A stretch of 64,000 nucleotides of DNA from Anaerolineae bacterium (GCA_023382715.1 JAHDWP010000013.1:1-64000), one strand, 5' to 3'; shown: positions 1-64,000, numbered from the stretch's first letter. Numbers and translations: made by a program. Notes: a model not told the origin generated them from the sequence alone.

Positions 1-60
1 GGGGGCGGCGAGGCGCGTCAGCGCCGAGCGGGGGTGAGGTCAGCCAGGGCGCAGCTCTGC
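1..60. repeat. Dispersed GC-rich repeat, family 1 (cut by window edge)
   Basis: The stretch carries the core GGCGCGTCAGCGCC followed by GGGGGTGAGGTCAG. The same core, in either orientation, recurs near 20407, 20735, 42593 and 48187, always between genes. It is not coding in any convincing frame. The left end of this copy is outside the window. Confidence 0.6.
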
Positions 61-141
61 CGCGCCCCGACCGCCTGACAGGTTTCGCGCTTCGCCCGGC
101 GCACCGACCAAAATCACTCCCAACTGGTGACACTTGGGGGG

Positions 142-170
142 TTGTTTTTTCGGGGGCAGATCAGTACGAT
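142..170 (+). promoter_or_regulatory. Probable sigma-70-type promoter of the glutamate dehydrogenase gene
   Basis: TTGTTT at 142-147 and TACGAT at 165-170 are separated by 17 bases. Transcription would begin near 177, leaving a leader of about 55 bases before the ATG at 231. A GAGGAG Shine-Dalgarno-like run lies about 13 bases upstream of that ATG. Confidence 0.5.
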
Positions 171-230
171 GAAAGTACACAGCGCATTGCGCGCCATTCA
201 GGAACCTTATGAGGAGAAAGCAAAACCGTT

Positions 231-1525
<1,295 letters not shown>

Positions 1526-1529
<4 letters not shown>

Positions 1530-1706
1530 AGGCTGTTATGAACTTTGGCAGGCGGGCAGCTCCTGTGCTTGCCCCCCATCCTCGGTCCTTCCCCCGCACG
1601 GGGGGAAGGAAGAAGCCCGCCCTGGCCCCTTCCCTCCGCTTGCGTGGGGGAAGGGATCGGGGGATGGGGGGATGTCCACCCGGCAGAAGTGCATAACACG
1701 CTCTAG
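1526..1706. repeat. MITE-like element with CTAG ends, copy A
   Basis: This non-coding element starts with CTAGAGGCTGTTATGA and ends with the inverse-oriented GCATAACACGCTCTAG. Its interior is a GC-rich palindrome built from CCTTCCCCC and GGGGGAAGG arms. A second copy lies at 33462-33593 with matching ends and a shorter interior. The left CTAG contains the TAG stop codon of the upstream glutamate dehydrogenase gene. No transposase is encoded, so it would need one in trans. Confidence 0.7.
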
Positions 1707-1756
1707 CGCGCCGGGAGCTTCGACATTCGAGGCAGGTGATCTATGCAGATGGCATA

Positions 1757-1907
1757 CAGGGGCGTATGGCCATACGCCCCTGTGCGCCTCACCCCCTCAA
1801 GTTTCCCTCTCCAGCCGAGCGAGAGAGGGGGACTTGATTCGCTGGGCACTGCGCTTCAGGGGGAGGGGCCTGCTGTATGCAGGGGCGCAGCGCCCTACGC
1901 CCCTGCA
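1757..1907. repeat. Palindromic repeats, family 3 (GGGGCGTA type)
   Basis: Positions 1757-1782 form a perfect 26-base palindrome with arms CAGGGGCGTATGG and CCATACGCCCCTG. A second, related palindrome lies at 1878-1907. Between them is a CCCTCTCC/GAGAGAGGGG segment of the family-1 type. Related copies occur near 34860, 41300, 45758 and 61101. Together with the MITE copy these repeats fill the 520-base gap between gdhA and dnaG. Confidence 0.6.
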
Positions 1908-1977
1908 CGAACTCCCCCTCGCTGGGTGTCAAGCGAGTCGCTGACAACCTTTGCACCCACTCTCCGCCCCAGGGCGT

Positions 1978-2007
1978 TTGCCCGAATGTTCTGCCGCGCT
2001 ATATAAT
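1978..2007 (+). promoter_or_regulatory. Promoter of the dnaG-rpoD operon
   Basis: TTGCCC at 1978-1983 and a perfect TATAAT at 2002-2007 are spaced by 18 bases. The start codon of dnaG at 2050 lies about 36 bases beyond the expected start of transcription. Confidence 0.65.
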
Positions 2008-2049
2008 CCGCAACACCTTCAGGCGGGATCAGCGGACCCCAAACCCGAC

Positions 2050-4077
2050 ATGTCTGTTGCTGACGACGTGAAAGCACGTCTCGACATCCTCGATGTCGTC
2101 TCCGGCTACGTCAGTCTCCAAAAGGCGGGGCGCAACTTCAAGGCGCTGTGCCCTTTTCACCAGGAGAAGACGCCGTCGTTTGTCGTGTTCCCCGACACGC
2201 AGACGTGGCGCTGCTTCGGCGCGTGCGGCGAAGGCGGCGATGTCTTCAGCTTCGTCATGAAGGCAGAGGGCTGGGACTTCGGCGAGGCGCTGCGCGCCCT
2301 GGCCGAGCGCGCCGGCGTCGAGCTGAAGCCGCTCACGTCCGCCCAGCAGCAGCAGGCCAGCGAGAACGAGCGCCTGCAAGGGCTGCTCGAAGAGGCAGCG
2401 CGCTTCTTTCACGAGCAGCTTCTCAGCGCGCCCACCGCCCAGGGCGCGCGCGATTACGTGGCCGGGCGCGGGCTGCGCCCGGAGACGGTCACCGCCTTCC
2501 AGCTTGGCTACGCGCCGGACGACTGGCGCCAGGCTCTCCAACATCTGCAATTGCTCGGCTACACCCAGGATGAGGTTGTGGAGGCCGGCGTCGCCATCCG
2601 CAACGAGCAGGGCAACGTCTACGACCGCTTCCGCCAGCGGCTGGTCATCCCCATCCGCGACGGGCGCGGGCGCACCGCCGGCTTTGGGGCGCGGGGGCTG
2701 GAGAAAGACGCCGTGCCCAAGTATCTCAACTCGCCGCAAGGCCCGCTCTTCGACAAGGGCCGCCTGCTCTATGGGCTGGATGTGGCCCGCCGCGCCATCC
2801 GCGAGACGGAGACGGCGGTCATCGTCGAGGGGTACATGGACGTGCTGCAGGCGCACCAGGCGGGCTTCAGCAACGTCGTGGCCCAGATGGGCACGGCGCT
2901 CACCGAAGACCAACTGCGCCAGCTCAACCGCTACGCCCGCCGCCTGATCCTGGCCCTCGATGCGGACGCCGCCGGCATCAACGCGACCATGCGCGGGCTG
3001 AATGTCGCCCGCGAGGCGCTCGATGGCGAGCGGGTCGTGACTTTTGATCCGCGTGGGATGATGCGTTACACTGGCTTGCTGGAGTTGGATATTCGCGTGG
3101 TCAGCCTGCCAGAAGGCAGCGACCCCGACGATCTGATCCGGCGTGATCCGGCGGCGTGGGAAGCGCTGCTGGTCAGCGCCGTCCCGGTGGCGGACCATGT
3201 GATTCAGCAAGGCACCGCCCACCTGACCGCTCAGTCGTCGCCGCAGGAGCGTGAGCAGGCGGCGCGCACGCTGTTGCCCCTGCTGACCGCGACCGAGAGC
3301 GACATCCAGCGCAGCGGCAATATTCAGGCGCTGGCCCGGCGAGTGCGCATTGACGAGCGCGTGCTCATCCAATGGTCGCAGCGGCGCCAGGCGGCGCGCG
3401 CGCGGGCGCTGCCCTCGCTGCGCGAACAGCGCAAGCTGGCCGAGCGACTGGCTTCGGCCACTCCGCCCGCCGGCTCGCCGGGGCAGTCCGCGCTGCGCGA
3501 GGGGTTCTGCCTGCGGCTGCTGCTCGAACAGCCAGAGCGCCTGTATGCGGCCAACCGACTGCTGCGTGAGCTACAAGGCGATCAGGCGCTGCTGGCCGAC
3601 GTGCTGGCCCCCCTGAAAGCGGAAGATTTCACCCGCCCTGACTATCAGGCGATCTTCCAGGTGTTGGCGCGCGCGCTCGGCCAGCACGAGGCAGAGCCTA
3701 TCGAGTATTTCTACGCGCACCTGTCGCCGGAGCTGCGCGCTGTTGTGGACGATTTGCGCGTGACTTCCCTGGAGGAGTTCGAGCAGGCGTTGCCCAGGGC
3801 GCTGGCGACCGAGTTACGCTCGATCATGCGCGAGCAGGCGCGGCTCAATGCCCTGCCCGAACCCGATACGCGCGTCTGGCTGCAAGAAGTCCTGGCGCTG
3901 CGCCAGCGCCTGTTGGAGCGGCAGCGCAACGAGTTGTATTTCATCCAGCAGGATGCCCAGGCGCTCAGCGGTGACCTGACCGGTGCTGGGTACCATGAGG
4001 CCCTGCAAGCCAACAACCGCGCCATGCAGATCATCGCCAGGACGCTGCGCGAGGTCAACGGCCTGCGCGGGCCATAG
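2050..4077 (+). CDS. dnaG: DNA primase
   Basis: This enzyme makes RNA primers at the replication fork. The 675-residue protein opens with a CHC2-type zinc finger using C34, H37, C55 and C59. The second cysteine pair is spaced CFGAC rather than the more common CFGC. The TOPRIM core follows, with the EGYMD glutamate at residue 260 and DADAAG at residues 304-309. The C-terminal third is helical, as expected for the helicase-binding domain. An upstream in-frame start at 1951 is rejected because the TATAAT promoter lies downstream of it and the family begins near MSVADDVKA. The rpoD gene starts 46 bases after the stop, giving the dnaG-rpoD order typical of the macromolecular-synthesis operon. Confidence 0.96.
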
Positions 4078-4123
4078 CTCGCCAGGCCGGCAAGGACGCG
4101 CTCACGGAAGATGCCCGGAGATC

Positions 4124-5830
<1,707 letters not shown>

Positions 5831-5849
5831 GCCGCCCGGCTCTTTGGCC

Positions 5850-6821
5850 ATGACTATTTCCACGCGCCCCACCTATTGCCCGCAGTGCGGCGAGCCGTTG
5901 GCGCTGCGCACGGTTGGCTCGCGTGAGCGGCTCACCTGCGCGGCGTGCGGCTACGTTCATTACCGCAACCCTGTGCCCGGCGTGGGCATCCTCATCGAGC
6001 TGGAAGACGGCATCGTGCTGATCAAGCGCGGCGGGCACGTCAAGCCGGGGCTGTGGGCGCTGCCGTCCGGCTACATCGAGGCGGACGAGAGCGTGGAGGA
6101 GGCGGCTGTCCGCGAGGCGCGCGAAGAGACCGGCCTGGAAGTGCAGCTCGAAGACCTGGTGGGCATCTACTCGTTCCCCGAAGGCCCGCCCACCAGCGGC
6201 ATCATCGTCTTCTACCGGGCGCGACCGGTCGGCGGGGCGCTGCACGCCGGCGACGACGCGCAAGACGTGCGCGTCTTCGCGCCGGACGACGTGCCAGAGC
6301 TGCCCTTCCGCACGCACCGCCAGGCCATCCAGCGCTGGCTGGCCCTTCGCCAGCGCGCGCGCTACACGTCCGAAGAGCGGGCGGGCGGCTTTCACATCCG
6401 CGAAGCAGAGCCAGGCGATGCCGACGCCGTGCTCGACCTGCTGCGCCTGGTGGACGCCAACGCCAGCCTGACGCCGGGCGACTGGGACGCCACCCGCCAG
6501 CGTTTCGGCGAGCGGCAGACGATTAGCGTGTTCGTCGCCCAGGCGAATGGCGCGCCCGGCCAGGTGATCGGTTTCGTGGCCATGTCGCTGGTGCAGACAT
6601 TGACCGGCGGGCGCGGCTGGATTGACGACATGGCCGTTGCCCTCGACTTTCGCGGCGAAGGCGTCGGCGCGGCTCTGCTCGAAGCGGCCCTGCGCCACGC
6701 CAATCGCCTGGCGCTGACTCACCTCTACGTGAACATCGCACGTGGGAGTCCGGCGACGCGCGCCTTCTACCAGGCCGCCGGCTTCCAGGAGAGCGCGATC
6801 ACCTACCTGCGCATTCGCTGA
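5850..6821 (+). CDS. Nudix hydrolase fused to a GNAT acetyltransferase
   Basis: Three modules are visible in 323 residues. A zinc ribbon uses C10, C13, C30 and C33, as in NudC-like and ADP-ribose-pyrophosphatase-like Nudix proteins. A Nudix domain carries the box near residues 74-96 (G-x5-E-x7-REEXEE type, seen as EEAAVREAREETGLE). A C-terminal GNAT fold starts near residue 170 with the acetyl-CoA-binding segment DFRGEGVGAALLEAAL. The Nudix part should hydrolyse a nucleoside-diphosphate derivative and the GNAT part should acetylate an unknown amine. Neither substrate can be read from sequence. The ATG at 5850 lacks a good Shine-Dalgarno site, and a TTG two codons upstream is an alternative. 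The gene begins 19 bases after rpoD. Confidence 0.88.
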   Translation: MTISTRPTYCPQCGEPLALRTVGSRERLTCAACGYVHYRNPVPGVGILIELEDGIVLIKRGGHVKPGLWALPSGYIEADESVEEAAVREAREETGLEVQLEDLVGIYSFPEGPPTSGIIVFYRARPVGGALHAGDDAQDVRVFAPDDVPELPFRTHRQAIQRWLALRQRARYTSEERAGGFHIREAEPGDADAVLDLLRLVDANASLTPGDWDATRQRFGERQTISVFVAQANGAPGQVIGFVAMSLVQTLTGGRGWIDDMAVALDFRGEGVGAALLEAALRHANRLALTHLYVNIARGSPATRAFYQAAGFQESAITYLRIR

Positions 6822-6956
6822 GCGACGGCGAGGTTCTTCCCCGGCAGCCAACGCACCCGATCGGGTGGGGTGCGATAGGCGCGCCTGGGGGCTTGTGTTA
6901 GAATCAGCGCAGGCTCACCTTTTTCAAACCCCCTGAACGATGGAGAGGCCACACTC

Positions 6957-8771
6957 ATGGCGTATGCCGATCTGCGCGACTTCCTCGCGCGCCTGGAAGC
7001 AGAAGGCGAGCTGGTGCGCATCACCGCGCCGGTGAGCGCCCACCTGGAGATCACCGCGATCACCGACCGCATCAGCAAAGGCCCCGCCGCCCAGAACAAG
7101 GCGCTGCTCTTTGAGAACGTGGCGGGCAGCGCCATGCCCGTGCTGATCAACGCCTTCGGCTCGGCGCGGCGCATGGCCCTGGCCCTGGGCGCGGACGATC
7201 TCGAAGAGGTGCGCCACAGGCTGGGCAAGCTGATCGATCCGCGCCTGCCGCAGGGCATGGGGGCCATGATGAAGCGCGGGAGCGAGATGCTGGCCGCGCT
7301 GCGCAGCATTGGCCTGGGGCCGAGCCGCGTCCGCCGCGCCCCGTGCCAGGAAGTGGTCATCACCGAGAACCCGTCGCTCGACCTGCTGCCGATCCTCACC
7401 TGCTGGCCCGAAGACGGCGGCCCGTACATCACCCTGCCGCAGGTCATCACCCGCGACCCGGTCACGGGCGCGCGCAACGTGGGCATGTACCGCCTGCAGA
7501 AGTTCGACGAGCGCACGCTGGGCATGCACTGGCAGCGGCACAAGGGCGGCGCCGATCACGAGCGCGAGGCGCGCGCTCAGCAGCAGGAGCGCATCCCCTG
7601 CGCCATCGCCCTGGGCGGCGACCCGGCGCAGATGTGGTGCAGCTCGGCCCCGCTGCCGCCCGGCATTGACGAGTACCTGCTGGCGAGCTGGCTGCGCGGC
7701 AGACCGGTGCCCTTCGTCAGGTGCATCACCCAGGACATCGAGGCCCCGGCCAACGCCGAGATCGTCATCGAGGGGTATGTAGACCTGGGCGACCGTCGCA
7801 GCGAAGGGCCGTTCGGCGACCACACCGGTTTCTACACGCCGCCGGACTATTTCCCGGTCTTCCACGTCACGGCGATCACCCACAAGCGCGGCGCGATCTA
7901 CCCGACGACCGTCGTCGGCAAGCCGCCGATGGAAGACTACTGGATGGGCAAGGCGACCGAGCGGCTGTTCCTGCCGCTGTTGCAGCTTTTCCAGGGCGAG
8001 ATCACCGACTACGCCATGCCCGCCGAGGGCGTCTTCCACAACCTGATCATCGCCAGCCTGGCCCCGCGCTACCCCGGCCACGCCCAGAAGGTGATGTACG
8101 GCATCTGGTCTATCGGGCTGATGATGCTCAGCAAGGCGGCGATCATCGTGGACGCGGACGTGAACGTGCACGACCCGGCGGCGGTGACCGACGCGGTGCT
8201 GGCTCACGTGGACTGGCGGCGCGACATCACCCTGGTGGACGGGCCGGTAGACCAGCTCGATCACAGCGCCATCCAGGATTCCTACGGCGGCAAGATCGGC
8301 GTGGATGCCACGCGCAAGCCCGATCGCGCACCCTTCGCGCCCTCTGCGCCGCCGCCCGCCGACGCGCTGACCGCCCTGCTGGGCGACCGCTGGCACAGCC
8401 CGCGTCCGGGCCTGCTGCTGATCGGCGCCGACAAGGCGGAGCGCCCCGTGCGCGAGACGTTCGAGGCGATCTGGGCGGTTGCGCCGGCGGTGAGCATCGT
8501 CGCGCTGGATTCGCCGGTGGACGTGCGCCGCCTGCCGGAGGTGGCCTGGCGCGCGCTGGGCAACGTGGACTGGCGGCGCGACATTGTGGTGCAGGGCGGG
8601 CCGGTGGATCACTTCGCCGGCGATGGCCCGCGCGGGCAGATCGGCGTGGACGCGACGAGCAAGGGGCCGCAAGACGGGCACCCGCGCGGCTGGCCGCAGG
8701 AGATCGCCATGAGCGAGGAGATCGCCCGGCTGGTGGATGAGAAGTGGGCGGATTACGGGATCGGGTCCTGA
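6957..8771 (+). CDS. UbiD-family decarboxylase (probably quinone biosynthesis)
   Basis: The 604-residue protein belongs to the UbiD family of prenylated-FMN-dependent decarboxylases. These remove a carboxylate from an aromatic or unsaturated acid and depend on a UbiX-type flavin prenyltransferase. Visible family segments are the N-terminal LRDFLARLEAEGELVRI, the central EGPFGDHTGFYTP and the C-terminal KIGVDATRK/QIGVDATSK repeats. The start has a strong GGAGAGG site. A UbiA-like prenyltransferase lies 228 bases downstream. In Chloroflexota lacking ubiquinone this pairing suggests menaquinone synthesis, perhaps the futalosine route (MqnL-like), but that is inference. The last 130 residues contain two similar VDWRRDI segments, suggesting an internal duplication. 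Confidence 0.88.
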   Translation: MAYADLRDFLARLEAEGELVRITAPVSAHLEITAITDRISKGPAAQNKALLFENVAGSAMPVLINAFGSARRMALALGADDLEEVRHRLGKLIDPRLPQGMGAMMKRGSEMLAALRSIGLGPSRVRRAPCQEVVITENPSLDLLPILTCWPEDGGPYITLPQVITRDPVTGARNVGMYRLQKFDERTLGMHWQRHKGGADHEREARAQQQERIPCAIALGGDPAQMWCSSAPLPPGIDEYLLASWLRGRPVPFVRCITQDIEAPANAEIVIEGYVDLGDRRSEGPFGDHTGFYTPPDYFPVFHVTAITHKRGAIYPTTVVGKPPMEDYWMGKATERLFLPLLQLFQGEITDYAMPAEGVFHNLIIASLAPRYPGHAQKVMYGIWSIGLMMLSKAAIIVDADVNVHDPAAVTDAVLAHVDWRRDITLVDGPVDQLDHSAIQDSYGGKIGVDATRKPDRAPFAPSAPPPADALTALLGDRWHSPRPGLLLIGADKAERPVRETFEAIWAVAPAVSIVALDSPVDVRRLPEVAWRALGNVDWRRDIVVQGGPVDHFAGDGPRGQIGVDATSKGPQDGHPRGWPQEIAMSEEIARLVDEKWADYGIGS

Positions 8772-8794
8772 GGCGAGAGGCGAGAGACCATGAG

Positions 8795-8935
8795 AAGTTG
8801 CTCCCCCCCCACCCCAAACCCCTCCCCCACAAGGAGGGAGGGGCCTGAAGTGCGCGCATTTCTCCCTTCCCCCCTCGTGGGGGAAGGGCCGGGGATGGGG
8901 GGCAAAAGCAGATACAGAATTTCTCAAGAGACCCG
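8795..8935. repeat. Dispersed G/C-tract palindromic repeat, family 2
   Basis: The block runs from GAGAAGTTGCTCCCCCC to a reverse-oriented GGGGATGGGGGGCAAAAG and CTTTCTCAAG-like end. It contains CCCTTCCCCCC and GGGGGAAGGG arms that could form a stem. Copies with the same arms occur near 11319, 16316, 23634, 33504, 42676, 45630, 48057 and 60207. It fills most of the gap between the UbiD and UbiA genes. Confidence 0.6.
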
Positions 8936-8999
8936 CATCGTCCCGGACGCCTGGCTGACAACTGACGACTGACAACTCCAAACTCAACGGCAGCGACTC

Positions 9000-9926
9000 A
9001 TGGGGTCTTCTACACAACGAGCGAAAGAATCGGCGCGGGCGCGCGGGCTGAAACCGGGCACGTTCGCCTACCGGCTGCGCGTATTCCTGAACCTGGTGCG
9101 CTTCGAGCACACCATCTTCGCCCTGCCCTTCGCCTACATCGGCATGGTGCTGGCTGCGGACGGGCTGCCCACGCTCTGGCAGTTCGTCTGGGTGACGGTG
9201 GCCATGGCCGCCGCGCGCACGCTGGCTTTCTCCGTCAATCGGCTGGCCGACCGCGCTTATGACGCGGTGAACCCGCGCACGCGCGACCGGCCCACCGTCA
9301 CCGGAGCCATTGAGGCGGGCACGGTGGCGCGCTACGCCGGGGTGTCGCTGGTTGTGCTGCTGGTCGCGGCGGCGCTGCTCGATCCGCTGGCGCTGGCGCT
9401 GGCCCCGGTCGCTGTGCTGTTTCTGGTCGGCTACAGCTTCACCAAGCGCTTCACCGTGCTGGCACACTGGGTGCTCGGCTTCACCGACGCGCTGGCGGTC
9501 GGCGGCGGCTGGATCGCCGTGCGCGGCTCGTTCTCCGCGCCGGAAGACCTGCCCGCCTGGCTGCTGATCGGCGCGGTGACCTTCTGGATCGCCGGCTTCG
9601 ACCTGATCTACGCCTGCCAGGATGTCGAGCACGACCGCAGCGAGGGGCTGCACGCCTGGCCCGCCCGTTTCGGCGTCGCCAGCGCGCTGCGGCTGTCGCG
9701 GCTGAATCATGCGGCGTTCCTGGGCTTCCTGGTCCTGGCCGGGCTGACCCTGGCGCTGGCCTGGCCGTACTACGCGGCGGCGCTGCTCACCGCGCTGCTG
9801 CTGGTTTACGAGCATCGCCTGGTCTCGCCGGACGATCTCAGCCGGGTGAACGTGGCCTTCTTCAACATGAACTCGTACATTGCGCTGACGCTGCTGGCCG
9901 GGGCGCTCGGCGCGGTGCTGGTGTAG
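9000..9926 (+). CDS. UbiA-family prenyltransferase
   Basis: This is a polytopic membrane enzyme of 308 residues that attaches a polyprenyl chain to an aromatic quinone precursor. The first aspartate motif reads [19 protein letters not shown] near residue 80. The second, near residue 206, is in the [18 protein letters not shown] segment. About eight hydrophobic helices are visible. The sequence is closest in pattern to 4-hydroxybenzoate-type and MqnP-type members. With the UbiD-like gene upstream it fits a menaquinone pathway. No strong Shine-Dalgarno site precedes the ATG. UbiX, the usual third partner, is not in the window. Confidence 0.88.
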
Positions 9927-10000
9927 TGGTTGGTTCTTGGTGAAAGCGGTTCGATAGAGGGAGTGGGCTTTACCAACAACTAACCACCAATAACCCCATC
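9927..10000. repeat. Low-complexity TTGGT/AACCA intergenic tract
   Basis: The segment starts with TGGTTGGTTCTTGGT and ends with ACCAACAACTAACCACCAA, so it can fold back on itself. Similar tracts lie at 16245-16275, 16378-16410, 21715-21800 and 31000-31065. No coding capacity is apparent. Confidence 0.5.
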
Positions 10001-10018
10001 CTTTGAAAGGGCGCAGCC

Positions 10019-11278
10019 ATGCCAGCAGAGCCGATCACCCTGCTCGAAGGCAAGCGGATCATCCTCGGCGTGACGGGCAGCATCGCCGTCTACAAGGCGA
10101 CAGACCTGGCCAGCAAGCTGGCGCAGGCCGGGGCGCTGGTGGATGTGATCATGACCGGGGCGGCGCAGCGCTTCGTCACGCCGCTCACTTTCCAGTCGGT
10201 CACCGGGCGTGCCGTCTACACGACGATGTGGGCCACCGCCGCCGATGCCCTGCCGACGCACATCGCTCACGTGGGACTGGGTGAGGGCGCCGATCTGCTG
10301 GTCATCGCGCCGATCACAGCGCAGACCATCGCCAGGCTGGCGCACGGCCTGGCCGACGATCTGCTGGCGGTGACGGCCCTGGCCGCGCGCTGCCCCCTGC
10401 TGATCGCCCCGGCGATGGACGGCGGCATGTACGCTCACCCCGCCACGCAGGACAACCTGGCGACGCTGCGCGCGCGCGGCGTGACGGTCATCGAGCCGGA
10501 CGAAGGGCGCTTCGCTTCCGGGCTGGTGGGCAGGGGTCGCCTGCCGGAGACGCCCGCCCTGCTCGGCCATATCCGACGGGCGCTAGGGCGGACTGGCCCG
10601 CTGGCCGGGCGGCGCGTCGTGGTGACCGCCGGCGGCACGCGCGAGCCGCTCGACCCGGTGCGCGTGCTGGCCAATCGCTCCAGCGGCAAGCAGGGCTACG
10701 CGCTGGCCCAGGCCGCGCTCGACGCCGGCGCGGATGTGACGCTGATCAGCACGATCGGCGAGCTGCCGGTTCCGGTTGGCGCGGCGCTGCTGCGCGTGGC
10801 GACCGCCGCGCAGATGCGCGAGGCCGTGCTGGGCGCAGTGGCGGGGGCGGATGCGCTGCTCATGGCGGCGGCGGTCGCCGATTACCGCCCGGCGCAGGTC
10901 GCCACGCAGAAGATCAAGAAGTCCGGCGACGCGGGCGAGGCGCTGACGCTGACCCTCGTCCGCACGGTGGACATCCTGGGGGACGTGCGCGCGGCGCGCC
11001 AGGCGAGCGGCTGGCCGCGTGTAGTGGTCGGTTTCGCCGCTGAGAGCGAAGACCTGCTGCGCAACGCCGAGGCCAAGCTGCGCGCCAAAGGGCTGGACCT
11101 GATCGCCGCCAACGACATCACTGCGCCCGACGCCGGCTTCGGCACGGACACCAACCGCGTCACTCTGCTCGACCGCGGCGGTGGACAGCAGGCGTTGGGG
11201 CTGCTGAGCAAGGCGCGCGTCGCCGAGGCGGTGATCGCGCGGGTGGCGGACTTGCTCGCCGGGCGAGACGAGAGCTAG
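10019..11278 (+). CDS. coaBC: Bifunctional phosphopantothenoylcysteine decarboxylase / phosphopantothenate-cysteine ligase
   Basis: The 419-residue protein performs two consecutive steps of coenzyme A synthesis in the cytoplasm. The N-terminal flavoprotein half (CoaC) has GVTGSIAVYKA, the catalytic histidine in AHVGLGEGADLLVIAP (H84) and the APAMDGGMY loop. Where Escherichia coli Dfp has a catalytic ACG, this protein reads ASG, just before GRGRLPE. The C-terminal ligase half (CoaB) shows VVTAGGTREPLDPVR, NRSSGKQG, AAAVADYRP and the KIKK lysines. An AAAGGG site precedes the ATG. The TAG stop lies in a CTAG followed by a repeat-like GGTCGGGGCGG. Confidence 0.95.
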   Translation: MPAEPITLLEGKRIILGVTGSIAVYKATDLASKLAQAGALVDVIMTGAAQRFVTPLTFQSVTGRAVYTTMWATAADALPTHIAHVGLGEGADLLVIAPITAQTIARLAHGLADDLLAVTALAARCPLLIAPAMDGGMYAHPATQDNLATLRARGVTVIEPDEGRFASGLVGRGRLPETPALLGHIRRALGRTGPLAGRRVVVTAGGTREPLDPVRVLANRSSGKQGYALAQAALDAGADVTLISTIGELPVPVGAALLRVATAAQMREAVLGAVAGADALLMAAAVADYRPAQVATQKIKKSGDAGEALTLTLVRTVDILGDVRAARQASGWPRVVVGFAAESEDLLRNAEAKLRAKGLDLIAANDITAPDAGFGTDTNRVTLLDRGGGQQALGLLSKARVAEAVIARVADLLAGRDES

Positions 11279-11318
11279 GGTCGGGGCGGAACCAGGCGCG
11301 TGGTTTGGTCTGGTCCAG

Positions 11319-11440
11319 CCCCCAGCCGCGGCCCTTCCCCCACGCGGGGGAAAGGGAGAAGAGCACCCTCGCTCAGCCCCTCTCTCCTTGGGGTGTACAG
11401 ACCGGAGACATGGTTGACAGGTGTTCGGGGATACGGTTGA
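11319..11440. repeat. Family-2 repeat plus possible insertion-sequence end relic
   Basis: Positions 11319-11385 contain the CCCTTCCCCCAC and GGGGGAAAGGG arms of the family-2 repeat. Downstream, 11405-11440 has two copies of GGTTGACA 21 bases apart, each next to ACATGG-like sequence. That pattern recalls the ends of IS481-type elements, but no transposase is present and the identification rests on memory of such ends. Confidence 0.4.
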
Positions 11441-11577
11441 CACATGGCGGCCAGTTCCCCGCTCCATATCAACCGAATCCGGCACACCAGCGCAACAGGC
11501 AGCAGTTGCCCGATCCGCCATTTTGCAGCACACTCCAGATTCGGAACAGGATCGAGTCCCGGCGGAGGAGGTGTGCT

Positions 11578-12198
11578 GTGGAGTTCAGCGACCATCACGA
11601 AGTCATCACCACGTTGAACGCGCTCATGCGCGAGCGGGAGAAGACGCTCGCCGCGCTGGATCACGCCCTCAGGGAATTCAGCACCCGCCTGTTCGCTGCC
11701 CTGGAGCGCGCTCTGGGCGAGCTGGCCGAGGCGGGCGTCCCTGGCGTGGGCAAGCACCGTCGCCTGGCCCACCCCAGCGGCGGGCGCGAAGGGTTTCAGA
11801 TGATGATCGAGGAGTGGAGCATCTTCTTCATCCCTCTGCCGGGCTTCGCGCGGCCCAACCCCCTCGACGAAGCGCGCATCCCCGCCGCTCAGTTCAAGGA
11901 CCCCTGCGCGCGCATCGCCGTCTTCCTCACCGACAACCCGCAGGCCAGGGCCTTCTACGACTTCCTCATCTTCCAGGATGGCGCCTGGTTCGCCTGGGGC
12001 TATGGCTGGCCCAAGCAGCAGTCGGACATCGAGAGCACCGATTTTGAGACGCTGGCGATGGACCTGATCTACAGCTTCGTCAAGGACATCTTCCGCACCT
12101 GGCACACGCGCGACGAGACGATGCTGGCCGCCGCCCTGGACGCCAAGCGGCGCTGCTTCGCCTTTGGGCTGCCCGGCGAAGAGATTCAGGGCCTGTGA
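11578..12198 (+). CDS. Hypothetical protein (206 residues)
   Basis: I do not recognise this family. The GTG at 11578 is chosen because a perfect GGAGGAGG sits six bases upstream. The longer open frame to 11305 runs through repeat sequence. The first 50 residues are helical and charged (LMREREKTLAALDHALREF), possibly a short coiled coil. The remainder is mixed alpha/beta with several aromatic residues (WFAWGYGWPKQQ) and no signal peptide or membrane segment, so a cytoplasmic location is likely. It sits between coaBC and a degraded regulator with no operon partner to suggest a role. Confidence 0.7.
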   Translation: MEFSDHHEVITTLNALMREREKTLAALDHALREFSTRLFAALERALGELAEAGVPGVGKHRRLAHPSGGREGFQMMIEEWSIFFIPLPGFARPNPLDEARIPAAQFKDPCARIAVFLTDNPQARAFYDFLIFQDGAWFAWGYGWPKQQSDIESTDFETLAMDLIYSFVKDIFRTWHTRDETMLAAALDAKRRCFAFGLPGEEIQGL

Positions 12199-12256
12199 TC
12201 GCCGCGCGTCCCTGGCCCTGGCTCTGGAACGTCGCTCTGACGCCGGGGCCGGGGCG

Positions 12257-12355
12257 GGGCGGCAGACCCTGATCCGCCTCACCGAGCAGGGGCGCACCGC
12301 TTTCCGCGAGTATAAGAACGGGCTTCAGCAGCTATTTGGCAGCCTGCCGGACTGA
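12257..12355 (+). pseudogene. C-terminal relic of a winged-helix regulator
   Basis: The last 30 codons read RLTEQGRTAFREYKNGLQ and end with a normal TGA. This matches the wing and final helix of small ArsR/MarR-like winged-helix proteins (LTxxGRxAFxxY). No recognition helix or start codon is found upstream, where the frame runs out of the end of the hypothetical gene. I read it as the remnant of a deleted regulator gene. Confidence 0.45.
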
Positions 12356-12768
12356 CCGCTCACCGCCGGGGGGCACAGAGCAGCGCCGTCTTCTCCTGGC
12401 CCCCCGTTGAATTTCGTTAGAGTTCCCTAACCTCAGCCAGACGAGAAATCAACCAACCTGGCGAACGGGTGTGCGAGTCAAGCGCCCTGTCCAAAGCCGG
12501 ACTCCTAAATCGGGCCGTCATTTTCTAACCTTAAATTTTCGGGCGGGCAGGAGTGTTTTAAGGTGGGATAAGCCGCTTTTTTCCCACAATACCCAAAAAG
12601 ACCAGACATTGGGCTGATTCCTGAGGACTCCCCCCAGATGTTGTGATTACACACTTTGCGAGTCGCCTTCTGACTCTTTTCGGGGCGTTTTGGGGGCTGT
12701 CAGACCGCGACTCGACTCCGGAGAATCTTAAAAAAGCGGATTCTTTAAGGTTGAAGGCGCGATTCTGA
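12356..12768. other. Non-coding region upstream of dnaA with clustered GANTC sites
   Basis: No gene is seen here. The region is less GC-rich than its surroundings. It carries 11 GANTC pentamers between 12475 and 12765, three copies of an ACCTTAAA element (12528-12535, with inverse copies at 12557-12564 and 12744-12751), and a CCGCTTTTTT / AAAAAAGCGG pair on opposite strands. It probably holds dnaA control sites or part of a bipartite origin. Confidence 0.5.
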
Positions 12769-12797
12769 TTGTGCGACCTGGGGGTCTTTGCTAGAAT
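12769..12797 (+). promoter_or_regulatory. Promoter of dnaA
   Basis: TTGTGC at 12769-12774 and TAGAAT at 12792-12797 are spaced by 17 bases. The leader to the ATG at 13019 would be about 215 bases, long enough for post-transcriptional control. Confidence 0.6.
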
Positions 12798-13018
12798 GGG
12801 GTCACTCCAAATGCAAGGGGGGGCCTTGCCCTGAAGGCCGGAGCACCATCGTCCGGCGGGCCTCTCGACCGCGACAGCGGTTTCTTTCGACCGGTTTGAG
12901 CAACTTCATCACACTGTACGACGCGGGCCAGCGCGATCCGTGAACGCTGCCCCCTGCCAAGAGACTGTTCTCGCAAGATTAGCGCGCGACGACACCAAGA
13001 CGATTGAGGCGAGTTCCG

Positions 13019-14569
13019 ATGCTGACCCCCAAAGATGCCTGGCAGGCCACACTCAGCCAGCTTCAGATACAGCTCAACCGCGCCACTTTCGATACCTGGC
13101 TGAAAGGTTCCGATCTTGTCGCCTATGACAACGACGAATTCACCGTCCGCGTGCGCCACGCCTACGCCAAGGACTGGCTGGAAAAGCATCTCCATGCCGA
13201 AATCGTCCTGGCTCTCAGCAGCATCTTCCAGCGCGATGTGACCGTCCGCTTTGTGGTGAACCTGCCGCCGCGCTCCGGCCTGCCCGCCGACGGCACCGCG
13301 CTCGTCGCTGGCGGCGAGGCTGAACCCCCCGCTCAGGCGGAAGTGCCCAGCTCCGCGCAAACCGAAGCCAGCGCAGCGCCGGAGACCCCAGCGCCAGCCG
13401 TCACCACCGCGCAGACCTCTGCCCCGGCGACCCCACCACTGACTCCGCCGCCTCTCGCCCAGAACTACGCCGAGTGGGACCCGCGCGTGACCGAGATCAG
13501 GCGCACGCCTGAGGCGACGCCCGGCGCTCCTCAGCCGGACTCGCCGTTTAACCGCCTGTTCACTTTCGAGCGGTTCGCCACCGGGCCGAGCAACCAGTTC
13601 GCCTGCGCCGCCGCCAAAGCGGTGACCACCGCGCCGGGCGAAAGCTACAACCCGCTGGTCATCTACGGCGGCGTCGGGCTGGGCAAGACGCACCTGCTGC
13701 ACGCCATCGGGCACGCGACTCTGGCCGCCGGCAAGCAGGCGCTGGCTCTCACCGGCGAAGAGTTCACCAACGCCCTGGTCGCTGCCATCAAGACGCACAG
13801 CACCGACGCGCTGCGCGAGCGTTACCGGGGCGTGGACGTGCTGCTGCTCGACGATATTCAGTTCCTGGCGGGCAAGCCCAGCAGCGAGGAAGAGTTCCTG
13901 CACACCTTCAACACGCTGTTCAGCCTGGGCAAGCAGATCGTCGTGACCTGCAATCAGCACCCGCGCCAACTTGCCACGCTCGACGACCGCATTCGCTCGC
14001 GGCTGGCCGGGGGCCTGCTGGCCGACATTCAAGCCCCGGAAACGGACACGCGCCTGGCGATCCTCACCACCAAGTCTGCGGCGCGAGGCACCGCGCTGCC
14101 GGCTGAGGTCGCCAGCGCCCTGGCTCAGCAGCCGATTGAGAACGTGCGCGAGCTGGAAGGGCTGCTCACCCAGCTACTCGCCAGGGCGACCCTCACCAGC
14201 CAGCCGCTCAGCGTGGCGCTGGCCGAACAGGTGCTCAGCCGCCACACGCCCTCGCCCATCGCGCGCCGCTCCACGAACATCAGCGATGTATTGCAGGCGA
14301 CGGCCACCTATCACCAGCTTTCGCTGGACGACCTGCTGAGCAAGCGCCGCACCAAGGAAGTCGTCCGCGCGCGGCAGATCGCCATGTACCTGGCCCGCGA
14401 GGAAACGGACGCCTCGCTGCCGGAGATCGGCGCGGCCATCGGCGGGCGCAACCACAGCACAGTGCTCTACGGCTACCAGAAGATCGCCAAGAGCGTCGAG
14501 GCCGACGCCGCGCTGCGCCGCGAAGTGGGCGAGATTCGCCGCCAACTCCTGCTGTTGCCCAAATCCTGA
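13019..14569 (+). CDS. dnaA: Chromosomal replication initiator protein
   Basis: The 516-residue protein binds DnaA boxes and melts the origin. Domain I (residues 1-80) has the expected WxxxLxxL and DTWLKG pattern. A long linker, rich in alanine and proline, covers about residues 90-170. Domain III has Walker A GGVGLGKTH, Walker B LLLDDIQFL, and the DDRIRSRLAGG box VII arginine segment. Domain IV ends with the DNA-binding signature GRNHSTVLYGYQKI. The ATG at 13019 follows a GAGG about 9 bases away, and a TTG at 13004 is the alternative. It is followed directly by a terminator and a set of DnaA-box-like sites. Confidence 0.97.
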   Translation: MLTPKDAWQATLSQLQIQLNRATFDTWLKGSDLVAYDNDEFTVRVRHAYAKDWLEKHLHAEIVLALSSIFQRDVTVRFVVNLPPRSGLPADGTALVAGGEAEPPAQAEVPSSAQTEASAAPETPAPAVTTAQTSAPATPPLTPPPLAQNYAEWDPRVTEIRRTPEATPGAPQPDSPFNRLFTFERFATGPSNQFACAAAKAVTTAPGESYNPLVIYGGVGLGKTHLLHAIGHATLAAGKQALALTGEEFTNALVAAIKTHSTDALRERYRGVDVLLLDDIQFLAGKPSSEEEFLHTFNTLFSLGKQIVVTCNQHPRQLATLDDRIRSRLAGGLLADIQAPETDTRLAILTTKSAARGTALPAEVASALAQQPIENVRELEGLLTQLLARATLTSQPLSVALAEQVLSRHTPSPIARRSTNISDVLQATATYHQLSLDDLLSKRRTKEVVRARQIAMYLAREETDASLPEIGAAIGGRNHSTVLYGYQKIAKSVEADAALRREVGEIRRQLLLLPKS

Positions 14570-14593
14570 CGCCCCTGTCCCCAGCCCCTTGCG

Positions 14594-14617
14594 CGCCGGC
14601 CCCCGCCGGCGTTTTTT
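14594..14617 (+). terminator. Intrinsic terminator of dnaA
   Basis: A perfect 7-bp stem (CGCCGGC/GCCGGCG) with a CCCC loop is followed immediately by six T residues. It lies 24 bases beyond the dnaA stop codon. Confidence 0.8.
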
Positions 14618-14639
14618 GCGCCTGGCAGAGGGCTGCCCC

Positions 14640-15215
14640 TCTCTACAGGGCGCGCGCCGGACTTATCAACAGGCCCCGCGTGCCCGCTTATTCTGGCCGG
14701 GCCGCGCTATCCCTAAGATATGGCGGAGGCATCCCCGCCAACCACCCCCTATATATGGGAAAATGCGCGCCTGGGCTGCCCGCGCCGGCTCTCATCATCC
14801 CCGCCTGTGCAAAGCGGGCGCGGGTTATCAACGGCCTGTTGATAGCCGTCCCGAAGACACAGAAGCCCTTCCATATCTGGGGGGCCGCGCGCCAGCCGCA
14901 CGCAGATATGGGACGCGATTCGCGCCCCCGCCAGCGTGAGATTTGGGGCGAGTCAGAACTGTGGACAACCGCGCCAGTTATGCACAGGGGGAGTCGAAAG
15001 CGGCGGCCAGGCGATTCTGCGCCATGTGGGAAATGCGTGGGAAATTTCTGGGGGGTGGGGCGGGCGCGCCAGCCACATATACCGGGTCGCCCCCTTCTTG
15101 GCCCGCGCGGAGCAGATCGCTGCGCCTCCTTATTGACATCTCCACAGCCTCTACTGCTACGACTATTTTTATTATAGAAAGATCACCGGGGAACGATTTT
15201 CTTTGGACGGGGCGC
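14640..15215. other. oriC: Probable chromosomal origin of replication (oriC)
   Basis: The gap between dnaA and holB has no gene but several DnaA-box-like 9-mers. They are TTATCAACA at 14663-14671, TTATCAACG at 14825-14833, its inverse-oriented partner TGTTGATAG at 14837-14845, TGTGGACAA at 14960-14968 (minus-strand TTGTCCACA), TTATGCACA at 14978-14986 (a full TTATNCACA match), and TTATTGACA at 15130-15138. An AT-rich stretch at 15161-15182 (ACTATTTTTATTATAGAAA) is a plausible unwinding element. Several GATATGG/CATATCTGG motifs are scattered through the region. The position next to dnaA is classical for bacterial origins. Confidence 0.7.
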
Positions 15216-15224
15216 GGGGCGGCC

Positions 15225-16220
15225 TCACCCGAATGGATAATCGAGCAGCAGCACATCCAGGGCCAGGCGTGTGTTGACGTTTTTGCCCAGGAAGTCGAGC
15301 GTGCGCGTAGTGGTCATCAGCGCGCGCGCGGCCTGCTCGCGCCCGGCAGACCGCGCCAGCGCCGCGATCTGAACGGCGCGGTCATGGTTGGTGATCGGGG
15401 CGCGGCTGGCACTGGCCACCAGCAGCACGTCGCGCCAGAAGCCCTGCCAGACCGCCAGCACGTCGAGCAGCTCCGGCTTGTCCAGCGACATGGCCTCCAC
15501 CAGGGCGAAGCGCTCGCGGCGGTTGGCGGCCAGGATGCTGTCCAGCGTGGCCAGGGCCTCGTTGCGCTGAGCGAGCGCGGCGGGATCGGTCAGCGCGCGG
15601 ATGGCCCAGCCGATGCGCCCGCTGGAGAGCTGGGCGAGCGTCTGGGCTGTCTCTGGCGGGGCGGCGAAGTGCTGCTCCAGCGCTGCGCGCACGGTCTGAA
15701 GCGGCAGCGGGCGCAGGTGCAGCGGCTGGCAGCGCGAGACGATGGTCGGCAGCAGCAGGTCGGCAGAGGTCGCCGTCAGCAGCAGGACCACATCCGGCGA
15801 CGGCTCTTCCAGCGTCTTGAGCAGGGCGTTGGCCGCCGCCGGGTTCGCCAGGTGGAAATCGAGCAGGATCGCCACGCGGTATCGCGCCTCGAACGGGCGC
15901 AGCGCGAGTGTCTGTTGCAGGGCGCGCACCTGGTCAATCTTCAGCGACCCGCCCGCTATCTCCGCCTCGACGACGGTCAGATCGGGGTGGCCGTTGCGGG
16001 CGATCAGTGTGCAGGCGCGGCACTGGCCGCAGGGCGGTGTTGGCCCCGTGCAGTTGAGCGCGGCGGCGAAGGTGTGGGCCAGCGTCGTCTTGCCGATCTG
16101 CGCCGGGCCGGTGAACAGGTAAGCGTGGCGGGTGCGCCGGTAGCGCAGGGCGCGGGCCAACTGCGCAACCGCCCACTCGTGCCCGATGACGGGCCACTGG
16201 CTCTCTTCGCCCGCGTTCAT
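15225..16220 (-). CDS. holB: DNA polymerase III delta-prime subunit
   Basis: This is a clamp-loader subunit of 331 residues. The AAA core starts with the WPVIGHEWAVAQLARAL box II segment. The P-loop position reads GPAQIGKTTLA, one residue different from the canonical GxxGxGKT. A zinc module CGQCRAC follows. The SRC arginine-finger motif (IVSRCQPL) is present. The start ATG is preceded by GGAG. It points towards dnaA across the origin region. Its C-terminal domain is typical of the clamp-loader collar, so holB is preferred over dnaX. Confidence 0.9.
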   Translation of the reverse strand: MNAGEESQWPVIGHEWAVAQLARALRYRRTRHAYLFTGPAQIGKTTLAHTFAAALNCTGPTPPCGQCRACTLIARNGHPDLTVVEAEIAGGSLKIDQVRALQQTLALRPFEARYRVAILLDFHLANPAAANALLKTLEEPSPDVVLLLTATSADLLLPTIVSRCQPLHLRPLPLQTVRAALEQHFAAPPETAQTLAQLSSGRIGWAIRALTDPAALAQRNEALATLDSILAANRRERFALVEAMSLDKPELLDVLAVWQGFWRDVLLVASASRAPITNHDRAVQIAALARSAGREQAARALMTTTRTLDFLGKNVNTRLALDVLLLDYPFG

Positions 16221-16425
16221 GCCTTCTCCGTGCTTTGCGGCGAGTGGTTATTAGTGGTTGGTGGTTAGTTATTTGGTAGAGAACGCCTCGCGCGGGATGT
16301 CCGGAGCGCGCCCGCTGATCCCCTCCCTCCTTGTGGGGGAAGGGGCTGGGGTGGGGGAAATCCACACACGCCCTTAACCAACCACCAGAACCCAACAACC
16401 ACCAACCAACACGCCCCCTCGCCCA
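16221..16425. repeat. TTGGT/AACCA tracts flanking a family-2 repeat
   Basis: TGGTTATTAGTGGTTGGTGG near 16245 and its reverse-oriented counterpart near 16378-16410 (AACCAACCACCAG) flank a CCCCTCCCTCC...GGGGGAAGGGG repeat at 16316-16360. The arrangement looks like a nested or composite repeat. No coding sequence is apparent. Confidence 0.5.
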
Positions 16426-17775
16426 TCAGAACCCGATATAGTTGCGCGGGTCCAGGGCGTTCCAGTTGGCGTCGCGGATCTCGAAATGCAGGTGCGTGCC
16501 GCTGCTGTTGCCGGTGTTGCCCACCCCGCCGATCACGTCGCCAACGCCGACTTTCTGGTTGCAGCGGGCCGACACGCGCGACAGGTGCCCGTACAGGCTG
16601 AAGGTCGAGCCGTGCGCGATGACGACCACGTTGCCATAGCCAGTGCTGTTCCAGCCGGCATAGACGACCGTGCCCGCGCCCGTCGCGTAGACCGGCTCGC
16701 CTGTGTTGGCCGACAGGTCAACGCCCGTGTGCCCGCCGGGGGCGAAGCCCTGCACCCACTTGTAATTGTCCAGCGGGCGGCGGCTCCAGGGCGGCGAGCC
16801 GCCGCTGACCTCGGCGGTGCAGCCCCACAACACATACGTGCCGCTGATCTCCCCGCCCGCTCCGACGGTGACGGCCATCGGCTGGGGCAGGAACAGCTCG
16901 CGCACGCCCTCGCCGCCGGGCACTACCACGCGCAGACCCGGCACGAGCACCGTCTCCGGCGTGGAGCCGAGCAGATCGTTGTACTCCGAGTCAATGATCG
17001 CGTAAGGATCAACCTTGTACTGCTCGGCCAGGTCGGCGACGCGGATCGGGTCGGTGACTTCGTGGTAAACGCCGTCTTCGGGCAGGATGGTGAGCTGCAC
17101 GCCGGGGCGCAGCGGGTTGTATTTGCTGCTCTTGTTCGACCAGATGAGTGTGTAGAAATCTTCCAGCCCGAACTGCTCGGCGATGCTCTCCAGCGTGTCA
17201 CCGTCCCTGACCGTGTACTGGACGACCTGCGCGCGCGCCGCCGCCGGGCGGATGGTGAAAGGCGCGCTCTGGCGCACCAGGGCGTCGCCGGCAGGACGGG
17301 CGGGCACGGGGGTCAGCAGGGCGGCGGCGACCTCATCGGCGGCGGCAGTCGGGTAGAGCGGCCCGGTGCTGGCGGTCGGTTCGCCGGCGACGGCGGCGGG
17401 CGTCTGCGAGGGCACCTGGGCGATAGCATCCTGGGGAGTGCTCTCCACGACCGGAGCCTCTGGCGCGCCCTCATCGTCCCCGCCGAGCCAGACCAGCGCG
17501 GCCAGCGCCAAAAGGATCAGCGCGCCGATCAGCATCACCCCGGACATGAGGCGCTGCGTCCAGGACGGCCCGGCGGGGCGGACGCGCCTGGGCGAGGTGT
17601 CGTCGGCGCTGAGCGGCGGCTCGTCCGCGCGTATCTGCTGTTCGAGGGCGATGCGGCGGCTGGGATTTGTGTCGTCGTCGGTGATGGGGGGTTCTTCTGC
17701 GCGCAGCCGCTCGTCGAGCGAGACGGGTTGGCGCGGCTTGGTGTCTTCCGGGGTGATCTCCGGTTCCTCAATCAT
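16426..17775 (-). CDS. Membrane-anchored LysM / M23 peptidase
   Basis: The 449-residue protein is predicted to cut or remodel peptidoglycan outside the membrane. Residues 1-75 hold three imperfect copies of an acidic E-P-x-I/L-T/S-x-D-D/E-T motif, probably cytoplasmic. A single transmembrane helix follows near residues 80-105. A LysM module (YTVRDGDTLESIAEQFG) and a second, weaker LysM-like stretch come next. The C-terminal M23 domain has the zinc ligands HTGVD and HLHFE plus the central YGHLS. The ATG at 17775 is chosen over an upstream frame because AGGGAG precedes it and a promoter lies between them. A substrate cannot be assigned. Confidence 0.9.
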   Translation of the reverse strand: MIEEPEITPEDTKPRQPVSLDERLRAEEPPITDDDTNPSRRIALEQQIRADEPPLSADDTSPRRVRPAGPSWTQRLMSGVMLIGALILLALAALVWLGGDDEGAPEAPVVESTPQDAIAQVPSQTPAAVAGEPTASTGPLYPTAAADEVAAALLTPVPARPAGDALVRQSAPFTIRPAAARAQVVQYTVRDGDTLESIAEQFGLEDFYTLIWSNKSSKYNPLRPGVQLTILPEDGVYHEVTDPIRVADLAEQYKVDPYAIIDSEYNDLLGSTPETVLVPGLRVVVPGGEGVRELFLPQPMAVTVGAGGEISGTYVLWGCTAEVSGGSPPWSRRPLDNYKWVQGFAPGGHTGVDLSANTGEPVYATGAGTVVYAGWNSTGYGNVVVIAHGSTFSLYGHLSRVSARCNQKVGVGDVIGGVGNTGNSSGTHLHFEIRDANWNALDPRNYIGF

Positions 17776-17828
17776 GCCCTGCGGCTCCCTATCCAGCGTG
17801 CCTACCGATACCCCCCAGTCCGGGCGGG

Positions 17829-17857
17829 ATCGTACCGCAGGCCCTCTGAATACGCAA
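17829..17857 (-). promoter_or_regulatory. Promoter of the M23 peptidase gene
   Basis: On the minus strand TTGCGT (17857-17852) and TACGAT (17834-17829) are spaced by 17 bases. The start codon at 17775 is about 47 bases beyond the expected start of transcription. Confidence 0.5.
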
Positions 17858-17925
17858 TCGCGCCGGGGCAAAACGCGGGGCGGGGGTGAGGTCAGAGGGG
17901 CGCATTGCAATACGTTCCTGCTGGC

Positions 17926-18567
17926 TCACTCCTCGCCGCGCACCTCGCGCTCCAGCCGGGCGAAGAACGCCGCCATGAACGCATGGCGCTCGCGGGCGAT
18001 GGCTCGCCCCGTCTCGGTTTGCATCCGCTCAATGATGCGCGACAGCTTGTAGCTGAACTCGTGGCGCGGCGTGTGCCCGGTCCCGCCGCCGGGGTAGCCG
18101 GGCGGGACTTCGCCCCACAGCTTCTGCCCGGTCAGGCCGCCGTAGGCGTAGGCGCGCGCCACGCCGATCGCGCCGATGGCGTCCAGCTTGTCCGCGTCGA
18201 AGACGACCTTCGCTTCGAGCGTCTGCGGGGCGATGGCGTTGCGGAAGCGGTGCGCGGCGATGGCGTGGGCCACGGCCTCGATGAACGCCGGCGCGGGGAG
18301 CGGGTCGAGTCTGCCCAGAATCTCGCGGGCCTGTTCGGCGGCCAGCAGCGCATGATCGGCTGTCTCGGCGTTGTGCACGTGGGCGAGGTGATCTTCGCCG
18401 GCGCGCTGGATGTCGTGCAGCAGCACCGCCGTCTCGACGACGGCCATATCCGCGCCCTCTGCCTGGCCGATGCGCCGGGCCAGGGCCAGCACGCGCAGCA
18501 CATGGTCGAAGTCGTGGACGGGGTCGCTGTCGTCGTAGAGCGTGCGGGCGAACTCCATGCTGATCAC
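17926..18567 (-). CDS. HD-domain phosphohydrolase
   Basis: The 213-residue protein has a compact HD domain: HDFDHVLRVLALA, then the LLHDI metal-binding pair and a later aspartate in VVFDADKLDAIGA. This pattern belongs to the metal-dependent phosphohydrolases related to YpgQ/YedJ-type proteins. The substrate is unknown, probably a nucleotide. The GTG at 18567 is preferred since AGGAGGG lies eight bases upstream, and an ATG three codons later is possible. The gene ends just before the M23 peptidase promoter region and starts near the tRNA-Ser terminator. Confidence 0.82.
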   Translation of the reverse strand: MISMEFARTLYDDSDPVHDFDHVLRVLALARRIGQAEGADMAVVETAVLLHDIQRAGEDHLAHVHNAETADHALLAAEQAREILGRLDPLPAPAFIEAVAHAIAAHRFRNAIAPQTLEAKVVFDADKLDAIGAIGVARAYAYGGLTGQKLWGEVPPGYPGGGTGHTPRHEFSYKLSRIIERMQTETGRAIARERHAFMAAFFARLEREVRGEE

Positions 18568-18591
18568 GCGGAGCACCCTCCTGGGGGCAAC

Positions 18592-18619
18592 GAAACAGCA
18601 GGCGGTTGAGCGCCTGCCG
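18592..18619 (-). terminator. Probable terminator after tRNA-Ser
   Basis: On the minus strand GCAGGCG, a six-base loop and CGCCTGC form a stem, followed by TGTTTCGTT. The T tract is imperfect. It lies just downstream of the tRNA. Confidence 0.5.
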
Positions 18620-18633
18620 TTCCCTCAGTTCTG

Positions 18634-18726
18634 TGGCGGAGAGGGTGGGATTTGAACCCACGGAGCGGAATGTCCGCTCACGCGCTCTCCAGGCGCGCGC
18701 ATTAGGCCAGACTATGCTACCTCTCC
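18634..18726 (-). tRNA. tRNA-Ser (anticodon GGA)
   Basis: The 93-base gene folds as a class II tRNA with a long variable arm. The acceptor stem GGAGAGG pairs with CCTCTCC. The anticodon loop is CTGGAGA with anticodon GGA. The T loop segment GGTTCAAATCC is intact. The CCA end is encoded at 18636-18634. Confidence 0.93.
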
Positions 18727-18750
18727 ACGTGGGGCTATTCAGTTGGGGCA

Positions 18751-18779
18751 ATTATAGCCGCGCCCCCGACGAGGGTCAA
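18751..18779 (-). promoter_or_regulatory. Promoter of tRNA-Ser
   Basis: On the minus strand TTGACC (18779-18774) and a perfect TATAAT (18756-18751) are spaced by 17 bases. Transcription would start about 18 bases before the mature tRNA. Confidence 0.75.
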
Positions 18780-18909
18780 TACGCAGCAAGGCAGGGTGCA
18801 TGCAAAGGCTGACAGCGACTCGCCGGGCGCCGGGCAGTGACCTCTCCCCCAGTCGCGCTGCCCAGCGTGTCGGGCATCCCGCCCCCGGCAAGATGGGTCA
18901 GGCCGCGGC

Positions 18910-19236
18910 CTACTTGAGAAAGCCGTGCTTGCGCAGCCAGTTCTCGAAAGTGATCTCGCCCGGCTCGGTGATCATGCTGCCGCGATCCACGTTGCGCGGG
19001 CTTTCGCCCGCCAGCGGAGCGGGTTCCTCAAAGGGCAGGTCTTCGCCGGGGCGGGCGACGATGATCGTCGGCACCGACTTGAACCCCGTCCAGGCGATGA
19101 CGCGCTGCTCGGCGGTGGGATCTTTGTCAATCAGAATCTCGCGATAGGGGATGTTCTCGCGTTCCAACACGCGCCGGGCGGTGCGAACGTAGGGACACGA
19201 GGCCGTCCGCGCGTACATGACCAGTTCGTAGCTCAC
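18910..19236 (-). CDS. Glutaredoxin-like protein
   Basis: The 108-residue protein has a thioredoxin fold of glutaredoxin type. The redox motif is CPYV near residue 14, and the cis-proline segment TGFKSVPTIIV is near residue 51. A C-terminal extension (residues 65-108) ends in a helix (ENWLRKHGFLK). The resolving cysteine is absent, so it would use a monothiol mechanism despite the CPYV glutaredoxin-like motif. The GTG start is preceded by GGGGAGGA. It lies 39 bases downstream of the amidase start side on the same strand but is transcribed after that gene. Confidence 0.82.
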   Translation of the reverse strand: MSYELVMYARTASCPYVRTARRVLERENIPYREILIDKDPTAEQRVIAWTGFKSVPTIIVARPGEDLPFEEPAPLAGESPRNVDRGSMITEPGEITFENWLRKHGFLK

Positions 19237-19275
19237 AAGTTCCTCCCCAGGTGAGTGGCGGGCGCAGGCAATCTC

Positions 19276-20325
19276 TCAGGGGCCGGGGGTGGGCGTCCCG
19301 GCGTCGTCGGGCAACAGGAAGCAGCGGATGCCGTTGACAATGCCCTGAGCGATCAGGTCCTGCTGTTCGGTGAGAAAAGCGCGATCGTTGCGCAGGAAAC
19401 CGATCTCAATGATGGCCGTTGGCGTGTCTATGGCAACCTCGCCGAAGGTGTGATATTCGGTCATGTCGTAGGTGAGGCCGTAGTGCTGGGGCAGCCCAGT
19501 CGTCGCCGCGTACTGGCTGATCAGGCAGGCCAGCAGCTTCTCGTCTTTGCCGCGCGTCGTCTGGCGGGCGGACGCAGACGCCGCGTTGAAGCCGGTGCCC
19601 GCTGCCCCGTAATCCTGGCAGTCATTCGAGTGGATCGAGATGAGCACATCGGCCTGGTAGTTGGCCAGGCGCGGATCGAACTCGGTCAGCAAGTCCACCA
19701 TGTAGCGTTCCTGGCTGAGCGTGGTCACCACCTGGCGCGCAACCCCCTCGTTGACCGAAAGCTCGGTCAGCCCGTCCGGGCACACTGCGCCAGGGTCGGC
19801 CTCAAAGGAGGAGTCCTGTGGGCGCCCGCTGTGCCCGGCGATGACGCCGATGCGCACCTGATGGGCATCGGTGGGCAATGGCGACGGCTGAAAGGAGATG
19901 ACGCGCTGGGTGGCCTGCACCTTGTTCAGCCCCGCGCGGAACTCGTCAGAAAAGAAGTTGGGCCGCGTCCACAGCGAGAAGATCGTCGAGACGAGCACCG
20001 CTGCCGCCACGACGATCAGCACATTGCGCACGGTGTTCCACCACAAGGCGACCGGGCTGCTCTGCGCTGGCGGGCGTGGACGCGGGGCCGTCCGCCGGCC
20101 CAGGGGGAGCGCCAGCGCCGGCGCGACGGCTGGTCCGCTGGCCGCCTCGATCGGGAGCGCATCAGGGGGTGCCTCGTCCGCCGGGTCGCCGGGGGGCAGG
20201 TCGAGCGCGCCCGTGTCGAACGTCCACACGGCGAAATCGTCCTGCTCGGCGTCGTGGCGCGCGTACTCCCTGGCAAGCTCCTCCAGCGGGTCGTCGTCCC
20301 AGGTCAGATCGGTCTCATCGGTCAT
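19276..20325 (-). CDS. N-acetylmuramoyl-L-alanine amidase (Amidase_3 type), membrane-anchored
   Basis: The 349-residue protein is predicted to cleave the bond between muramic acid and the stem peptide. Residues 1-100 are acidic then proline-rich and cytoplasmic. A transmembrane helix lies near residues 118-138 (LIVVAAAVLVSTIF). The catalytic domain has the zinc-site histidine in IAGHSG, a second in ISIHSNDC and the glutamate in IEIGFLRND. The ATG at 20325 replaces a longer frame through repeat sequence. It is followed 39 bases later by the glutaredoxin-like gene. Confidence 0.9.
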   Translation of the reverse strand: MTDETDLTWDDDPLEELAREYARHDAEQDDFAVWTFDTGALDLPPGDPADEAPPDALPIEAASGPAVAPALALPLGRRTAPRPRPPAQSSPVALWWNTVRNVLIVVAAAVLVSTIFSLWTRPNFFSDEFRAGLNKVQATQRVISFQPSPLPTDAHQVRIGVIAGHSGRPQDSSFEADPGAVCPDGLTELSVNEGVARQVVTTLSQERYMVDLLTEFDPRLANYQADVLISIHSNDCQDYGAAGTGFNAASASARQTTRGKDEKLLACLISQYAATTGLPQHYGLTYDMTEYHTFGEVAIDTPTAIIEIGFLRNDRAFLTEQQDLIAQGIVNGIRCFLLPDDAGTPTPGP

Positions 20326-20406
20326 GATTCCGCGCAGCGGTGCAGTCCGGTGTTCTGTGGCAAATCTTAACGCACCTGGCGCAAAAGGGAAACTTTGCAG
20401 GGCTAG

Positions 20407-20812
20407 TGACCTCACCCCCGCGCGGCGCTGATGCGCCTCGCCGCCCCCTCTCCACACGCAGAGAGGGGGCTCTGCCGGGTGAGGCGCGGCTGGGATGCGG
20501 GATTCTGGAACCGCAGAGACGTAGAAGACGCGGAGAAGAACGTATCACTTATTTTCCTCTGCGCTCTCTGCGCCTCTGCGGTGATCCTTTGCTCTGGTGT
20601 CGGGTGCGTTAGGGCGTGCCTGGAAACCCCTCACCCCTGCACCCCTCTCCCTCACCGGGGCGAGGGGAAACCCTGCGCCTTGCTCCCCTTCTCCCCCTGG
20701 AGGGAGAAGGGGTTGGGGGGATGAGGGGGAGCTGACCCCCGCGCGGCGCTGACGCGCCGTGCCGCCGGGCAAGCCGAGCGTCGCGCGGCTGGGGGTGAGG
20801 TCAATCAGCGAG
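20407..20812. repeat. Composite repeat region between amidase and surE
   Basis: Three repeat types lie side by side in a 605-base gap without a gene. Family-1 copies occur at 20407-20486 and 20733-20812 (CGGCGCTGACGCGCC core). An imperfect palindrome at 20505-20592 has arms ACCGCAGAGACGTAGAAG and CTGCGCCTCTGCGGT. A CCCTCTCCC/GGGGCGAGGGG segment lies near 20640-20720. The GCGAGTCGCTGTCAACCTTT motif at 20807-20826 repeats near 1931. Confidence 0.6.
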
Positions 20813-20856
20813 TCGCTGTCAACCTTTGCACGCACACACTCCGCACACCCCCGCCC

Positions 20857-20885
20857 TGTGATCCTCTCGCCAGGCGTGGTACAAT
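20857..20885 (+). promoter_or_regulatory. Probable promoter of surE
   Basis: TGTGAT at 20857-20862 and TACAAT at 20880-20885 are spaced by 17 bases. The -35 box is a weak match. Confidence 0.45.
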
Positions 20886-20930
20886 GCGCGCCTCAGTTCG
20901 CACGAAGCGGGCATAGCCCAGGTGATCCCC

Positions 20931-21716
20931 ATGCACATCCTGGTATCCAACGACGATGGCGTTTATGCGCCGGGCATCGCGGCCCTGGCCGAGGCGATGC
21001 TGCCCTTTGGCCAGGTGACGGTCATCGCGCCGCGCGAGAATCGCAGCGCAATTGGCCACCGCAAGACCATGCACAAGCCGCTGCGTATTGACCCCGCCTC
21101 CTCCTTTCCGATCAAAGGCGTCGCGGCCTTTGCCACGTCTGAGTCGCCGTCGGATTGCGTGGCGGTGGCCTTGCTGGGCTTCATCAAGGAGCCGGTAGAC
21201 CTGGTGGTGTCGGGCATCAACCGCGGGGCGAACATGGGCCAGGACCTGACCTATAGCGGCACCGTCTCCGCCGCGTTCGAGGCGGTGATCTGGCACAAGC
21301 CAGCCATCGCCTTCTCGCTGGTGGATTTCTCGGAGGACGCAGATTATGGCCCCGCGGCGGCCATCGCCCGCCAGATAGTCGGCCTGGGGCTGTATCGCAA
21401 CCTGCCGCCGCTCACCCTGCTCAACGTGAACGTCCCCCCGCTGCCATTGGCACAGATCAAGGGGTTCAAAATCGTGCGCCAGGGGTTGCGCACGTACAAC
21501 GACGCCCTGATCTCGCGCATGGACCCTTACGGGCGACCCTACTACTGGATCGGTGGCGAAGCGCCCAGCGGCGACATGACCGAAGAAGGCACCGATCTGT
21601 GGGCCACGCATAACGGCTACGTCTCCCTGACGCCGATCCACCTGGACATGACCAGCTACGCCCTCATGCGCGATTTGCAGGCGGCGGGCGTCGAGCACCT
21701 CGTGCCTGGCCAGTGA
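20931..21716 (+). CDS. surE: 5'-nucleotidase SurE
   Basis: SurE hydrolyses nucleoside monophosphates and some polyphosphates in the cytoplasm. The 261-residue protein begins with the metal-binding NDDGVYAPGI. It then shows APRENRSAIGH and SGINRGANMGQDLTYSGTVSAA, all classic SurE segments. The ATG at 20931 matches the family start, and an in-frame GTG at 20922 is possible. It is followed about 100 bases later by a GDPD-like gene, perhaps in one transcript. Confidence 0.94.
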   Translation: MHILVSNDDGVYAPGIAALAEAMLPFGQVTVIAPRENRSAIGHRKTMHKPLRIDPASSFPIKGVAAFATSESPSDCVAVALLGFIKEPVDLVVSGINRGANMGQDLTYSGTVSAAFEAVIWHKPAIAFSLVDFSEDADYGPAAAIARQIVGLGLYRNLPPLTLLNVNVPPLPLAQIKGFKIVRQGLRTYNDALISRMDPYGRPYYWIGGEAPSGDMTEEGTDLWATHNGYVSLTPIHLDMTSYALMRDLQAAGVEHLVPGQ

Positions 21717-21815
21717 TTGGTTTCTGGTAACGGCAGTTCGGTGGCAGGTGTGCCCTACCAACAACCAACAACCGACGACCAACTGCCAACCACCATCTCG
21801 CCACCAGGAGACCGC

Positions 21816-22727
21816 ATGACCGCGCTACCACTCCGCCCCCCGCTCATCGTCCACCACATGGCCGCGCTGGATGGAGGGCGCTTCCCGCCCAATTCCCTCG
21901 AAGGGGTGCGCGCCTCGCTCGACCAGGGGGCGGATTTCATCGAGGTGGATGTCACCGCTCTGGCCGCCGAAGACTACCTGCTGGTGCACGACCCGGTGCT
22001 GGAGTCGGAGACAACTGGCAGCGGGCCGGTGGCCCATTGCACAGTCCGCCAGGCGCGCGAGCTGCGCTGCAAGGTGAACGGCGCGACGACGAACTTTCAC
22101 GTGCCCACGCTCGGCGAAGTCGTCGCCCTCTTCCTGGAGCACCCGGCGCGCACTCGCCTGCAACTCGACTATAAGAACGTGGTGCCTTTTGCGGACGATG
22201 AGCCGCTGATCCGCCTGGCGCGCCTGATCGAGCCGCTGGGCGAGCGGGTCATCGTCAGCAGCGAGGCGGACTGGCAACTGCGCCGGCTGCGCCGGCTGGC
22301 CCCCTGGCTGGAGCTAGGCTTCGACATTCACTTTTACATCGCCTGGTCGGATATGGGCTACCAGCGCACCCCCGCTGAGCCTCCCTACCGGCTGGGAGCT
22401 TACGGATATTACGACGACCACCCCCTGGCCACGCGGCGCACCTGGCCGGCGGCTGACTACCTGGCCGACCGCTGCGCGGCGCTGCTGACGCAGTTGCCGG
22501 ACGCCACCACGCTCTACATCAATCACCGCTTTCTGGTGCAGTCGCTGGCGGATGGCTTCGACTGGGTCGCTGCGCTGCACGCGGCGGGGGTGAAGTGCGC
22601 TGCCTGGACGCTCGACTGCGGCGACGCAGTAGCGGAAGCCAATGCCCGGCGTCTGCTGGCGGCGGGCGTGGATCAGTTCACCAGCAACACGCCCCTGACT
22701 CTGCGCGCCTTGCTCAGCACGCCATAA
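21816..22727 (+). CDS. Glycerophosphodiester phosphodiesterase-like protein
   Basis: The 303-residue protein has the TIM-barrel pattern of the GDPD family, which releases glycerol 3-phosphate from phospholipid headgroup diesters. The usual AHRG...ENT start is replaced by VHHMAALDGG...PPNSLEG. The EVDV pair and the LVHD histidine are present. The loss of the conserved arginine of the HRG motif means activity is not assured. The ATG at 21816 follows AGGAG. No signal peptide is visible, so it is probably cytoplasmic. It lies downstream of surE. Confidence 0.8.
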   Translation: MTALPLRPPLIVHHMAALDGGRFPPNSLEGVRASLDQGADFIEVDVTALAAEDYLLVHDPVLESETTGSGPVAHCTVRQARELRCKVNGATTNFHVPTLGEVVALFLEHPARTRLQLDYKNVVPFADDEPLIRLARLIEPLGERVIVSSEADWQLRRLRRLAPWLELGFDIHFYIAWSDMGYQRTPAEPPYRLGAYGYYDDHPLATRRTWPAADYLADRCAALLTQLPDATTLYINHRFLVQSLADGFDWVAALHAAGVKCAAWTLDCGDAVAEANARRLLAAGVDQFTSNTPLTLRALLSTP

Positions 22728-22750
22728 AGAATCTGGGCGCGCCAGCCTGG

Positions 22751-22780
22751 TTGATTTTGCTCGCCGATTGCCGCTACAAT
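22751..22780 (+). promoter_or_regulatory. Promoter of the thioredoxin-like lipoprotein gene
   Basis: TTGATT at 22751-22756 and TACAAT at 22775-22780 are spaced by 18 bases. The leader to the TTG start at 22898 is about 110 bases. Confidence 0.55.
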
Positions 22781-22897
22781 GAAGGGAAGAATAGCAGAGG
22801 GCGTCAAGGGCCAGCACTGCCGCCGCACTGTCCCCCAGAACAGGCCTTGCCTTTGCTGATGACTGGCGGGTGATTTTTGTGCGCAGGAGGTGGCCGC

Positions 22898-23479
22898 TTG
22901 ACTCTCCGGCGAGTCCGGATCATCACCCTGTGCGGTTGCGCCCTGTTTCTGGCTGCGGCGTGCTCAGGCTCGCCTGGCGCGGCTGCGCCCTGTACGAGCA
23001 GCCCTGGCGCGACATCCGCCGCCACCTGCGCCACAGCTATCCCCTCGCCGACGCGCCACGCCTTCGCCGGGCCAAAGCACACCCTCACCGCCATCGCCGG
23101 CGCGTGGCCCACATCCACGCCGCTGGAGCCGTACCAGATCATCCGCAGCGGCAAGCCACACTTCATTGAGTTCCACGCCCGCTGGTGCAGCGCCTGTAAC
23201 GCCATGCTTCCCGCTGTGCTTCGCCTGCAGCAGCAATACCAGGATCGGGTGGACTTCCACATCCTCAACGTGGATTCTGACGCGAATCGCGCTCTGGTTC
23301 ACAAGTACAAGGCGTATGGCATCCCGCTTACCGTGCTGCTCGATGCCGAGGGCTATCTCGTCAAGTCGCTTGCAGGGCAGCGGGATGAAGCCGCGCTGGC
23401 CGCCGCCATTGAGTGGCTGTTGGCGCCGCCCGCCTGCCCGACGGTCACGCCCCCGCCGCCCCCCTGCGATGCCTGCTGA
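22898..23479 (+). CDS. Thioredoxin-fold lipoprotein
   Basis: The TTG at 22898 is chosen because AGGAGG lies seven bases upstream. The 193-residue product begins with a lipoprotein signal ending in LAAAC, so it should be anchored outside the membrane. The thioredoxin domain has a redox motif WCSAC near residue 100 and the cis-proline segment YGIPLTVLL. The C terminus adds a proline-rich tail ending CDAC, a second possible redox pair. It probably reduces or protects thiols of exported proteins. A TlpA-like role in cytochrome maturation is possible but unproven. Confidence 0.82.
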   Translation: MTLRRVRIITLCGCALFLAAACSGSPGAAAPCTSSPGATSAATCATAIPSPTRHAFAGPKHTLTAIAGAWPTSTPLEPYQIIRSGKPHFIEFHARWCSACNAMLPAVLRLQQQYQDRVDFHILNVDSDANRALVHKYKAYGIPLTVLLDAEGYLVKSLAGQRDEAALAAAIEWLLAPPACPTVTPPPPPCDAC

Positions 23480-23581
23480 GGATCAACCGCGTATTACAGG
23501 ATACGAGCCTGGGCCTGAAACATCCATTGTGGGGCTGGGCGCAGTTCTGCTAAGTTGCTCACTTTGTGGTATGCTGGTGAC

Positions 23582-23753
23582 CCTAGAGGTATCTGTCTGC
23601 CTGGTTGCCCAAACTGAAAAACCTGTGCCCGTCGCCCCCATCCCCGGCCCTTCTCCCACGAGGGGGGGAAGGGAGCAAAGTAGCTTTCAAGCCCCTCTCT
23701 CTTCATGGGGGGGGAGGTGAACGGATACTCCTAGAGGCTGTTATAAACTCTAG
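23582..23753. repeat. Composite repeat with CTAG ends
   Basis: The block starts with CTAGAGGTATCTGT and contains GCCCAAACTGAAAAACCTGT, which recurs in reverse orientation near 45705-45757. A family-2 palindrome follows. It ends with CTAGAGGCTGTTATAAACTCTAG-like sequence at 23731-23753, a shortened relic of the MITE end seen at 1526. It fills most of the gap before the signalling operon. Confidence 0.55.
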
Positions 23754-23774
23754 AGAGTGTGTGGAGGGCCGCTT

Positions 23775-24887
23775 GTGACGAAGGTGCTGGTGATCGAGGA
23801 TGAAGCGCATCTGCGCGAGAACATCGTCAGCATTCTCTCTTTCGAAGGTTTCGATACACTCTCGGCGGCTGATGGCACTGTCGGCATTGAGCTGGCGTAC
23901 AAGCACGTTCCCGACCTCGTTCTGTGCGACATCATGATGCCGCGCACGGATGGCTATGGAGTGCTGCTGGCTCTGCGCAGCGAGCCGGCCACCAGCATGA
24001 TCCCCATCATCTTCCTGACCGCGAAAGCTGGCCGCGAAGACTTCCGCTATGGAATGGTCCTGGGCGCGGACGACTACGTGACCAAGCCTTTCACCCCCGA
24101 AGAACTGCTCCACGCCATAGAGACGCGCCTGGAACGTCAGCGCCTGCTGGAGGAAGAATATCACCAGACCCTGAAGACCCTGCGCCTGGCGACGGGCCTG
24201 GCCCTGCCATTGGACTTGCAGACGACCCTCAACAGCGTGATGGGCCACGCCGGACGCCTGGCGGCGGATGCGCCGAAACTCGGCCCCGACCAGATCGAAT
24301 CGCTATCCAGCGCCATCCTCGAAGCGACCCGCGCCCTGCATCGCCGCATCGAGAATTATCTGCTGTTTGCCCAGTTGGAGATCGTCCGCCTGGACCCGAC
24401 ACGTGTGATCGTGCTGCGCAATAACCGTTTTGAATGGCCGGGCGCGCTCATCGAAGACCTGACGCGCGCAGAAGCCGCGCGCTGGGGGCGCGAGGCCGAC
24501 TTGCAGATCGCCGCTGTTGATGCGTCCGTGAGCGTGACCAGAGAGAACTTCGCCAAAATCGTGCAGGAGTTGGTGGACAACGCGCTGCGCTTCTCAGCGT
24601 CAGGCACACCCATTCAGGTGTCAGGTTCCGTCGAAGGCGACTCCTACGTACTGCACATCACCGACGGCGGCAGCGGCATCTCAGAAGAGACGGTATACCA
24701 TGTCCTGAATCCGCCGGATTTCCGCACCAAGATCGCCACTCTGCGCGATCAACCCGGCCTGGGCCTGATCATTGTCCAGCATCTGCTGCAGGCTCACAAA
24801 GGGCAGTTCATTCTGACGGGAAAACCTGGCGAGGGTACGAAGGTGCGAGCGGTGCTGCCGTTGTACAGGGATCCATCCGAACCATGA
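23775..24887 (+). CDS. Response-regulator receiver domain fused to a histidine-kinase-type ATPase
   Basis: The 370-residue protein starts with a complete receiver domain: acidic pair in VIEDE, phosphoacceptor D52 in LCDIMMP, and the lysine in VTKPF. A coiled linker follows. The region that should hold the dimerisation histidine reads LALPLDLQTTLNSV, with no histidine at the HDLRTPL position. The C-terminal HATPase domain keeps the N box (VQELVDNALRF), DGGSGI and GLGLII. It may therefore act as an allosteric partner or pseudokinase of the kinase next door. The GTG at 23775 is chosen for GGAGGG six bases upstream. The stop overlaps the next ATG (ATGA). Confidence 0.85.
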   Translation: MTKVLVIEDEAHLRENIVSILSFEGFDTLSAADGTVGIELAYKHVPDLVLCDIMMPRTDGYGVLLALRSEPATSMIPIIFLTAKAGREDFRYGMVLGADDYVTKPFTPEELLHAIETRLERQRLLEEEYHQTLKTLRLATGLALPLDLQTTLNSVMGHAGRLAADAPKLGPDQIESLSSAILEATRALHRRIENYLLFAQLEIVRLDPTRVIVLRNNRFEWPGALIEDLTRAEAARWGREADLQIAAVDASVSVTRENFAKIVQELVDNALRFSASGTPIQVSGSVEGDSYVLHITDGGSGISEETVYHVLNPPDFRTKIATLRDQPGLGLIIVQHLLQAHKGQFILTGKPGEGTKVRAVLPLYRDPSEP

Positions 24888-27553
24888 TTGCCATGCCCCC
24901 CCTTCACTCCTCAGAACAGAACCGGCTCGTTATCTTCGTCACCGACGCGGAAGGGCGACTGCTCTATACCAATCCTCAGGCGGGCCAGCTCGACGAGACG
25001 AGCGGCTATGCGCCGCAGGAAACGCCCGGCCAGGTTGTCCGCGTCCTGCACCCGCAGAAGACCAGCCCCGCCGAATACCGCGAGCGCTGGGAGGCAGTTC
25101 GCGCGGGCCGGGAATGGTCGGGCGAGATTCCGGGCTGTGGGCAGGGGGATGGGCCGTGCTGGGAGTACGTCAAGCTCTCGCCCGTCCTCGATACGCACGG
25201 CAAGCTGGAGCATATTGTGGTCGTCCAGGAAAACATCACCGGGCACAGGCTGGCCCAGGCCGCCCTGCAAAAGCGCACCGAGGCCGTTGAGCGGCTGTAT
25301 GAGGCGGGCCGGCGGCTGGGCCGCACGCTCGATCTCGGCATGATCTACCAGACTATCCGCGAAGTCATCGCCGGGGCGATGCCCTGCGACAACCTGCTCG
25401 TCTCGTCCTACGACTCCGCAACGCGCTTGATCCGATGCGAGGCGGCCTGGGTCGGCGACAGGCAGCTCGACGCGAGCGCCTTCCCGCCCGTTCCGCTCAA
25501 CCCGGAGGGCAAAGGGACGCAGAGCCTGGCTATTCAGACCGGCGAAGCGGTGTACCTGCCCGATTTCGAGCAGCAGCGGCGCACTTCGGCCAGGCAGTAT
25601 TATGTGGCGGGCAATGGGACGGTCTCCGAAAGCTACGAGGAGCACGAGGAGGAGCTTCCCCGCTCGGCGCTGATCGTGCCCTGCAAACTTGAAGACCAGC
25701 CCATCGGCGTGCTTCAGGTATTCAGCTACCGGCCCGACGACTACAGCCAGGACGATCTGCGCCTGTTGGAGGCGCTAGGCCCGCTGGTAGCGGCGGCGCT
25801 GGCCAACGCCCGGCTCTATGAGCAGGCGCAGCGCGAGATCGCCGAGCGGCAGCGCGCCGAAGAAGCGGAGCGCGAGCAACGCACCCTGGCCGAGGCGCTC
25901 GGCGATATCGCGGCGCTGCTCAACCAGTCGCTCGATCTGGAGGATGTGCTCAACCGCATCCTGACCCATGTCGGGCGCGTCGCCCCCTTCGATGTCGCGC
26001 ATATCGGCCTGGTCGAAGAGGGGCTGCTGTGCATGGTGCGCTGTCAGGGCTATGACGCCTATGGGGGCGATGACGCGATTATGGCGTTGCGCCTGCCGAT
26101 CGCAGAAATTGCCAATTTGCGCGCGATGGCCGCTAACGGCCAGCCCAGCCTCATCCCCGACGTGCACGCCGATGCGGACTGGGTGAAGGTGGCTGAGCCG
26201 GACGTGCTGCGCGCTTACCTCAGCGTGCCGATCATGTCCGGCGATGCCATGCTCGGCGTCATCAGCCTGATGAGCGAGACCCCCGGCGCTTTCAGTAAGA
26301 CCCAGGCCCGGCGGCTGCAAGCCCTGGCCGATCACGCCGCCATCGCCATCCGCAACGCCCAACTTTATGACAGCGTGCAGCGCCACGCCGCCGAGCTTGA
26401 AGCGCGCGTCAGCGAGCGCACCGAGGCGCTGCGCATCAGCGAAGAACGGGCGCGCGCCCAGTTCAAGGCCGCGCCGCTGCCCATCTTCGTCGTACAGCAG
26501 CAGGCCGATGGCAATCTGGCGATGGTGGATTACAACGATGCCGCCGCCGTCGTCGGCAAGGGCGATGTGGTGGGCTGGGTAGCAGAGGTAGCATCCCGCT
26601 ATCCTGAACTCTACGGGGAAATCGTCGGGTTGGTCCGCGAGTGCCTGCAGCAGTGCGCCACGCTCGAGCACGAGATGTATTTCGCGCCGGGTGAGGCGGG
26701 CCAGCGGTTCTACGGGCGCCTCTCGCTGACTTGCCTGCCCCCTGATCTGGTCTTGGTCCACGCCGTGGACCTCACCGATCGCAAGCGCCACGAGGAGGTT
26801 CTGGCCGCTGCGCTCGAACGCGAGCGCTATCTGAGCGACCTGCGCGCGCGCCTGGTGACGACGGTTTCGCACCACTTCCGCACCCCGCTGTCCATCATCC
26901 TCAGCAGCGCCGAGATTCTGAATCGCCATAGCGACAAGCTGACCGAGGCTGATCGCGACCGGCGCTTTAGCCACATTCGCGAGGCTGTGGAGCGTATGGT
27001 GCGCCTGCTGGACGATGTGCTGGAGTTCGGCAGCGGGCGGGCGGATGAGATCGCGGTGAGGCCGGAGCCTCTGGACCCCGTCCTGCTGTGCGAGCAGGTC
27101 ATCGCGCGGATGAGTGCGCCCAAACGCAGCGATGTGCGCGTGCGGCTGGAAGCACCGGAGTCATTCGAGCTGCTGCTCGATCGGCGGCTGTTCAGCCGGG
27201 TAGTGCATCACCTGGTGTCCAATGCGATCAAGTTCTCGCTGCCCGACAGGGAAGTGGTGGTGCGCCTGTATCCGCAGGACGAGCGCCTTGTCATCCAGGT
27301 GCAGGACGAAGGCATTGGCATCCCGCTCGCTGACCGCGCCCATGTGTTTGATGGGTTCCATCGCGGCAGCAATGTCGGCGGAATCCCCGGCTCTGGCCTG
27401 GGGCTGGCGATCACCAGGCACAACGTTGAGCTGAGCGAGGGGACGATCGGTTTTGAGAGCGAAGAAGGCCAGGGGACGACCTTCACCGTCACCTGGCCCC
27501 TGGTCAAAGCTGCTCCCTCTGACACAGGAGGGGCAGCAGCTTCGCCCCAATGA
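24884..27553 (+). CDS. PAS/GAF sensor histidine kinase
   Basis: This is an 889-residue sensor without transmembrane helices, so probably a cytoplasmic sensor. The order is a PAS domain (residues 1-125), a GAF domain (about 145-310), a second GAF (about 345-490), a coiled segment, a degenerate PAS-like domain (about 520-640), then HisKA and HATPase. The phosphoacceptor is H663 in VSHHFRTPL. The ATPase shows VSNAIKFS, DEGIGIP and GSGLGLAI. It overlaps the receiver-ATPase gene by 4 bases and is translationally coupled to it, making that protein the likely partner. An ATG at 24893 is an alternative start. The ligand is unknown. Confidence 0.9.
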   Translation: MIAMPPLHSSEQNRLVIFVTDAEGRLLYTNPQAGQLDETSGYAPQETPGQVVRVLHPQKTSPAEYRERWEAVRAGREWSGEIPGCGQGDGPCWEYVKLSPVLDTHGKLEHIVVVQENITGHRLAQAALQKRTEAVERLYEAGRRLGRTLDLGMIYQTIREVIAGAMPCDNLLVSSYDSATRLIRCEAAWVGDRQLDASAFPPVPLNPEGKGTQSLAIQTGEAVYLPDFEQQRRTSARQYYVAGNGTVSESYEEHEEELPRSALIVPCKLEDQPIGVLQVFSYRPDDYSQDDLRLLEALGPLVAAALANARLYEQAQREIAERQRAEEAEREQRTLAEALGDIAALLNQSLDLEDVLNRILTHVGRVAPFDVAHIGLVEEGLLCMVRCQGYDAYGGDDAIMALRLPIAEIANLRAMAANGQPSLIPDVHADADWVKVAEPDVLRAYLSVPIMSGDAMLGVISLMSETPGAFSKTQARRLQALADHAAIAIRNAQLYDSVQRHAAELEARVSERTEALRISEERARAQFKAAPLPIFVVQQQADGNLAMVDYNDAAAVVGKGDVVGWVAEVASRYPELYGEIVGLVRECLQQCATLEHEMYFAPGEAGQRFYGRLSLTCLPPDLVLVHAVDLTDRKRHEEVLAAALERERYLSDLRARLVTTVSHHFRTPLSIILSSAEILNRHSDKLTEADRDRRFSHIREAVERMVRLLDDVLEFGSGRADEIAVRPEPLDPVLLCEQVIARMSAPKRSDVRVRLEAPESFELLLDRRLFSRVVHHLVSNAIKFSLPDREVVVRLYPQDERLVIQVQDEGIGIPLADRAHVFDGFHRGSNVGGIPGSGLGLAITRHNVELSEGTIGFESEEGQGTTFTVTWPLVKAAPSDTGGAAASPQ

Positions 27554-27987
27554 GCGCGCCTGCGAATCCCCGCTCGCGCCTGCTGCACGTGGCAGGCCAC
27601 CCGCTGGCGCGGTGGATGGCGGCGCTGGCCTGGACGACGCTGGTCGGCCTGCTGATGCTGCTGCCCGGCGAGGATTCTATCGCTGAAGACACCTCCGGTT
27701 TCTTTGGCGGCACGGATATGACCGATGCGCTCGGTCATGTGCTGCTCTTCGGCATCTTCACGGCTCTGTGGTACGCCGTGCTGGTCTGCTACCTGGCCCC
27801 CGCCCCGGCGCTGACCGGCGCGCTCGTCATCGGGACGACGTGCGGGCTGCTGCTGGAACTGGGGCAGGGCTTTGTCCCGGAGCGCGGGCCGTCCCTGCTC
27901 GACCTGGCGGCGAACGCGCTGGGCGTGCTGATCAGCGCCGCCCTGCTGCGTACCCCTCTTCGGCGGCTGTTCGCGCCCCCGTGCTGA
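27550..27987 (+). CDS. VanZ-like membrane protein
   Basis: The 145-residue protein has about four hydrophobic helices and the VanZ-family signature DALGHVLLFGIFTALW with LLELGQGFVPERGPSLLDLAANALG. VanZ of enterococci raises teicoplanin resistance by an unclear route, and most relatives are of unknown function. The gene overlaps the kinase by 4 bases (ATGA), so it belongs to the same operon and may be part of the sensory or response output. No drug-resistance role can be claimed. Confidence 0.85.
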   Translation: MSAPANPRSRLLHVAGHPLARWMAALAWTTLVGLLMLLPGEDSIAEDTSGFFGGTDMTDALGHVLLFGIFTALWYAVLVCYLAPAPALTGALVIGTTCGLLLELGQGFVPERGPSLLDLAANALGVLISAALLRTPLRRLFAPPC

Positions 27988-28375
27988 TCCGACGACTCTG
28001 TGCGAAGCCCTGCGGAAACTGCACCCCCGCCCCCGCTCTACACACAGCAAGAGAAAGCCAGGGTGCCAGGCTTTGCGCTCGCCTGGTGGTCAGCGGGCAG
28101 CACAGCATCGAGACGCTCATCGGGCAGGCGGGTCGCCCTAAGCGCCTGTGCCGCGCGATCGGGGCGGGCGACGTCTACGGCATCGCTGGTCAGGGTCGCA
28201 GGATATCGCGAAGAGGAAAAACAGGCGCAGCTTGCGGTTGAAGATGATCTCGCCTCACCGCCCTGCAAACCCACCATTCTCTGACCGCGCCCGCGGCCAG
28301 CCCCTGTACAAAGTACCTGCCCGCTAATCCGAAAAAGAATATCACGGGGACAATCGTCAGAGACGGCTGGCAAGA
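27988..28375. other. Convergent intergenic region, nothing assigned
   Basis: This 388-base gap separates the end of the VanZ-like gene from the end of the GH31 gene on the opposite strand. The open frames here are short and look like chance frames. I see no convincing terminator or repeat. Confidence 0.4.
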
Positions 28376-30907
28376 TTAGCGATCTGGCCGGCGCGGGCGG
28401 GTTGGCTCCTGGCCCGCCGCTGCCGCCTCGCGGCGGATGAGGCGCGCTTCGCTGAACGGCGGGGCGACGAACTCTACGACGCCATCCTCGTAATACCATA
28501 TCGGCGCGCTCTGCCCGTCAAGCTGCACTGCTTCCGGTTCTTCGGGCACGCCGATCACCTCGACGCGCACCCGCTGGTAGGGCGGCTCGTAGCGCCCGGC
28601 GCGCCGCCACTCGATGGTCAGCGAGCCGGACGAAGCGCGCCGGACGGTGAAGTACGACCAGCGATACTCCCCCTCCTGGTAGGCCAGGCCCTCGCCGGCG
28701 TCCTCGTAGAGCGTCGTCTCGCCGTCGCCGGCGTAGACGCGCAGCAACAGCTCCTCGACCGGCTGCTCGCCCACGAACTGCATCAGCGGCCACAGGGCGA
28801 GCACCTTGCCCGCGCGGACGTAAACGGGCAGCCGCTCCAGCGGTGCGGCGACCGTCACCGTCTCCCCGCCCTCGACCGGCTGGCCGCTGTCCAGCGCGTA
28901 CCAGGTGCCGCGCGGCAGCGCGACCGGGCGCTCGACCGCGCCCGGCTCCAGGACGGGCGCGACGAGCAGCGCGTCGCCGACCAGGTAAGCGTCGTCCAGG
29001 CCATGCAGGCGGGGATCGGCGGGGTCGGCCAGCAGCAGCGGGCGGACGGGCGGCAGACCGCTGTGCGCGCACTCCGCCGCCGCCGAATACAGCGTGGGCA
29101 GCAGCCGGTAGCGCCATTCCAGCGCCTGGCGCGCCACCGCTTCGACGCGCTCGCCGTAGCTCCAGGGTTCCTGGGGGGCGGTGCCGGCCATCGAGTGCAC
29201 GCGGAAGTAGGGCAGCAGGCTGGCCAGCTGCATCCAGCGGGCGAACAACTCGCCGTCCGGGTTGCCGGCGAAGCCGCCCACATCCGGCCCGGTGAAGGCC
29301 ATGCCCGACAGCCCACAGTTGAGCACCATGCTGATGCTCAGGCGCAGATGATCCCAAGAGGCGTCGTTATCGCCGGTCCACGAGGCCGTGTAGCGCCCCG
29401 CCCCGGCGTAGGCGGCGCGGGTCATGATGAAGGGGCGCGCGTCCGGGCGGGCCTGGGCGAAGCCTTCGCGCGTGGCGCGGGCCATGAGCATCCCGTAAAC
29501 GTTGTGGCCGCCCCCCGCGTGCGAGCGCCCGATCCCTTCCCAGCCGTGTTGAGCGGCGTCGGGCAGCGTCGCGCCCGTGCGCAGGGCGATGATCGCCGGC
29601 TCGTTCATGTCGTTCCACAGCCCGGCGAAGCCGACTGCGCGCAGCAGCCCGGCGACGCGCTCCGCCCACCAGGCGCGCGCCGCCGGACGGGTGAAGTCGG
29701 GGAAATGGCACAGCCCCGGCCAGACCGGGCCGCTGACCAGGCCGCCGTCCGGCATCTTGACGAAAATATCCTCGCGCAGCCCGCTCTCGTAGACCTCGTA
29801 GCCGGGGTCCACCTTGATGCCGGGGTCAACAATCCCCACGCTCTTGAATCCCCGCCCGGCCAGCTCGTCCACCAGGCCCGGCAGGTCGGAGAACTCCGCC
29901 CGGTTCCAGGTGAAGACGCGGTAGCTGTCCATGTAATCAATGTCGAAGTAGAGCACATCGCAGGGCAGCCGTCGCGCCCGGAACTCGCGCGCCAGCCGCC
30001 GGAAGTCGGCGACCGTCCGGTAGCCCCAGCGCGACTGGTGAAAGCCGAGCGCCCACAGCGGCGGCAGCGGCGCGCGCCCGACCAGCGCCGTGTACTGGCG
30101 CAGCACGTCCGGCAGCGTCGGCCCGGCCAGCGCGTAGAGGCACAGCTCGCCCTCTTCGGCGCTGAAGGACATCGCACTGGGGTCGTCCGCGCCCAGGTCA
30201 GCCGCGCCGCGCGCCGGGTTATCCCACAGCAAGCCGCAGGCCAGGTCGCCCTGCAGGCCGACGTAGAAGGGGATGCTGGTGTAGATGGGGTCGCTGTCGC
30301 GCGGGTAGGCGGGGCCGGGGTCGTTGTTCCACAGCGCCAGGCGCTTGCCGCGCAGGTCGAAGGCGCTGGCCCGCTCGCCCAGGCCGTGACACGCTTCGCC
30401 GGGCGGCAGGCGGCGCGACCAGCGCACCTCGTCATCGCGCCAGGCCAGGCCCTCGGCGTCCTCGCTGAGCACGCGCCCGTCCGCCGTGCTGAAGGTCAGG
30501 CGGCAGGCGGCTTTGCTGATGCGGCAAGCCATGTGCTCGGTCTGCACAAGGACGGCGTCGTCTTCGTCGTGGACACGCAGGGCACGAGGCGGATCGCCGC
30601 CGCCGATCACCGCGTAGGAGAAGAGCGGAGCGAAGCGGCCCGCCGGGCTGAGCCGCACGCGAATCACCTCATCGCCCAGGGCGATCAGTTCTACTGCTGC
30701 GCGCTCGGCGCGCAACACGACGCCGTTGGGCACCTCTTCGACGGCCAGGACGCGCCCCGGCGTCTGGAAGGGTCCGCTGCGCCGAGGGCGTGGATAGCGG
30801 CGGGCCGCTGCCGCCATCATGCGGTGATACTGGATGCCAGTCCACAGGCCGGCCAGACCCCGGTCGCGCGCCACTTGAAACCACGAGAGCGCCTGAGCAA
30901 GATTCAT
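28376..30907 (-). CDS. Glycoside hydrolase family 31 (alpha-glucosidase type)
   Basis: The 843-residue enzyme should release alpha-linked glucose or a related sugar from oligosaccharides. The N-terminal beta domain (residues 1-240) precedes the catalytic barrel. The nucleophile lies in LWNDMNEPA (D433), and the likely acid/base aspartate is in SWTGDNDASWDHL. The segments GFHQSRWGYR and DIDYMDSYRVF are typical of the family. A C-terminal beta-sandwich domain follows. No signal peptide is visible, suggesting cytoplasmic action. The ATG is preceded by GGGGAAGGG. Alpha-xylosidase or sulfoquinovosidase activity cannot be excluded. Confidence 0.92.
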   Translation of the reverse strand: MNLAQALSWFQVARDRGLAGLWTGIQYHRMMAAAARRYPRPRRSGPFQTPGRVLAVEEVPNGVVLRAERAAVELIALGDEVIRVRLSPAGRFAPLFSYAVIGGGDPPRALRVHDEDDAVLVQTEHMACRISKAACRLTFSTADGRVLSEDAEGLAWRDDEVRWSRRLPPGEACHGLGERASAFDLRGKRLALWNNDPGPAYPRDSDPIYTSIPFYVGLQGDLACGLLWDNPARGAADLGADDPSAMSFSAEEGELCLYALAGPTLPDVLRQYTALVGRAPLPPLWALGFHQSRWGYRTVADFRRLAREFRARRLPCDVLYFDIDYMDSYRVFTWNRAEFSDLPGLVDELAGRGFKSVGIVDPGIKVDPGYEVYESGLREDIFVKMPDGGLVSGPVWPGLCHFPDFTRPAARAWWAERVAGLLRAVGFAGLWNDMNEPAIIALRTGATLPDAAQHGWEGIGRSHAGGGHNVYGMLMARATREGFAQARPDARPFIMTRAAYAGAGRYTASWTGDNDASWDHLRLSISMVLNCGLSGMAFTGPDVGGFAGNPDGELFARWMQLASLLPYFRVHSMAGTAPQEPWSYGERVEAVARQALEWRYRLLPTLYSAAAECAHSGLPPVRPLLLADPADPRLHGLDDAYLVGDALLVAPVLEPGAVERPVALPRGTWYALDSGQPVEGGETVTVAAPLERLPVYVRAGKVLALWPLMQFVGEQPVEELLLRVYAGDGETTLYEDAGEGLAYQEGEYRWSYFTVRRASSGSLTIEWRRAGRYEPPYQRVRVEVIGVPEEPEAVQLDGQSAPIWYYEDGVVEFVAPPFSEARLIRREAAAAGQEPTRPRRPDR

Positions 30908-31106
30908 GAGGGTACCCTTCCCCGGAGCGTTGCGTCATCTGCGAGTCGCGCCCTCTCATCATAGCGCAAGGCGGGCGGGGGCGAAAATGGAAGAGGGTGG
31001 TGGGTCGTTGGTTTTCGGTGATCGGTAATCTGCTCGCCACTGACAACTGGCAACCGACAACTGAATACTGGGCGGGCGAAACGGCTGCTGAGGAGTGGGA
31101 GCGAGC

Positions 31107-31138
31107 AACAAAAAACGCTCACCGCGTGGGTGAGCGTT
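31107..31138 (-). terminator. Intrinsic terminator of tRNA-Lys
   Basis: On the minus strand AACGCTCACC, a five-base loop and GGTGAGCGTT form a perfect 10-bp stem. A TTTTTTGTT tract overlaps and follows its 3' end. It begins three bases beyond the CCA end of the tRNA. Confidence 0.85.
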
Positions 31139-31141
31139 GGC

Positions 31142-31218
31142 TGGTGACCCCGAGAGGACTCGAACCTCTAACCAATTGATTAAGAGTCAACTGCTCTGCC
31201 GAATTGAGCTACGGGGCC
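31142..31218 (-). tRNA. tRNA-Lys (anticodon CTT)
   Basis: The 77-base gene forms a standard cloverleaf. The acceptor arm is GGCCCCG with CGGGGTC. The anticodon loop is CTCTTAA with anticodon CTT. The T arm segment AGGTTCGAGTCCT is intact. The CCA is encoded at 31144-31142. Confidence 0.93.
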
Positions 31219-31228
31219 GGGCACCCAG

Positions 31229-31257
31229 AATATACCACCAGTTGGCGGGCCGGTCAA
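31229..31257 (-). promoter_or_regulatory. Promoter of tRNA-Lys
   Basis: On the minus strand TTGACC (31257-31252) and TATATT (31234-31229) are spaced by 17 bases. The same -35 box and spacing serve the tRNA-Ser gene. Confidence 0.75.
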
Positions 31258-31509
31258 CGGTAAGTTGGCTCAGGCAACAGGACGATTGCCGCGAGCGCGG
31301 GCTTGTCTTGCCTCTCTCCCTCAACTCTCCTCCAGTCGGGCATATAGACCGGGAAGAGGTCTTCCACCCAATCGCGAGCAGCAAGACAGCGCCCTCACAT
31401 ACCGCAGATTCGCCGCGATTGTGGGATGCACTCCCTGGCGCTCCGGCTCGACCCCAGTCTTGCGTTTTGAGGTACCATAAAGTCATTACTCGCTGACAGG
31501 GAGAAGCTC

Positions 31510-31929
31510 ATGCCGCGTTTGGCTCGATGGTTTATCAAAGCCGGCCTGCTCTATTTCGCGCTGGCAGTTGTCGCAGGTGTCCTCATCCAGGCCCGGACCG
31601 AGATCGATCTCCCTTCCTGGGCCGGCACTCTGAACCCGGTCTACGTCCACTTGCTGACCGTGGGGTGGATCACGCAGTTGATCTTCGGGGTGGCGTACTG
31701 GATGTTCCCCAAGTTTTCCAAAGAACATCCGCGCGGGAGCGAGAAACTGGGCTGGGCCACCTTCATTTTGCTGAACATCGGGCTGATCCTGCGCATCATC
31801 TGCGAACCGCGCGTTGCTCTGCGTTCTGAGCCTGATCTGGGCTGGCTGCTGGCCGCTTCCGCTGTTCTACAGACGGTGGCGGGGTGGTTATTCGTCCTCA
31901 ACACCTGGCTACGGGTCAAGGAGCGCTGA
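31510..31929 (+). CDS. Small four-helix membrane protein, heme-copper-oxidase-like
   Basis: The 139-residue protein has four predicted helices. Its second helix contains VHLLTVGWITQLIFGVAYWMFP, which resembles the His-containing helix of subunit I in cbb3-type oxidases and related NO reductases. It is far too short to be an oxidase and lacks the remaining ligands. A heme-binding or assembly role is possible. It is followed one base later by a paralogue of the same size. GGGAG precedes the ATG. Confidence 0.7.
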   Translation: MPRLARWFIKAGLLYFALAVVAGVLIQARTEIDLPSWAGTLNPVYVHLLTVGWITQLIFGVAYWMFPKFSKEHPRGSEKLGWATFILLNIGLILRIICEPRVALRSEPDLGWLLAASAVLQTVAGWLFVLNTWLRVKER

Positions 31930-31930
31930 T

Positions 31931-32338
31931 ATGCCGCGCCTGACCCTCTGGACGCTGCGCGCCGCCCTGCTCTATCTGGGCATTGGGTTTACGCTGGGCG
32001 GGTTGATGCTGTTCAACAAAGGCGTGGCGCTCGACCCCTCCCTATGGAGACTGTGGCCCATCCATATTGAGCTGACCCTGATCGGCTGGACGATGCAGCT
32101 TGCCCTGAGCGTGGCCTTCTGGATTTTGCCCCGCCTCCGGCGCATGGAGCGTTATGGCAACTCGGCGCTGGCCTGGATCGCGTTCGTTTTGCTGAACGGC
32201 GGCGTGCTGCTGGTCGCGGCAGGCGAATGGTTTGACGAGCTGAGCCGGTTGGTGCTGGTGGGGCGTGGCGTCGAGCTGGTGGCCGTGATCGCGTTCGCCG
32301 TCTATATCTGGCCGCGCATCAAGACCTTCGGAGCGTAG
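31931..32338 (+). CDS. Small four-helix membrane protein, paralogue of the preceding gene
   Basis: The 135-residue protein aligns along its whole length with its neighbour: it starts with MPRL, has PIHIELTLIGWTMQLALSVAFWILP in helix two and ends in a basic tail. The histidine before the GW pair is conserved in both. The ATG lies one base after the stop of the first gene, so the two are very likely co-translated and may form a heterodimer. The function is unknown. Confidence 0.7.
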   Translation: MPRLTLWTLRAALLYLGIGFTLGGLMLFNKGVALDPSLWRLWPIHIELTLIGWTMQLALSVAFWILPRLRRMERYGNSALAWIAFVLLNGGVLLVAAGEWFDELSRLVLVGRGVELVAVIAFAVYIWPRIKTFGA

Positions 32339-32503
32339 CGCATAACCCAGGGCGACGATGGCGCCTTCGATTGGGATCGTCCCTCTCGCGGATGCCCGCC
32401 CGATGGCGCGCGCTATGATCAACCCGCGCCACGTCCTCACTGCGTAAGTCAGCACGGCTCAATAGAGACCTCACGCCCTCGATTTTTTCAGGAGAAAAGA
32501 ATC

Positions 32504-33337
32504 ATGATCCAGGTGCGCTGTCTTGTTGAGAACTCGGCGAAACACTCTACCCCTTTGTGGGGCGAACACGGCCTTGCGTGGCACATCCAGACGCCGCACG
32601 GGCAGCTTCTGTTCGACACGGGCCAAAGCGGAGACGTGCTGCTGCACAATGCGGTCCTGTTCGGGCTTGATCTCGCGCAGATTGACGCGCTGGCCATCAG
32701 CCACGCGCACTATGACCACACCGGGGGATTGTCCAAAGTGCTCGAAGGCACGCGGCCCGGCATTCCGCTGCACGCCCACGCCGACCTGTTCCGCGAGCGG
32801 TTCTCGAAGCAGGGCGATGCGTACAAGTCTATCGGGCTGCGCAGCAGCCGCGCCGCCCTGGAATCGCACGTCGAACTGCGCCTGAGCACGGAGCCGGTGG
32901 AAATCCTGCCCGGCGTCTGGACGACCGGCGAGATCACCGAGCGCGCCACGTTTGAGGGCCGCAGCCCCAGCCACCTGATCCGCGCGGGCGAAGGCTGGCG
33001 TCCCGATCCCTACCGCGACGATCTCTCGCTGGTGCTACAGACTGCTGCCGGGCTGGTCGTGCTGCTTGGCTGCGGGCACGCCGGGCTGCTCAACATCCTG
33101 GCCCAGGTGCGGGCGCAGTTCGAGGGGGACATCATCGCCATCGCGGGCGGCACCCATCTGACCAGCGCAACAGGCCTTCTGCTGCAACAAGTCGTGGAGA
33201 CGCTCGCAGCGACCTACGGCACGCCGGCGATCTATCCCAACCATTGCAGCGGCTACCACGCATGGATGACGCTGACCGCCGCCTTTGGCGACCGCGTGCA
33301 GCCGTGCCCGGTGGGCACGGAACTCACGTTCGCGTGA
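32504..33337 (+). CDS. Metallo-beta-lactamase-fold hydrolase
   Basis: The 277-residue protein has the di-metal motif SHAHYDHTGG (H-x-H-x-D-H) near residue 66, plus GCGHAGLLN and AGGTHL. This pattern belongs to the branch annotated as MptD-type or dihydropteroate-like phosphate synthases (also called MBL-fold metallohydrolase), close to archaeal methanopterin-pathway proteins. In bacteria the substrate is generally unknown. AGGAG precedes the ATG. The gene stands alone, after the two small membrane proteins and a 165-base gap. Confidence 0.83.
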   Translation: MIQVRCLVENSAKHSTPLWGEHGLAWHIQTPHGQLLFDTGQSGDVLLHNAVLFGLDLAQIDALAISHAHYDHTGGLSKVLEGTRPGIPLHAHADLFRERFSKQGDAYKSIGLRSSRAALESHVELRLSTEPVEILPGVWTTGEITERATFEGRSPSHLIRAGEGWRPDPYRDDLSLVLQTAAGLVVLLGCGHAGLLNILAQVRAQFEGDIIAIAGGTHLTSATGLLLQQVVETLAATYGTPAIYPNHCSGYHAWMTLTAAFGDRVQPCPVGTELTFA

Positions 33338-33375
33338 TGCCGCCACATCGCGCGCAGGCTGCGGCGATCATTTGA

Positions 33376-33452
33376 GCGGTTATTTCCCCTCACCCTCACA
33401 AGCGGAATGAGGGGACTTGCTTTCTCCCGCAGAAGCGGGGGTTGAGGGGAAA
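33376..33452. repeat. Inverted repeat of the GAGGGGAAA type
   Basis: TTTCCCCTCACCCTC at the left is mirrored by GGGTTGAGGGGAAAT at the right, with CTCCCGCAGAAGCGGG between. It directly precedes MITE copy B. Confidence 0.5.
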
Positions 33453-33461
33453 TGCGCCGGG

Positions 33462-33593
33462 CTAGGGCGTGTTATGCACTTCTGCCGGGTAGCTCCCGTG
33501 CTTGCCCCCCTTCCCTCATTTTGGGGAAGAGGTCGGGGGATGGGGGACAAGCACAGGAGCTATCCACCTGCCAAAGCTCATAACAGCCTCTAG
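33462..33593. repeat. MITE-like element with CTAG ends, copy B
   Basis: The left end is CTAGGGCGTGTTATGCACTT and the right end reads CATAACAGCCTCTAG. Internal segments GTGCTTGCCCCCC and GGGACAAGCACAGGAGCT match copy A at 1526-1706, including the inverse-oriented half. The right CTAG contains the TAG stop of the EEP-family gene on the minus strand, mirroring the situation at copy A. Confidence 0.7.
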
Positions 33594-34666
33594 GGCTGAA
33601 GCCCGCTCAGCTTGTCCTGCAAGAACTGATCCGAATAGTCAATCTTCAGCTCCACCCACATCGGCAGATGGTCGGACATCTGGTAGGTGCGCCAGTAGAT
33701 CATGTAGTAGCTGGTCTTGTCCTTGCGCGGCGCCCCCTTTGAGGTCACCTCATAAGCCTGGCCCATGTAGGGCGCGTAGATCGCCTCGTCCTCGCGGCGG
33801 AAGACAGTCTCGTAGTAGTTGAAAACGCCCGCTTTGCCCGTCATGTCCAGGCTGCCGGGACGGACCCGGAAGGCGATCTGATCGTAGTGCTTGGTGCGCG
33901 GCGCATTGGAGGGCAACTGCTGCAGCTCCTGCGGCACGATGAATTCCGCATCCAGCAGGGCGCGCATGGTGTTGTCCTGGGGCGAGTAGATGTTGAAGTC
34001 GCCCAGCAGGATCAGGTTGCGCGCCCAGTTCTGCTCATCAAGGGTGCGGCCTCGCAGGAATTGGGCGATTTGCCGGATCTCTTCCAGGCGACTGGGATCG
34101 TCGCTGGTGTCTTTGCCGTAGATGATGTGGACGGTCGTCAGGATGAACCGAGTCCACCCGGAGATGAACCCCCCGAGGAAGGGCGTCCGGGCCAGTTGCG
34201 ACACGGGCTGGTAGATCGTTTTGCCGTCTGCACCCTTCAGCTCAATCGGGGGCAGCACGAGCTGGCTAGCCAGGCCGCCGAACTGCACCTTGCGCCGGTC
34301 GTAGAGGAAAGCCATGCGCTCATCGTTGCCCCGGCTGCCCTCGGTCACGTCGGTGACGATGTAATTCCAGTTCGGGCCAAGCAGCTCGCACAGGCGATAT
34401 AATGCCCGCAGATCGCGGCGTACTTCCTGAATGGCCACCAGGTCAAAGCGGGCGACGATCTCCGCGATATAGTAGTACGCTTCCTCAACGCGCGGGCCAT
34501 AGGCCGGCGAGTCGAACTCCCGAATGTTCCAGGTCGCCAGCAGCAGCGTGTCTTCAAACGTGCGCCGGGGAATGTCCCGATCAAGCTGCCGCCGCAAAGC
34601 CAGCAGTCGCTCCAGAATTCGCCGCCCTTCGGTTGTGTCCGGCTGGAGGTCTCTGTAGGATGGCAT
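33590..34666 (-). CDS. Endonuclease/exonuclease/phosphatase-family protein
   Basis: The 358-residue protein has the EEP fold: TWNIREF near residue 45, the metal glutamate in VAIQEVRRD, LLGDFNIYSP, and SDHLPMWVEL at the C terminus. These supply the metal and catalytic residues of DNase I-like phosphodiesterases. The substrate could be nucleic acid, phospholipid or inositol phosphate. No signal peptide is seen. AAGGAG precedes the ATG. Its stop codon is inside the end of a repeat element, so the final residues may have been altered. Confidence 0.87.
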   Translation of the reverse strand: MPSYRDLQPDTTEGRRILERLLALRRQLDRDIPRRTFEDTLLLATWNIREFDSPAYGPRVEEAYYYIAEIVARFDLVAIQEVRRDLRALYRLCELLGPNWNYIVTDVTEGSRGNDERMAFLYDRRKVQFGGLASQLVLPPIELKGADGKTIYQPVSQLARTPFLGGFISGWTRFILTTVHIIYGKDTSDDPSRLEEIRQIAQFLRGRTLDEQNWARNLILLGDFNIYSPQDNTMRALLDAEFIVPQELQQLPSNAPRTKHYDQIAFRVRPGSLDMTGKAGVFNYYETVFRREDEAIYAPYMGQAYEVTSKGAPRKDKTSYYMIYWRTYQMSDHLPMWVELKIDYSDQFLQDKLSGLQP

Positions 34667-35230
34667 TCGTCTCTCCTTGCGGCCTGCTCTCTATCGTCGG
34701 ATTCCCCGGAACCCCGCCAGATGGACGGGGCCGAAGCGTCTACATCGTGCGAGACAGACCTTCACAGGCGATTCTACGATGAATTGGCTGCGGGCGCTGC
34801 CAGATGGTGCGTAGGCCCACGAACGGGTTGACTATTGGCGAACGGAGCGCGCGCTGACTTCGTAGGGGCGCTGCTCTGCGGCGGCCCCGTAGGGCGTATT
34901 GCAATACGCCCTACGGAAGCATCTCGCCGGCAGTTCCCCCGTGGAAGAAGAGTCGGAGACGGAAAGCAAGGCCGGGCGCACAGCTTCTCAAACAGCCAGA
35001 GTCGCTGACGACCTCTGCGCCCCCCCGTAGCACGTCGCGCCGCGCGCTGAGCATTCGAAAGCCGGGCACGCTTGTGGTATAGTAGCGCGCTTGACTCGAG
35101 TGAAGCGCGGGCGGAGAGTCGCCCGGCAGCGCTCTGAGTCGAGCGGAATCGAAGACCCAGGCGGGCGGCTGGTCGGCAGATCAGGGCTGGCTGCGCGCCG
35201 GATACGCACACGCCATAAGATGGCATTCGA
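34667..35230. other. Divergent intergenic region with repeat and promoter
   Basis: The gap of 564 bases holds no convincing gene. A family-3 repeat occupies 34835-34995. A TATAGT box at 35078-35083 is a possible -10 element for the lipoprotein gene at 35231, but its -35 region is weak. A GAGTCGCTGACGACCTCTGC motif near 34991 is related to repeats near 1931 and 20807. Confidence 0.45.
34835..34995. repeat. Family-3 repeat, long copy 1
   Basis: The segment begins TTGGCGAACGGAGC-like, contains CGTAGGGGCGCTGCTCTGC, a GTAGGGCGTATTGCAATACG palindrome core, then ACGGAAG and ends near CAGCTTCTCAAAC. The same order appears at 41268-41420. No protein is encoded. Confidence 0.6.
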
Positions 35231-36004
35231 ATGAACCTGTCACGCAGACTCCTCGCGGTGGCGGCTGGCCTGCTGCTTCTGAGTGGGTGCGGCCCGCTGG
35301 GACTGACTTCGTCAAAGCCCAATTACACCAGACACAATGAAGACTGGCCGATCACTGTGCAGGACTTTGGCGGGGTGGAGATGGTCAAGGTTCCGCCGGG
35401 CTGCTTCCTGATGGGCAGCCGGCATGGCCGCCGCGACGAGCAGCCTGTGCACGAGATCTGCTTCGATCAGCCGTTCTGGATCGATCGCTATGAGGTGACT
35501 AACGCGCAGTATGGGTCGCAGGGTGCCTTTGCCGGAGATGACCGCCCGCGCGAGAATCTGGTATGGTTCGAGGCGCGCGATTTCTGCGCCCAGCGCGGGG
35601 CCAGGCTGCCCACCGAGGCCGAATGGGAATACGCGGCGCGCGGTCCCGACAGCCTGTATTATCCCTGGGGCGACCGCTTCGACGAAGACAACCTGGTGTA
35701 CGACGGCAACTTCAACAACGAGACCGCGCCCGTCGGCAGCCGCCCTGGGGGCGTCTCGTGGGTGGGGGCCTACGACCTGAGCGGCAACGTCTGGGAATGG
35801 GTCAGCAGCCTGTACGCTCCCTATCCCTACAACGCGCGGGACGGTCGCGAAGACCTCAGCAACACAACCCGCCTGCGCGTCTACCGGGGTGGGCTGGGCA
35901 GCTACATTGACTACGGCACCAGCCCAGCCGCGCGGTTTCGAGCCAGCCCGGACACGCGAAGCTGGTTCATCGGTTTTCGCTGCGCGCGAGACGCTGAGGA
36001 TTAG
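35231..36004 (+). CDS. Formylglycine-generating-enzyme-like (SUMF1) lipoprotein
   Basis: The 257-residue protein carries a lipoprotein signal ending LLSGC, so it is exported and lipid-anchored. The rest is an FGE-sulfatase domain: VPPGCFLMGS, FWIDRYEVTNAQY, RLPTEAEWEYAARG and YDLSGNVWEWVSS are all typical. True formylglycine-generating enzymes need two cysteines for copper binding, and these are not evident in their usual C-terminal place. A structural or binding role is therefore as likely as catalysis. The cytochrome b gene starts nine bases later, so it is probably the first gene of the bc-complex operon. Confidence 0.87.
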   Translation: MNLSRRLLAVAAGLLLLSGCGPLGLTSSKPNYTRHNEDWPITVQDFGGVEMVKVPPGCFLMGSRHGRRDEQPVHEICFDQPFWIDRYEVTNAQYGSQGAFAGDDRPRENLVWFEARDFCAQRGARLPTEAEWEYAARGPDSLYYPWGDRFDEDNLVYDGNFNNETAPVGSRPGGVSWVGAYDLSGNVWEWVSSLYAPYPYNARDGREDLSNTTRLRVYRGGLGSYIDYGTSPAARFRASPDTRSWFIGFRCARDAED

Positions 36005-36013
36005 GGCGTTTCG

Positions 36014-37447
36014 ATGGCGCAGCCTGAAAGGGTAGCTGACACTTCTGTGGAACAGGAAAAACCACGCGGCTCTACGCCGGGCCTGATCAGCCGCGTTCGG
36101 CGCTCGATCTGGCGTGAGCCGTGGCCGCAGGACGACCGCGGGCGCAAACGGCTGATCCTCAACGATCTGATCCTGCACCTGCACGCGCCCACCGTCCCCA
36201 AACGCGCTCTACAGCTTACCTACAGCTATGGGCTGGGCCTGCTGGCCGTCCTGCTGTTCGCGGTGCTGGGCTTCACGGGGATGCTGCTCGTCTTCGTCTA
36301 CACGCCGACGACCGACCAGGCTTACGCCAGCGTGCTGGAGCTGCGCAGCCAGGTGTGGATCGGCGCGCTGGTGCGCAATATGCACCACTGGAGCGGCAAC
36401 CTGCTGCTGATCGCATCCGTGCTGCACCTGCTGCGCGTGTTCTACACCGCCGCCTTCCACCCTCCCCGCGAGTTCAACTGGCTGCTGGGACTCAGCCTGC
36501 TGCTGTTGGTCGCCCTGTCCAACTTCACGGGCTATCTGATGCCCTGGGATCAGCTCGCCTATTGGGCGACCACGATCAGCACCAGCATGTTGAGCTATAT
36601 TCCCGTCGTCGGCGAGAGCATCCGCGAGTTCTTCATCGGCGGGCCGGAGGTCGGCGAGTTCACGCTGCGCACGTTCTTCGCCTTTCACATCGCCGTGCTC
36701 CCCCCGCTCATGCTGATTATCACGTCCTACCATCTCTGGCGAGTGCGCAAGGACTCCTTCAGCCTGCCGCGCGCCCTGGACGAGCCGCCGCCCAACCGCA
36801 GGAAGCTCGAACGGGTCACGACCGTCCCCCACCTGGTGAACCTGGAGATCGGGTTCGGGCTGCTGGCCCTGGTGCTGCTCATCGCCTGGTCCACATGGGT
36901 GGATGCGCCGCTGGAGAACGCAGCCAACCCCGCTCATCCGCCCAACCCGGCCAAAGCCGCGTGGTATTTCATGGGGTTCCAGGAGCTGCTGCTGCACTTC
37001 CACCCGGCCTTCGTCACCGTGGCGATTCCCGGACTCGCCGCGCTGGGCCTGCTCCTGCTGCCCTACCTGGACCCCGACCCGCGCCCGGAGCAGGACGTTG
37101 TGGGCATCTGGTTCCGCTCGCGGCGCGGGCGGCGCCTGGCTGCGCTCAACTTGGTGCTGGGCGTGGTCGTGACGGCAGGATGGGTAGTGCTCGACGAATA
37201 CTGGCTCGATCTGCCCGCCTTGCTGCCCTTTCTGCCCACAGCCGTCAGCAACGGTTTCATCCCGGTGGGTGCTATGGTGGGGGTGCTGGCGGTATATTAC
37301 TGGTGGTTGAGAAGGCGGGGGATCACGCGCAGCGAGCGCAACCTGGCGCTGTTCACCCTGCTGTTCATGGCCTTCGTCACCCTGACGGTCGTCGGCGTCT
37401 TCTTTCGCGGCGAAAACATGGCGTTGGTGCTACCGTGGAACAGATAA
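36014..37447 (+). CDS. Cytochrome b of a quinol-oxidising bc-type complex
   Basis: The 477-residue membrane protein has about ten helices. The two heme-ligand histidine pairs are in NMHHWSGN/HLLRVF and AFHIAVLPP/SYHLWRVRK. The N-terminal half is cytochrome b6-like and the C-terminal half subunit IV-like, fused in one chain. At the Qo site the usual PEWY is replaced by KAAWYFMGFQEL. It transfers electrons from (mena)quinol to the Rieske protein and across the membrane. Its end overlaps the Rieske start by 13 bases. Confidence 0.92.
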   Translation: MAQPERVADTSVEQEKPRGSTPGLISRVRRSIWREPWPQDDRGRKRLILNDLILHLHAPTVPKRALQLTYSYGLGLLAVLLFAVLGFTGMLLVFVYTPTTDQAYASVLELRSQVWIGALVRNMHHWSGNLLLIASVLHLLRVFYTAAFHPPREFNWLLGLSLLLLVALSNFTGYLMPWDQLAYWATTISTSMLSYIPVVGESIREFFIGGPEVGEFTLRTFFAFHIAVLPPLMLIITSYHLWRVRKDSFSLPRALDEPPPNRRKLERVTTVPHLVNLEIGFGLLALVLLIAWSTWVDAPLENAANPAHPPNPAKAAWYFMGFQELLLHFHPAFVTVAIPGLAALGLLLLPYLDPDPRPEQDVVGIWFRSRRGRRLAALNLVLGVVVTAGWVVLDEYWLDLPALLPFLPTAVSNGFIPVGAMVGVLAVYYWWLRRRGITRSERNLALFTLLFMAFVTLTVVGVFFRGENMALVLPWNR

Positions 37448-38043
37448 ACCCGGCACAGGCCGGGCGCTCTGCCGAGCAGCCAGCCCACGAAGAGGCCGGC
37501 CTGACCCGGCGCGACTTCTTCGTCCTGTCGTGGCGCGTGCTGACCGCTTTCGCGGCGGGGCAGGCGGCGTGCCTGGGACTGCGCTTCCTGGCCTCGCGCC
37601 CGGTGGAGGGAGATTTCGGCGGGGTGATCATCCTGGGCCTGCTGACCGATTTTCCGCCGGGGACCATTACCCCCTTCGACCAGGCGCGCCTGTTCCTGCT
37701 GCGCTTTGCGGACGGCGGCTTCCTGGCCCTGCACAGCAAGTGCCCTCACCTGGCCTGCGTGGTGGGCTGGGACGAAGCGCGCAATCGCTTTAGCTGCCCG
37801 TGTCACGGATCGGAGTTCGAGCGCGATGGCGCGGTGATCACCCCTCCCGCGCCGCGCCCGCTCGATCGTTTCCCTGTGCTGATAGAAGGCGATCGGGTCA
37901 AGGTGGATACGCGGCAGGTGCTCCGCCGGACGACAACCGGGCCGGAGGATCTCGTCTATGCCCCCGCGCCGGAAGAGCCTCAGCCAGGGAGCACCAGGCC
38001 AGAGCGCGTGCCGCCCGGCGTTCATCGTCCTGAGCGTGACTGA
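37435..38043 (+). CDS. Rieske iron-sulfur protein
   Basis: The GTG at 37435 overlaps the cytochrome b gene, and the 202-residue product begins with a short polar stretch, a TRRDFF twin-arginine-like motif and one hydrophobic helix that anchors it. The [2Fe-2S] ligands are C103, H105, C121 and H124, with disulfide cysteines C108 and C123 (CPHLAC and CPCHGS). A longer open frame upstream is the shadow of cytochrome b. Here the Rieske gene follows cytochrome b, whereas many operons have the reverse order. Confidence 0.92.
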   Translation: MEQINPAQAGRSAEQPAHEEAGLTRRDFFVLSWRVLTAFAAGQAACLGLRFLASRPVEGDFGGVIILGLLTDFPPGTITPFDQARLFLLRFADGGFLALHSKCPHLACVVGWDEARNRFSCPCHGSEFERDGAVITPPAPRPLDRFPVLIEGDRVKVDTRQVLRRTTTGPEDLVYAPAPEEPQPGSTRPERVPPGVHRPERD

Positions 38044-38095
38044 CTCCAGCCCGCGCCAGCCCTGACCCGGCACGATCTGTGAGGGAGAAGTCTTC

Positions 38096-40012
<1,917 letters not shown>

Positions 40013-40030
40013 CCCAGGAGAAAAGCCCCC

Positions 40031-41233
40031 ATGCCCGCTGCCATCGCGCCCCCCTCTCGCCCGGCGACTTCGCCGTTGCGCCGCGCCGCGCCGCGCCTGC
40101 TGGCCATCCTGCTGGGCCTGCTGCTGGGATGGCTGATGCTCGAAGTCCTGCTGCGCGCTGGCTTCGACGCGCTGCCGCGCGGGGCGCAGAGCGTGATCCA
40201 GCATGTGCGCCGCGTCCCCTGGAGCGAGGAGCACATCATCCCGGTCTTCCCCTGGGAGACCAGCCGCGAGTACCAGGCGCGGATGCCCACCAACCTCACC
40301 GATTACCCCGTCCATTGGGGCGACGCGCAGTTCACCTTCGACACGATCAGCCTGTGGGGCGGCAGCGAGGGCTTCCGCACAAACCCGCCGCAGTGGCCGG
40401 TTGACCTGGTGGCGGTGGGCGATTCCTTCACTTTCTGCTGGACGGATTTCGAAGACTGCTGGGTGGAGCAGCTTCGCCAGCAGTTCGGCTGGAGCGTGAT
40501 GAATCTCGGCGTGCCGGGCACGGGATCGCTGTCGCACCAGATGATCATGGGCACGTATGCGACCCCGCTGAACCCTCAGGTAGTGGTCTGGCAGTGGTTC
40601 GGCAACGATTACGGAGACGACTACGATCACGCCCGCATTCGCGGCGAAGTCGAGGCGCTCGGCGGCCCGCCCGCCCTCTCCGATCCCGTGCCCGATTACG
40701 GCCCCCTGGCCGACTATTCAGCGGTCTATCGCCTGCTGCGCGACTGGCTCGACCGCCGCGATGAGGACGCTGCCGACAGCGAGGCGGTCATCGCGGTCAA
40801 CGGGCGCGAGGTCCTGTTCAACAAGCGGCTGGGGTCTCATGACCGGCGCTATGAGTCGGTGCGGTGGGGCTGGGAGCGCACGCTGGCCGCCCTCGAGGGG
40901 GCGCACGCCAGCGCCGAGGACATGGGAGCCGAACTGGTCGTCCTGCTGATCCCGACCAAAGAGGAAGTGTATGCCGCCTGGAGCACGGACGCGCTCGGCG
41001 AAGACCTGATCGCCTATCTGGTCGAGGGGCGCGCGGCGCTGCTGGAACAATGCGCGCAGCGTGGCTGGCGCTGCGTGGACGCTGCCGACGCGTTCGTGGC
41101 GGCTGTGGACGCGGGGCAGACCGTCTACAATGCGTTCGACTTTCACCTGGATGCCACTGGCAATCGCCTCGCCGCCCAACTCCTGGGCCAGTACCTCATC
41201 GAGCAGGGTCTCCTCGCCGCCGGGACGGAGTGA
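40031..41233 (+). CDS. Membrane-anchored SGNH-hydrolase-like protein
   Basis: The 400-residue protein has one N-terminal helix (LLAILLGLLLGWLMLEVLL) and an extracytoplasmic domain with AVGDSFTFCW, the GDSL-type nucleophile block, near residue 137. NLGVPGTGS and a C-terminal DFHLDATGNRLAAQL supply the glycine/asparagine and Asp-x-x-His-like blocks. Relatives act on acyl or acetyl esters of glycans. It starts 18 bases after the cytochrome c-propeller gene with an AGGAG site, so it is probably the last gene of that operon. Confidence 0.8.
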   Translation: MPAAIAPPSRPATSPLRRAAPRLLAILLGLLLGWLMLEVLLRAGFDALPRGAQSVIQHVRRVPWSEEHIIPVFPWETSREYQARMPTNLTDYPVHWGDAQFTFDTISLWGGSEGFRTNPPQWPVDLVAVGDSFTFCWTDFEDCWVEQLRQQFGWSVMNLGVPGTGSLSHQMIMGTYATPLNPQVVVWQWFGNDYGDDYDHARIRGEVEALGGPPALSDPVPDYGPLADYSAVYRLLRDWLDRRDEDAADSEAVIAVNGREVLFNKRLGSHDRRYESVRWGWERTLAALEGAHASAEDMGAELVVLLIPTKEEVYAAWSTDALGEDLIAYLVEGRAALLEQCAQRGWRCVDAADAFVAAVDAGQTVYNAFDFHLDATGNRLAAQLLGQYLIEQGLLAAGTE

Positions 41234-41267
41234 CCGGCCTGCCGCTTTCTCTCTTCATCCCGATCCC

Positions 41268-41420
41268 GTTGGCGAACGAAGCACGCGCTGGTTTCGTAGG
41301 GGCGCTGCTCTGCTGCGACCCCGTAGGGGCGTATGGTCACACGCCCCTACGGAAGTTTTCGCCAACAGCTTCTCTCGTGGAAAAAGGGCCGGGGATGGCG
41401 GGGCAGGCACAGCGCCTTCC
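41268..41420. repeat. Family-3 repeat, long copy 2
   Basis: The order of segments (TTGGCGAACGAAGC, CGTAGGGGCGCTGCTCTGC, CGTAGGGGCGTATGG, ACGCCCCTACGGAAG, CAGCTTCTC) matches the copy at 34835-34995. It fills the 193-base gap between convergent genes. Confidence 0.6.
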
Positions 41421-41426
41421 CCGCAT

Positions 41427-42395
41427 TCACTCCGCCGCCAGGAAGGCCATGCGCGCTGCGCCTGTGAAGCCCGCTGCCGATCCCAGTTGCGCGCGCACAA
41501 GCGGCGTCTGTTGAGCGGTGGGGAGCAGGCGCGTGCGGGCGTGCGCGATCTGCTCGATGGCCGGGTGGAGCAGGTCCCAGCTTTGCATGACGCCGCCGCC
41601 CATGACGATGACCTGCGGCGCGTAGACGATCATCAGGTTCGCCAGCCCCACCCCCAGGTACTCGGCTTCCTGGGCCATGATCGCGCGGGCGACGGCGTGC
41701 CCTTCCCGCGCCAGTTGGGCGACCAGCGCCGCCGTGATCGCCGCCGGGTCGCCGCCCGCCGCCGCGATCATCGCCGGATCGGCCTGCTCGCGGGCGCTGC
41801 GGGCGATGCCGGTGCCCGACGCCAGGTATTCCCACGCCCCGGACGATCCCTCGAAGCACGGCGGGCCGTGCATATCAATGGTCATCAGCCCCACTTCGCC
41901 GAGATTGCCGCCGAAGCCGCGCAGCAGCCGGTTGTCCACGATCACGCCGGAGCCGATGCCCGTGCTGACCGTCACATAGACCATGTGAGCGTAGCCCCGC
42001 CCCGCGCCCAGCCAGTGCTCGCCCAGCGCGGCGACGTTGGCGTCGTTGTCCAGCGCGACGGGCCGCTCGAAACGGGCGGCCAGCGTCTCGACGATGGGCA
42101 CCTCGTTCCAGCCGGGCATCGTCCAGGGTTCCATGATCAGGCCGCGCGCGGTGTCCAGCGGGCCGGTGCAGCCCACGCCGATGCCCACCAGCGTCGCCAG
42201 CGGACGCCCGGCGCTGCTGAGGGCTTGCTGGGTCATCGCGGCGATGCGCGCCAGCCCCTTCTGTGGCCCTTCGGCGACCGGCGTGGGCTGGCTGACGCGC
42301 GCCAGGATCGCGCCGTCGGCCCGGCTGATGGCCGCGGCCTGCATGTTCGTCCCGCCAATATCAAGGCCAATCGCCCACTGCGCTGTGTCCGCCAT
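41427..42395 (-). CDS. ROK-family sugar kinase (glucokinase type)
   Basis: The 322-residue protein has the ATP-binding GLDIGGTN near residue 9, the catalytic DNDANVAALGE, and TVSTGIGSGVIV. These identify a ROK kinase that phosphorylates glucose or an amino sugar. The zinc-binding cysteine cluster CxCGxxGCxE of the family is degenerate here (GPPCFEGSSGAWE), which is unusual for the glucokinase branch. The ATG at 42395 gives the typical N terminus, and an ATG three codons upstream is possible. A DNA-binding domain is absent, so it is not a NagC-type repressor. Confidence 0.88.
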   Translation of the reverse strand: MADTAQWAIGLDIGGTNMQAAAISRADGAILARVSQPTPVAEGPQKGLARIAAMTQQALSSAGRPLATLVGIGVGCTGPLDTARGLIMEPWTMPGWNEVPIVETLAARFERPVALDNDANVAALGEHWLGAGRGYAHMVYVTVSTGIGSGVIVDNRLLRGFGGNLGEVGLMTIDMHGPPCFEGSSGAWEYLASGTGIARSAREQADPAMIAAAGGDPAAITAALVAQLAREGHAVARAIMAQEAEYLGVGLANLMIVYAPQVIVMGGGVMQSWDLLHPAIEQIAHARTRLLPTAQQTPLVRAQLGSAAGFTGAARMAFLAAE

Positions 42396-42592
42396 GATCA
42401 CCATCCCGCCTGGCTGCGGCGCGGGATGCGGAGAGCTGCTTCCCGCGCGGAATCGCACGCATGACCTCCTGGGGAGGTCATGCGACACATTCTAACCCGG
42501 CGCAACCGGCGGGACAATGGAGCAGCGCTCCTGCCTGACACGTTGGGCGCGCACCCGGAGGAAGGGGGGACGCTTCAGAGGCCATGCAGAAA

Positions 42593-42737
42593 CCTCACCC
42601 CCGCTCGGCGCTGACGCGCCTCGCCGCCCCCTCTCCGCATGTGGAGAGGGGATTTAGGGGTGAGATAAGGCGTGCTTTCCTCCCCCTCGTGGGGGAAGGG
42701 TCGGGGATGGGGGGCAAAGGCAGGCGCACAGCACGCG
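42593..42737. repeat. Family-1 and family-2 repeats side by side
   Basis: A family-1 copy (CCTCACCCCCGC, GGCGCTGACGCGCC) occupies 42593-42665 and a family-2 arm pair (CTCCCCCTCGTGGGGGAAGG) 42680-42720. The block ends at CGCTAG, the last three bases of which belong to the reversed stop codon of the aminotransferase gene. It fills most of a 342-base gap. Confidence 0.6.
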
Positions 42738-43898
42738 CTAGCCGTGGCGCTGCATGAAGCGGCGGATGCGCTCCAGCGCTTCTTCAATCTTCTCGTAGGA
42801 AGTGGCGTAGCACGCCCGCACGAACCCCGTCCCGCTCGCGCCGAACGCCGAGCCGGGGATGACGGCGACGTGCTCCTCCTGCAACAAGGCTTCGGAGAAA
42901 GCCTGATCGTCCAGGCCAGACGCGCTCACACTCGGAAAAGCGTAGAAAGCACCGCGCGGCTCGAAGCAGCGCAGCCCCAGCTCGTTGAAGCCGCCCACGA
43001 TCAGGCGGCGGCGACGGTCGTATTCGGCGCGCATCCGCTCGACATCTTCGTCTATGTGGGCGAGCGTGTCGGCGACGGCGATCTGCGCGACGGTCGGCGC
43101 GGACATGATCGTGTACTGGTGTATCTTGCGCATCGCGGCGATCAGGTTTTCCGGGCCAACAGCATAGCCGAGCCGCCAGCCGGTCATGGCGTGGCTCTTG
43201 CTGAAACCGCTCAGGATCACCGTGCGCGCGCGCATGCCCGGCAGCGTGGCAAAGTGCACGTGCTCCACGCCGTAAACCAGGCGGTCGTAAATCTCGTCGG
43301 AGATCACCAACAGGTCGTGCCGCTCGGCGATGGCGGCGATCTCCAGCAGGCGCTCGCGCGACATGACCGCGCCAGTGGGATTGTTGGGATAGCCGATCAG
43401 GATCGCTTTGGTGCGCGGCGTGACGGCGGCTTCTACCGCGGTCCCGGTGACCTGGAAACCGTCCTCGACATACGCATCTATGACGACCGGCACGCCGCCG
43501 GCAAAGACGACTTCGGGCGTGTAGGCCACGAAACTCGGCTGAGGGACGATCACCTCGTCGCCAGCGTTCAGGATGGCGTTCATCACCAGGTATAGCGCCT
43601 CGCTGACGCCGACCGTCACCAGAGTCTCCCGATCCGGGTGGTAGCTGATGCCGTACAGTTGCTCCAGGTAGTCCGCGATGGCCCGGCGCAGCTCGGCGGT
43701 GCCGCTGTTGCTGGTGTAGCGGGTGTGTCCCGTCTCCAGGGCGTGAATACCCGCGCGGATGATGGCTTCCGGCGTGGCGAAATCCGGCTCGCCGATGCCC
43801 AGCGAGATGACATCAGTCATGGTGGCGCTGATGTCGAAGAACTTGCGTATGCCAGATGGGGGCACCGCTCGCACGCGATCGGAGATGAAGTCCCGCAT
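42738..43898 (-). CDS. Class I/II pyridoxal-phosphate aminotransferase
   Basis: The 386-residue protein has the fold type I pattern: GIGEPDFATPE near residue 37, TRYTSNSG, the YPNNPTG loop, SDEIYD, and the PLP-binding lysine in SGFSKSHAMTGWRLGY near residue 233. It resembles the Ig subgroup that covers aspartate, alanine and aromatic aminotransferases such as PatA. The amino acid specificity is not decidable. AGGAG precedes the ATG. Confidence 0.92.
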   Translation of the reverse strand: MRDFISDRVRAVPPSGIRKFFDISATMTDVISLGIGEPDFATPEAIIRAGIHALETGHTRYTSNSGTAELRRAIADYLEQLYGISYHPDRETLVTVGVSEALYLVMNAILNAGDEVIVPQPSFVAYTPEVVFAGGVPVVIDAYVEDGFQVTGTAVEAAVTPRTKAILIGYPNNPTGAVMSRERLLEIAAIAERHDLLVISDEIYDRLVYGVEHVHFATLPGMRARTVILSGFSKSHAMTGWRLGYAVGPENLIAAMRKIHQYTIMSAPTVAQIAVADTLAHIDEDVERMRAEYDRRRRLIVGGFNELGLRCFEPRGAFYAFPSVSASGLDDQAFSEALLQEEHVAVIPGSAFGASGTGFVRACYATSYEKIEEALERIRRFMQRHG

Positions 43899-44104
43899 GA
43901 CCCGCTCCTGGAACTGATAACGAGACTGGTAGCAAGGAATGACTTAGTATACCATCGGTGACTCCGCCCGGCCAAGCGAGAGCGGAGGGCGCAGAGGCGA
44001 AGGCTGCCGGCGAATCGTTTGGCGCGCGGCATAGACCTCCCCCCGGCCCGCCGCGTTCGGCTGGAGACTCCCGCCCTCGCTTTCGGCGAACCGCTTCCCC
44101 GGCA

Positions 44105-44110
44105 TATAAT
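44105..44110 (+). promoter_or_regulatory. TATAAT -10 box before the AAA ATPase gene
   Basis: A perfect TATAAT lies at 44105-44110, but the bases 17 upstream (TCGGCG) are a poor -35 box. A GTG at 44120 is only about three bases from the expected start of transcription, so a leaderless start is a possibility. Confidence 0.5.
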
Positions 44111-44203
44111 ACGCTGATAGTGAAGAAGCGAGCGGGCTGCCTGGCCCGGCCAGGGCGCGGCTCGCCGCACAAGGCGTTCACACTGGGGGGACAAGACACA
44201 CCA

Positions 44204-45607
44204 TTGAAAGCGATCGATCTCCTGTACGCGAGCCTGAAACGGCGCTGGAAGGAAGCAACACGCCACGCACAGCGCATACCACCGCCCAAGCAGCCGCTCG
44301 CCTTGCCTGAGCCGCAGACCAAGTCCTCGCCTGTGCGCGTGCGCGACCTGATCGAAAAAGACCTGCCGACGGTGTTCACACCGCGCTCGCCCGTCCACGA
44401 GATCCGCTTCTTGCAAGGGCGCGACGAGCTGATCGAGGACATGCACGGCGCGCTGTACCACCCTGGCGCGGCCATTGTCATTTACGGCGAGCGTGGCGTC
44501 GGCAAAACGTCGCTGGCCAGGCTCGCCTCGGCCAAGCTGTGCGCGGAGATGGTCTCGCTGCAGGGCATCGAGCCGATCTACTACTCGGTCAGCGAAGGCG
44601 ACACCTTCCTGCACATCCTGGGGACCATCCTGCCCAAGATGGGCGTGGAGGACGTTGTGGTGAAGGTGCTGACATCGGAGATCACCGGAGCCAGGTCGGT
44701 TGTCAACGCGCAGTTGGTGGAGATGGAGGACAAGACGCGCACCGAGAAAACGACCACGGCCCGGCCATTGGTAGACCCGGAGCCGCGCCCGCAGGTCGTC
44801 GTAGACCAGATCAAAGGCAAGCGCGCCCTGATCATCCTGGACGACTACGAGCGCATCACCGACGAGAACACGCGCAAGTTCTTCCCGGAGCTGATCAAGA
44901 AAATCTCCGACAACCAGTTGCAGGTCTCGCTGATCATCGTGGGCATTGGCGACAGCGCCAAAGACCTGGTGAAGGTGCACGAGTCGGTGGCCCGCAACCT
45001 GACCGCCATCCATGTCCCGCGCCTGACCGACGAGCAGATTCGCCAGATCGCCGTCGAAGGCTTCGCCGCCCTGCGCCTGAAGCACGAGCCGGAAGTCATC
45101 GCCCAGATCGTGCGCTACTCGGCCAACTTCCCCTACTACACGCATCGCCTGTGTGAGGGCATTGTGCGCGCCTACATCGCCCAGGCGCGCAGCGGCACCC
45201 GCAGCGACTGGACGATCCGCGCCAGCGACGTGCCGGCGGCCATCCGCGAGGCGATCAAGAATTCGCCGCCAACCCTCGTCTCCGCTTACGACGAGATCAA
45301 GGCGTCGGAGCGCGCGCTCCAGGTCGCCTACATCATCGCTGATGCGCCCGAAGAACCGATCTCCCGCGCGCGCGTCAAGGAGTACCTGGCCGCCTGGACG
45401 GGCGAAGACCCGGATATTGACGCGGCGCTCAAGCGGCTGGTAGATCAAAACGTGGTGCAGCGCCCGGAGACCGGGCAGTATTGCTACTGCAACCCGCTAC
45501 AGCGCGCCTACACCATCCTGCGCTTCCGGGCCGACACGCCGAACGAACAACTGGCCAGGATTGATACGGCACTCGCCCGCGTCCAGAAAAAAGCTGCCGC
45601 TTCGTAA
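44204..45607 (+). CDS. AAA-type ATPase with C-terminal winged-helix region
   Basis: I do not recognise a specific family. The 467-residue product (from TTG 44204) has a P-loop YGERGVGKTSLA, a Walker B ALIILDDYERI, and a sensor-like LIIVGIGDS. The pattern resembles Orc1/Cdc6-like or STAND-type ATPases. The C-terminal 130 residues look like a winged helix (RARVKEYLAAW, LKRLVDQNVVQ). A GGGGGG about 13 bases before the TTG is a poor ribosome site. A GTG at 44120 would add 28 residues, and an even longer frame reaches 43958. The gene is alone, and no function is assigned. Confidence 0.75.
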   Translation: MKAIDLLYASLKRRWKEATRHAQRIPPPKQPLALPEPQTKSSPVRVRDLIEKDLPTVFTPRSPVHEIRFLQGRDELIEDMHGALYHPGAAIVIYGERGVGKTSLARLASAKLCAEMVSLQGIEPIYYSVSEGDTFLHILGTILPKMGVEDVVVKVLTSEITGARSVVNAQLVEMEDKTRTEKTTTARPLVDPEPRPQVVVDQIKGKRALIILDDYERITDENTRKFFPELIKKISDNQLQVSLIIVGIGDSAKDLVKVHESVARNLTAIHVPRLTDEQIRQIAVEGFAALRLKHEPEVIAQIVRYSANFPYYTHRLCEGIVRAYIAQARSGTRSDWTIRASDVPAAIREAIKNSPPTLVSAYDEIKASERALQVAYIIADAPEEPISRARVKEYLAAWTGEDPDIDAALKRLVDQNVVQRPETGQYCYCNPLQRAYTILRFRADTPNEQLARIDTALARVQKKAAAS

Positions 45608-45786
45608 GAGGCCCTTTGAGAAGCTGTTTTCCCCCACCCCAAACCCCTCCCCCATGCCGCGCTTCTCCCTTCCCCCCTCGTGGGGGAAGGGCCGGGGATG
45701 GGGGGCGACGGGAACAGGCCTTTCAGTTTGGGCAGCCACGTGAACAGATACGTTTTCGCAGGGGCGGATGACCATACGCCCCTGCC
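45608..45786. repeat. Composite family-2 and family-3 repeat
   Basis: The block starts GAGGCCCTTTGAGAAGCTGT right after the TAA of the ATPase gene. The reverse of that end is found at 60305-60331. A G/C-tract palindrome, the CAGTTTGGGCAGCC segment shared with 23610 and a GCAGGGGCGGATGACCATAC family-3 half-palindrome follow. It fills the gap to the chelatase gene. Confidence 0.55.
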
Positions 45787-45799
45787 GCGCATCGTCCCG

Positions 45800-46771
45800 C
45801 TACTGCTCCAGCTCCTGCTTCACCGCGACGTACAGCGCCTCGGCGTGCAGCTCGGCCAGCGTGTAGCACGGCCCGCCCAGGTGATTGGCCAGCTCCTGGG
45901 CCAAACCCTGATCGAAGGCCGAATGCTCCATGTTGATCGTCACGTTGCGGATGTCCGCCTCTTTGAACTGCTCAGCGATGCGGTGCGCCTCTTCCTGGGG
46001 GGGCAGCGCGGTCATCGAAACATTGCCGGCGCCGTCGGTCAGCAGGATCATCAGCGGCATCACGTCCGGGTGAGCGATCTTCTGCTGCTGGAAGACTTGC
46101 AGCGCCAGGTACAGCCCGGCGGAGAGCGGCGTCTTGCCGCCGACGGGAATATCGGCCAGGGCCTTCTTGGCCAGCGTGACCGAGTTGGTGGGCGGCAGCA
46201 CAAGCTGCGCGCGATCCTTCTGGAAGACGACCAGCCCCACGCGGTCGCGGCGCTGGTAGGCGTCGGTGAGCAGGGACATGATCGCCCCTTTGGTGGCGTT
46301 CATGCGCTCGGCGACGGCCATGCTCCAGCTTGCGTCCACCACAAAGAGGATCAGGTTGGCCGACTTGCGCACGCGCACCTTGCGCTGCAAGTCCTGGGTA
46401 TGGATGGAGTAGGCCAGCCGGTTGACGCGGCGTTCGGACGCGCGCTCGCGCTGGAAGGGGGCGGCGGCGCGCAGGGTGGCGTCGAAGGCGATGTCGTCCT
46501 TGCGGTCGCCGGCGGGGCGCGCCTGAATGTAACGGCCATCCTTGCGCTCAGTGCGCGTGCGGCTGCGCCGACCGCGCATGCGGCGCGTCAGGCGGTCGAG
46601 CGGCGTATCCAGCCGGCGCGCCCGGAACTCCTGGCCCGGCTCGACCTTCTTGCCGCCGTCCCACCAGCGCGCTTCCAGCGATTGCTGGAATACATCCTGC
46701 GGCCCTGGCTCGACGGGCGTTTGGGTGATGTCCGACTCAGGCTGACCGGCAGGCTCGGTCAGCCCCTCGCT
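45800..46771 (-). CDS. von Willebrand A domain of the chelatase, reached by -1 frameshift
   Basis: This frame encodes a VWA domain with the metal-binding DASWSM (D-x-S-x-S), a TPLSAGL segment and LLTDGAGN, as in the BchD/ChlD subunit. The first ATG in frame (46579) has no ribosome site, and 64 clearly coding residues lie upstream of it (including DVFQQSLEARWWDGGKK and RTR-rich sequence). There is no start codon between the last stop at 46802 and that ATG. Translation is best explained by a -1 shift from the upstream ATPase frame at 46778-46771, giving a 690-residue protein (367 plus 323). Possible functions are magnesium or cobalt insertion. Expression by internal initiation is the alternative. 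Confidence 0.82.
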   Translation of the reverse strand, partial: SEGLTEPAGQPESDITQTPVEPGPQDVFQQSLEARWWDGGKKVEPGQEFRARRLDTPLDRLTRRMRGRRSRTRTERKDGRYIQARPAGDRKDDIAFDATLRAAAPFQRERASERRVNRLAYSIHTQDLQRKVRVRKSANLILFVVDASWSMAVAERMNATKGAIMSLLTDAYQRRDRVGLVVFQKDRAQLVLPPTNSVTLAKKALADIPVGGKTPLSAGLYLALQVFQQQKIAHPDVMPLMILLTDGAGNVSMTALPPQEEAHRIAEQFKEADIRNVTINMEHSAFDQGLAQELANHLGGPCYTLAELHAEALYVAVKQELEQ

Positions 46772-46780
46772 TTTTTTTCC
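46739..46780 (-). promoter_or_regulatory. Probable programmed -1 ribosomal frameshift site
   Basis: On the minus strand the zero-frame codons are GAA AAA AAA GCG AGG GGC TGA. The A8 run is at 46778-46771, so the heptamer A AAA AAA allows a -1 slip. Six bases later a perfect stem GGCTGACC / GGTCAGCC (46764-46757 and 46747-46740) with a nine-base loop begins. The zero-frame stop lies inside the stem. The -1 frame stays open to 45800 and encodes the VWA domain. Confidence 0.8.
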
Positions 46781-47871
46781 GCGTCCGGTTGTTGGGGGGT
46801 ATCAGTGCGGGTGTCGGCTGGCTCGTCGGTGAAATCTTCGGCGATCTGCTCCAGCCGGCCCTCAAGCTCGCCCTCGTAGAGCGTCGCCTCGCTGAACGGG
46901 CCGCGCTTCAGGCGGTGGGGCAGCGCCAGCTCTGCCGCCAGCAGGATGTCGCGCTCGGCGATCTGCAACCGCCCCTCGAAGGCGGCATGGGCGCGTGCGG
47001 CCTTGAGGATCACCAGGTCGGCGCGATGCCCGTCCACGCCCAGGCTGGCCGTCAGGTTGGCGATCATGAACAGGTCGCGGCGCGTATAGTGCACCTGGTC
47101 CACGATGTGACGGCCCGCCTCGATCTGCGCCGAAAGCTCCTCTTCGCGCGGCAGCCACTGCCGCCGAAAAGCGACCGGGTCGGCGTCGAAGGCGATGTGC
47201 CGCTCCAGGATGGCCATGCGGTCATCGGCCTGCGGCAGGCCCGTCACATCCACCGACAGCGCGAAGCGGTCGAGAAGCTGCGGGCGCAGCTCGCCTTCTT
47301 CGGGGTTCATCGTGCCCACCAGGATGAAGCGCGCCGGGTGCTGAAAGCTGATGCCCTCGCGCTCGACCACGTTGACGCCCATCGCCGCCGAGTCGAGCAG
47401 CAGGTCCACCACATGGTCGTCGAGCAGGTTGACCTCGTCCACGTAGAGGATGCCGCGATTGGCGGCGGCCAGCACGCCCGGATCGAAGTGGCGCTCGCCC
47501 TTCTGGATGGCCTGCTCGATATCGAGCGTGCCGACGACGCGATCTTCGGTGGCGCTGACCGGCAGATCGATCAGGCGCGTGCGCCGTGTCTTGACGGGCA
47601 GCTCTTCGCCGCGCGCCACACGCTCGCGGCACTCGTCGCACAGGCGCTCCGGGTAGTGCGGATCGCACCCAAAGCGGCAGTCGGCCACGACCTCAATTTC
47701 CGGAAGCAGGGCGGCCAGGGCGCGGGCGGCGGTGGATTTGGCCGTGCCGCGTTCGCCGCGAATCAGCACGCCGCCGATGCTGGGGTTGACGGCATTGAGC
47801 AGCAGGGCGCGCTTCATGCGCTCCTGGCCTACGATGGCGGTAAAAGGGTAGACGGGTTGTCGGACAGACAC
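46759..47871 (-). CDS. Magnesium/cobalt-chelatase AAA subunit (ChlI/BchI type)
   Basis: The 370-residue protein is an AAA ATPase of the chelatase family: Walker A GERGTAKST, a cysteine-rich insert CRFGCDPH...CDEC typical of BchI, Walker B ILYVDEVNLL, and the GTMNPEEGELRPQLLDRF sensor/arginine region. It powers metal insertion into a tetrapyrrole when bound to the VWA-containing and large subunits. The GTG start at 47871 is weakly supported by a GAGG upstream. The zero frame ends with a short hydrophilic tail after the A8 run. Its product would be the small subunit, and a -1 shift makes the fused larger subunit. No large subunit is in the window. Confidence 0.88.
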   Translation of the reverse strand: MSVRQPVYPFTAIVGQERMKRALLLNAVNPSIGGVLIRGERGTAKSTAARALAALLPEIEVVADCRFGCDPHYPERLCDECRERVARGEELPVKTRRTRLIDLPVSATEDRVVGTLDIEQAIQKGERHFDPGVLAAANRGILYVDEVNLLDDHVVDLLLDSAAMGVNVVEREGISFQHPARFILVGTMNPEEGELRPQLLDRFALSVDVTGLPQADDRMAILERHIAFDADPVAFRRQWLPREEELSAQIEAGRHIVDQVHYTRRDLFMIANLTASLGVDGHRADLVILKAARAHAAFEGRLQIAERDILLAAELALPHRLKRGPFSEATLYEGELEGRLEQIAEDFTDEPADTRTDTPQQPDAEKKARG

Positions 47872-48391
47872 TTTGAGAGCCTCGTTTGTGTCTTACTCGC
47901 TGGTTTCCAAAGGCCCATTATAGCGCACTCCTCACGCGAATGGCATGGTCATTTGGTGTGCGCCCTGGCTTACCTCACCCCCTGGCCTCGCTGCGCTCGG
48001 CCTTTTTCCCCTCTCCGTCGCGGCTATACATTATCCACACCTTTGGCTGGGCCTGTCCCCCCATCCCCGGCCCTTCCCCCCTTGTGGGGGAAGGGAGAAA
48101 AGCGACGGACCTGCTCCCCTTCCCTCCGCGCAGCGCGGGGGAAGGGGATGGGAGATGAGGGGCATCTGTGGGTAACCCATAGCCGTCGCGGAGCGGGGGC
48201 AACGAGGCGCGTCAGCGCCAGGCGGGGTGAGGTCATACACAGCCCCCACACTTCCAACGGGTTTCTGATAGCCGCGCTCCTTCGTTCGGTGTAGACTCAC
48301 CTGTAGGGGACGCCGATCACCAGGCGTTTCCCTGCCCGCTTGGCCGGACGCCGGTCAGCGGGACCATCTGAGGAACGAGGAACACACCACC
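47872..48391. other. Divergent intergenic region with family-1 and family-2 repeats
   Basis: The 520-base gap holds no gene. Family-2 arms (CCCTTCCCCCCTTGTGGGGG) lie at 48065-48090. A GGACCTGCTCCCCTTCCCTC segment near 48107 recurs in reverse at 63961-64000. A family-1 core is at 48187-48235. A TAGACT at 48292-48297 may be the -10 of the clpC promoter, with an unclear -35 box. Confidence 0.5.
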
Positions 48392-50884
<2,493 letters not shown>

Positions 50885-50933
50885 GCGCGCTCCGCGCAGT
50901 GCCGCCCAGCGCTGAAGAGGAAAGGGGTCGGCC

Positions 50934-51365
50934 ATGATATGCGCCGAGGCAATTGTGTCGCGGCTGCGCGAGCAGGGCGAACGCCTGACCATTCAGCGCC
51001 GGGCGGTGATCGAGACGCTGTGCGCCAGCGGCGATCATCTGACCGTGCAGGACCTTCAGACGCAGTTGGCGGCGCAGGGCACGGCCCTGACCGAAACCAC
51101 CGTCTATCGCATCGTACAGTGGCTCAAGGATCGCGGCGCGGTCGCCCAGACCGACCTGGGGCAGTCCGGCGTCGTCTACCAGGTCATTGACCGCACGCTG
51201 CACCATCACCTGGTCTGCCTGCGCTGCGGGCGCGTGGTGGATGTCGAGGATTGCGTGATGGACGCGCTGCGCGAGCGGCTGCGCCGCGAATACGCCTTCG
51301 AGCCGCGCATTGATCATATGGCCATCTTCGGCCTGTGCCGCGACTGCCGCGCCGGGCACGACTGA
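50934..51365 (+). CDS. Fur-family transcription regulator
   Basis: The 143-residue protein has an N-terminal winged helix (ERLTIQRRAVIETL, TETTVYRIVQWLKDRG). The dimerisation domain has HHHLVCLRCGRVVDVEDC and GLCRDC, giving two CxxC structural zinc sites. It could be Fur, Zur or PerR, and the residues that distinguish them are not decisive. It begins 49 bases after clpC with AGGAAAGG, so it may be in the same transcript. No Fur box was identified with confidence. Confidence 0.9.
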   Translation: MICAEAIVSRLREQGERLTIQRRAVIETLCASGDHLTVQDLQTQLAAQGTALTETTVYRIVQWLKDRGAVAQTDLGQSGVVYQVIDRTLHHHLVCLRCGRVVDVEDCVMDALRERLRREYAFEPRIDHMAIFGLCRDCRAGHD

Positions 51366-51560
51366 CGCGGCCCCCTGCCGCGCAGCGGCCAGCGGGCCGG
51401 TTGCGTCCGAGTGCGCGCAGACCCCTACGTCGCGTGCCGCTCCGGTTTGCCCCATCTGCGCCCCGGCGCTGGCGCGCCTTGCTTTCGCTCTCCGTGTTAT
51501 GAAGTCGGAAACGAGGGGCCGGATCGGGCCAGGCCGCGCGTTTATTCCCGCCTCGGTGCG

Positions 51561-52394
51561 CTAGGCCACGCTCCAGAGCAGCAGGCCGCCGTTGACGAGC
51601 AGCACGAGCACGGCCAATCCAACAGCCGCGCGCCGGGGCGACAGCGACCAGCGAGGCTGCGCGCCGCTGAACTCGGCGGATGGGCGCGCCTGGGTCTGCG
51701 AGGCGAGACGCCTCTCGCGCTGATGCAGATAATCGAGCATTGCGTAGATGAAGGCGACCGCACCGAGCGTCTCGACAGTTTCCTCGACGGAAGAGATGAC
51801 CAGGTAGGGGAAAGATTTGCCGTCGTCGAGATAGTACTGGCGAGTGCTGAGGGCCTCGAGGCCCAGCGCCCCGCTCACATACACTGCGGCGGCGAGGACG
51901 AAGAGCAGGCGCGCGCGGCCCGGCAATCTCCACCAGAAGCGCGCGTACAGGATGCCGACCGCGCCAGCCAATGCACTGCCCAGGATCAGCCAGGCGACCT
52001 GAAAGGGGCCTGACGCCCGGAAGAGGCTGCGCAGCAGGTGAGATGTCGCCTCGTGGATGGTCGTCCCCTTGTCCAGCGAGATATACAGGAAGGCCAGGGC
52101 CAGGCCCGTCCAATACCGGCTGCCGGGTTCGCCGGGCGCGCGCCCGGCCAGCGCGATCCAGGCCGGCAGGCTCGCCGCGAGGAAGAACAGGATGACGCTA
52201 TACCAGGTCGGCACGCTTTCGTAGGTGTTGATGCTGAAAAGCTCGAGCAGGCGCGCCAGGGCGGTATCGCTGTTCTTGCCGAGGATGTTGACCAGCAGGT
52301 GATCCGCGTAGATGCTCTGCAGCCCCAGCAGCACCGCGATCAGGCTGAGGGCAACCGCGAGCTTGCGTGGGTTCAGGTTCAGGCTCAGGCTCAT
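51561..52394 (-). CDS. Predicted seven-helix membrane protein of unknown function
   Basis: I do not recognise this family. The 277-residue protein has about seven hydrophobic helices and a C-terminal basic tail. Charged residues inside helices (SLDKGTTIHEATSHLL and SSVEETVETLGA) stand out, which can mark metal or ligand binding or a protease-like site. The ATG at 52394 is chosen over a longer frame through repeat sequence. A TATACT box at 52480-52475 could be its -10 element. It is alone and divergent from the polysaccharide-type exporter. Confidence 0.65.
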   Translation of the reverse strand: MSLSLNLNPRKLAVALSLIAVLLGLQSIYADHLLVNILGKNSDTALARLLELFSINTYESVPTWYSVILFFLAASLPAWIALAGRAPGEPGSRYWTGLALAFLYISLDKGTTIHEATSHLLRSLFRASGPFQVAWLILGSALAGAVGILYARFWWRLPGRARLLFVLAAAVYVSGALGLEALSTRQYYLDDGKSFPYLVISSVEETVETLGAVAFIYAMLDYLHQRERRLASQTQARPSAEFSGAQPRWSLSPRRAAVGLAVLVLLVNGGLLLWSVA

Positions 52395-52745
52395 GGGCTT
52401 CTCGATGATGCTTGTCGCCGGGCGAGCCTGTCCGCGCGGGATACGCCGGCCCGGCAACGCGGCTGTCCCAGCAGAGTATAACCGGTCTGGGCGCATCCAG
52501 GCACCGGAAGGCGGGGATGAGGTCACTGCTCCCGCTCGGCGCCGATGCACGGCGGCCCGGCGGTTGACAGTCAAGGGGCGCAGGTTACAATAGCCGCTGC
52601 TGGCGCCGTCCCCCCGACATCTCCGCTTCATTCAAGAGCCGGGCGCGCCCGCCGAGCGGGATGGACGGCGGGGCGTCTTGTGGGCGCCGGGCATGAAAGG
52701 GCCTCCGACGATGCCCCATGGAAGGCTGTGGCTGTGAGAGAACGC
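52395..52745. other. Divergent intergenic region
   Basis: The 351-base gap holds a degenerate family-1 repeat (GATGAGGTCACTGCTCCCGC at 52517-52536), a strong promoter for the exporter operon and a weaker minus-strand -10 box. No small gene is seen. Confidence 0.45.
52564..52591 (+). promoter_or_regulatory. Strong promoter of the polysaccharide-type ABC exporter
   Basis: A perfect TTGACA at 52564-52569 and TACAAT at 52586-52591 are spaced by 16 bases. The leader to the ATG at 52746 would be about 148 bases. Confidence 0.7.
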
Positions 52746-53600
52746 ATGTCCGCCCCGCGCACAGAGATCGCCCCCGGCGAGCAGATCACGCTGATCAAGC
52801 CGCTGCGCGGGTGGGTGTCGCTGGGGCTGAATGAAGTCTGGCACTACCGCGAGCTGCTCTTCTACTTCATCTGGCGCGACATCAAGGTGCGCTACAAGCA
52901 GACGCTGCTCGGCGCGGCCTGGGCCATCTTGCAGCCGGTCTTCACCATGATCGTCTTCAGCATTTTCTTTGGGCAGCTGGCCAAAATCCCCTCGGACGGC
53001 ATCCCCTATCCGATCTTCAGCTACGCCGGGCTGCTGCCCTGGACGTTCTTCGCCACCGGCCTGACCAACGGGGCCAACAGCATCGTGCGCGACGCCAACC
53101 TGGTCAAGCGCGTTTACTTCCCCCGGCTGATCACGCCCATCTCGGCGGTGGTCGGCGGGCTGCCGGATTTTTTCCTGGCCTTCCTGGTGCTGGTCGGGAT
53201 GATGATCTACTACGGGCTGTTCCCCACGGCGGCCTCGTTGCTGCTGCTGCCGCTGTGCCTGCTGCTGGCGCTGAGCACGTCCATGGGCGTCGGGCTGTGG
53301 CTATCGGCGCTCAACGCCGAGTACCGCGACGTGCGCTATGTGGTGCCCTTCCTCACCCAGTTCTGGATGTACGCCACGCCGGTGGTCTACCCGTCGAGCC
53401 TGCTCGACGAACCCTGGCGCACGCTGTACGGGCTGAACCCGATGGTCAGCGTGGTGGAAGGCTTCCGCTGGTCGCTGCTGGGTCAAGGCGAGACGGTGCC
53501 GCTGATGTTTGGGCTGTCGGCGGTGGCTTCGCTGATCCTGCTGCTTAGCGGCGCGTTCTTCTTCCGCCGCATGGAACGCCGCTTCGCGGACGTGGTGTAG
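52746..53600 (+). CDS. ABC-2 permease of a polysaccharide/teichoic-acid-type exporter
   Basis: The 284-residue protein has six helices and a cytoplasmic N terminus with YRELLFYFIWRDIKVRYKQT, typical of Wzm/TagG permeases. These move lipid-linked polysaccharide across the membrane. FYPR-like (VKRVYFPRLITPISAVV) and the C-terminal GLNPMVSVVEGFRW match the family. The ATPase gene starts 11 bases later. No glycosyltransferases are nearby, so the substrate is unknown. Confidence 0.9.
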   Translation: MSAPRTEIAPGEQITLIKPLRGWVSLGLNEVWHYRELLFYFIWRDIKVRYKQTLLGAAWAILQPVFTMIVFSIFFGQLAKIPSDGIPYPIFSYAGLLPWTFFATGLTNGANSIVRDANLVKRVYFPRLITPISAVVGGLPDFFLAFLVLVGMMIYYGLFPTAASLLLLPLCLLLALSTSMGVGLWLSALNAEYRDVRYVVPFLTQFWMYATPVVYPSSLLDEPWRTLYGLNPMVSVVEGFRWSLLGQGETVPLMFGLSAVASLILLLSGAFFFRRMERRFADVV

Positions 53601-53611
53601 GAGCGTTGCGC

Positions 53612-54910
53612 ATGGCTCTCCCCGCGCTAAGACCCGGCATGGCGATCGAGGTCGTCGGCCTGGGCAAGCAATACCGCATTGGCGGCATCATTGACCGCAA
53701 CAAGACTTTGCGCGACAGCATCGGCTCGCTCACGCGCAGCAAGCTGGGGGCGCTGCGCGCCCGCCAGCCCAGAGAAGCGCGCGCCCGCCGCCCAGACAAC
53801 ACGTTCTGGGCGCTGCGCGACGTGTCCTTCGGGGTTGAGCGCGGCGAAGTGCTGGGCGTTATCGGGCGCAACGGCGCTGGCAAGAGCACGCTGCTCAAGG
53901 TGTTGACGCGCATCATGCCCCCCGACGAAGGGCACGCGCGCATTCGCGGGCGCATCGGGTCCTTGCTGGAAGTCGGCACGGGCTTTCACGGCGAGCTAAC
54001 CGGGCGCGAGAACATCTACCTCAACGGCGCCATCCTCGGCATGCACCGCTACGAGATTGACCGCAAGTACGACGAGATCGTGGAGTTCGCCGGGGTTGCC
54101 CGCTTCATTGACACGCCCGTCAAGCGCTATTCCAGCGGCATGTACCTGCGCCTGGCCTTCTCGGTCGCCGCGCACCTGGAGCCGGAGATTCTGCTGGTGG
54201 ACGAGGTGCTGGCCGTCGGCGATGCCGAGTTCCAGAAGAAATGCCTGGGCAAGATGGGCGACGTGGCCGGCGAAGGGCGCACAGTGCTGTTCGTCAGCCA
54301 CAACATGGACGCGGTGCGCCAGCTTTGCCAGTCGGCGCTGTGGCTGGAGAGCGGCAGCATCCAGGCGCTCGGCCCGGTGGAAGACGTGATCAAAGCATAC
54401 CTGGCCGACACCACGCTCAATCGCACCGCCGACATCTTCCCCGTCATGGATCGGCACTACGGCATCGGCATCGCAGACCTGCGCCTGACGATGGACGCCA
54501 GCCCGGTCAGCGGCGCGCTCGACCTGCGCGTGGAGCTGGATGTGCACGCGGACGCGGCGCTGCCGCGCATCGGCATCGGCTTCGGGCTGATGACGGACAC
54601 CGGCGCGCGGGTCGTGCATCTCGACGAGCGCCTGACTGGTTTCATGTTCGACATGCAGCCGGGCAGCAATCATTTTCTGCTGGAATGCAGCGCGCTCGAC
54701 CGCCTGCTCGCGGCGGGCGATTATGTCGTCAGCGTATGGCTGGCCATGCCCAACATCGGCAACCTGGTCGAGATTGATCGCGCTGCCACCATTCACATCC
54801 CCGGCGTGGATTTCTACGGCTCCGGCCACTATGTGGACGTGCACAAGCACGGCCCGCTGCTCTTCCCCCTGCAAATCCGCCGCGTGGAGCCGGCCCACTC
54901 TGTGGAGTAG
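53612..54910 (+). CDS. ABC ATPase of a polysaccharide-type exporter (Wzt/TagH type) with C-terminal domain
   Basis: The 432-residue protein has an ATPase half with Walker A GRNGAGKST, the signature YSSGMYLRLAFS and Walker B ILLVDEVLAVGD. A C-terminal beta-rich domain from about residue 290 matches Wzt-type carbohydrate-binding domains that recognise the glycan end. The ATG at 53612 follows TAGGAG. The TAG stop is followed immediately by GGTCGGGGCGG, a sequence also found after coaBC. Confidence 0.9.
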   Translation: MALPALRPGMAIEVVGLGKQYRIGGIIDRNKTLRDSIGSLTRSKLGALRARQPREARARRPDNTFWALRDVSFGVERGEVLGVIGRNGAGKSTLLKVLTRIMPPDEGHARIRGRIGSLLEVGTGFHGELTGRENIYLNGAILGMHRYEIDRKYDEIVEFAGVARFIDTPVKRYSSGMYLRLAFSVAAHLEPEILLVDEVLAVGDAEFQKKCLGKMGDVAGEGRTVLFVSHNMDAVRQLCQSALWLESGSIQALGPVEDVIKAYLADTTLNRTADIFPVMDRHYGIGIADLRLTMDASPVSGALDLRVELDVHADAALPRIGIGFGLMTDTGARVVHLDERLTGFMFDMQPGSNHFLLECSALDRLLAAGDYVVSVWLAMPNIGNLVEIDRAATIHIPGVDFYGSGHYVDVHKHGPLLFPLQIRRVEPAHSVE

Positions 54911-55369
54911 GGTCGGGGCGGGACGTCGCCAGGGCGCGTTATGTGCTTTCAACCCCTGGCCTCTCTCTTCGCGCGCGGCGCAGGGGGCTGGGGGTGAGGT
55001 AAATCCGCCCGCTTCCCGCGTCGGTTCAGGATAACCCGACAGCGGGTGATATCACCCTGTGCTCCCCTGCCGGGTTCTTGTCATTGCCAGGGGAAGTATG
55101 TATCATCTACGGGCATTCTGTATCGCTATCGTTTCCACATGCCGTGAGTCAGTGAAGGGCTGTTCCTCACAGTCTGTGCTTCGGCTGGCAGGAAAAGCCG
55201 GACGAACTCGCCGCCATATTGCGCCACAGCGCCCATCGAGCGTTGCGTTCGCGCAACCTTCTCAACGCCAGAACGTATTAAATCTCGGTCGCTGGCAGGT
55301 TCTGGCTTCCACACACCTCTCACAACCGCCCTGGTGAACTGCCAGGCAGGGACAAAGGAGAATCGCTCG
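54911..55369. other. Intergenic region with repeat and long leader
   Basis: A GGGCGCGTTATGTGCTTTC segment at 54936-54954 resembles the MITE ends at 1526 and 33462. A family-1-like GGGGTGAGG lies near 54990. From 55113 an untranslated leader of about 257 bases runs to the first ATPase gene. It has several short inverted repeats but no riboswitch I recognise. Confidence 0.45.
55078..55106 (+). promoter_or_regulatory. Promoter of the ABC-FtsX-ABC operon
   Basis: TTGTCA at 55078-55083 and TATCAT at 55101-55106 are spaced by 17 bases. Confidence 0.6.
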
Positions 55370-56122
55370 ATGGCCGAAGCATTCATCCAGATCCACAATC
55401 TGGTCAAAACCTTCGACACGCCCGCCGGGCCGCTGAACGTCCTGCGCGGCATTGACATGGAGATTCACAAGGGGGACTTTGTGACCCTGCTCGGCCCGTC
55501 GGGTAGCGGGAAGACCACCTTCCTGAACATGCTCACGGCGGTGGATACGCCGACTTCTGGCGACATCCTGGTGGGCGGCGTGCCCATCACCCAGGTCCCG
55601 CAGCGCAAGCTGACCAAGTGGCGCGCGCGCAACGTGGGCATTGTCTTCCAGTTCTTCCAGTTGTTGCCCACGCTCAGCGTGCTGGAAAACGTGGTGGCCC
55701 CGATGGATTTCGCCAACGTGTGGAAGCCGCGCGAGCGCAAAGAGATCGCCCTCAAGCTGCTCGATCGCTTCGGGATTAAAGACCAGGCGTTCAAGACGCC
55801 GGACATGCTCTCCGGCGGGCAACAGCAGCGGGTGGCCCTGGCGCGCGCCCTGGCCAACAATCCGCCGCTGGTGGTCGGCGACGAGCCAACGGGCAACCTC
55901 GACCGGATGAGCGCCGCCAACGTGTTCGACCTTTTCCAGCAGCTTGCTGATCGCGGCACGACGGTGATCATCGTGACGCACGACCGCGAGCTGATCCGCA
56001 GCGTGCCCAAAGTCTTCGAGCTGGCGGACGGCACCATCGGCCAGACCACGCTTGAAGCGGCAGCGCGCCGACGCACGGCGGAGCTGCGCGCCACGCGCAC
56101 GCGCCTGGCGACGCGCGGTTAG
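55370..56122 (+). CDS. ABC transporter ATPase (MacB/LolD-like), first of two
   Basis: The 250-residue ATPase has Walker A GPSGSGKTT, the Q-loop FQFFQLLPTLSVLENV, the signature LSGGQQQRVALARAL and Walker B LVVGDEPTGNLD. The pattern belongs to the MacB/LolD/FtsE branch that works with FtsX-type permeases. AAAGGAG precedes the ATG. The permease gene starts 23 bases later. The similar ATPase after the permease suggests a heterodimeric ATPase. Confidence 0.93.
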   Translation: MAEAFIQIHNLVKTFDTPAGPLNVLRGIDMEIHKGDFVTLLGPSGSGKTTFLNMLTAVDTPTSGDILVGGVPITQVPQRKLTKWRARNVGIVFQFFQLLPTLSVLENVVAPMDFANVWKPRERKEIALKLLDRFGIKDQAFKTPDMLSGGQQQRVALARALANNPPLVVGDEPTGNLDRMSAANVFDLFQQLADRGTTVIIVTHDRELIRSVPKVFELADGTIGQTTLEAAARRRTAELRATRTRLATRG

Positions 56123-56145
56123 CAGGCCACCGAGGAGCGGGGAAC

Positions 56146-58638
56146 ATGATTAAGACGCGAGGCAAGAAGATCATCCGCGACGTCCTGTCGCGTAAAGGGC
56201 GCACCGCCCTGGTCGCCATCAGCATCCTGATCGGCGTGTTCGGCGCGGTGACGCTCATCTCGGCCAATGACCTGCTCGTGCGACAGATTCGCGCCGATAT
56301 CAACCCTGACGAAGTGGCCATGACGCGGCTGCTCGTGACGGTGCCCGCAGCAGGCACCGATGTCACGACCGAGACAGGCGAAGACCAGGTGCTCGACCTG
56401 ATCCGCAACCGCCGGGCCATCCCCGGCGTGACGCGCATCGAGGGGCAGGTGGCAGTGCCGGTGTACTGGCAAGAGGCCAGCGGCGAGCGCTTCCGCGAAG
56501 CCGACCTGCTCGCCTACTCGGAGCCGTTTGACGAGATTCAGCTTGAGCCGATGCGCCTGGTTGAGGGCGAGTGGCCCCAGCCCGGTCAGCACCAGATCGC
56601 GCTGGAGCGACGCATGGCGGACGAATACGGCCTGGGGGTGGGCGACACCATCTCCTTCCGCGTCCTCGGCTCCGAACAGGCCAGCGAATCCTGGACGATC
56701 ACGGCCATCGTCTTCCACCCCTATTGGGTGGCGATTGGTGATAACCCGAATCAGCCCGAACAACGCTTCTATGCCAACCTGGATGATGCCCGGCTGATCG
56801 CGCAGTTCTCCGGTTTTACGATGTTCAACCTGCGCTACATTGATACCGGCGTCAGCGAAAGCCAGGCCGACCGCCTGATGGAAGTCGTCGCCCAGCAGAC
56901 CAACTACATCCCGACTCACTACTGGCTGGACGATCCGGATGACTACTTCCTGATCGGCGAAGTGGCCGAGGTCACCAGCATCCTCAATATGCTGGCCGTG
57001 GTGGCTCTGATCGTGTCCGGCTTCCTGGTCATGAACGTGATCAATACCATCGTCGTCGAGCAGAAGCGACAGATCGGCGTGATGAAGTCGCTGGGCGCGA
57101 CGCGGCTGGACAACTTCATCATCTACGCGGGCATCGCCCTGGTCTACGGCATTCTGGGCACGATCCCCGGCGTGATTCTGGGCGTCATCGTCGGCGGGGC
57201 GATGGCCCAGGAAGTGGCTCCGTTCGCCTTCACGCTGATCGAGGGCTTCAAAATCTCGCCGATGGGAGTGATCGTCGGGGTAGTGATGGGCCTCTTCGTG
57301 CCGGTCGCGGCGGCGTTCGTGCCCGTCTTCAACGGGACGCGGGTGACGATCAGGGACGCCATGACCGATCTGGGCATCGCCGGCACGTGGGGGCGCGGTC
57401 TCACCGCGCGCGTGATCAAGGCGCTGCCGGTGCCGATCACCATCCGCCAGGCGCTGAGCAACGTCGTGCAGAAGAAGGGCCGCCTGGCCCTGACCGTGAT
57501 CACGCTGACGCTGGCCGCCGCTGCTTTCATGGGCGTCTTCGCCATGTTCACTGTCATCAACGCGGAGATCACCAAGCTGTTCGAGACCTTCCAGTACGAG
57601 ATTATGGTCATCCCCAGCGAGGCACAGGACTTCACCCAGATCTCGCAGCGTATCGGCAGCGTGGATGGCGTGAAGGCAGTTGACCCCGGTGTGGGCTTTC
57701 TGGTGCGCCTGTACGACTTGAGCGGGACGGCGATCAGCATCGGGGCGGGCTTCGAGGGCAGCGACGAGTTGCAGGCCTACGGGTATGACCCGCGGACGAC
57801 GGGGTTCAGCCTGACCTATGACAAGGGTTCCGGCTGGCGAGACGACCCGACTCGCCCCGGCGTAGTGCTGACGTCGGCGGCGGCCGAAGCTGTCGGCAAG
57901 ACTGTGGGCGACCGCATCGTCGTCTCGGCGGGCGGGCGCACCGCCGAATACGAGATCATTGGCGTCGCTTCCTACCCGTTCCCCTTCGTGCTGATGAACT
58001 GGCAGGACCTGGCTCGCCAGGTCGGGTTCGTGCTGAATGATGCGGGCACCCCTGGCGATTTCTCCGACGATCCGCCGTTGCCCAACGCCTACATGGTGAC
58101 GCTGACTGCCGAAGATCCCAGCGCCGCCGAGGTGGAGGACGTGATCGCCGACATCTCTGACGCGCTGGTGGCTGATCGCGTGACGGCCAGCTTCTTCAAC
58201 CAGGTGCAGCAGCAGGAAGATATGACCGAGGGGATGCTGGTCTTCAACATGATCTTCCAGATCACTTCGGCGGTGATGGCCGCTGTGGGGGCCATCGGCC
58301 TGCTGACGACTCTTTCGATGGCCGTCTACGAGCGCCAGAAGGAGATCGGCGTGATGCGCTCGATTGGCGCAGGGTCGGGCACCATCATCACCCAGTTCCT
58401 GGTGGAGGGCATCCTGATCGGCGTGCTGGCCTGGGTGCTTGCCGTCCCGCTGAGCTATCTGCTGGCCGTCAGCCTGCTGGATGGGCTGGGCTTCGCCGAC
58501 TTCATCGAGTTCAGCTATCCGCTCTGGGTGCTGGGCCTGGGGTTGGTGGGTATGATCATTGTGGCGACGGTTGCCAGCCTGTGGCCGTCCATCGCCGCTG
58601 CCCGGCGCACCGTGTCGGACATTCTACGCTACCAATAA
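56146..58638 (+). CDS. FtsX-type ABC permease with two FtsX domains
   Basis: The 830-residue membrane protein contains an N-terminal helix (TALVAISILIGVFGA), a large extracytoplasmic domain (about residues 45-275), a three-helix FtsX core with QKRQIGVMKSLGAT, and a second copy of the same plan ending with ERQKEIGVMRSIGAG. The duplicated layout resembles LolC/E-like or MacB-like permeases used in mechanotransmission or lipoprotein/peptide export. The partner for periplasmic transfer (MacA-like) is not present. GAGGAG precedes the ATG. Confidence 0.92.
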   Translation: MIKTRGKKIIRDVLSRKGRTALVAISILIGVFGAVTLISANDLLVRQIRADINPDEVAMTRLLVTVPAAGTDVTTETGEDQVLDLIRNRRAIPGVTRIEGQVAVPVYWQEASGERFREADLLAYSEPFDEIQLEPMRLVEGEWPQPGQHQIALERRMADEYGLGVGDTISFRVLGSEQASESWTITAIVFHPYWVAIGDNPNQPEQRFYANLDDARLIAQFSGFTMFNLRYIDTGVSESQADRLMEVVAQQTNYIPTHYWLDDPDDYFLIGEVAEVTSILNMLAVVALIVSGFLVMNVINTIVVEQKRQIGVMKSLGATRLDNFIIYAGIALVYGILGTIPGVILGVIVGGAMAQEVAPFAFTLIEGFKISPMGVIVGVVMGLFVPVAAAFVPVFNGTRVTIRDAMTDLGIAGTWGRGLTARVIKALPVPITIRQALSNVVQKKGRLALTVITLTLAAAAFMGVFAMFTVINAEITKLFETFQYEIMVIPSEAQDFTQISQRIGSVDGVKAVDPGVGFLVRLYDLSGTAISIGAGFEGSDELQAYGYDPRTTGFSLTYDKGSGWRDDPTRPGVVLTSAAAEAVGKTVGDRIVVSAGGRTAEYEIIGVASYPFPFVLMNWQDLARQVGFVLNDAGTPGDFSDDPPLPNAYMVTLTAEDPSAAEVEDVIADISDALVADRVTASFFNQVQQQEDMTEGMLVFNMIFQITSAVMAAVGAIGLLTTLSMAVYERQKEIGVMRSIGAGSGTIITQFLVEGILIGVLAWVLAVPLSYLLAVSLLDGLGFADFIEFSYPLWVLGLGLVGMIIVATVASLWPSIAAARRTVSDILRYQ

Positions 58639-58674
58639 GCGCGCGAACAGTCAGCGTGTGGGAGAATACAGATC

Positions 58675-59400
58675 ATGGGCAACGCGCAGAACGGATCCGT
58701 CATCTCGCTGCAAAACGTCGAGAAGATCTACAAGACCAAGGCCGGCCCGCTCAAGGTGCTGAAGGGTGTGAACCTGGAGATCAAAGAAGGGGAGTTTGTG
58801 GCCATTGTCGGGCCGTCGGGCAGCGGCAAGAGCACGCTGATCAACATGATCACCGGCATTGACCGCCCCACTTCGGGCGAAGTCTTCGTCGCCGGGCAGC
58901 GCCTGACGAACCTGAGCGAAAACCAGGTCGCCAAGTGGCGCGGGCGCAACGTGGGCGTCGTCTTCCAGTTCTTTCAGCTTCTGCCCACGCTCACCGTGCT
59001 GGAGAACGTGATGATGCCCCTGCACTACACCAACACCTTTCGCGGCAAGCGCAAAGAGCGAGCGATGGAGCTGCTGGAGATGGTGGACCTGCCCGACGTG
59101 GCCCACAAGTATCCCAGCCAGATTTCGGGCGGGCAGCAGCAGCGGGCGGCCATCGCCCGCGCCCTGGCCAATAACCCGAAGGTGCTGGTGGGCGACGAGC
59201 CGACGGGCAACCTCGATGCGGTCTCGGCGGGCCTGGTCTTCGCCATGTTCGAAGACCTGGTGGCCCAGGGCACGACCATCGTCATGGTCACGCACGACCG
59301 CGACCTGGCCGGGCAGATTCCGCGCGTTGAAGAGGTGCGCGACGGGCAGTTGGTCGCGCAGGAGGAAATTGACCGTCGCCTGGTGGCGGGCCGCGACTGA
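58675..59400 (+). CDS. ABC transporter ATPase (MacB/LolD-like), second of two
   Basis: The 241-residue ATPase closely resembles the one before the permease: Walker A GPSGSGKST, the same FQFFQLLPTLTVLENV Q-loop, ISGGQQQRAAIARAL, and VGDEPTGNLD. GGGAG precedes the ATG, and the gene starts 36 bases after the permease. The two ATPases probably assemble on one duplicated permease. Confidence 0.93.
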   Translation: MGNAQNGSVISLQNVEKIYKTKAGPLKVLKGVNLEIKEGEFVAIVGPSGSGKSTLINMITGIDRPTSGEVFVAGQRLTNLSENQVAKWRGRNVGVVFQFFQLLPTLTVLENVMMPLHYTNTFRGKRKERAMELLEMVDLPDVAHKYPSQISGGQQQRAAIARALANNPKVLVGDEPTGNLDAVSAGLVFAMFEDLVAQGTTIVMVTHDRDLAGQIPRVEEVRDGQLVAQEEIDRRLVAGRD

Positions 59401-59450
59401 GCGCTGGCAGTGGGGTTATGCCGAACCGGCGCGGAAAGCGGGCGGGTTTA

Positions 59451-59550
59451 CCTCACCCCTCATTCCCCTCTCCACACGCGGAGAGGGGACGGAACCCCAG
59501 CAGACTCCCCCTCTCTACGTGTGGAGAGAGGGGGCCGGGGGATGAGGTCA
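59451..59550. repeat. Family-1 repeat, two-hairpin copy
   Basis: CCTCACCCCTCATTCCCCTC at the left mirrors GGGGATGAGGTCA at the right. Two internal palindromes are CCCTCTCCACACGCGGAGAG and CCCTCTCTACGTGTGGAGAG. It lies in a 314-base gap after the exporter operon, with nothing else assigned there except a ribosome site. Confidence 0.6.
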
Positions 59551-59714
59551 ACCGGCTTCTGGCGCGACACGGGCGACCGTGTTGTCACCGGCAAATGGCA
59601 AAACCTTATGGCCGGATTCCGTAGCAGAACCCTATGCCGGGTGACACAGGGCAGCGCCCCTACCGAAAGCCATTCCAACTGTCAGTCTCTGCTATGTATA
59701 AGGGAGGAGGGCTG

Positions 59715-60047
59715 ATGCGGATCACAAAACACGATCATAACGGCATTGCGGTTTTCGTCCTCGAAGGCCGCGTGGATAGCGTGGGGGCCGGCGAGATGGA
59801 CGCCGCGCTCCAGACTGCCGTCGGAGAGGGCCGGCACCGGATCGTGCTCGACATGGCGGGCGTCACTTACATCAACAGCGCAGGGCTGCGCACGCTGGCC
59901 GACATCCTCACCCGCAATCGCGCCAGCGACGGCGACCTGCGCCTGGTGGCGCTCACGCCCAAGGTCGAGCGCGTCTTCAAGATCATTGGCTTCGACCGCT
60001 TCTTCGATCACTACGAGTCGCTTGAGGCCGCGCTGACCGGCCTATGA
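59715..60047 (+). CDS. STAS-domain anti-anti-sigma factor-like protein
   Basis: The 110-residue protein is a lone STAS domain. MAGVTYINSAGLRTLADI holds the conserved serine that an anti-sigma kinase would phosphorylate in SpoIIAA/RsbV-type systems. AGGGAGG precedes the ATG. No anti-sigma kinase or alternative sigma factor is adjacent, so its partner is elsewhere. Confidence 0.9.
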   Translation: MRITKHDHNGIAVFVLEGRVDSVGAGEMDAALQTAVGEGRHRIVLDMAGVTYINSAGLRTLADILTRNRASDGDLRLVALTPKVERVFKIIGFDRFFDHYESLEAALTGL

Positions 60048-60074
60048 GCGCCGCCTGAAGAGGCCGCCATCCAC

Positions 60075-60114
60075 GCCGGGCTTTGGGAGTCTTCCAGGAC
60101 TCCCAAAGCCCGGC
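60075..60114 (+). terminator. Long perfect hairpin after the STAS gene
   Basis: GCCGGGCTTTGGGAGTC (60075-60091) pairs with its exact complement at 60098-60114 around a six-base loop. The 17-bp stem starts 28 bases after the stop codon. It lacks a following T tract, so it may be an mRNA-stabilising hairpin or a non-canonical terminator. Confidence 0.55.
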
Positions 60115-60186
60115 AAAACCGCCTGAGAGTCGTGCGTTTGCCTCAGCCCCCATCCCCAGCCTGCCTTTTCCCCTTAAGTTCGAGAA

Positions 60187-60331
60187 GTCGCGCGCCGGCC
60201 TTTGCCCCCCATCCCCGGCCCTTCCCCCACCTGGGGGGAAGGGAGCAGCGCGCCGGCTGAGCTTCTCCCTCCTCGTGGGGGAAGGGTTTGGGGTGGGGGG
60301 GGGACAGCTTCTCAAAAGGCCTCTTTAAGGG
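60187..60331. repeat. Family-2 repeat before the acidic exported protein
   Basis: The block contains CCCTTCCCCCACCTGGGGGG arms and ends with CAGCTTCTCAAAAGGCCTCT, the reverse of the element start at 45608. It forms part of the 386-base gap downstream of the STAS gene. Confidence 0.6.
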
Positions 60332-60343
60332 GCAGCGTCAGAG

Positions 60344-60373
60344 TTGATCTCTCGATAGCAAATATCGTAATAT
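60344..60373 (+). promoter_or_regulatory. Probable promoter of the acidic exported protein gene
   Basis: TTGATC at 60344-60349 and TAATAT at 60368-60373 are spaced by 18 bases in a locally AT-rich stretch. Confidence 0.5.
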
Positions 60374-60433
60374 ATAAAGAGGTATCATCGCTGAAAAACG
60401 CGATCAGCACGTTGTGGAAAAGGGAGAGACACC

Positions 60434-61054
60434 ATGAACCGTCGTGGCACCGTTCTTTTGCTGGCAGGGTTTGTCGTCGGATTGTTGGCGGGCATGGTGC
60501 TTGCGGGCGCCAATGGAGACCTGGGCAATTCGCTGCTCGGCACGGCAGGCGATGGCAAGAAGGACAAGAAGGATAAGAACGACCTCGCCTACTACCAGGT
60601 ACCGCTGGCCGACATCGAGGACTGGCTGCTTGAGTACTACCCGGACACCGCCGAAGACCTGCAAGCCTCGGTGGACACCATGACCCAGTTTGTTGACGAC
60701 GAGGCGCTGTTCGCTCGCGATTTCGCGCTCGTCGAAGAGGATATCAACTCCTTGCTGCCCTATGTCTACGGCGCGCTGACTGGGATGGAGGAAGAAGACC
60801 TGGCCGAGCCGGAGAACCTGGAGCTGGACGAGGAGAGCGATTTCCTGCTGTGCGTGGCGCTCGATGACGACCCCTACATGGGGGCTACCATGTATCTCTA
60901 CCTCACAGTGCCTCAAAAGCAGCTTGAGGACATGGAGATTCCCGAAGAGTGGGAAGAACTCAAAGAGGCCAAGACAAACGTGCTCTACTGGACGCTGCTC
61001 GGCTGCTTCCCCGAACAGGAAACGCCGGAGAAGGAAGTGGTAGAGTCCAAATAA
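60434..61054 (+). CDS. Exported or membrane-anchored acidic protein of unknown function
   Basis: I do not recognise this 206-residue protein. Residues 1-25 form a hydrophobic signal or anchor (LLLAGFVVGLLAGMVLAG). A lysine-rich linker KKDKKDKND follows near residue 43. The rest is strongly acidic, with runs such as MEEEDLAEPENLELDEE, and one LLCVALDD segment. It should face outside. AGGGAGAG precedes the ATG, and it has its own promoter. A calcium-binding or stress-related role is only a guess from the acidity. Confidence 0.7.
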   Translation: MNRRGTVLLLAGFVVGLLAGMVLAGANGDLGNSLLGTAGDGKKDKKDKNDLAYYQVPLADIEDWLLEYYPDTAEDLQASVDTMTQFVDDEALFARDFALVEEDINSLLPYVYGALTGMEEEDLAEPENLELDEESDFLLCVALDDDPYMGATMYLYLTVPQKQLEDMEIPEEWEELKEAKTNVLYWTLLGCFPEQETPEKEVVESK

Positions 61055-61100
61055 GCGTCCGAGTTCGGGCGCGCTCTGCGCCGGGCCGACATCTTTGTGC

Positions 61101-61126
61101 GCAGGGGTGTAGCGCTACGCCCCTGC
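61101..61126. repeat. Family-3 palindrome
   Basis: GCAGGGGTGTAGC and GCTACGCCCCTGC form a near-perfect 26-base palindrome. The remainder of the 367-base gap to 61421 has no other feature except the promoter below. Confidence 0.6.
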
Positions 61127-61369
61127 GTGCACCTCTCTCCCTCTCAATTTCTCCCTCCATTCGAATGGGGAGGGGTCTTCTGCCGCACCAGACGACTTCC
61201 GAAGTCTCCGCAGACTCCGGAAACCTATTCGCCGGGTCTCTTCCCCAGACTCGTGCCCACAGACCCCGCTGTACCCGCTGCGCCTCTGCGATTCGGGCGC
61301 TGCGCGCATCCGCCGTCTTCTTCCCCCGGCGCGTGGAATGGGCTACACTTAAGGGTACGAACGCGCTGC

Positions 61370-61397
61370 TTGCGCCCCGGCCCGCGCAGGCTATGAT
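61370..61397 (+). promoter_or_regulatory. Promoter of the membrane/PH-domain gene pair
   Basis: TTGCGC at 61370-61375 and TATGAT at 61392-61397 are spaced by 16 bases. The first ATG at 61422 has AAGGAG upstream. Confidence 0.5.
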
Positions 61398-61421
61398 CGC
61401 TGGTGCAGGAAGGAGCAGGGC

Positions 61422-61760
61422 ATGGGCGTCATTCTTCTGTTGTTGTTCGCTGCCACGCTGTTTGTCTTGTACATTGCCATCCGCCGCGCCTGGGGGCCAG
61501 CGCTCACTGTCGGGGGCCTGGGGGCCATCCTCAGCCTGCTGTGGGTCGTGCTCTACGCCCTGCTCGTGGAAGAGACTTCCCTGGGCCAGGCGATATTTGG
61601 CGGAATTGTGGTAGGGCTGGGCTTTGCGGCGGTGGTGGTCATCATCGCCGTCTTCTTCCGCGCCAACCAGCCGTCCGCAGACATCACGCTCATTTCGCAA
61701 CCCAATCAGGAGGAACAAGCCCGTGACCGACGAGATGCTGATTCTCAAGAGACAGAGTAA
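61422..61760 (+). CDS. Small membrane protein with three hydrophobic helices
   Basis: The 112-residue protein has helices near residues 2-18, 27-45 and 55-75 and a charged C-terminal tail. No family is recognised. Its last 38 bases overlap the start of a PH-domain gene in another frame, so the two are translationally coupled and may form a complex. Confidence 0.7.
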   Translation: MGVILLLLFAATLFVLYIAIRRAWGPALTVGGLGAILSLLWVVLYALLVEETSLGQAIFGGIVVGLGFAAVVVIIAVFFRANQPSADITLISQPNQEEQARDRRDADSQETE

Positions 61761-62121
61761 GCGCCGCCCGCAGTTCTGGCTGAAGACCATCTTCAGCCTG
61801 GGCCTCTGGCTGTTATGGTGGCGTCAGGACTACCTGGGACTGACCCGCCGCTCCATCGTGCGGCGGACGGGCGTCTTCACCAAAGAGGAGCGCGCCGTCC
61901 CGCTCAACCAGGTGCAGGACATCTCCATCAGCTATGGGATCATCCGCCGGATGCTCGGCCATGGCGACATCCGCATCGAGACGGCGGGCAGCGCCAATAC
62001 CGAGATCGTCATGAAGAATGTGGACAAGCCGGAGGAATTCCGCGCGCGCGTCTTTGAGATGATTGACCAGTTCTACGATGGCGACAACGCGCTGCCCAAA
62101 TCCAAGAGCGATCAGGGCTAG
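61723..62121 (+). CDS. Bacterial PH-domain protein (YdbT/bPH2 type)
   Basis: The GTG at 61723 follows AGGAGG nine bases upstream. The 132-residue protein has a short hydrophobic patch (FWLKTIFSLGLWLLWW) and then a bPH2 core: LGLTRRSIVRRTGVFTKEERAVPLNQVQDISI. Such domains often sit at the membrane face. It overlaps the preceding small membrane protein by 38 bases. The role is unknown. Confidence 0.8.
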   Translation: MTDEMLILKRQSKRRPQFWLKTIFSLGLWLLWWRQDYLGLTRRSIVRRTGVFTKEERAVPLNQVQDISISYGIIRRMLGHGDIRIETAGSANTEIVMKNVDKPEEFRARVFEMIDQFYDGDNALPKSKSDQG

Positions 62122-62128
62122 AACAGGT

Positions 62129-62168
62129 CGCGAGCGTCGCGCGCTACACCGGGCGCGCGACGCTCGCG
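62129..62168. terminator. Perfect 15-bp hairpin between convergent genes
   Basis: CGCGAGCGTCGCGCG (62129-62143) pairs with its exact complement at 62154-62168 around a ten-base loop and is followed by TTTAGCG. It lies between the PH-domain gene and the end of rpiB, so it may act in both directions. Confidence 0.65.
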
Positions 62169-62195
62169 TTTAGCGCGCGGTGTGTGATGTTCCCG

Positions 62196-62663
62196 CTACC
62201 GCTGCGCCTGATACTTCCGATCAATCTCGATCATGCGCTGCACCTTCGGCGCCGAGGGAGTGCCCTCCTCATACTCGGCTTGCAGCCACGTCTCGACAAT
62301 GGTCTTGGCCAGCTCCGGCCCGATGACGCGACCGCCCATGGTGAGCACCTGGGCGTTGTTGCTCTTGCGGGCGCGCTCAGCGGAATAGGTGTCGTGGCAC
62401 AGCGCAGCGCGAACGCCGGGCACCTTGCAGGCGGTGATGGCCATGCCAATGCCCGTCCCGCAGACCAGAATACCGCGATCAAAGCCTTCCTGAGCGACGG
62501 CCACCGCCACGCGCTCGGCCACATCTGGGTAGTATTCCACATGATCAGCGGCGGGCGCGCTCAGGTCCGCGATCTCGATCTCGGGGTGTGCCTGGCGAAT
62601 GTAAGCGCTGACGACGGACAGCAGCGCCTCTCCCGCGTCATCACTGCCCACAGCAATTCTCAT
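62196..62663 (-). CDS. rpiB: Ribose-5-phosphate isomerase B
   Basis: The 155-residue protein belongs to the RpiB/LacAB family, which interconverts ribose 5-phosphate and ribulose 5-phosphate. Visible segments are the N-terminal IAVGSDDAGE, the phosphate-loop VCGTGIGMAITA with its catalytic cysteine, and CHDTYSAERARKSNNAQVLTMG. The usual N-terminal DHAG histidine is replaced by DDAG here, so another aldose phosphate may be the substrate. AGGAGAGG precedes the ATG. A SorC-type regulator lies upstream on the same strand. Confidence 0.9.
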   Translation of the reverse strand: MRIAVGSDDAGEALLSVVSAYIRQAHPEIEIADLSAPAADHVEYYPDVAERVAVAVAQEGFDRGILVCGTGIGMAITACKVPGVRAALCHDTYSAERARKSNNAQVLTMGGRVIGPELAKTIVETWLQAEYEEGTPSAPKVQRMIEIDRKYQAQR

Positions 62664-62739
62664 GGCTGCCTCTCCTCTGCGTCTCCTCGATCCCAGGCTT
62701 CAGCACTCTGCCGCCACCCGGCAGCGCGACCCAGGGGGA

Positions 62740-63699
62740 CTAATCGGCGCCGGCCAGGTCGAGCAAGGCCCTGGCCGTCCGGTCGTCGGTGGCGAGCACC
62801 TTCATATAGCGCCCGCGCAGCGCCCCCAGGATGGCCTCGACCTTCAACAGACCGTGCGCGATGGCGAACGACTGGGGGATCTGGCGCAGGTCTTCCAGAT
62901 CAATGCCAATGATGCGCTTGTTGATCTCAAAGCCGTTGCAGTGCCCCGCTCTATTGAAGAACCGCCCGCATATTTCGCCGACGATGCCCTCCGAGCGCAG
63001 CTTGCTCAAATCGCTGCGCGACAGCAGGCCCGCCCGCAAGAAGCTGGAAGCCTCGTCCTGCACGGTGCCGATGCCCGTGATAGCCACGTCAACAGACCTG
63101 GCCCGCAGGATAGCTTCGCGAAAGGCCGACTCGTGCATCAGCACTTCGCGCGATTCTGGATATTCAACCAGTACGGGCGCGTGCAGATCGTAATGCCGCC
63201 CGCCCAGCTTCTGAGCGACCATGCGAGCCAGGTCAGGGCTGTCAATGGCCAGCGCCCCAACGCCGCCCAAAAGCTGGACGACATCAATGTTCTGCGCGTA
63301 ATGGTCGGGCAGGGCGCTCACCGCCGCGTGGACGCCCGTCCCCCAGGCGACGCCGATGGACGACCCCGGCGGCAGGCCCTCGATCACACGCCCGATACAG
63401 GTGGCCGCGAGCCGCCCGATGGCGCCGAGCGGGTTTTCGTTGGTTTGGTCGGATGCGGTTTTCAGGACGTAGGCATCCTTCAGCCCGAAACACTTGATGA
63501 GCGACTGCTCAAGCTCGAAATCGCGCGGGGTGGGCACCCGAATCTGAATCTCGACGATCCCCTTCTGATGGGCTTCCTTCAACAGGCGAGAGACCGTTGA
63601 CGAGGAGACGTCCAGGCGAGCGGCGATATCACTCTGACTGATATGGAGCTGGTAGTAGAGACTGGCCACGGTTGCCAGCAACTCGTCGCGTTGGTACAT
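62740..63699 (-). CDS. SorC/DeoR-type sugar-responsive transcription regulator
   Basis: The protein has an N-terminal helix-turn-helix (HISQSDIAARLDVSSSTVSRLLKEA) and a SorC sugar-phosphate-binding domain (SIGVAWGTGVHAAV, DVAITGIGTVQDE, GEICGRFF). It likely controls sugar-phosphate genes, with rpiB 76 bases downstream as an obvious candidate. The ATG at 63699 has GGTAGG six bases upstream and gives the typical family start, and earlier ATGs at 63747 and 63768 are alternatives. A minus-strand TATAAT at 63783-63778 is a plausible -10 box. Confidence 0.85.
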   Translation of the reverse strand: MYQRDELLATVASLYYQLHISQSDIAARLDVSSSTVSRLLKEAHQKGIVEIQIRVPTPRDFELEQSLIKCFGLKDAYVLKTASDQTNENPLGAIGRLAATCIGRVIEGLPPGSSIGVAWGTGVHAAVSALPDHYAQNIDVVQLLGGVGALAIDSPDLARMVAQKLGGRHYDLHAPVLVEYPESREVLMHESAFREAILRARSVDVAITGIGTVQDEASSFLRAGLLSRSDLSKLRSEGIVGEICGRFFNRAGHCNGFEINKRIIGIDLEDLRQIPQSFAIAHGLLKVEAILGALRGRYMKVLATDDRTARALLDLAGAD

Positions 63700-63777
63700 G
63701 GGGAACCTACCAGTAAATGGATCGCCAAACTGCGATCCTGGGTTCATATCTTCGCCAACCGTCAGCATTCTTGGGCA

Positions 63778-63783
63778 ATTATA
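63778..63783 (-). promoter_or_regulatory. TATAAT -10 box of the SorC-type regulator
   Basis: A perfect TATAAT is read on the minus strand at 63783-63778. The -35 region at the right spacing (TGCTGA) is weak. Transcription would start near 63771, which makes the first ATG at 63768 unlikely. Confidence 0.5.
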
Positions 63784-63960
63784 TCAAGTGCCGCCGCCGT
63801 TCAGCAGTCTCAACCGAAACTTCGCGGGTAGCGGTCGCGACGGGCCAGCAGCGCGGCTCATTCGGATTCTGAGGCAAGAATCATCTCTATGGGAAATCTA
63901 TCACCCTTCGCAAAAACTGTCAAGCAGGGCGGCTGTTGGAGAGTGTGTTTCGGGTTAGCT

Positions 63961-64000
63961 CACGCTGCGCGGAGAGAAGGGGAGCAGGTCCGCCGTTTTC
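63961..64000. repeat. Dispersed repeat at window end
   Basis: CGCGGAGAGAAGGGGAGCAG and GGTCCGCCGTTTTC read in reverse match the segment at about 48099-48138 upstream of clpC. It is cut by the window end. Confidence 0.5.

What the first reader, a model, noticed from the sequence alone, without database searches (positions are those of the whole stretch)
35231..41233. bc-type complex operon with cytochrome c fused to a sugar-dehydrogenase propeller
Five genes with short gaps or overlaps encode a SUMF1-like lipoprotein, cytochrome b, Rieske protein, a diheme cytochrome c joined to a PQQ-type glucose/sorbosone dehydrogenase domain, and an SGNH-like protein. Propeller-cytochrome fusions exist among soluble dehydrogenases. 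One placed as the only cytochrome c of a cytochrome b/Rieske operon is, to my knowledge, unusual. The complex might oxidise menaquinol and a sugar, or use the propeller as a docking domain.
Basis: partly seen in the sequence, partly recalled or inferred. Interest (0 to 1): 0.7.

Follow-up and report, generated by a model that had tools for sequence, protein, structure and literature searches.

The report
Respiratory bc complex fused to propeller
In one small group of Anaerolineae bacteria, the cytochrome c subunit of a cytochrome b/Rieske respiratory complex has been fused to a sugar-dehydrogenase-like propeller taken from an older gene cassette; the genes look intact and conserved, but whether the propeller oxidises sugars is not shown.

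Summary
The five-gene operon is real and conserved. Cytochrome b, Rieske protein and a membrane-anchored dihaem cytochrome c fused to a PF07995 propeller lie between a SUMF1-like lipoprotein gene and an SGNH-hydrolase-like gene. The fusion occurs in 6 of 154 genomes of the order, all in one family of Anaerolineae (Chloroflexota). It is a chimera. The anchor and first haem domain descend from the bc-complex cytochrome c of related operons. The second haem domain, propeller, SUMF1-like and SGNH-like genes match a cassette found elsewhere in the order without cytochrome b or Rieske. All parts look functional: haem and cluster ligands are intact, and dN/dS of the propeller is 0.05-0.12. The propeller is closest to human HHIP, not to characterised PQQ sugar dehydrogenases. 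It keeps the catalytic His, Asp and Arg-Asn in 30 of 30 relatives, but all three basic residues that clamp the PQQ carboxylates are replaced. Sugar oxidation is plausible but unproven; a binding role remains open. Two qualifications: the genome also encodes an Alternative Complex III and a caa3 oxidase, so this is not its only quinol:cytochrome c route; and one genome has the fusion without an adjacent Rieske gene. New variant of a known kind.

The parts
35231..36004 (+). SUMF1-like (FGE-sulfatase domain) lipoprotein with lipobox LSGC, 257 aa; lacks the FGE active-site Cys pair
   Evidence: Pfam PF03781 3e-46; lipobox Cys20 conserved and YRGGLGSYIDYG without Cys; PDB best SUMF2 2.5e-19
36014..37447 (+). 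cytochrome b, 477 aa, b6-like N-terminal half joined to a C-terminal extension
   Evidence: PF00033 1.1e-41; haem ligands H124/H138 (X13) and H225/H240 (X14) conserved in the 17-row alignment; best PDB cytochrome b6 1.3e-37
36953..36970 (+). Qo motif region KAAWYF (in place of PEWY)
   Evidence: KAAWYF or KTAWYF in all 17 aligned relatives
37435..38043 (+). Rieske 2Fe-2S protein with TAT-like TRRDFF N-terminus
   Evidence: PF00355 4.3e-12; frame and GTG start
37741..37758 (+). Rieske box I CPHLAC
   Evidence: CPHLAC in 5 of 5 fusion-lineage Rieske proteins; CTHL[GASD]C in the other 14
37795..37812 (+). Rieske box II CPCHGS
38096..40012 (+). membrane-anchored dihaem cytochrome c-propeller fusion, 638 aa
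38096..38545 (+). anchor helix and haem-1 domain (CVECH at residues 54-58, Met97), descended from the bc-complex cytochrome c
   Evidence: groups with haem 1 of unfused bc cytochromes, 99/99
38546..38881 (+). haem-2 domain (CFSCH at residues 172-176, Met227)
   Evidence: groups with monohaem c-GSDH proteins of family f8, 96/92; less resolved with wider sampling
38918..39985 (+). PF07995 six-bladed propeller, HHIP-like
   Evidence: PF07995 3e-37; HHIP Z 34.7, PQQ sugar dehydrogenases Z 25-29
39299..39301 (+). His402, equivalent of catalytic His144 of sGDH
   Evidence: 30 of 30
39521..39526 (+). Arg476-Asn477, equivalent of Arg228-Asn229 of sGDH
   Evidence: 30 of 30; His-Asp in HHIP
40031..41233 (+). 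membrane-anchored SGNH/AlgX-like protein, 400 aa, with GDS, GND and DFH motifs
   Evidence: PF13472 7e-10 and PF16822 6e-10; motif alignment

Best explanation
The operon encodes a cytochrome bc complex whose cytochrome c subunit carries a propeller outside the membrane. It arose when the anchor and first haem domain of a bc-complex cytochrome c joined an existing haem c-propeller protein of a SUMF1/propeller/SGNH cassette. Shown by sequence: the chimera, its conservation, and intact ligands for two b haems, the 2Fe-2S cluster and two c haems. Inferred: menaquinol is oxidised at cytochrome b; one electron goes through the Rieske cluster to haem 1 and on to an oxidase such as the caa3 oxidase of this genome. 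Inferred and less certain: the propeller is an enzyme that oxidises a sugar or other cell-envelope carbohydrate with PQQ or a similar bound cofactor, and passes electrons to haem 2, so that the complex collects electrons from both menaquinol and a carbohydrate.
For: Same fusion and gene order in independent genomes. Haem 1 groups with haem 1 of bc cytochromes, 99/99. Fused propellers form one clade (97/90) next to monohaem c-propeller proteins (95/86), nested among propellers linked to SUMF1-like genes. Propeller dN/dS 0.05-0.12. His402, Asp421, Arg476 and Asn477 invariant in 30 of 30, while non-enzymatic HHIP has lost the Arg-Asn pair. The basic residues His546 and Arg559 are also invariant and could replace the lost PQQ clamps. 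A fungal haem-PQQ propeller (CcSDH/CcPDH) lacks several sGDH PQQ residues yet is PQQ-dependent and sends electrons to its haem (PMC4133262, PMC6881789). Haem 2 is fused directly to the propeller, also in proteins with no bc domain. caa3 oxidase present.
Against: Lys377, Arg406 and Arg408 of sGDH are all replaced, while CcPDH keeps Arg621, which its authors call conserved in bacterial enzymes. PqqE did not pass its cut-off in 21 genomes; the PqqC test is inconclusive because no control rang. G014 has the fusion without an adjacent Rieske gene and a separate trihaem bc operon, so membership in the complex is not obligatory there. The genome also has an Alternative Complex III. No expression, complex or activity data exist.
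Confidence: 0.5

Rival explanations
1. The bc complex is real, but the propeller is not an electron donor. It binds a glycan, a metal ion or a partner protein and places the complex near the SUMF1-like and SGNH-like proteins or an oxidase, as HHIP uses the same fold for binding.
For: Best solved match is HHIP, whose propeller structures include heparin complexes (7pgm). The three PQQ carboxylate clamps are lost. Most relatives in the SUMF1-linked cassette carry no haem. The SUMF1-like protein without FGE cysteines may itself be a binding or scaffold module.
Against: Catalytic His, Asp and Arg-Asn invariant in 30 of 30, unlike HHIP. The propeller is joined directly to a haem domain, with or without the bc part.
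Confidence: 0.35
2. The fusion protein is a membrane-anchored dehydrogenase or binding protein that works without the bc complex; sharing an operon is only co-regulation.
For: G014 has fusion plus SGNH gene with no Rieske gene upstream, and f8 genomes have monohaem versions apart from cytochrome b/Rieske genes.
Against: In G000, G001, G006, G016 and G017 the fusion follows Rieske directly where the unfused bc cytochrome c sits in sister operons, and its first haem domain is related to that subunit's first domain. No other cytochrome c is in the operon.
Confidence: 0.12
3. Assembly or binning artefact, or a decaying pseudogene fusion.
For: Most sources are MAGs; some contigs end inside the operon.
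Against: The same junction is in independent genomes at 59-89% identity, under purifying selection, with one fusion clade.
Confidence: 0.02

Closest known systems
Cytochrome bc complexes (Rieske/cytochrome b), here the Anaerolineae type with trihaem or dihaem cytochrome c
   Same: Cytochrome b with four haem-ligand His, Rieske boxes, membrane-anchored cytochrome c; related haem-1 domain
   Different: C-terminal haem modules replaced by a different haem domain plus propeller; Rieske box I CPHLAC; Qo motif KAAWYF (the latter shared with unfused relatives)
PQQ sugar dehydrogenases (sGDH, Asd/YliI, PaeADH)
   Same: Propeller fold (Z 25-29), His144, Asp/Glu163, Arg228, Asn229 and Gly247 equivalents
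   Different: Lys377, Arg406, Arg408 and Gln76 equivalents replaced; about 20% identity; fused to two c haems and encoded with a bc complex
Fungal AA12 pyranose dehydrogenase (CcPDH, TrAA12)
   Same: Haem domain fused to a PQQ-type propeller in CcPDH; catalytic His and Arg-Asx kept with altered PQQ contacts
   Different: b-type haem of another fold; secreted; no bc complex; keeps Arg621, which has no counterpart here
Human Hedgehog-interacting protein (HHIP)
   Same: Closest solved structure by sequence (1.5e-38) and fold (Z 34.7)
   Different: HHIP lost the Arg-Asn pair and is not an enzyme; no haem domains
Anammox Rieske/cytochrome b complexes (Kuenenia)
   Same: bc complexes that acquired extra redox modules (PMC12954380)
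   Different: Added modules are multihaem or NAD(P)-linked proteins, not a propeller fused to the cytochrome c

Membership tests
Cytochrome bc complex | cytochrome b with two pairs of haem-ligand His | tested here: met
   H124/H138 and H225/H240 conserved in the 17-row alignment
Cytochrome bc complex | Rieske protein with both 2Fe-2S boxes | tested here: met
   CPHLAC and CPCHGS
Cytochrome bc complex | quinol-oxidation (Qo) motif | tested here: inconclusive
   KAAWYF instead of PEWY, conserved in the relatives; effect unknown
Cytochrome bc complex | c-type cytochrome subunit encoded with cytochrome b and Rieske | tested here: met
   haem-1 domain groups with bc cytochrome c haem 1, 99/99
Cytochrome bc complex | subunits assemble and oxidise quinol | not testable with these tools
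   needs purification and assay
PQQ sugar dehydrogenase (sGDH/Asd, PF07995) | six-bladed PF07995 propeller | tested here: met
   PF07995 3e-37; Z 25-29 to PQQ dehydrogenases
PQQ sugar dehydrogenase (sGDH/Asd, PF07995) | catalytic His144, Asp163 and Arg228-Asn229 | tested here: met
   H402, D421, R476, N477 in 30 of 30
PQQ sugar dehydrogenase (sGDH/Asd, PF07995) | PQQ carboxylate clamps Lys377, Arg406, Arg408 | tested here: not met
   Met576, Val and Ser in the window; Cys/Val, Gln/Val and Ser/Thr in most relatives
PQQ sugar dehydrogenase (sGDH/Asd, PF07995) | PQQ available to the cell | tested here: inconclusive
   PqqE not over cut-off; PqqC control silent; PQQ could be taken up
PQQ sugar dehydrogenase (sGDH/Asd, PF07995) | sugar oxidation | not testable with these tools
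   needs enzyme assay
AA12-type quinohaemoprotein | catalytic His and Arg-Asx with haem domain fused | tested here: met
AA12-type quinohaemoprotein | Arg621 equivalent and AA8 b-type haem domain | tested here: not met
   no Arg at the sGDH 406/408 columns; haem domains are c-type
HHIP-like propeller | closest sequence and fold to the HHIP propeller | tested here: met
   1.5e-38; Z 34.7
Formylglycine-generating enzyme (SUMF1/FGE), 35231-36004 | active-site Cys pair | tested here: not met
   absent in 16 of 16 aligned relatives
SGNH/GDSL hydrolase, 40031-41233 | GDS, GND and C-terminal D-x-H motifs | tested here: met
   conserved; the Gly of GND is Pro in one relative

The most novel reading that the evidence does not exclude
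A two-input respiratory complex: menaquinol oxidised through cytochrome b/Rieske and a carbohydrate oxidised in the fused propeller, both delivering electrons to the same cytochrome c subunit, formed by fusion of a bc complex with a carbohydrate-linked cassette.
Probability: 0.35. Interest if true: 0.75.

Novelty: new variant of a known kind. Interest (0 to 1): 0.55.

Why it matters
It shows in recoverable steps how a core respiratory complex can acquire an outside domain by fusing its cytochrome c to a protein from another cassette. If the propeller is active, it would be a bc complex that also takes electrons from a carbohydrate, and a first lead to the function of the HHIP-like bacterial propellers and their SUMF1-like and SGNH-like partners.

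Tried and rejected
Whole-fusion AlphaFold model was poor (pLDDT 58.7) and not used; the propeller-only model (pLDDT 70, pTM 0.78) is weak in residues 158-173, 194-214 and 230-286, so residue mapping rests on sequence alignment. Assembly artefact rejected. 'Only route from quinol to cytochrome c in the genome' rejected: it is the only close cytochrome b, but an Alternative Complex III is present. An early propeller query was out of frame; corrected. With more cytochromes sampled, the special kinship of haem 2 with the monohaem c-propeller proteins is no longer well supported; that step now rests mainly on the propeller tree and shared architecture. Class and phylum searches used strict cut-offs (1e-135, 1e-120), so divergent fusions there are not excluded. 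PqqC search uninformative. Literature searches found no description of this fusion, in open-licence papers only. ExtP/ExtQ hits are below cut-off and were looked up only once, without a link to this operon.

Full report
Observation. The window is part of contig C13 of a 3.9 Mb genome, 98.6% complete. The five genes are present as described. Cytochrome b and Rieske overlap by 13 bases; the other gaps are 9, 52 and 18 bases. The fusion gene starts at TTG 38096, and the four relatives with an intact 5' end start at the same place with TTG. Only weak terminator-like sites were found inside the operon. Co-transcription is likely but not shown.

Distribution. The full fusion is in 6 of 154 genomes of the order, all in one family of 18 genomes and in three genera. 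Named records are Anaerolineae MAGs. The order SUMF1-cytochrome b-Rieske-fusion-SGNH is complete in the window and G006, split over two contigs in G016, and seen as far as the contigs reach in G001 and G017. Samples of 396 genomes of the class and 301 of the phylum gave no further fusion at strict cut-offs.

Origin. Sister operons in the order have cytochrome b and Rieske followed by an unfused cytochrome c, mostly with three haems. The cytochrome b of the fusion lineage is sister to two operons in the same family (100/99) in which the part after haem 1 also differs: a low-complexity tail plus a second cytochrome gene in G015, and a distant second haem in G003. The anchor and haem-1 domain of the fusion groups with haem 1 of unfused bc cytochromes, 99/99. 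Elsewhere in the order, a propeller without haem lies next to a SUMF1-like gene in at least ten genomes, and in genus g19 also an SGNH-like gene. Two family-f8 genomes have a monohaem c-propeller fusion with SUMF1-like and SGNH-like genes nearby and no cytochrome b or Rieske. The fused propellers form one clade (97/90), joined by the monohaem fusions (95/86), within the SUMF1-linked propellers. The simplest reading is that a bc operon entered this cassette and its cytochrome c gene fused with the haem c-propeller gene. With wider sampling the haem-2 domain does not by itself resolve this.

Function of the bc part. All haem and cluster ligands are intact. The Qo motif is KAAWYF in place of PEWY, shared with unfused relatives; published work links the second position of this motif to quinone type and potential (PMC9162462). 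Rieske box I reads CPHLAC only in the fusion lineage. The genome has a caa3 oxidase whose subunit II carries CuA and haem c motifs. It also has an Alternative Complex III: pentahaem protein, MoCo-like protein, 4Fe-4S protein, NrfD-like protein and ActD fused to a cytochrome c. So this bc complex is probably an additional, specialised one.

Function of the propeller. The closest solved structure is human HHIP, by sequence (1.5e-38) and fold (Z 34.7, against 25-29 for PQQ sugar dehydrogenases and about 24 for AA12). Against sGDH, the equivalents of His144, Asp163, Arg228, Asn229 and Gly247 are present in all 30 aligned homologues, while Lys377, Arg406 and Arg408 are replaced and Gln76 is Glu. 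His546 and Arg559 are invariant in the group. HHIP has lost the Arg-Asn pair, so this group is under different constraint. Fungal AA12 enzymes show that PQQ contacts can change while the catalytic His and Arg-Asx stay, but they keep one Arg that is absent here. dN/dS of the propeller is 0.05-0.12. An enzyme is therefore somewhat more likely than a pure binding domain, with the cofactor unknown.

Partners. The SUMF1-like lipoprotein lacks the FGE cysteine pair, so it is not a formylglycine-generating enzyme of the known type. The SGNH-like protein keeps its catalytic motifs. Together with a carbohydrate-type propeller they suggest work on cell-envelope or external glycans; this is inference.

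Verdict. A real, lineage-specific chimera and a new variant of the cytochrome bc complex. Its architecture and origin are well supported; its second enzymatic activity is a testable proposal.

Noticed in passing
window 31510-32338 (+): Two consecutive small membrane ORFs (139 and 136 aa) each match a different piece of COX1 (profile 312-394, then 2-100), upstream of the operon.
   Followed up: partly
L119 2566-9697 (G000 contig C38): Alternative Complex III-like operon including ActD fused to a cytochrome c, followed by a dihaem cytochrome.
   Followed up: partly
L082 4647-10246 and L118 2641-5082 (G000 contig C39): An unfused propeller paralogue lies beside NiFe-hydrogenase-like genes, and a 17-CXXCH cytochrome lies further along the same contig.
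   Followed up: no
window 37741-37758: Rieske box I CPHLAC is confined to the fusion lineage; others have CTHL[GASD]C.
   Followed up: no
L036 7458-9671; L039 2636-4900 and 10548-12725: Membrane proteins of about 725-755 aa, two of them tested with no Pfam match, lie next to the SGNH-like, SUMF1-like or c-propeller genes in two families.
   Followed up: no
L039 4806-5858; L038 3711-4109: DUF362 gene in L039 and a similar-looking partial ORF upstream of the G014 fusion.
   Followed up: no
window 28376-30907 (-): Glycoside hydrolase family 31 gene about 4 kb upstream of the operon.
   Followed up: no
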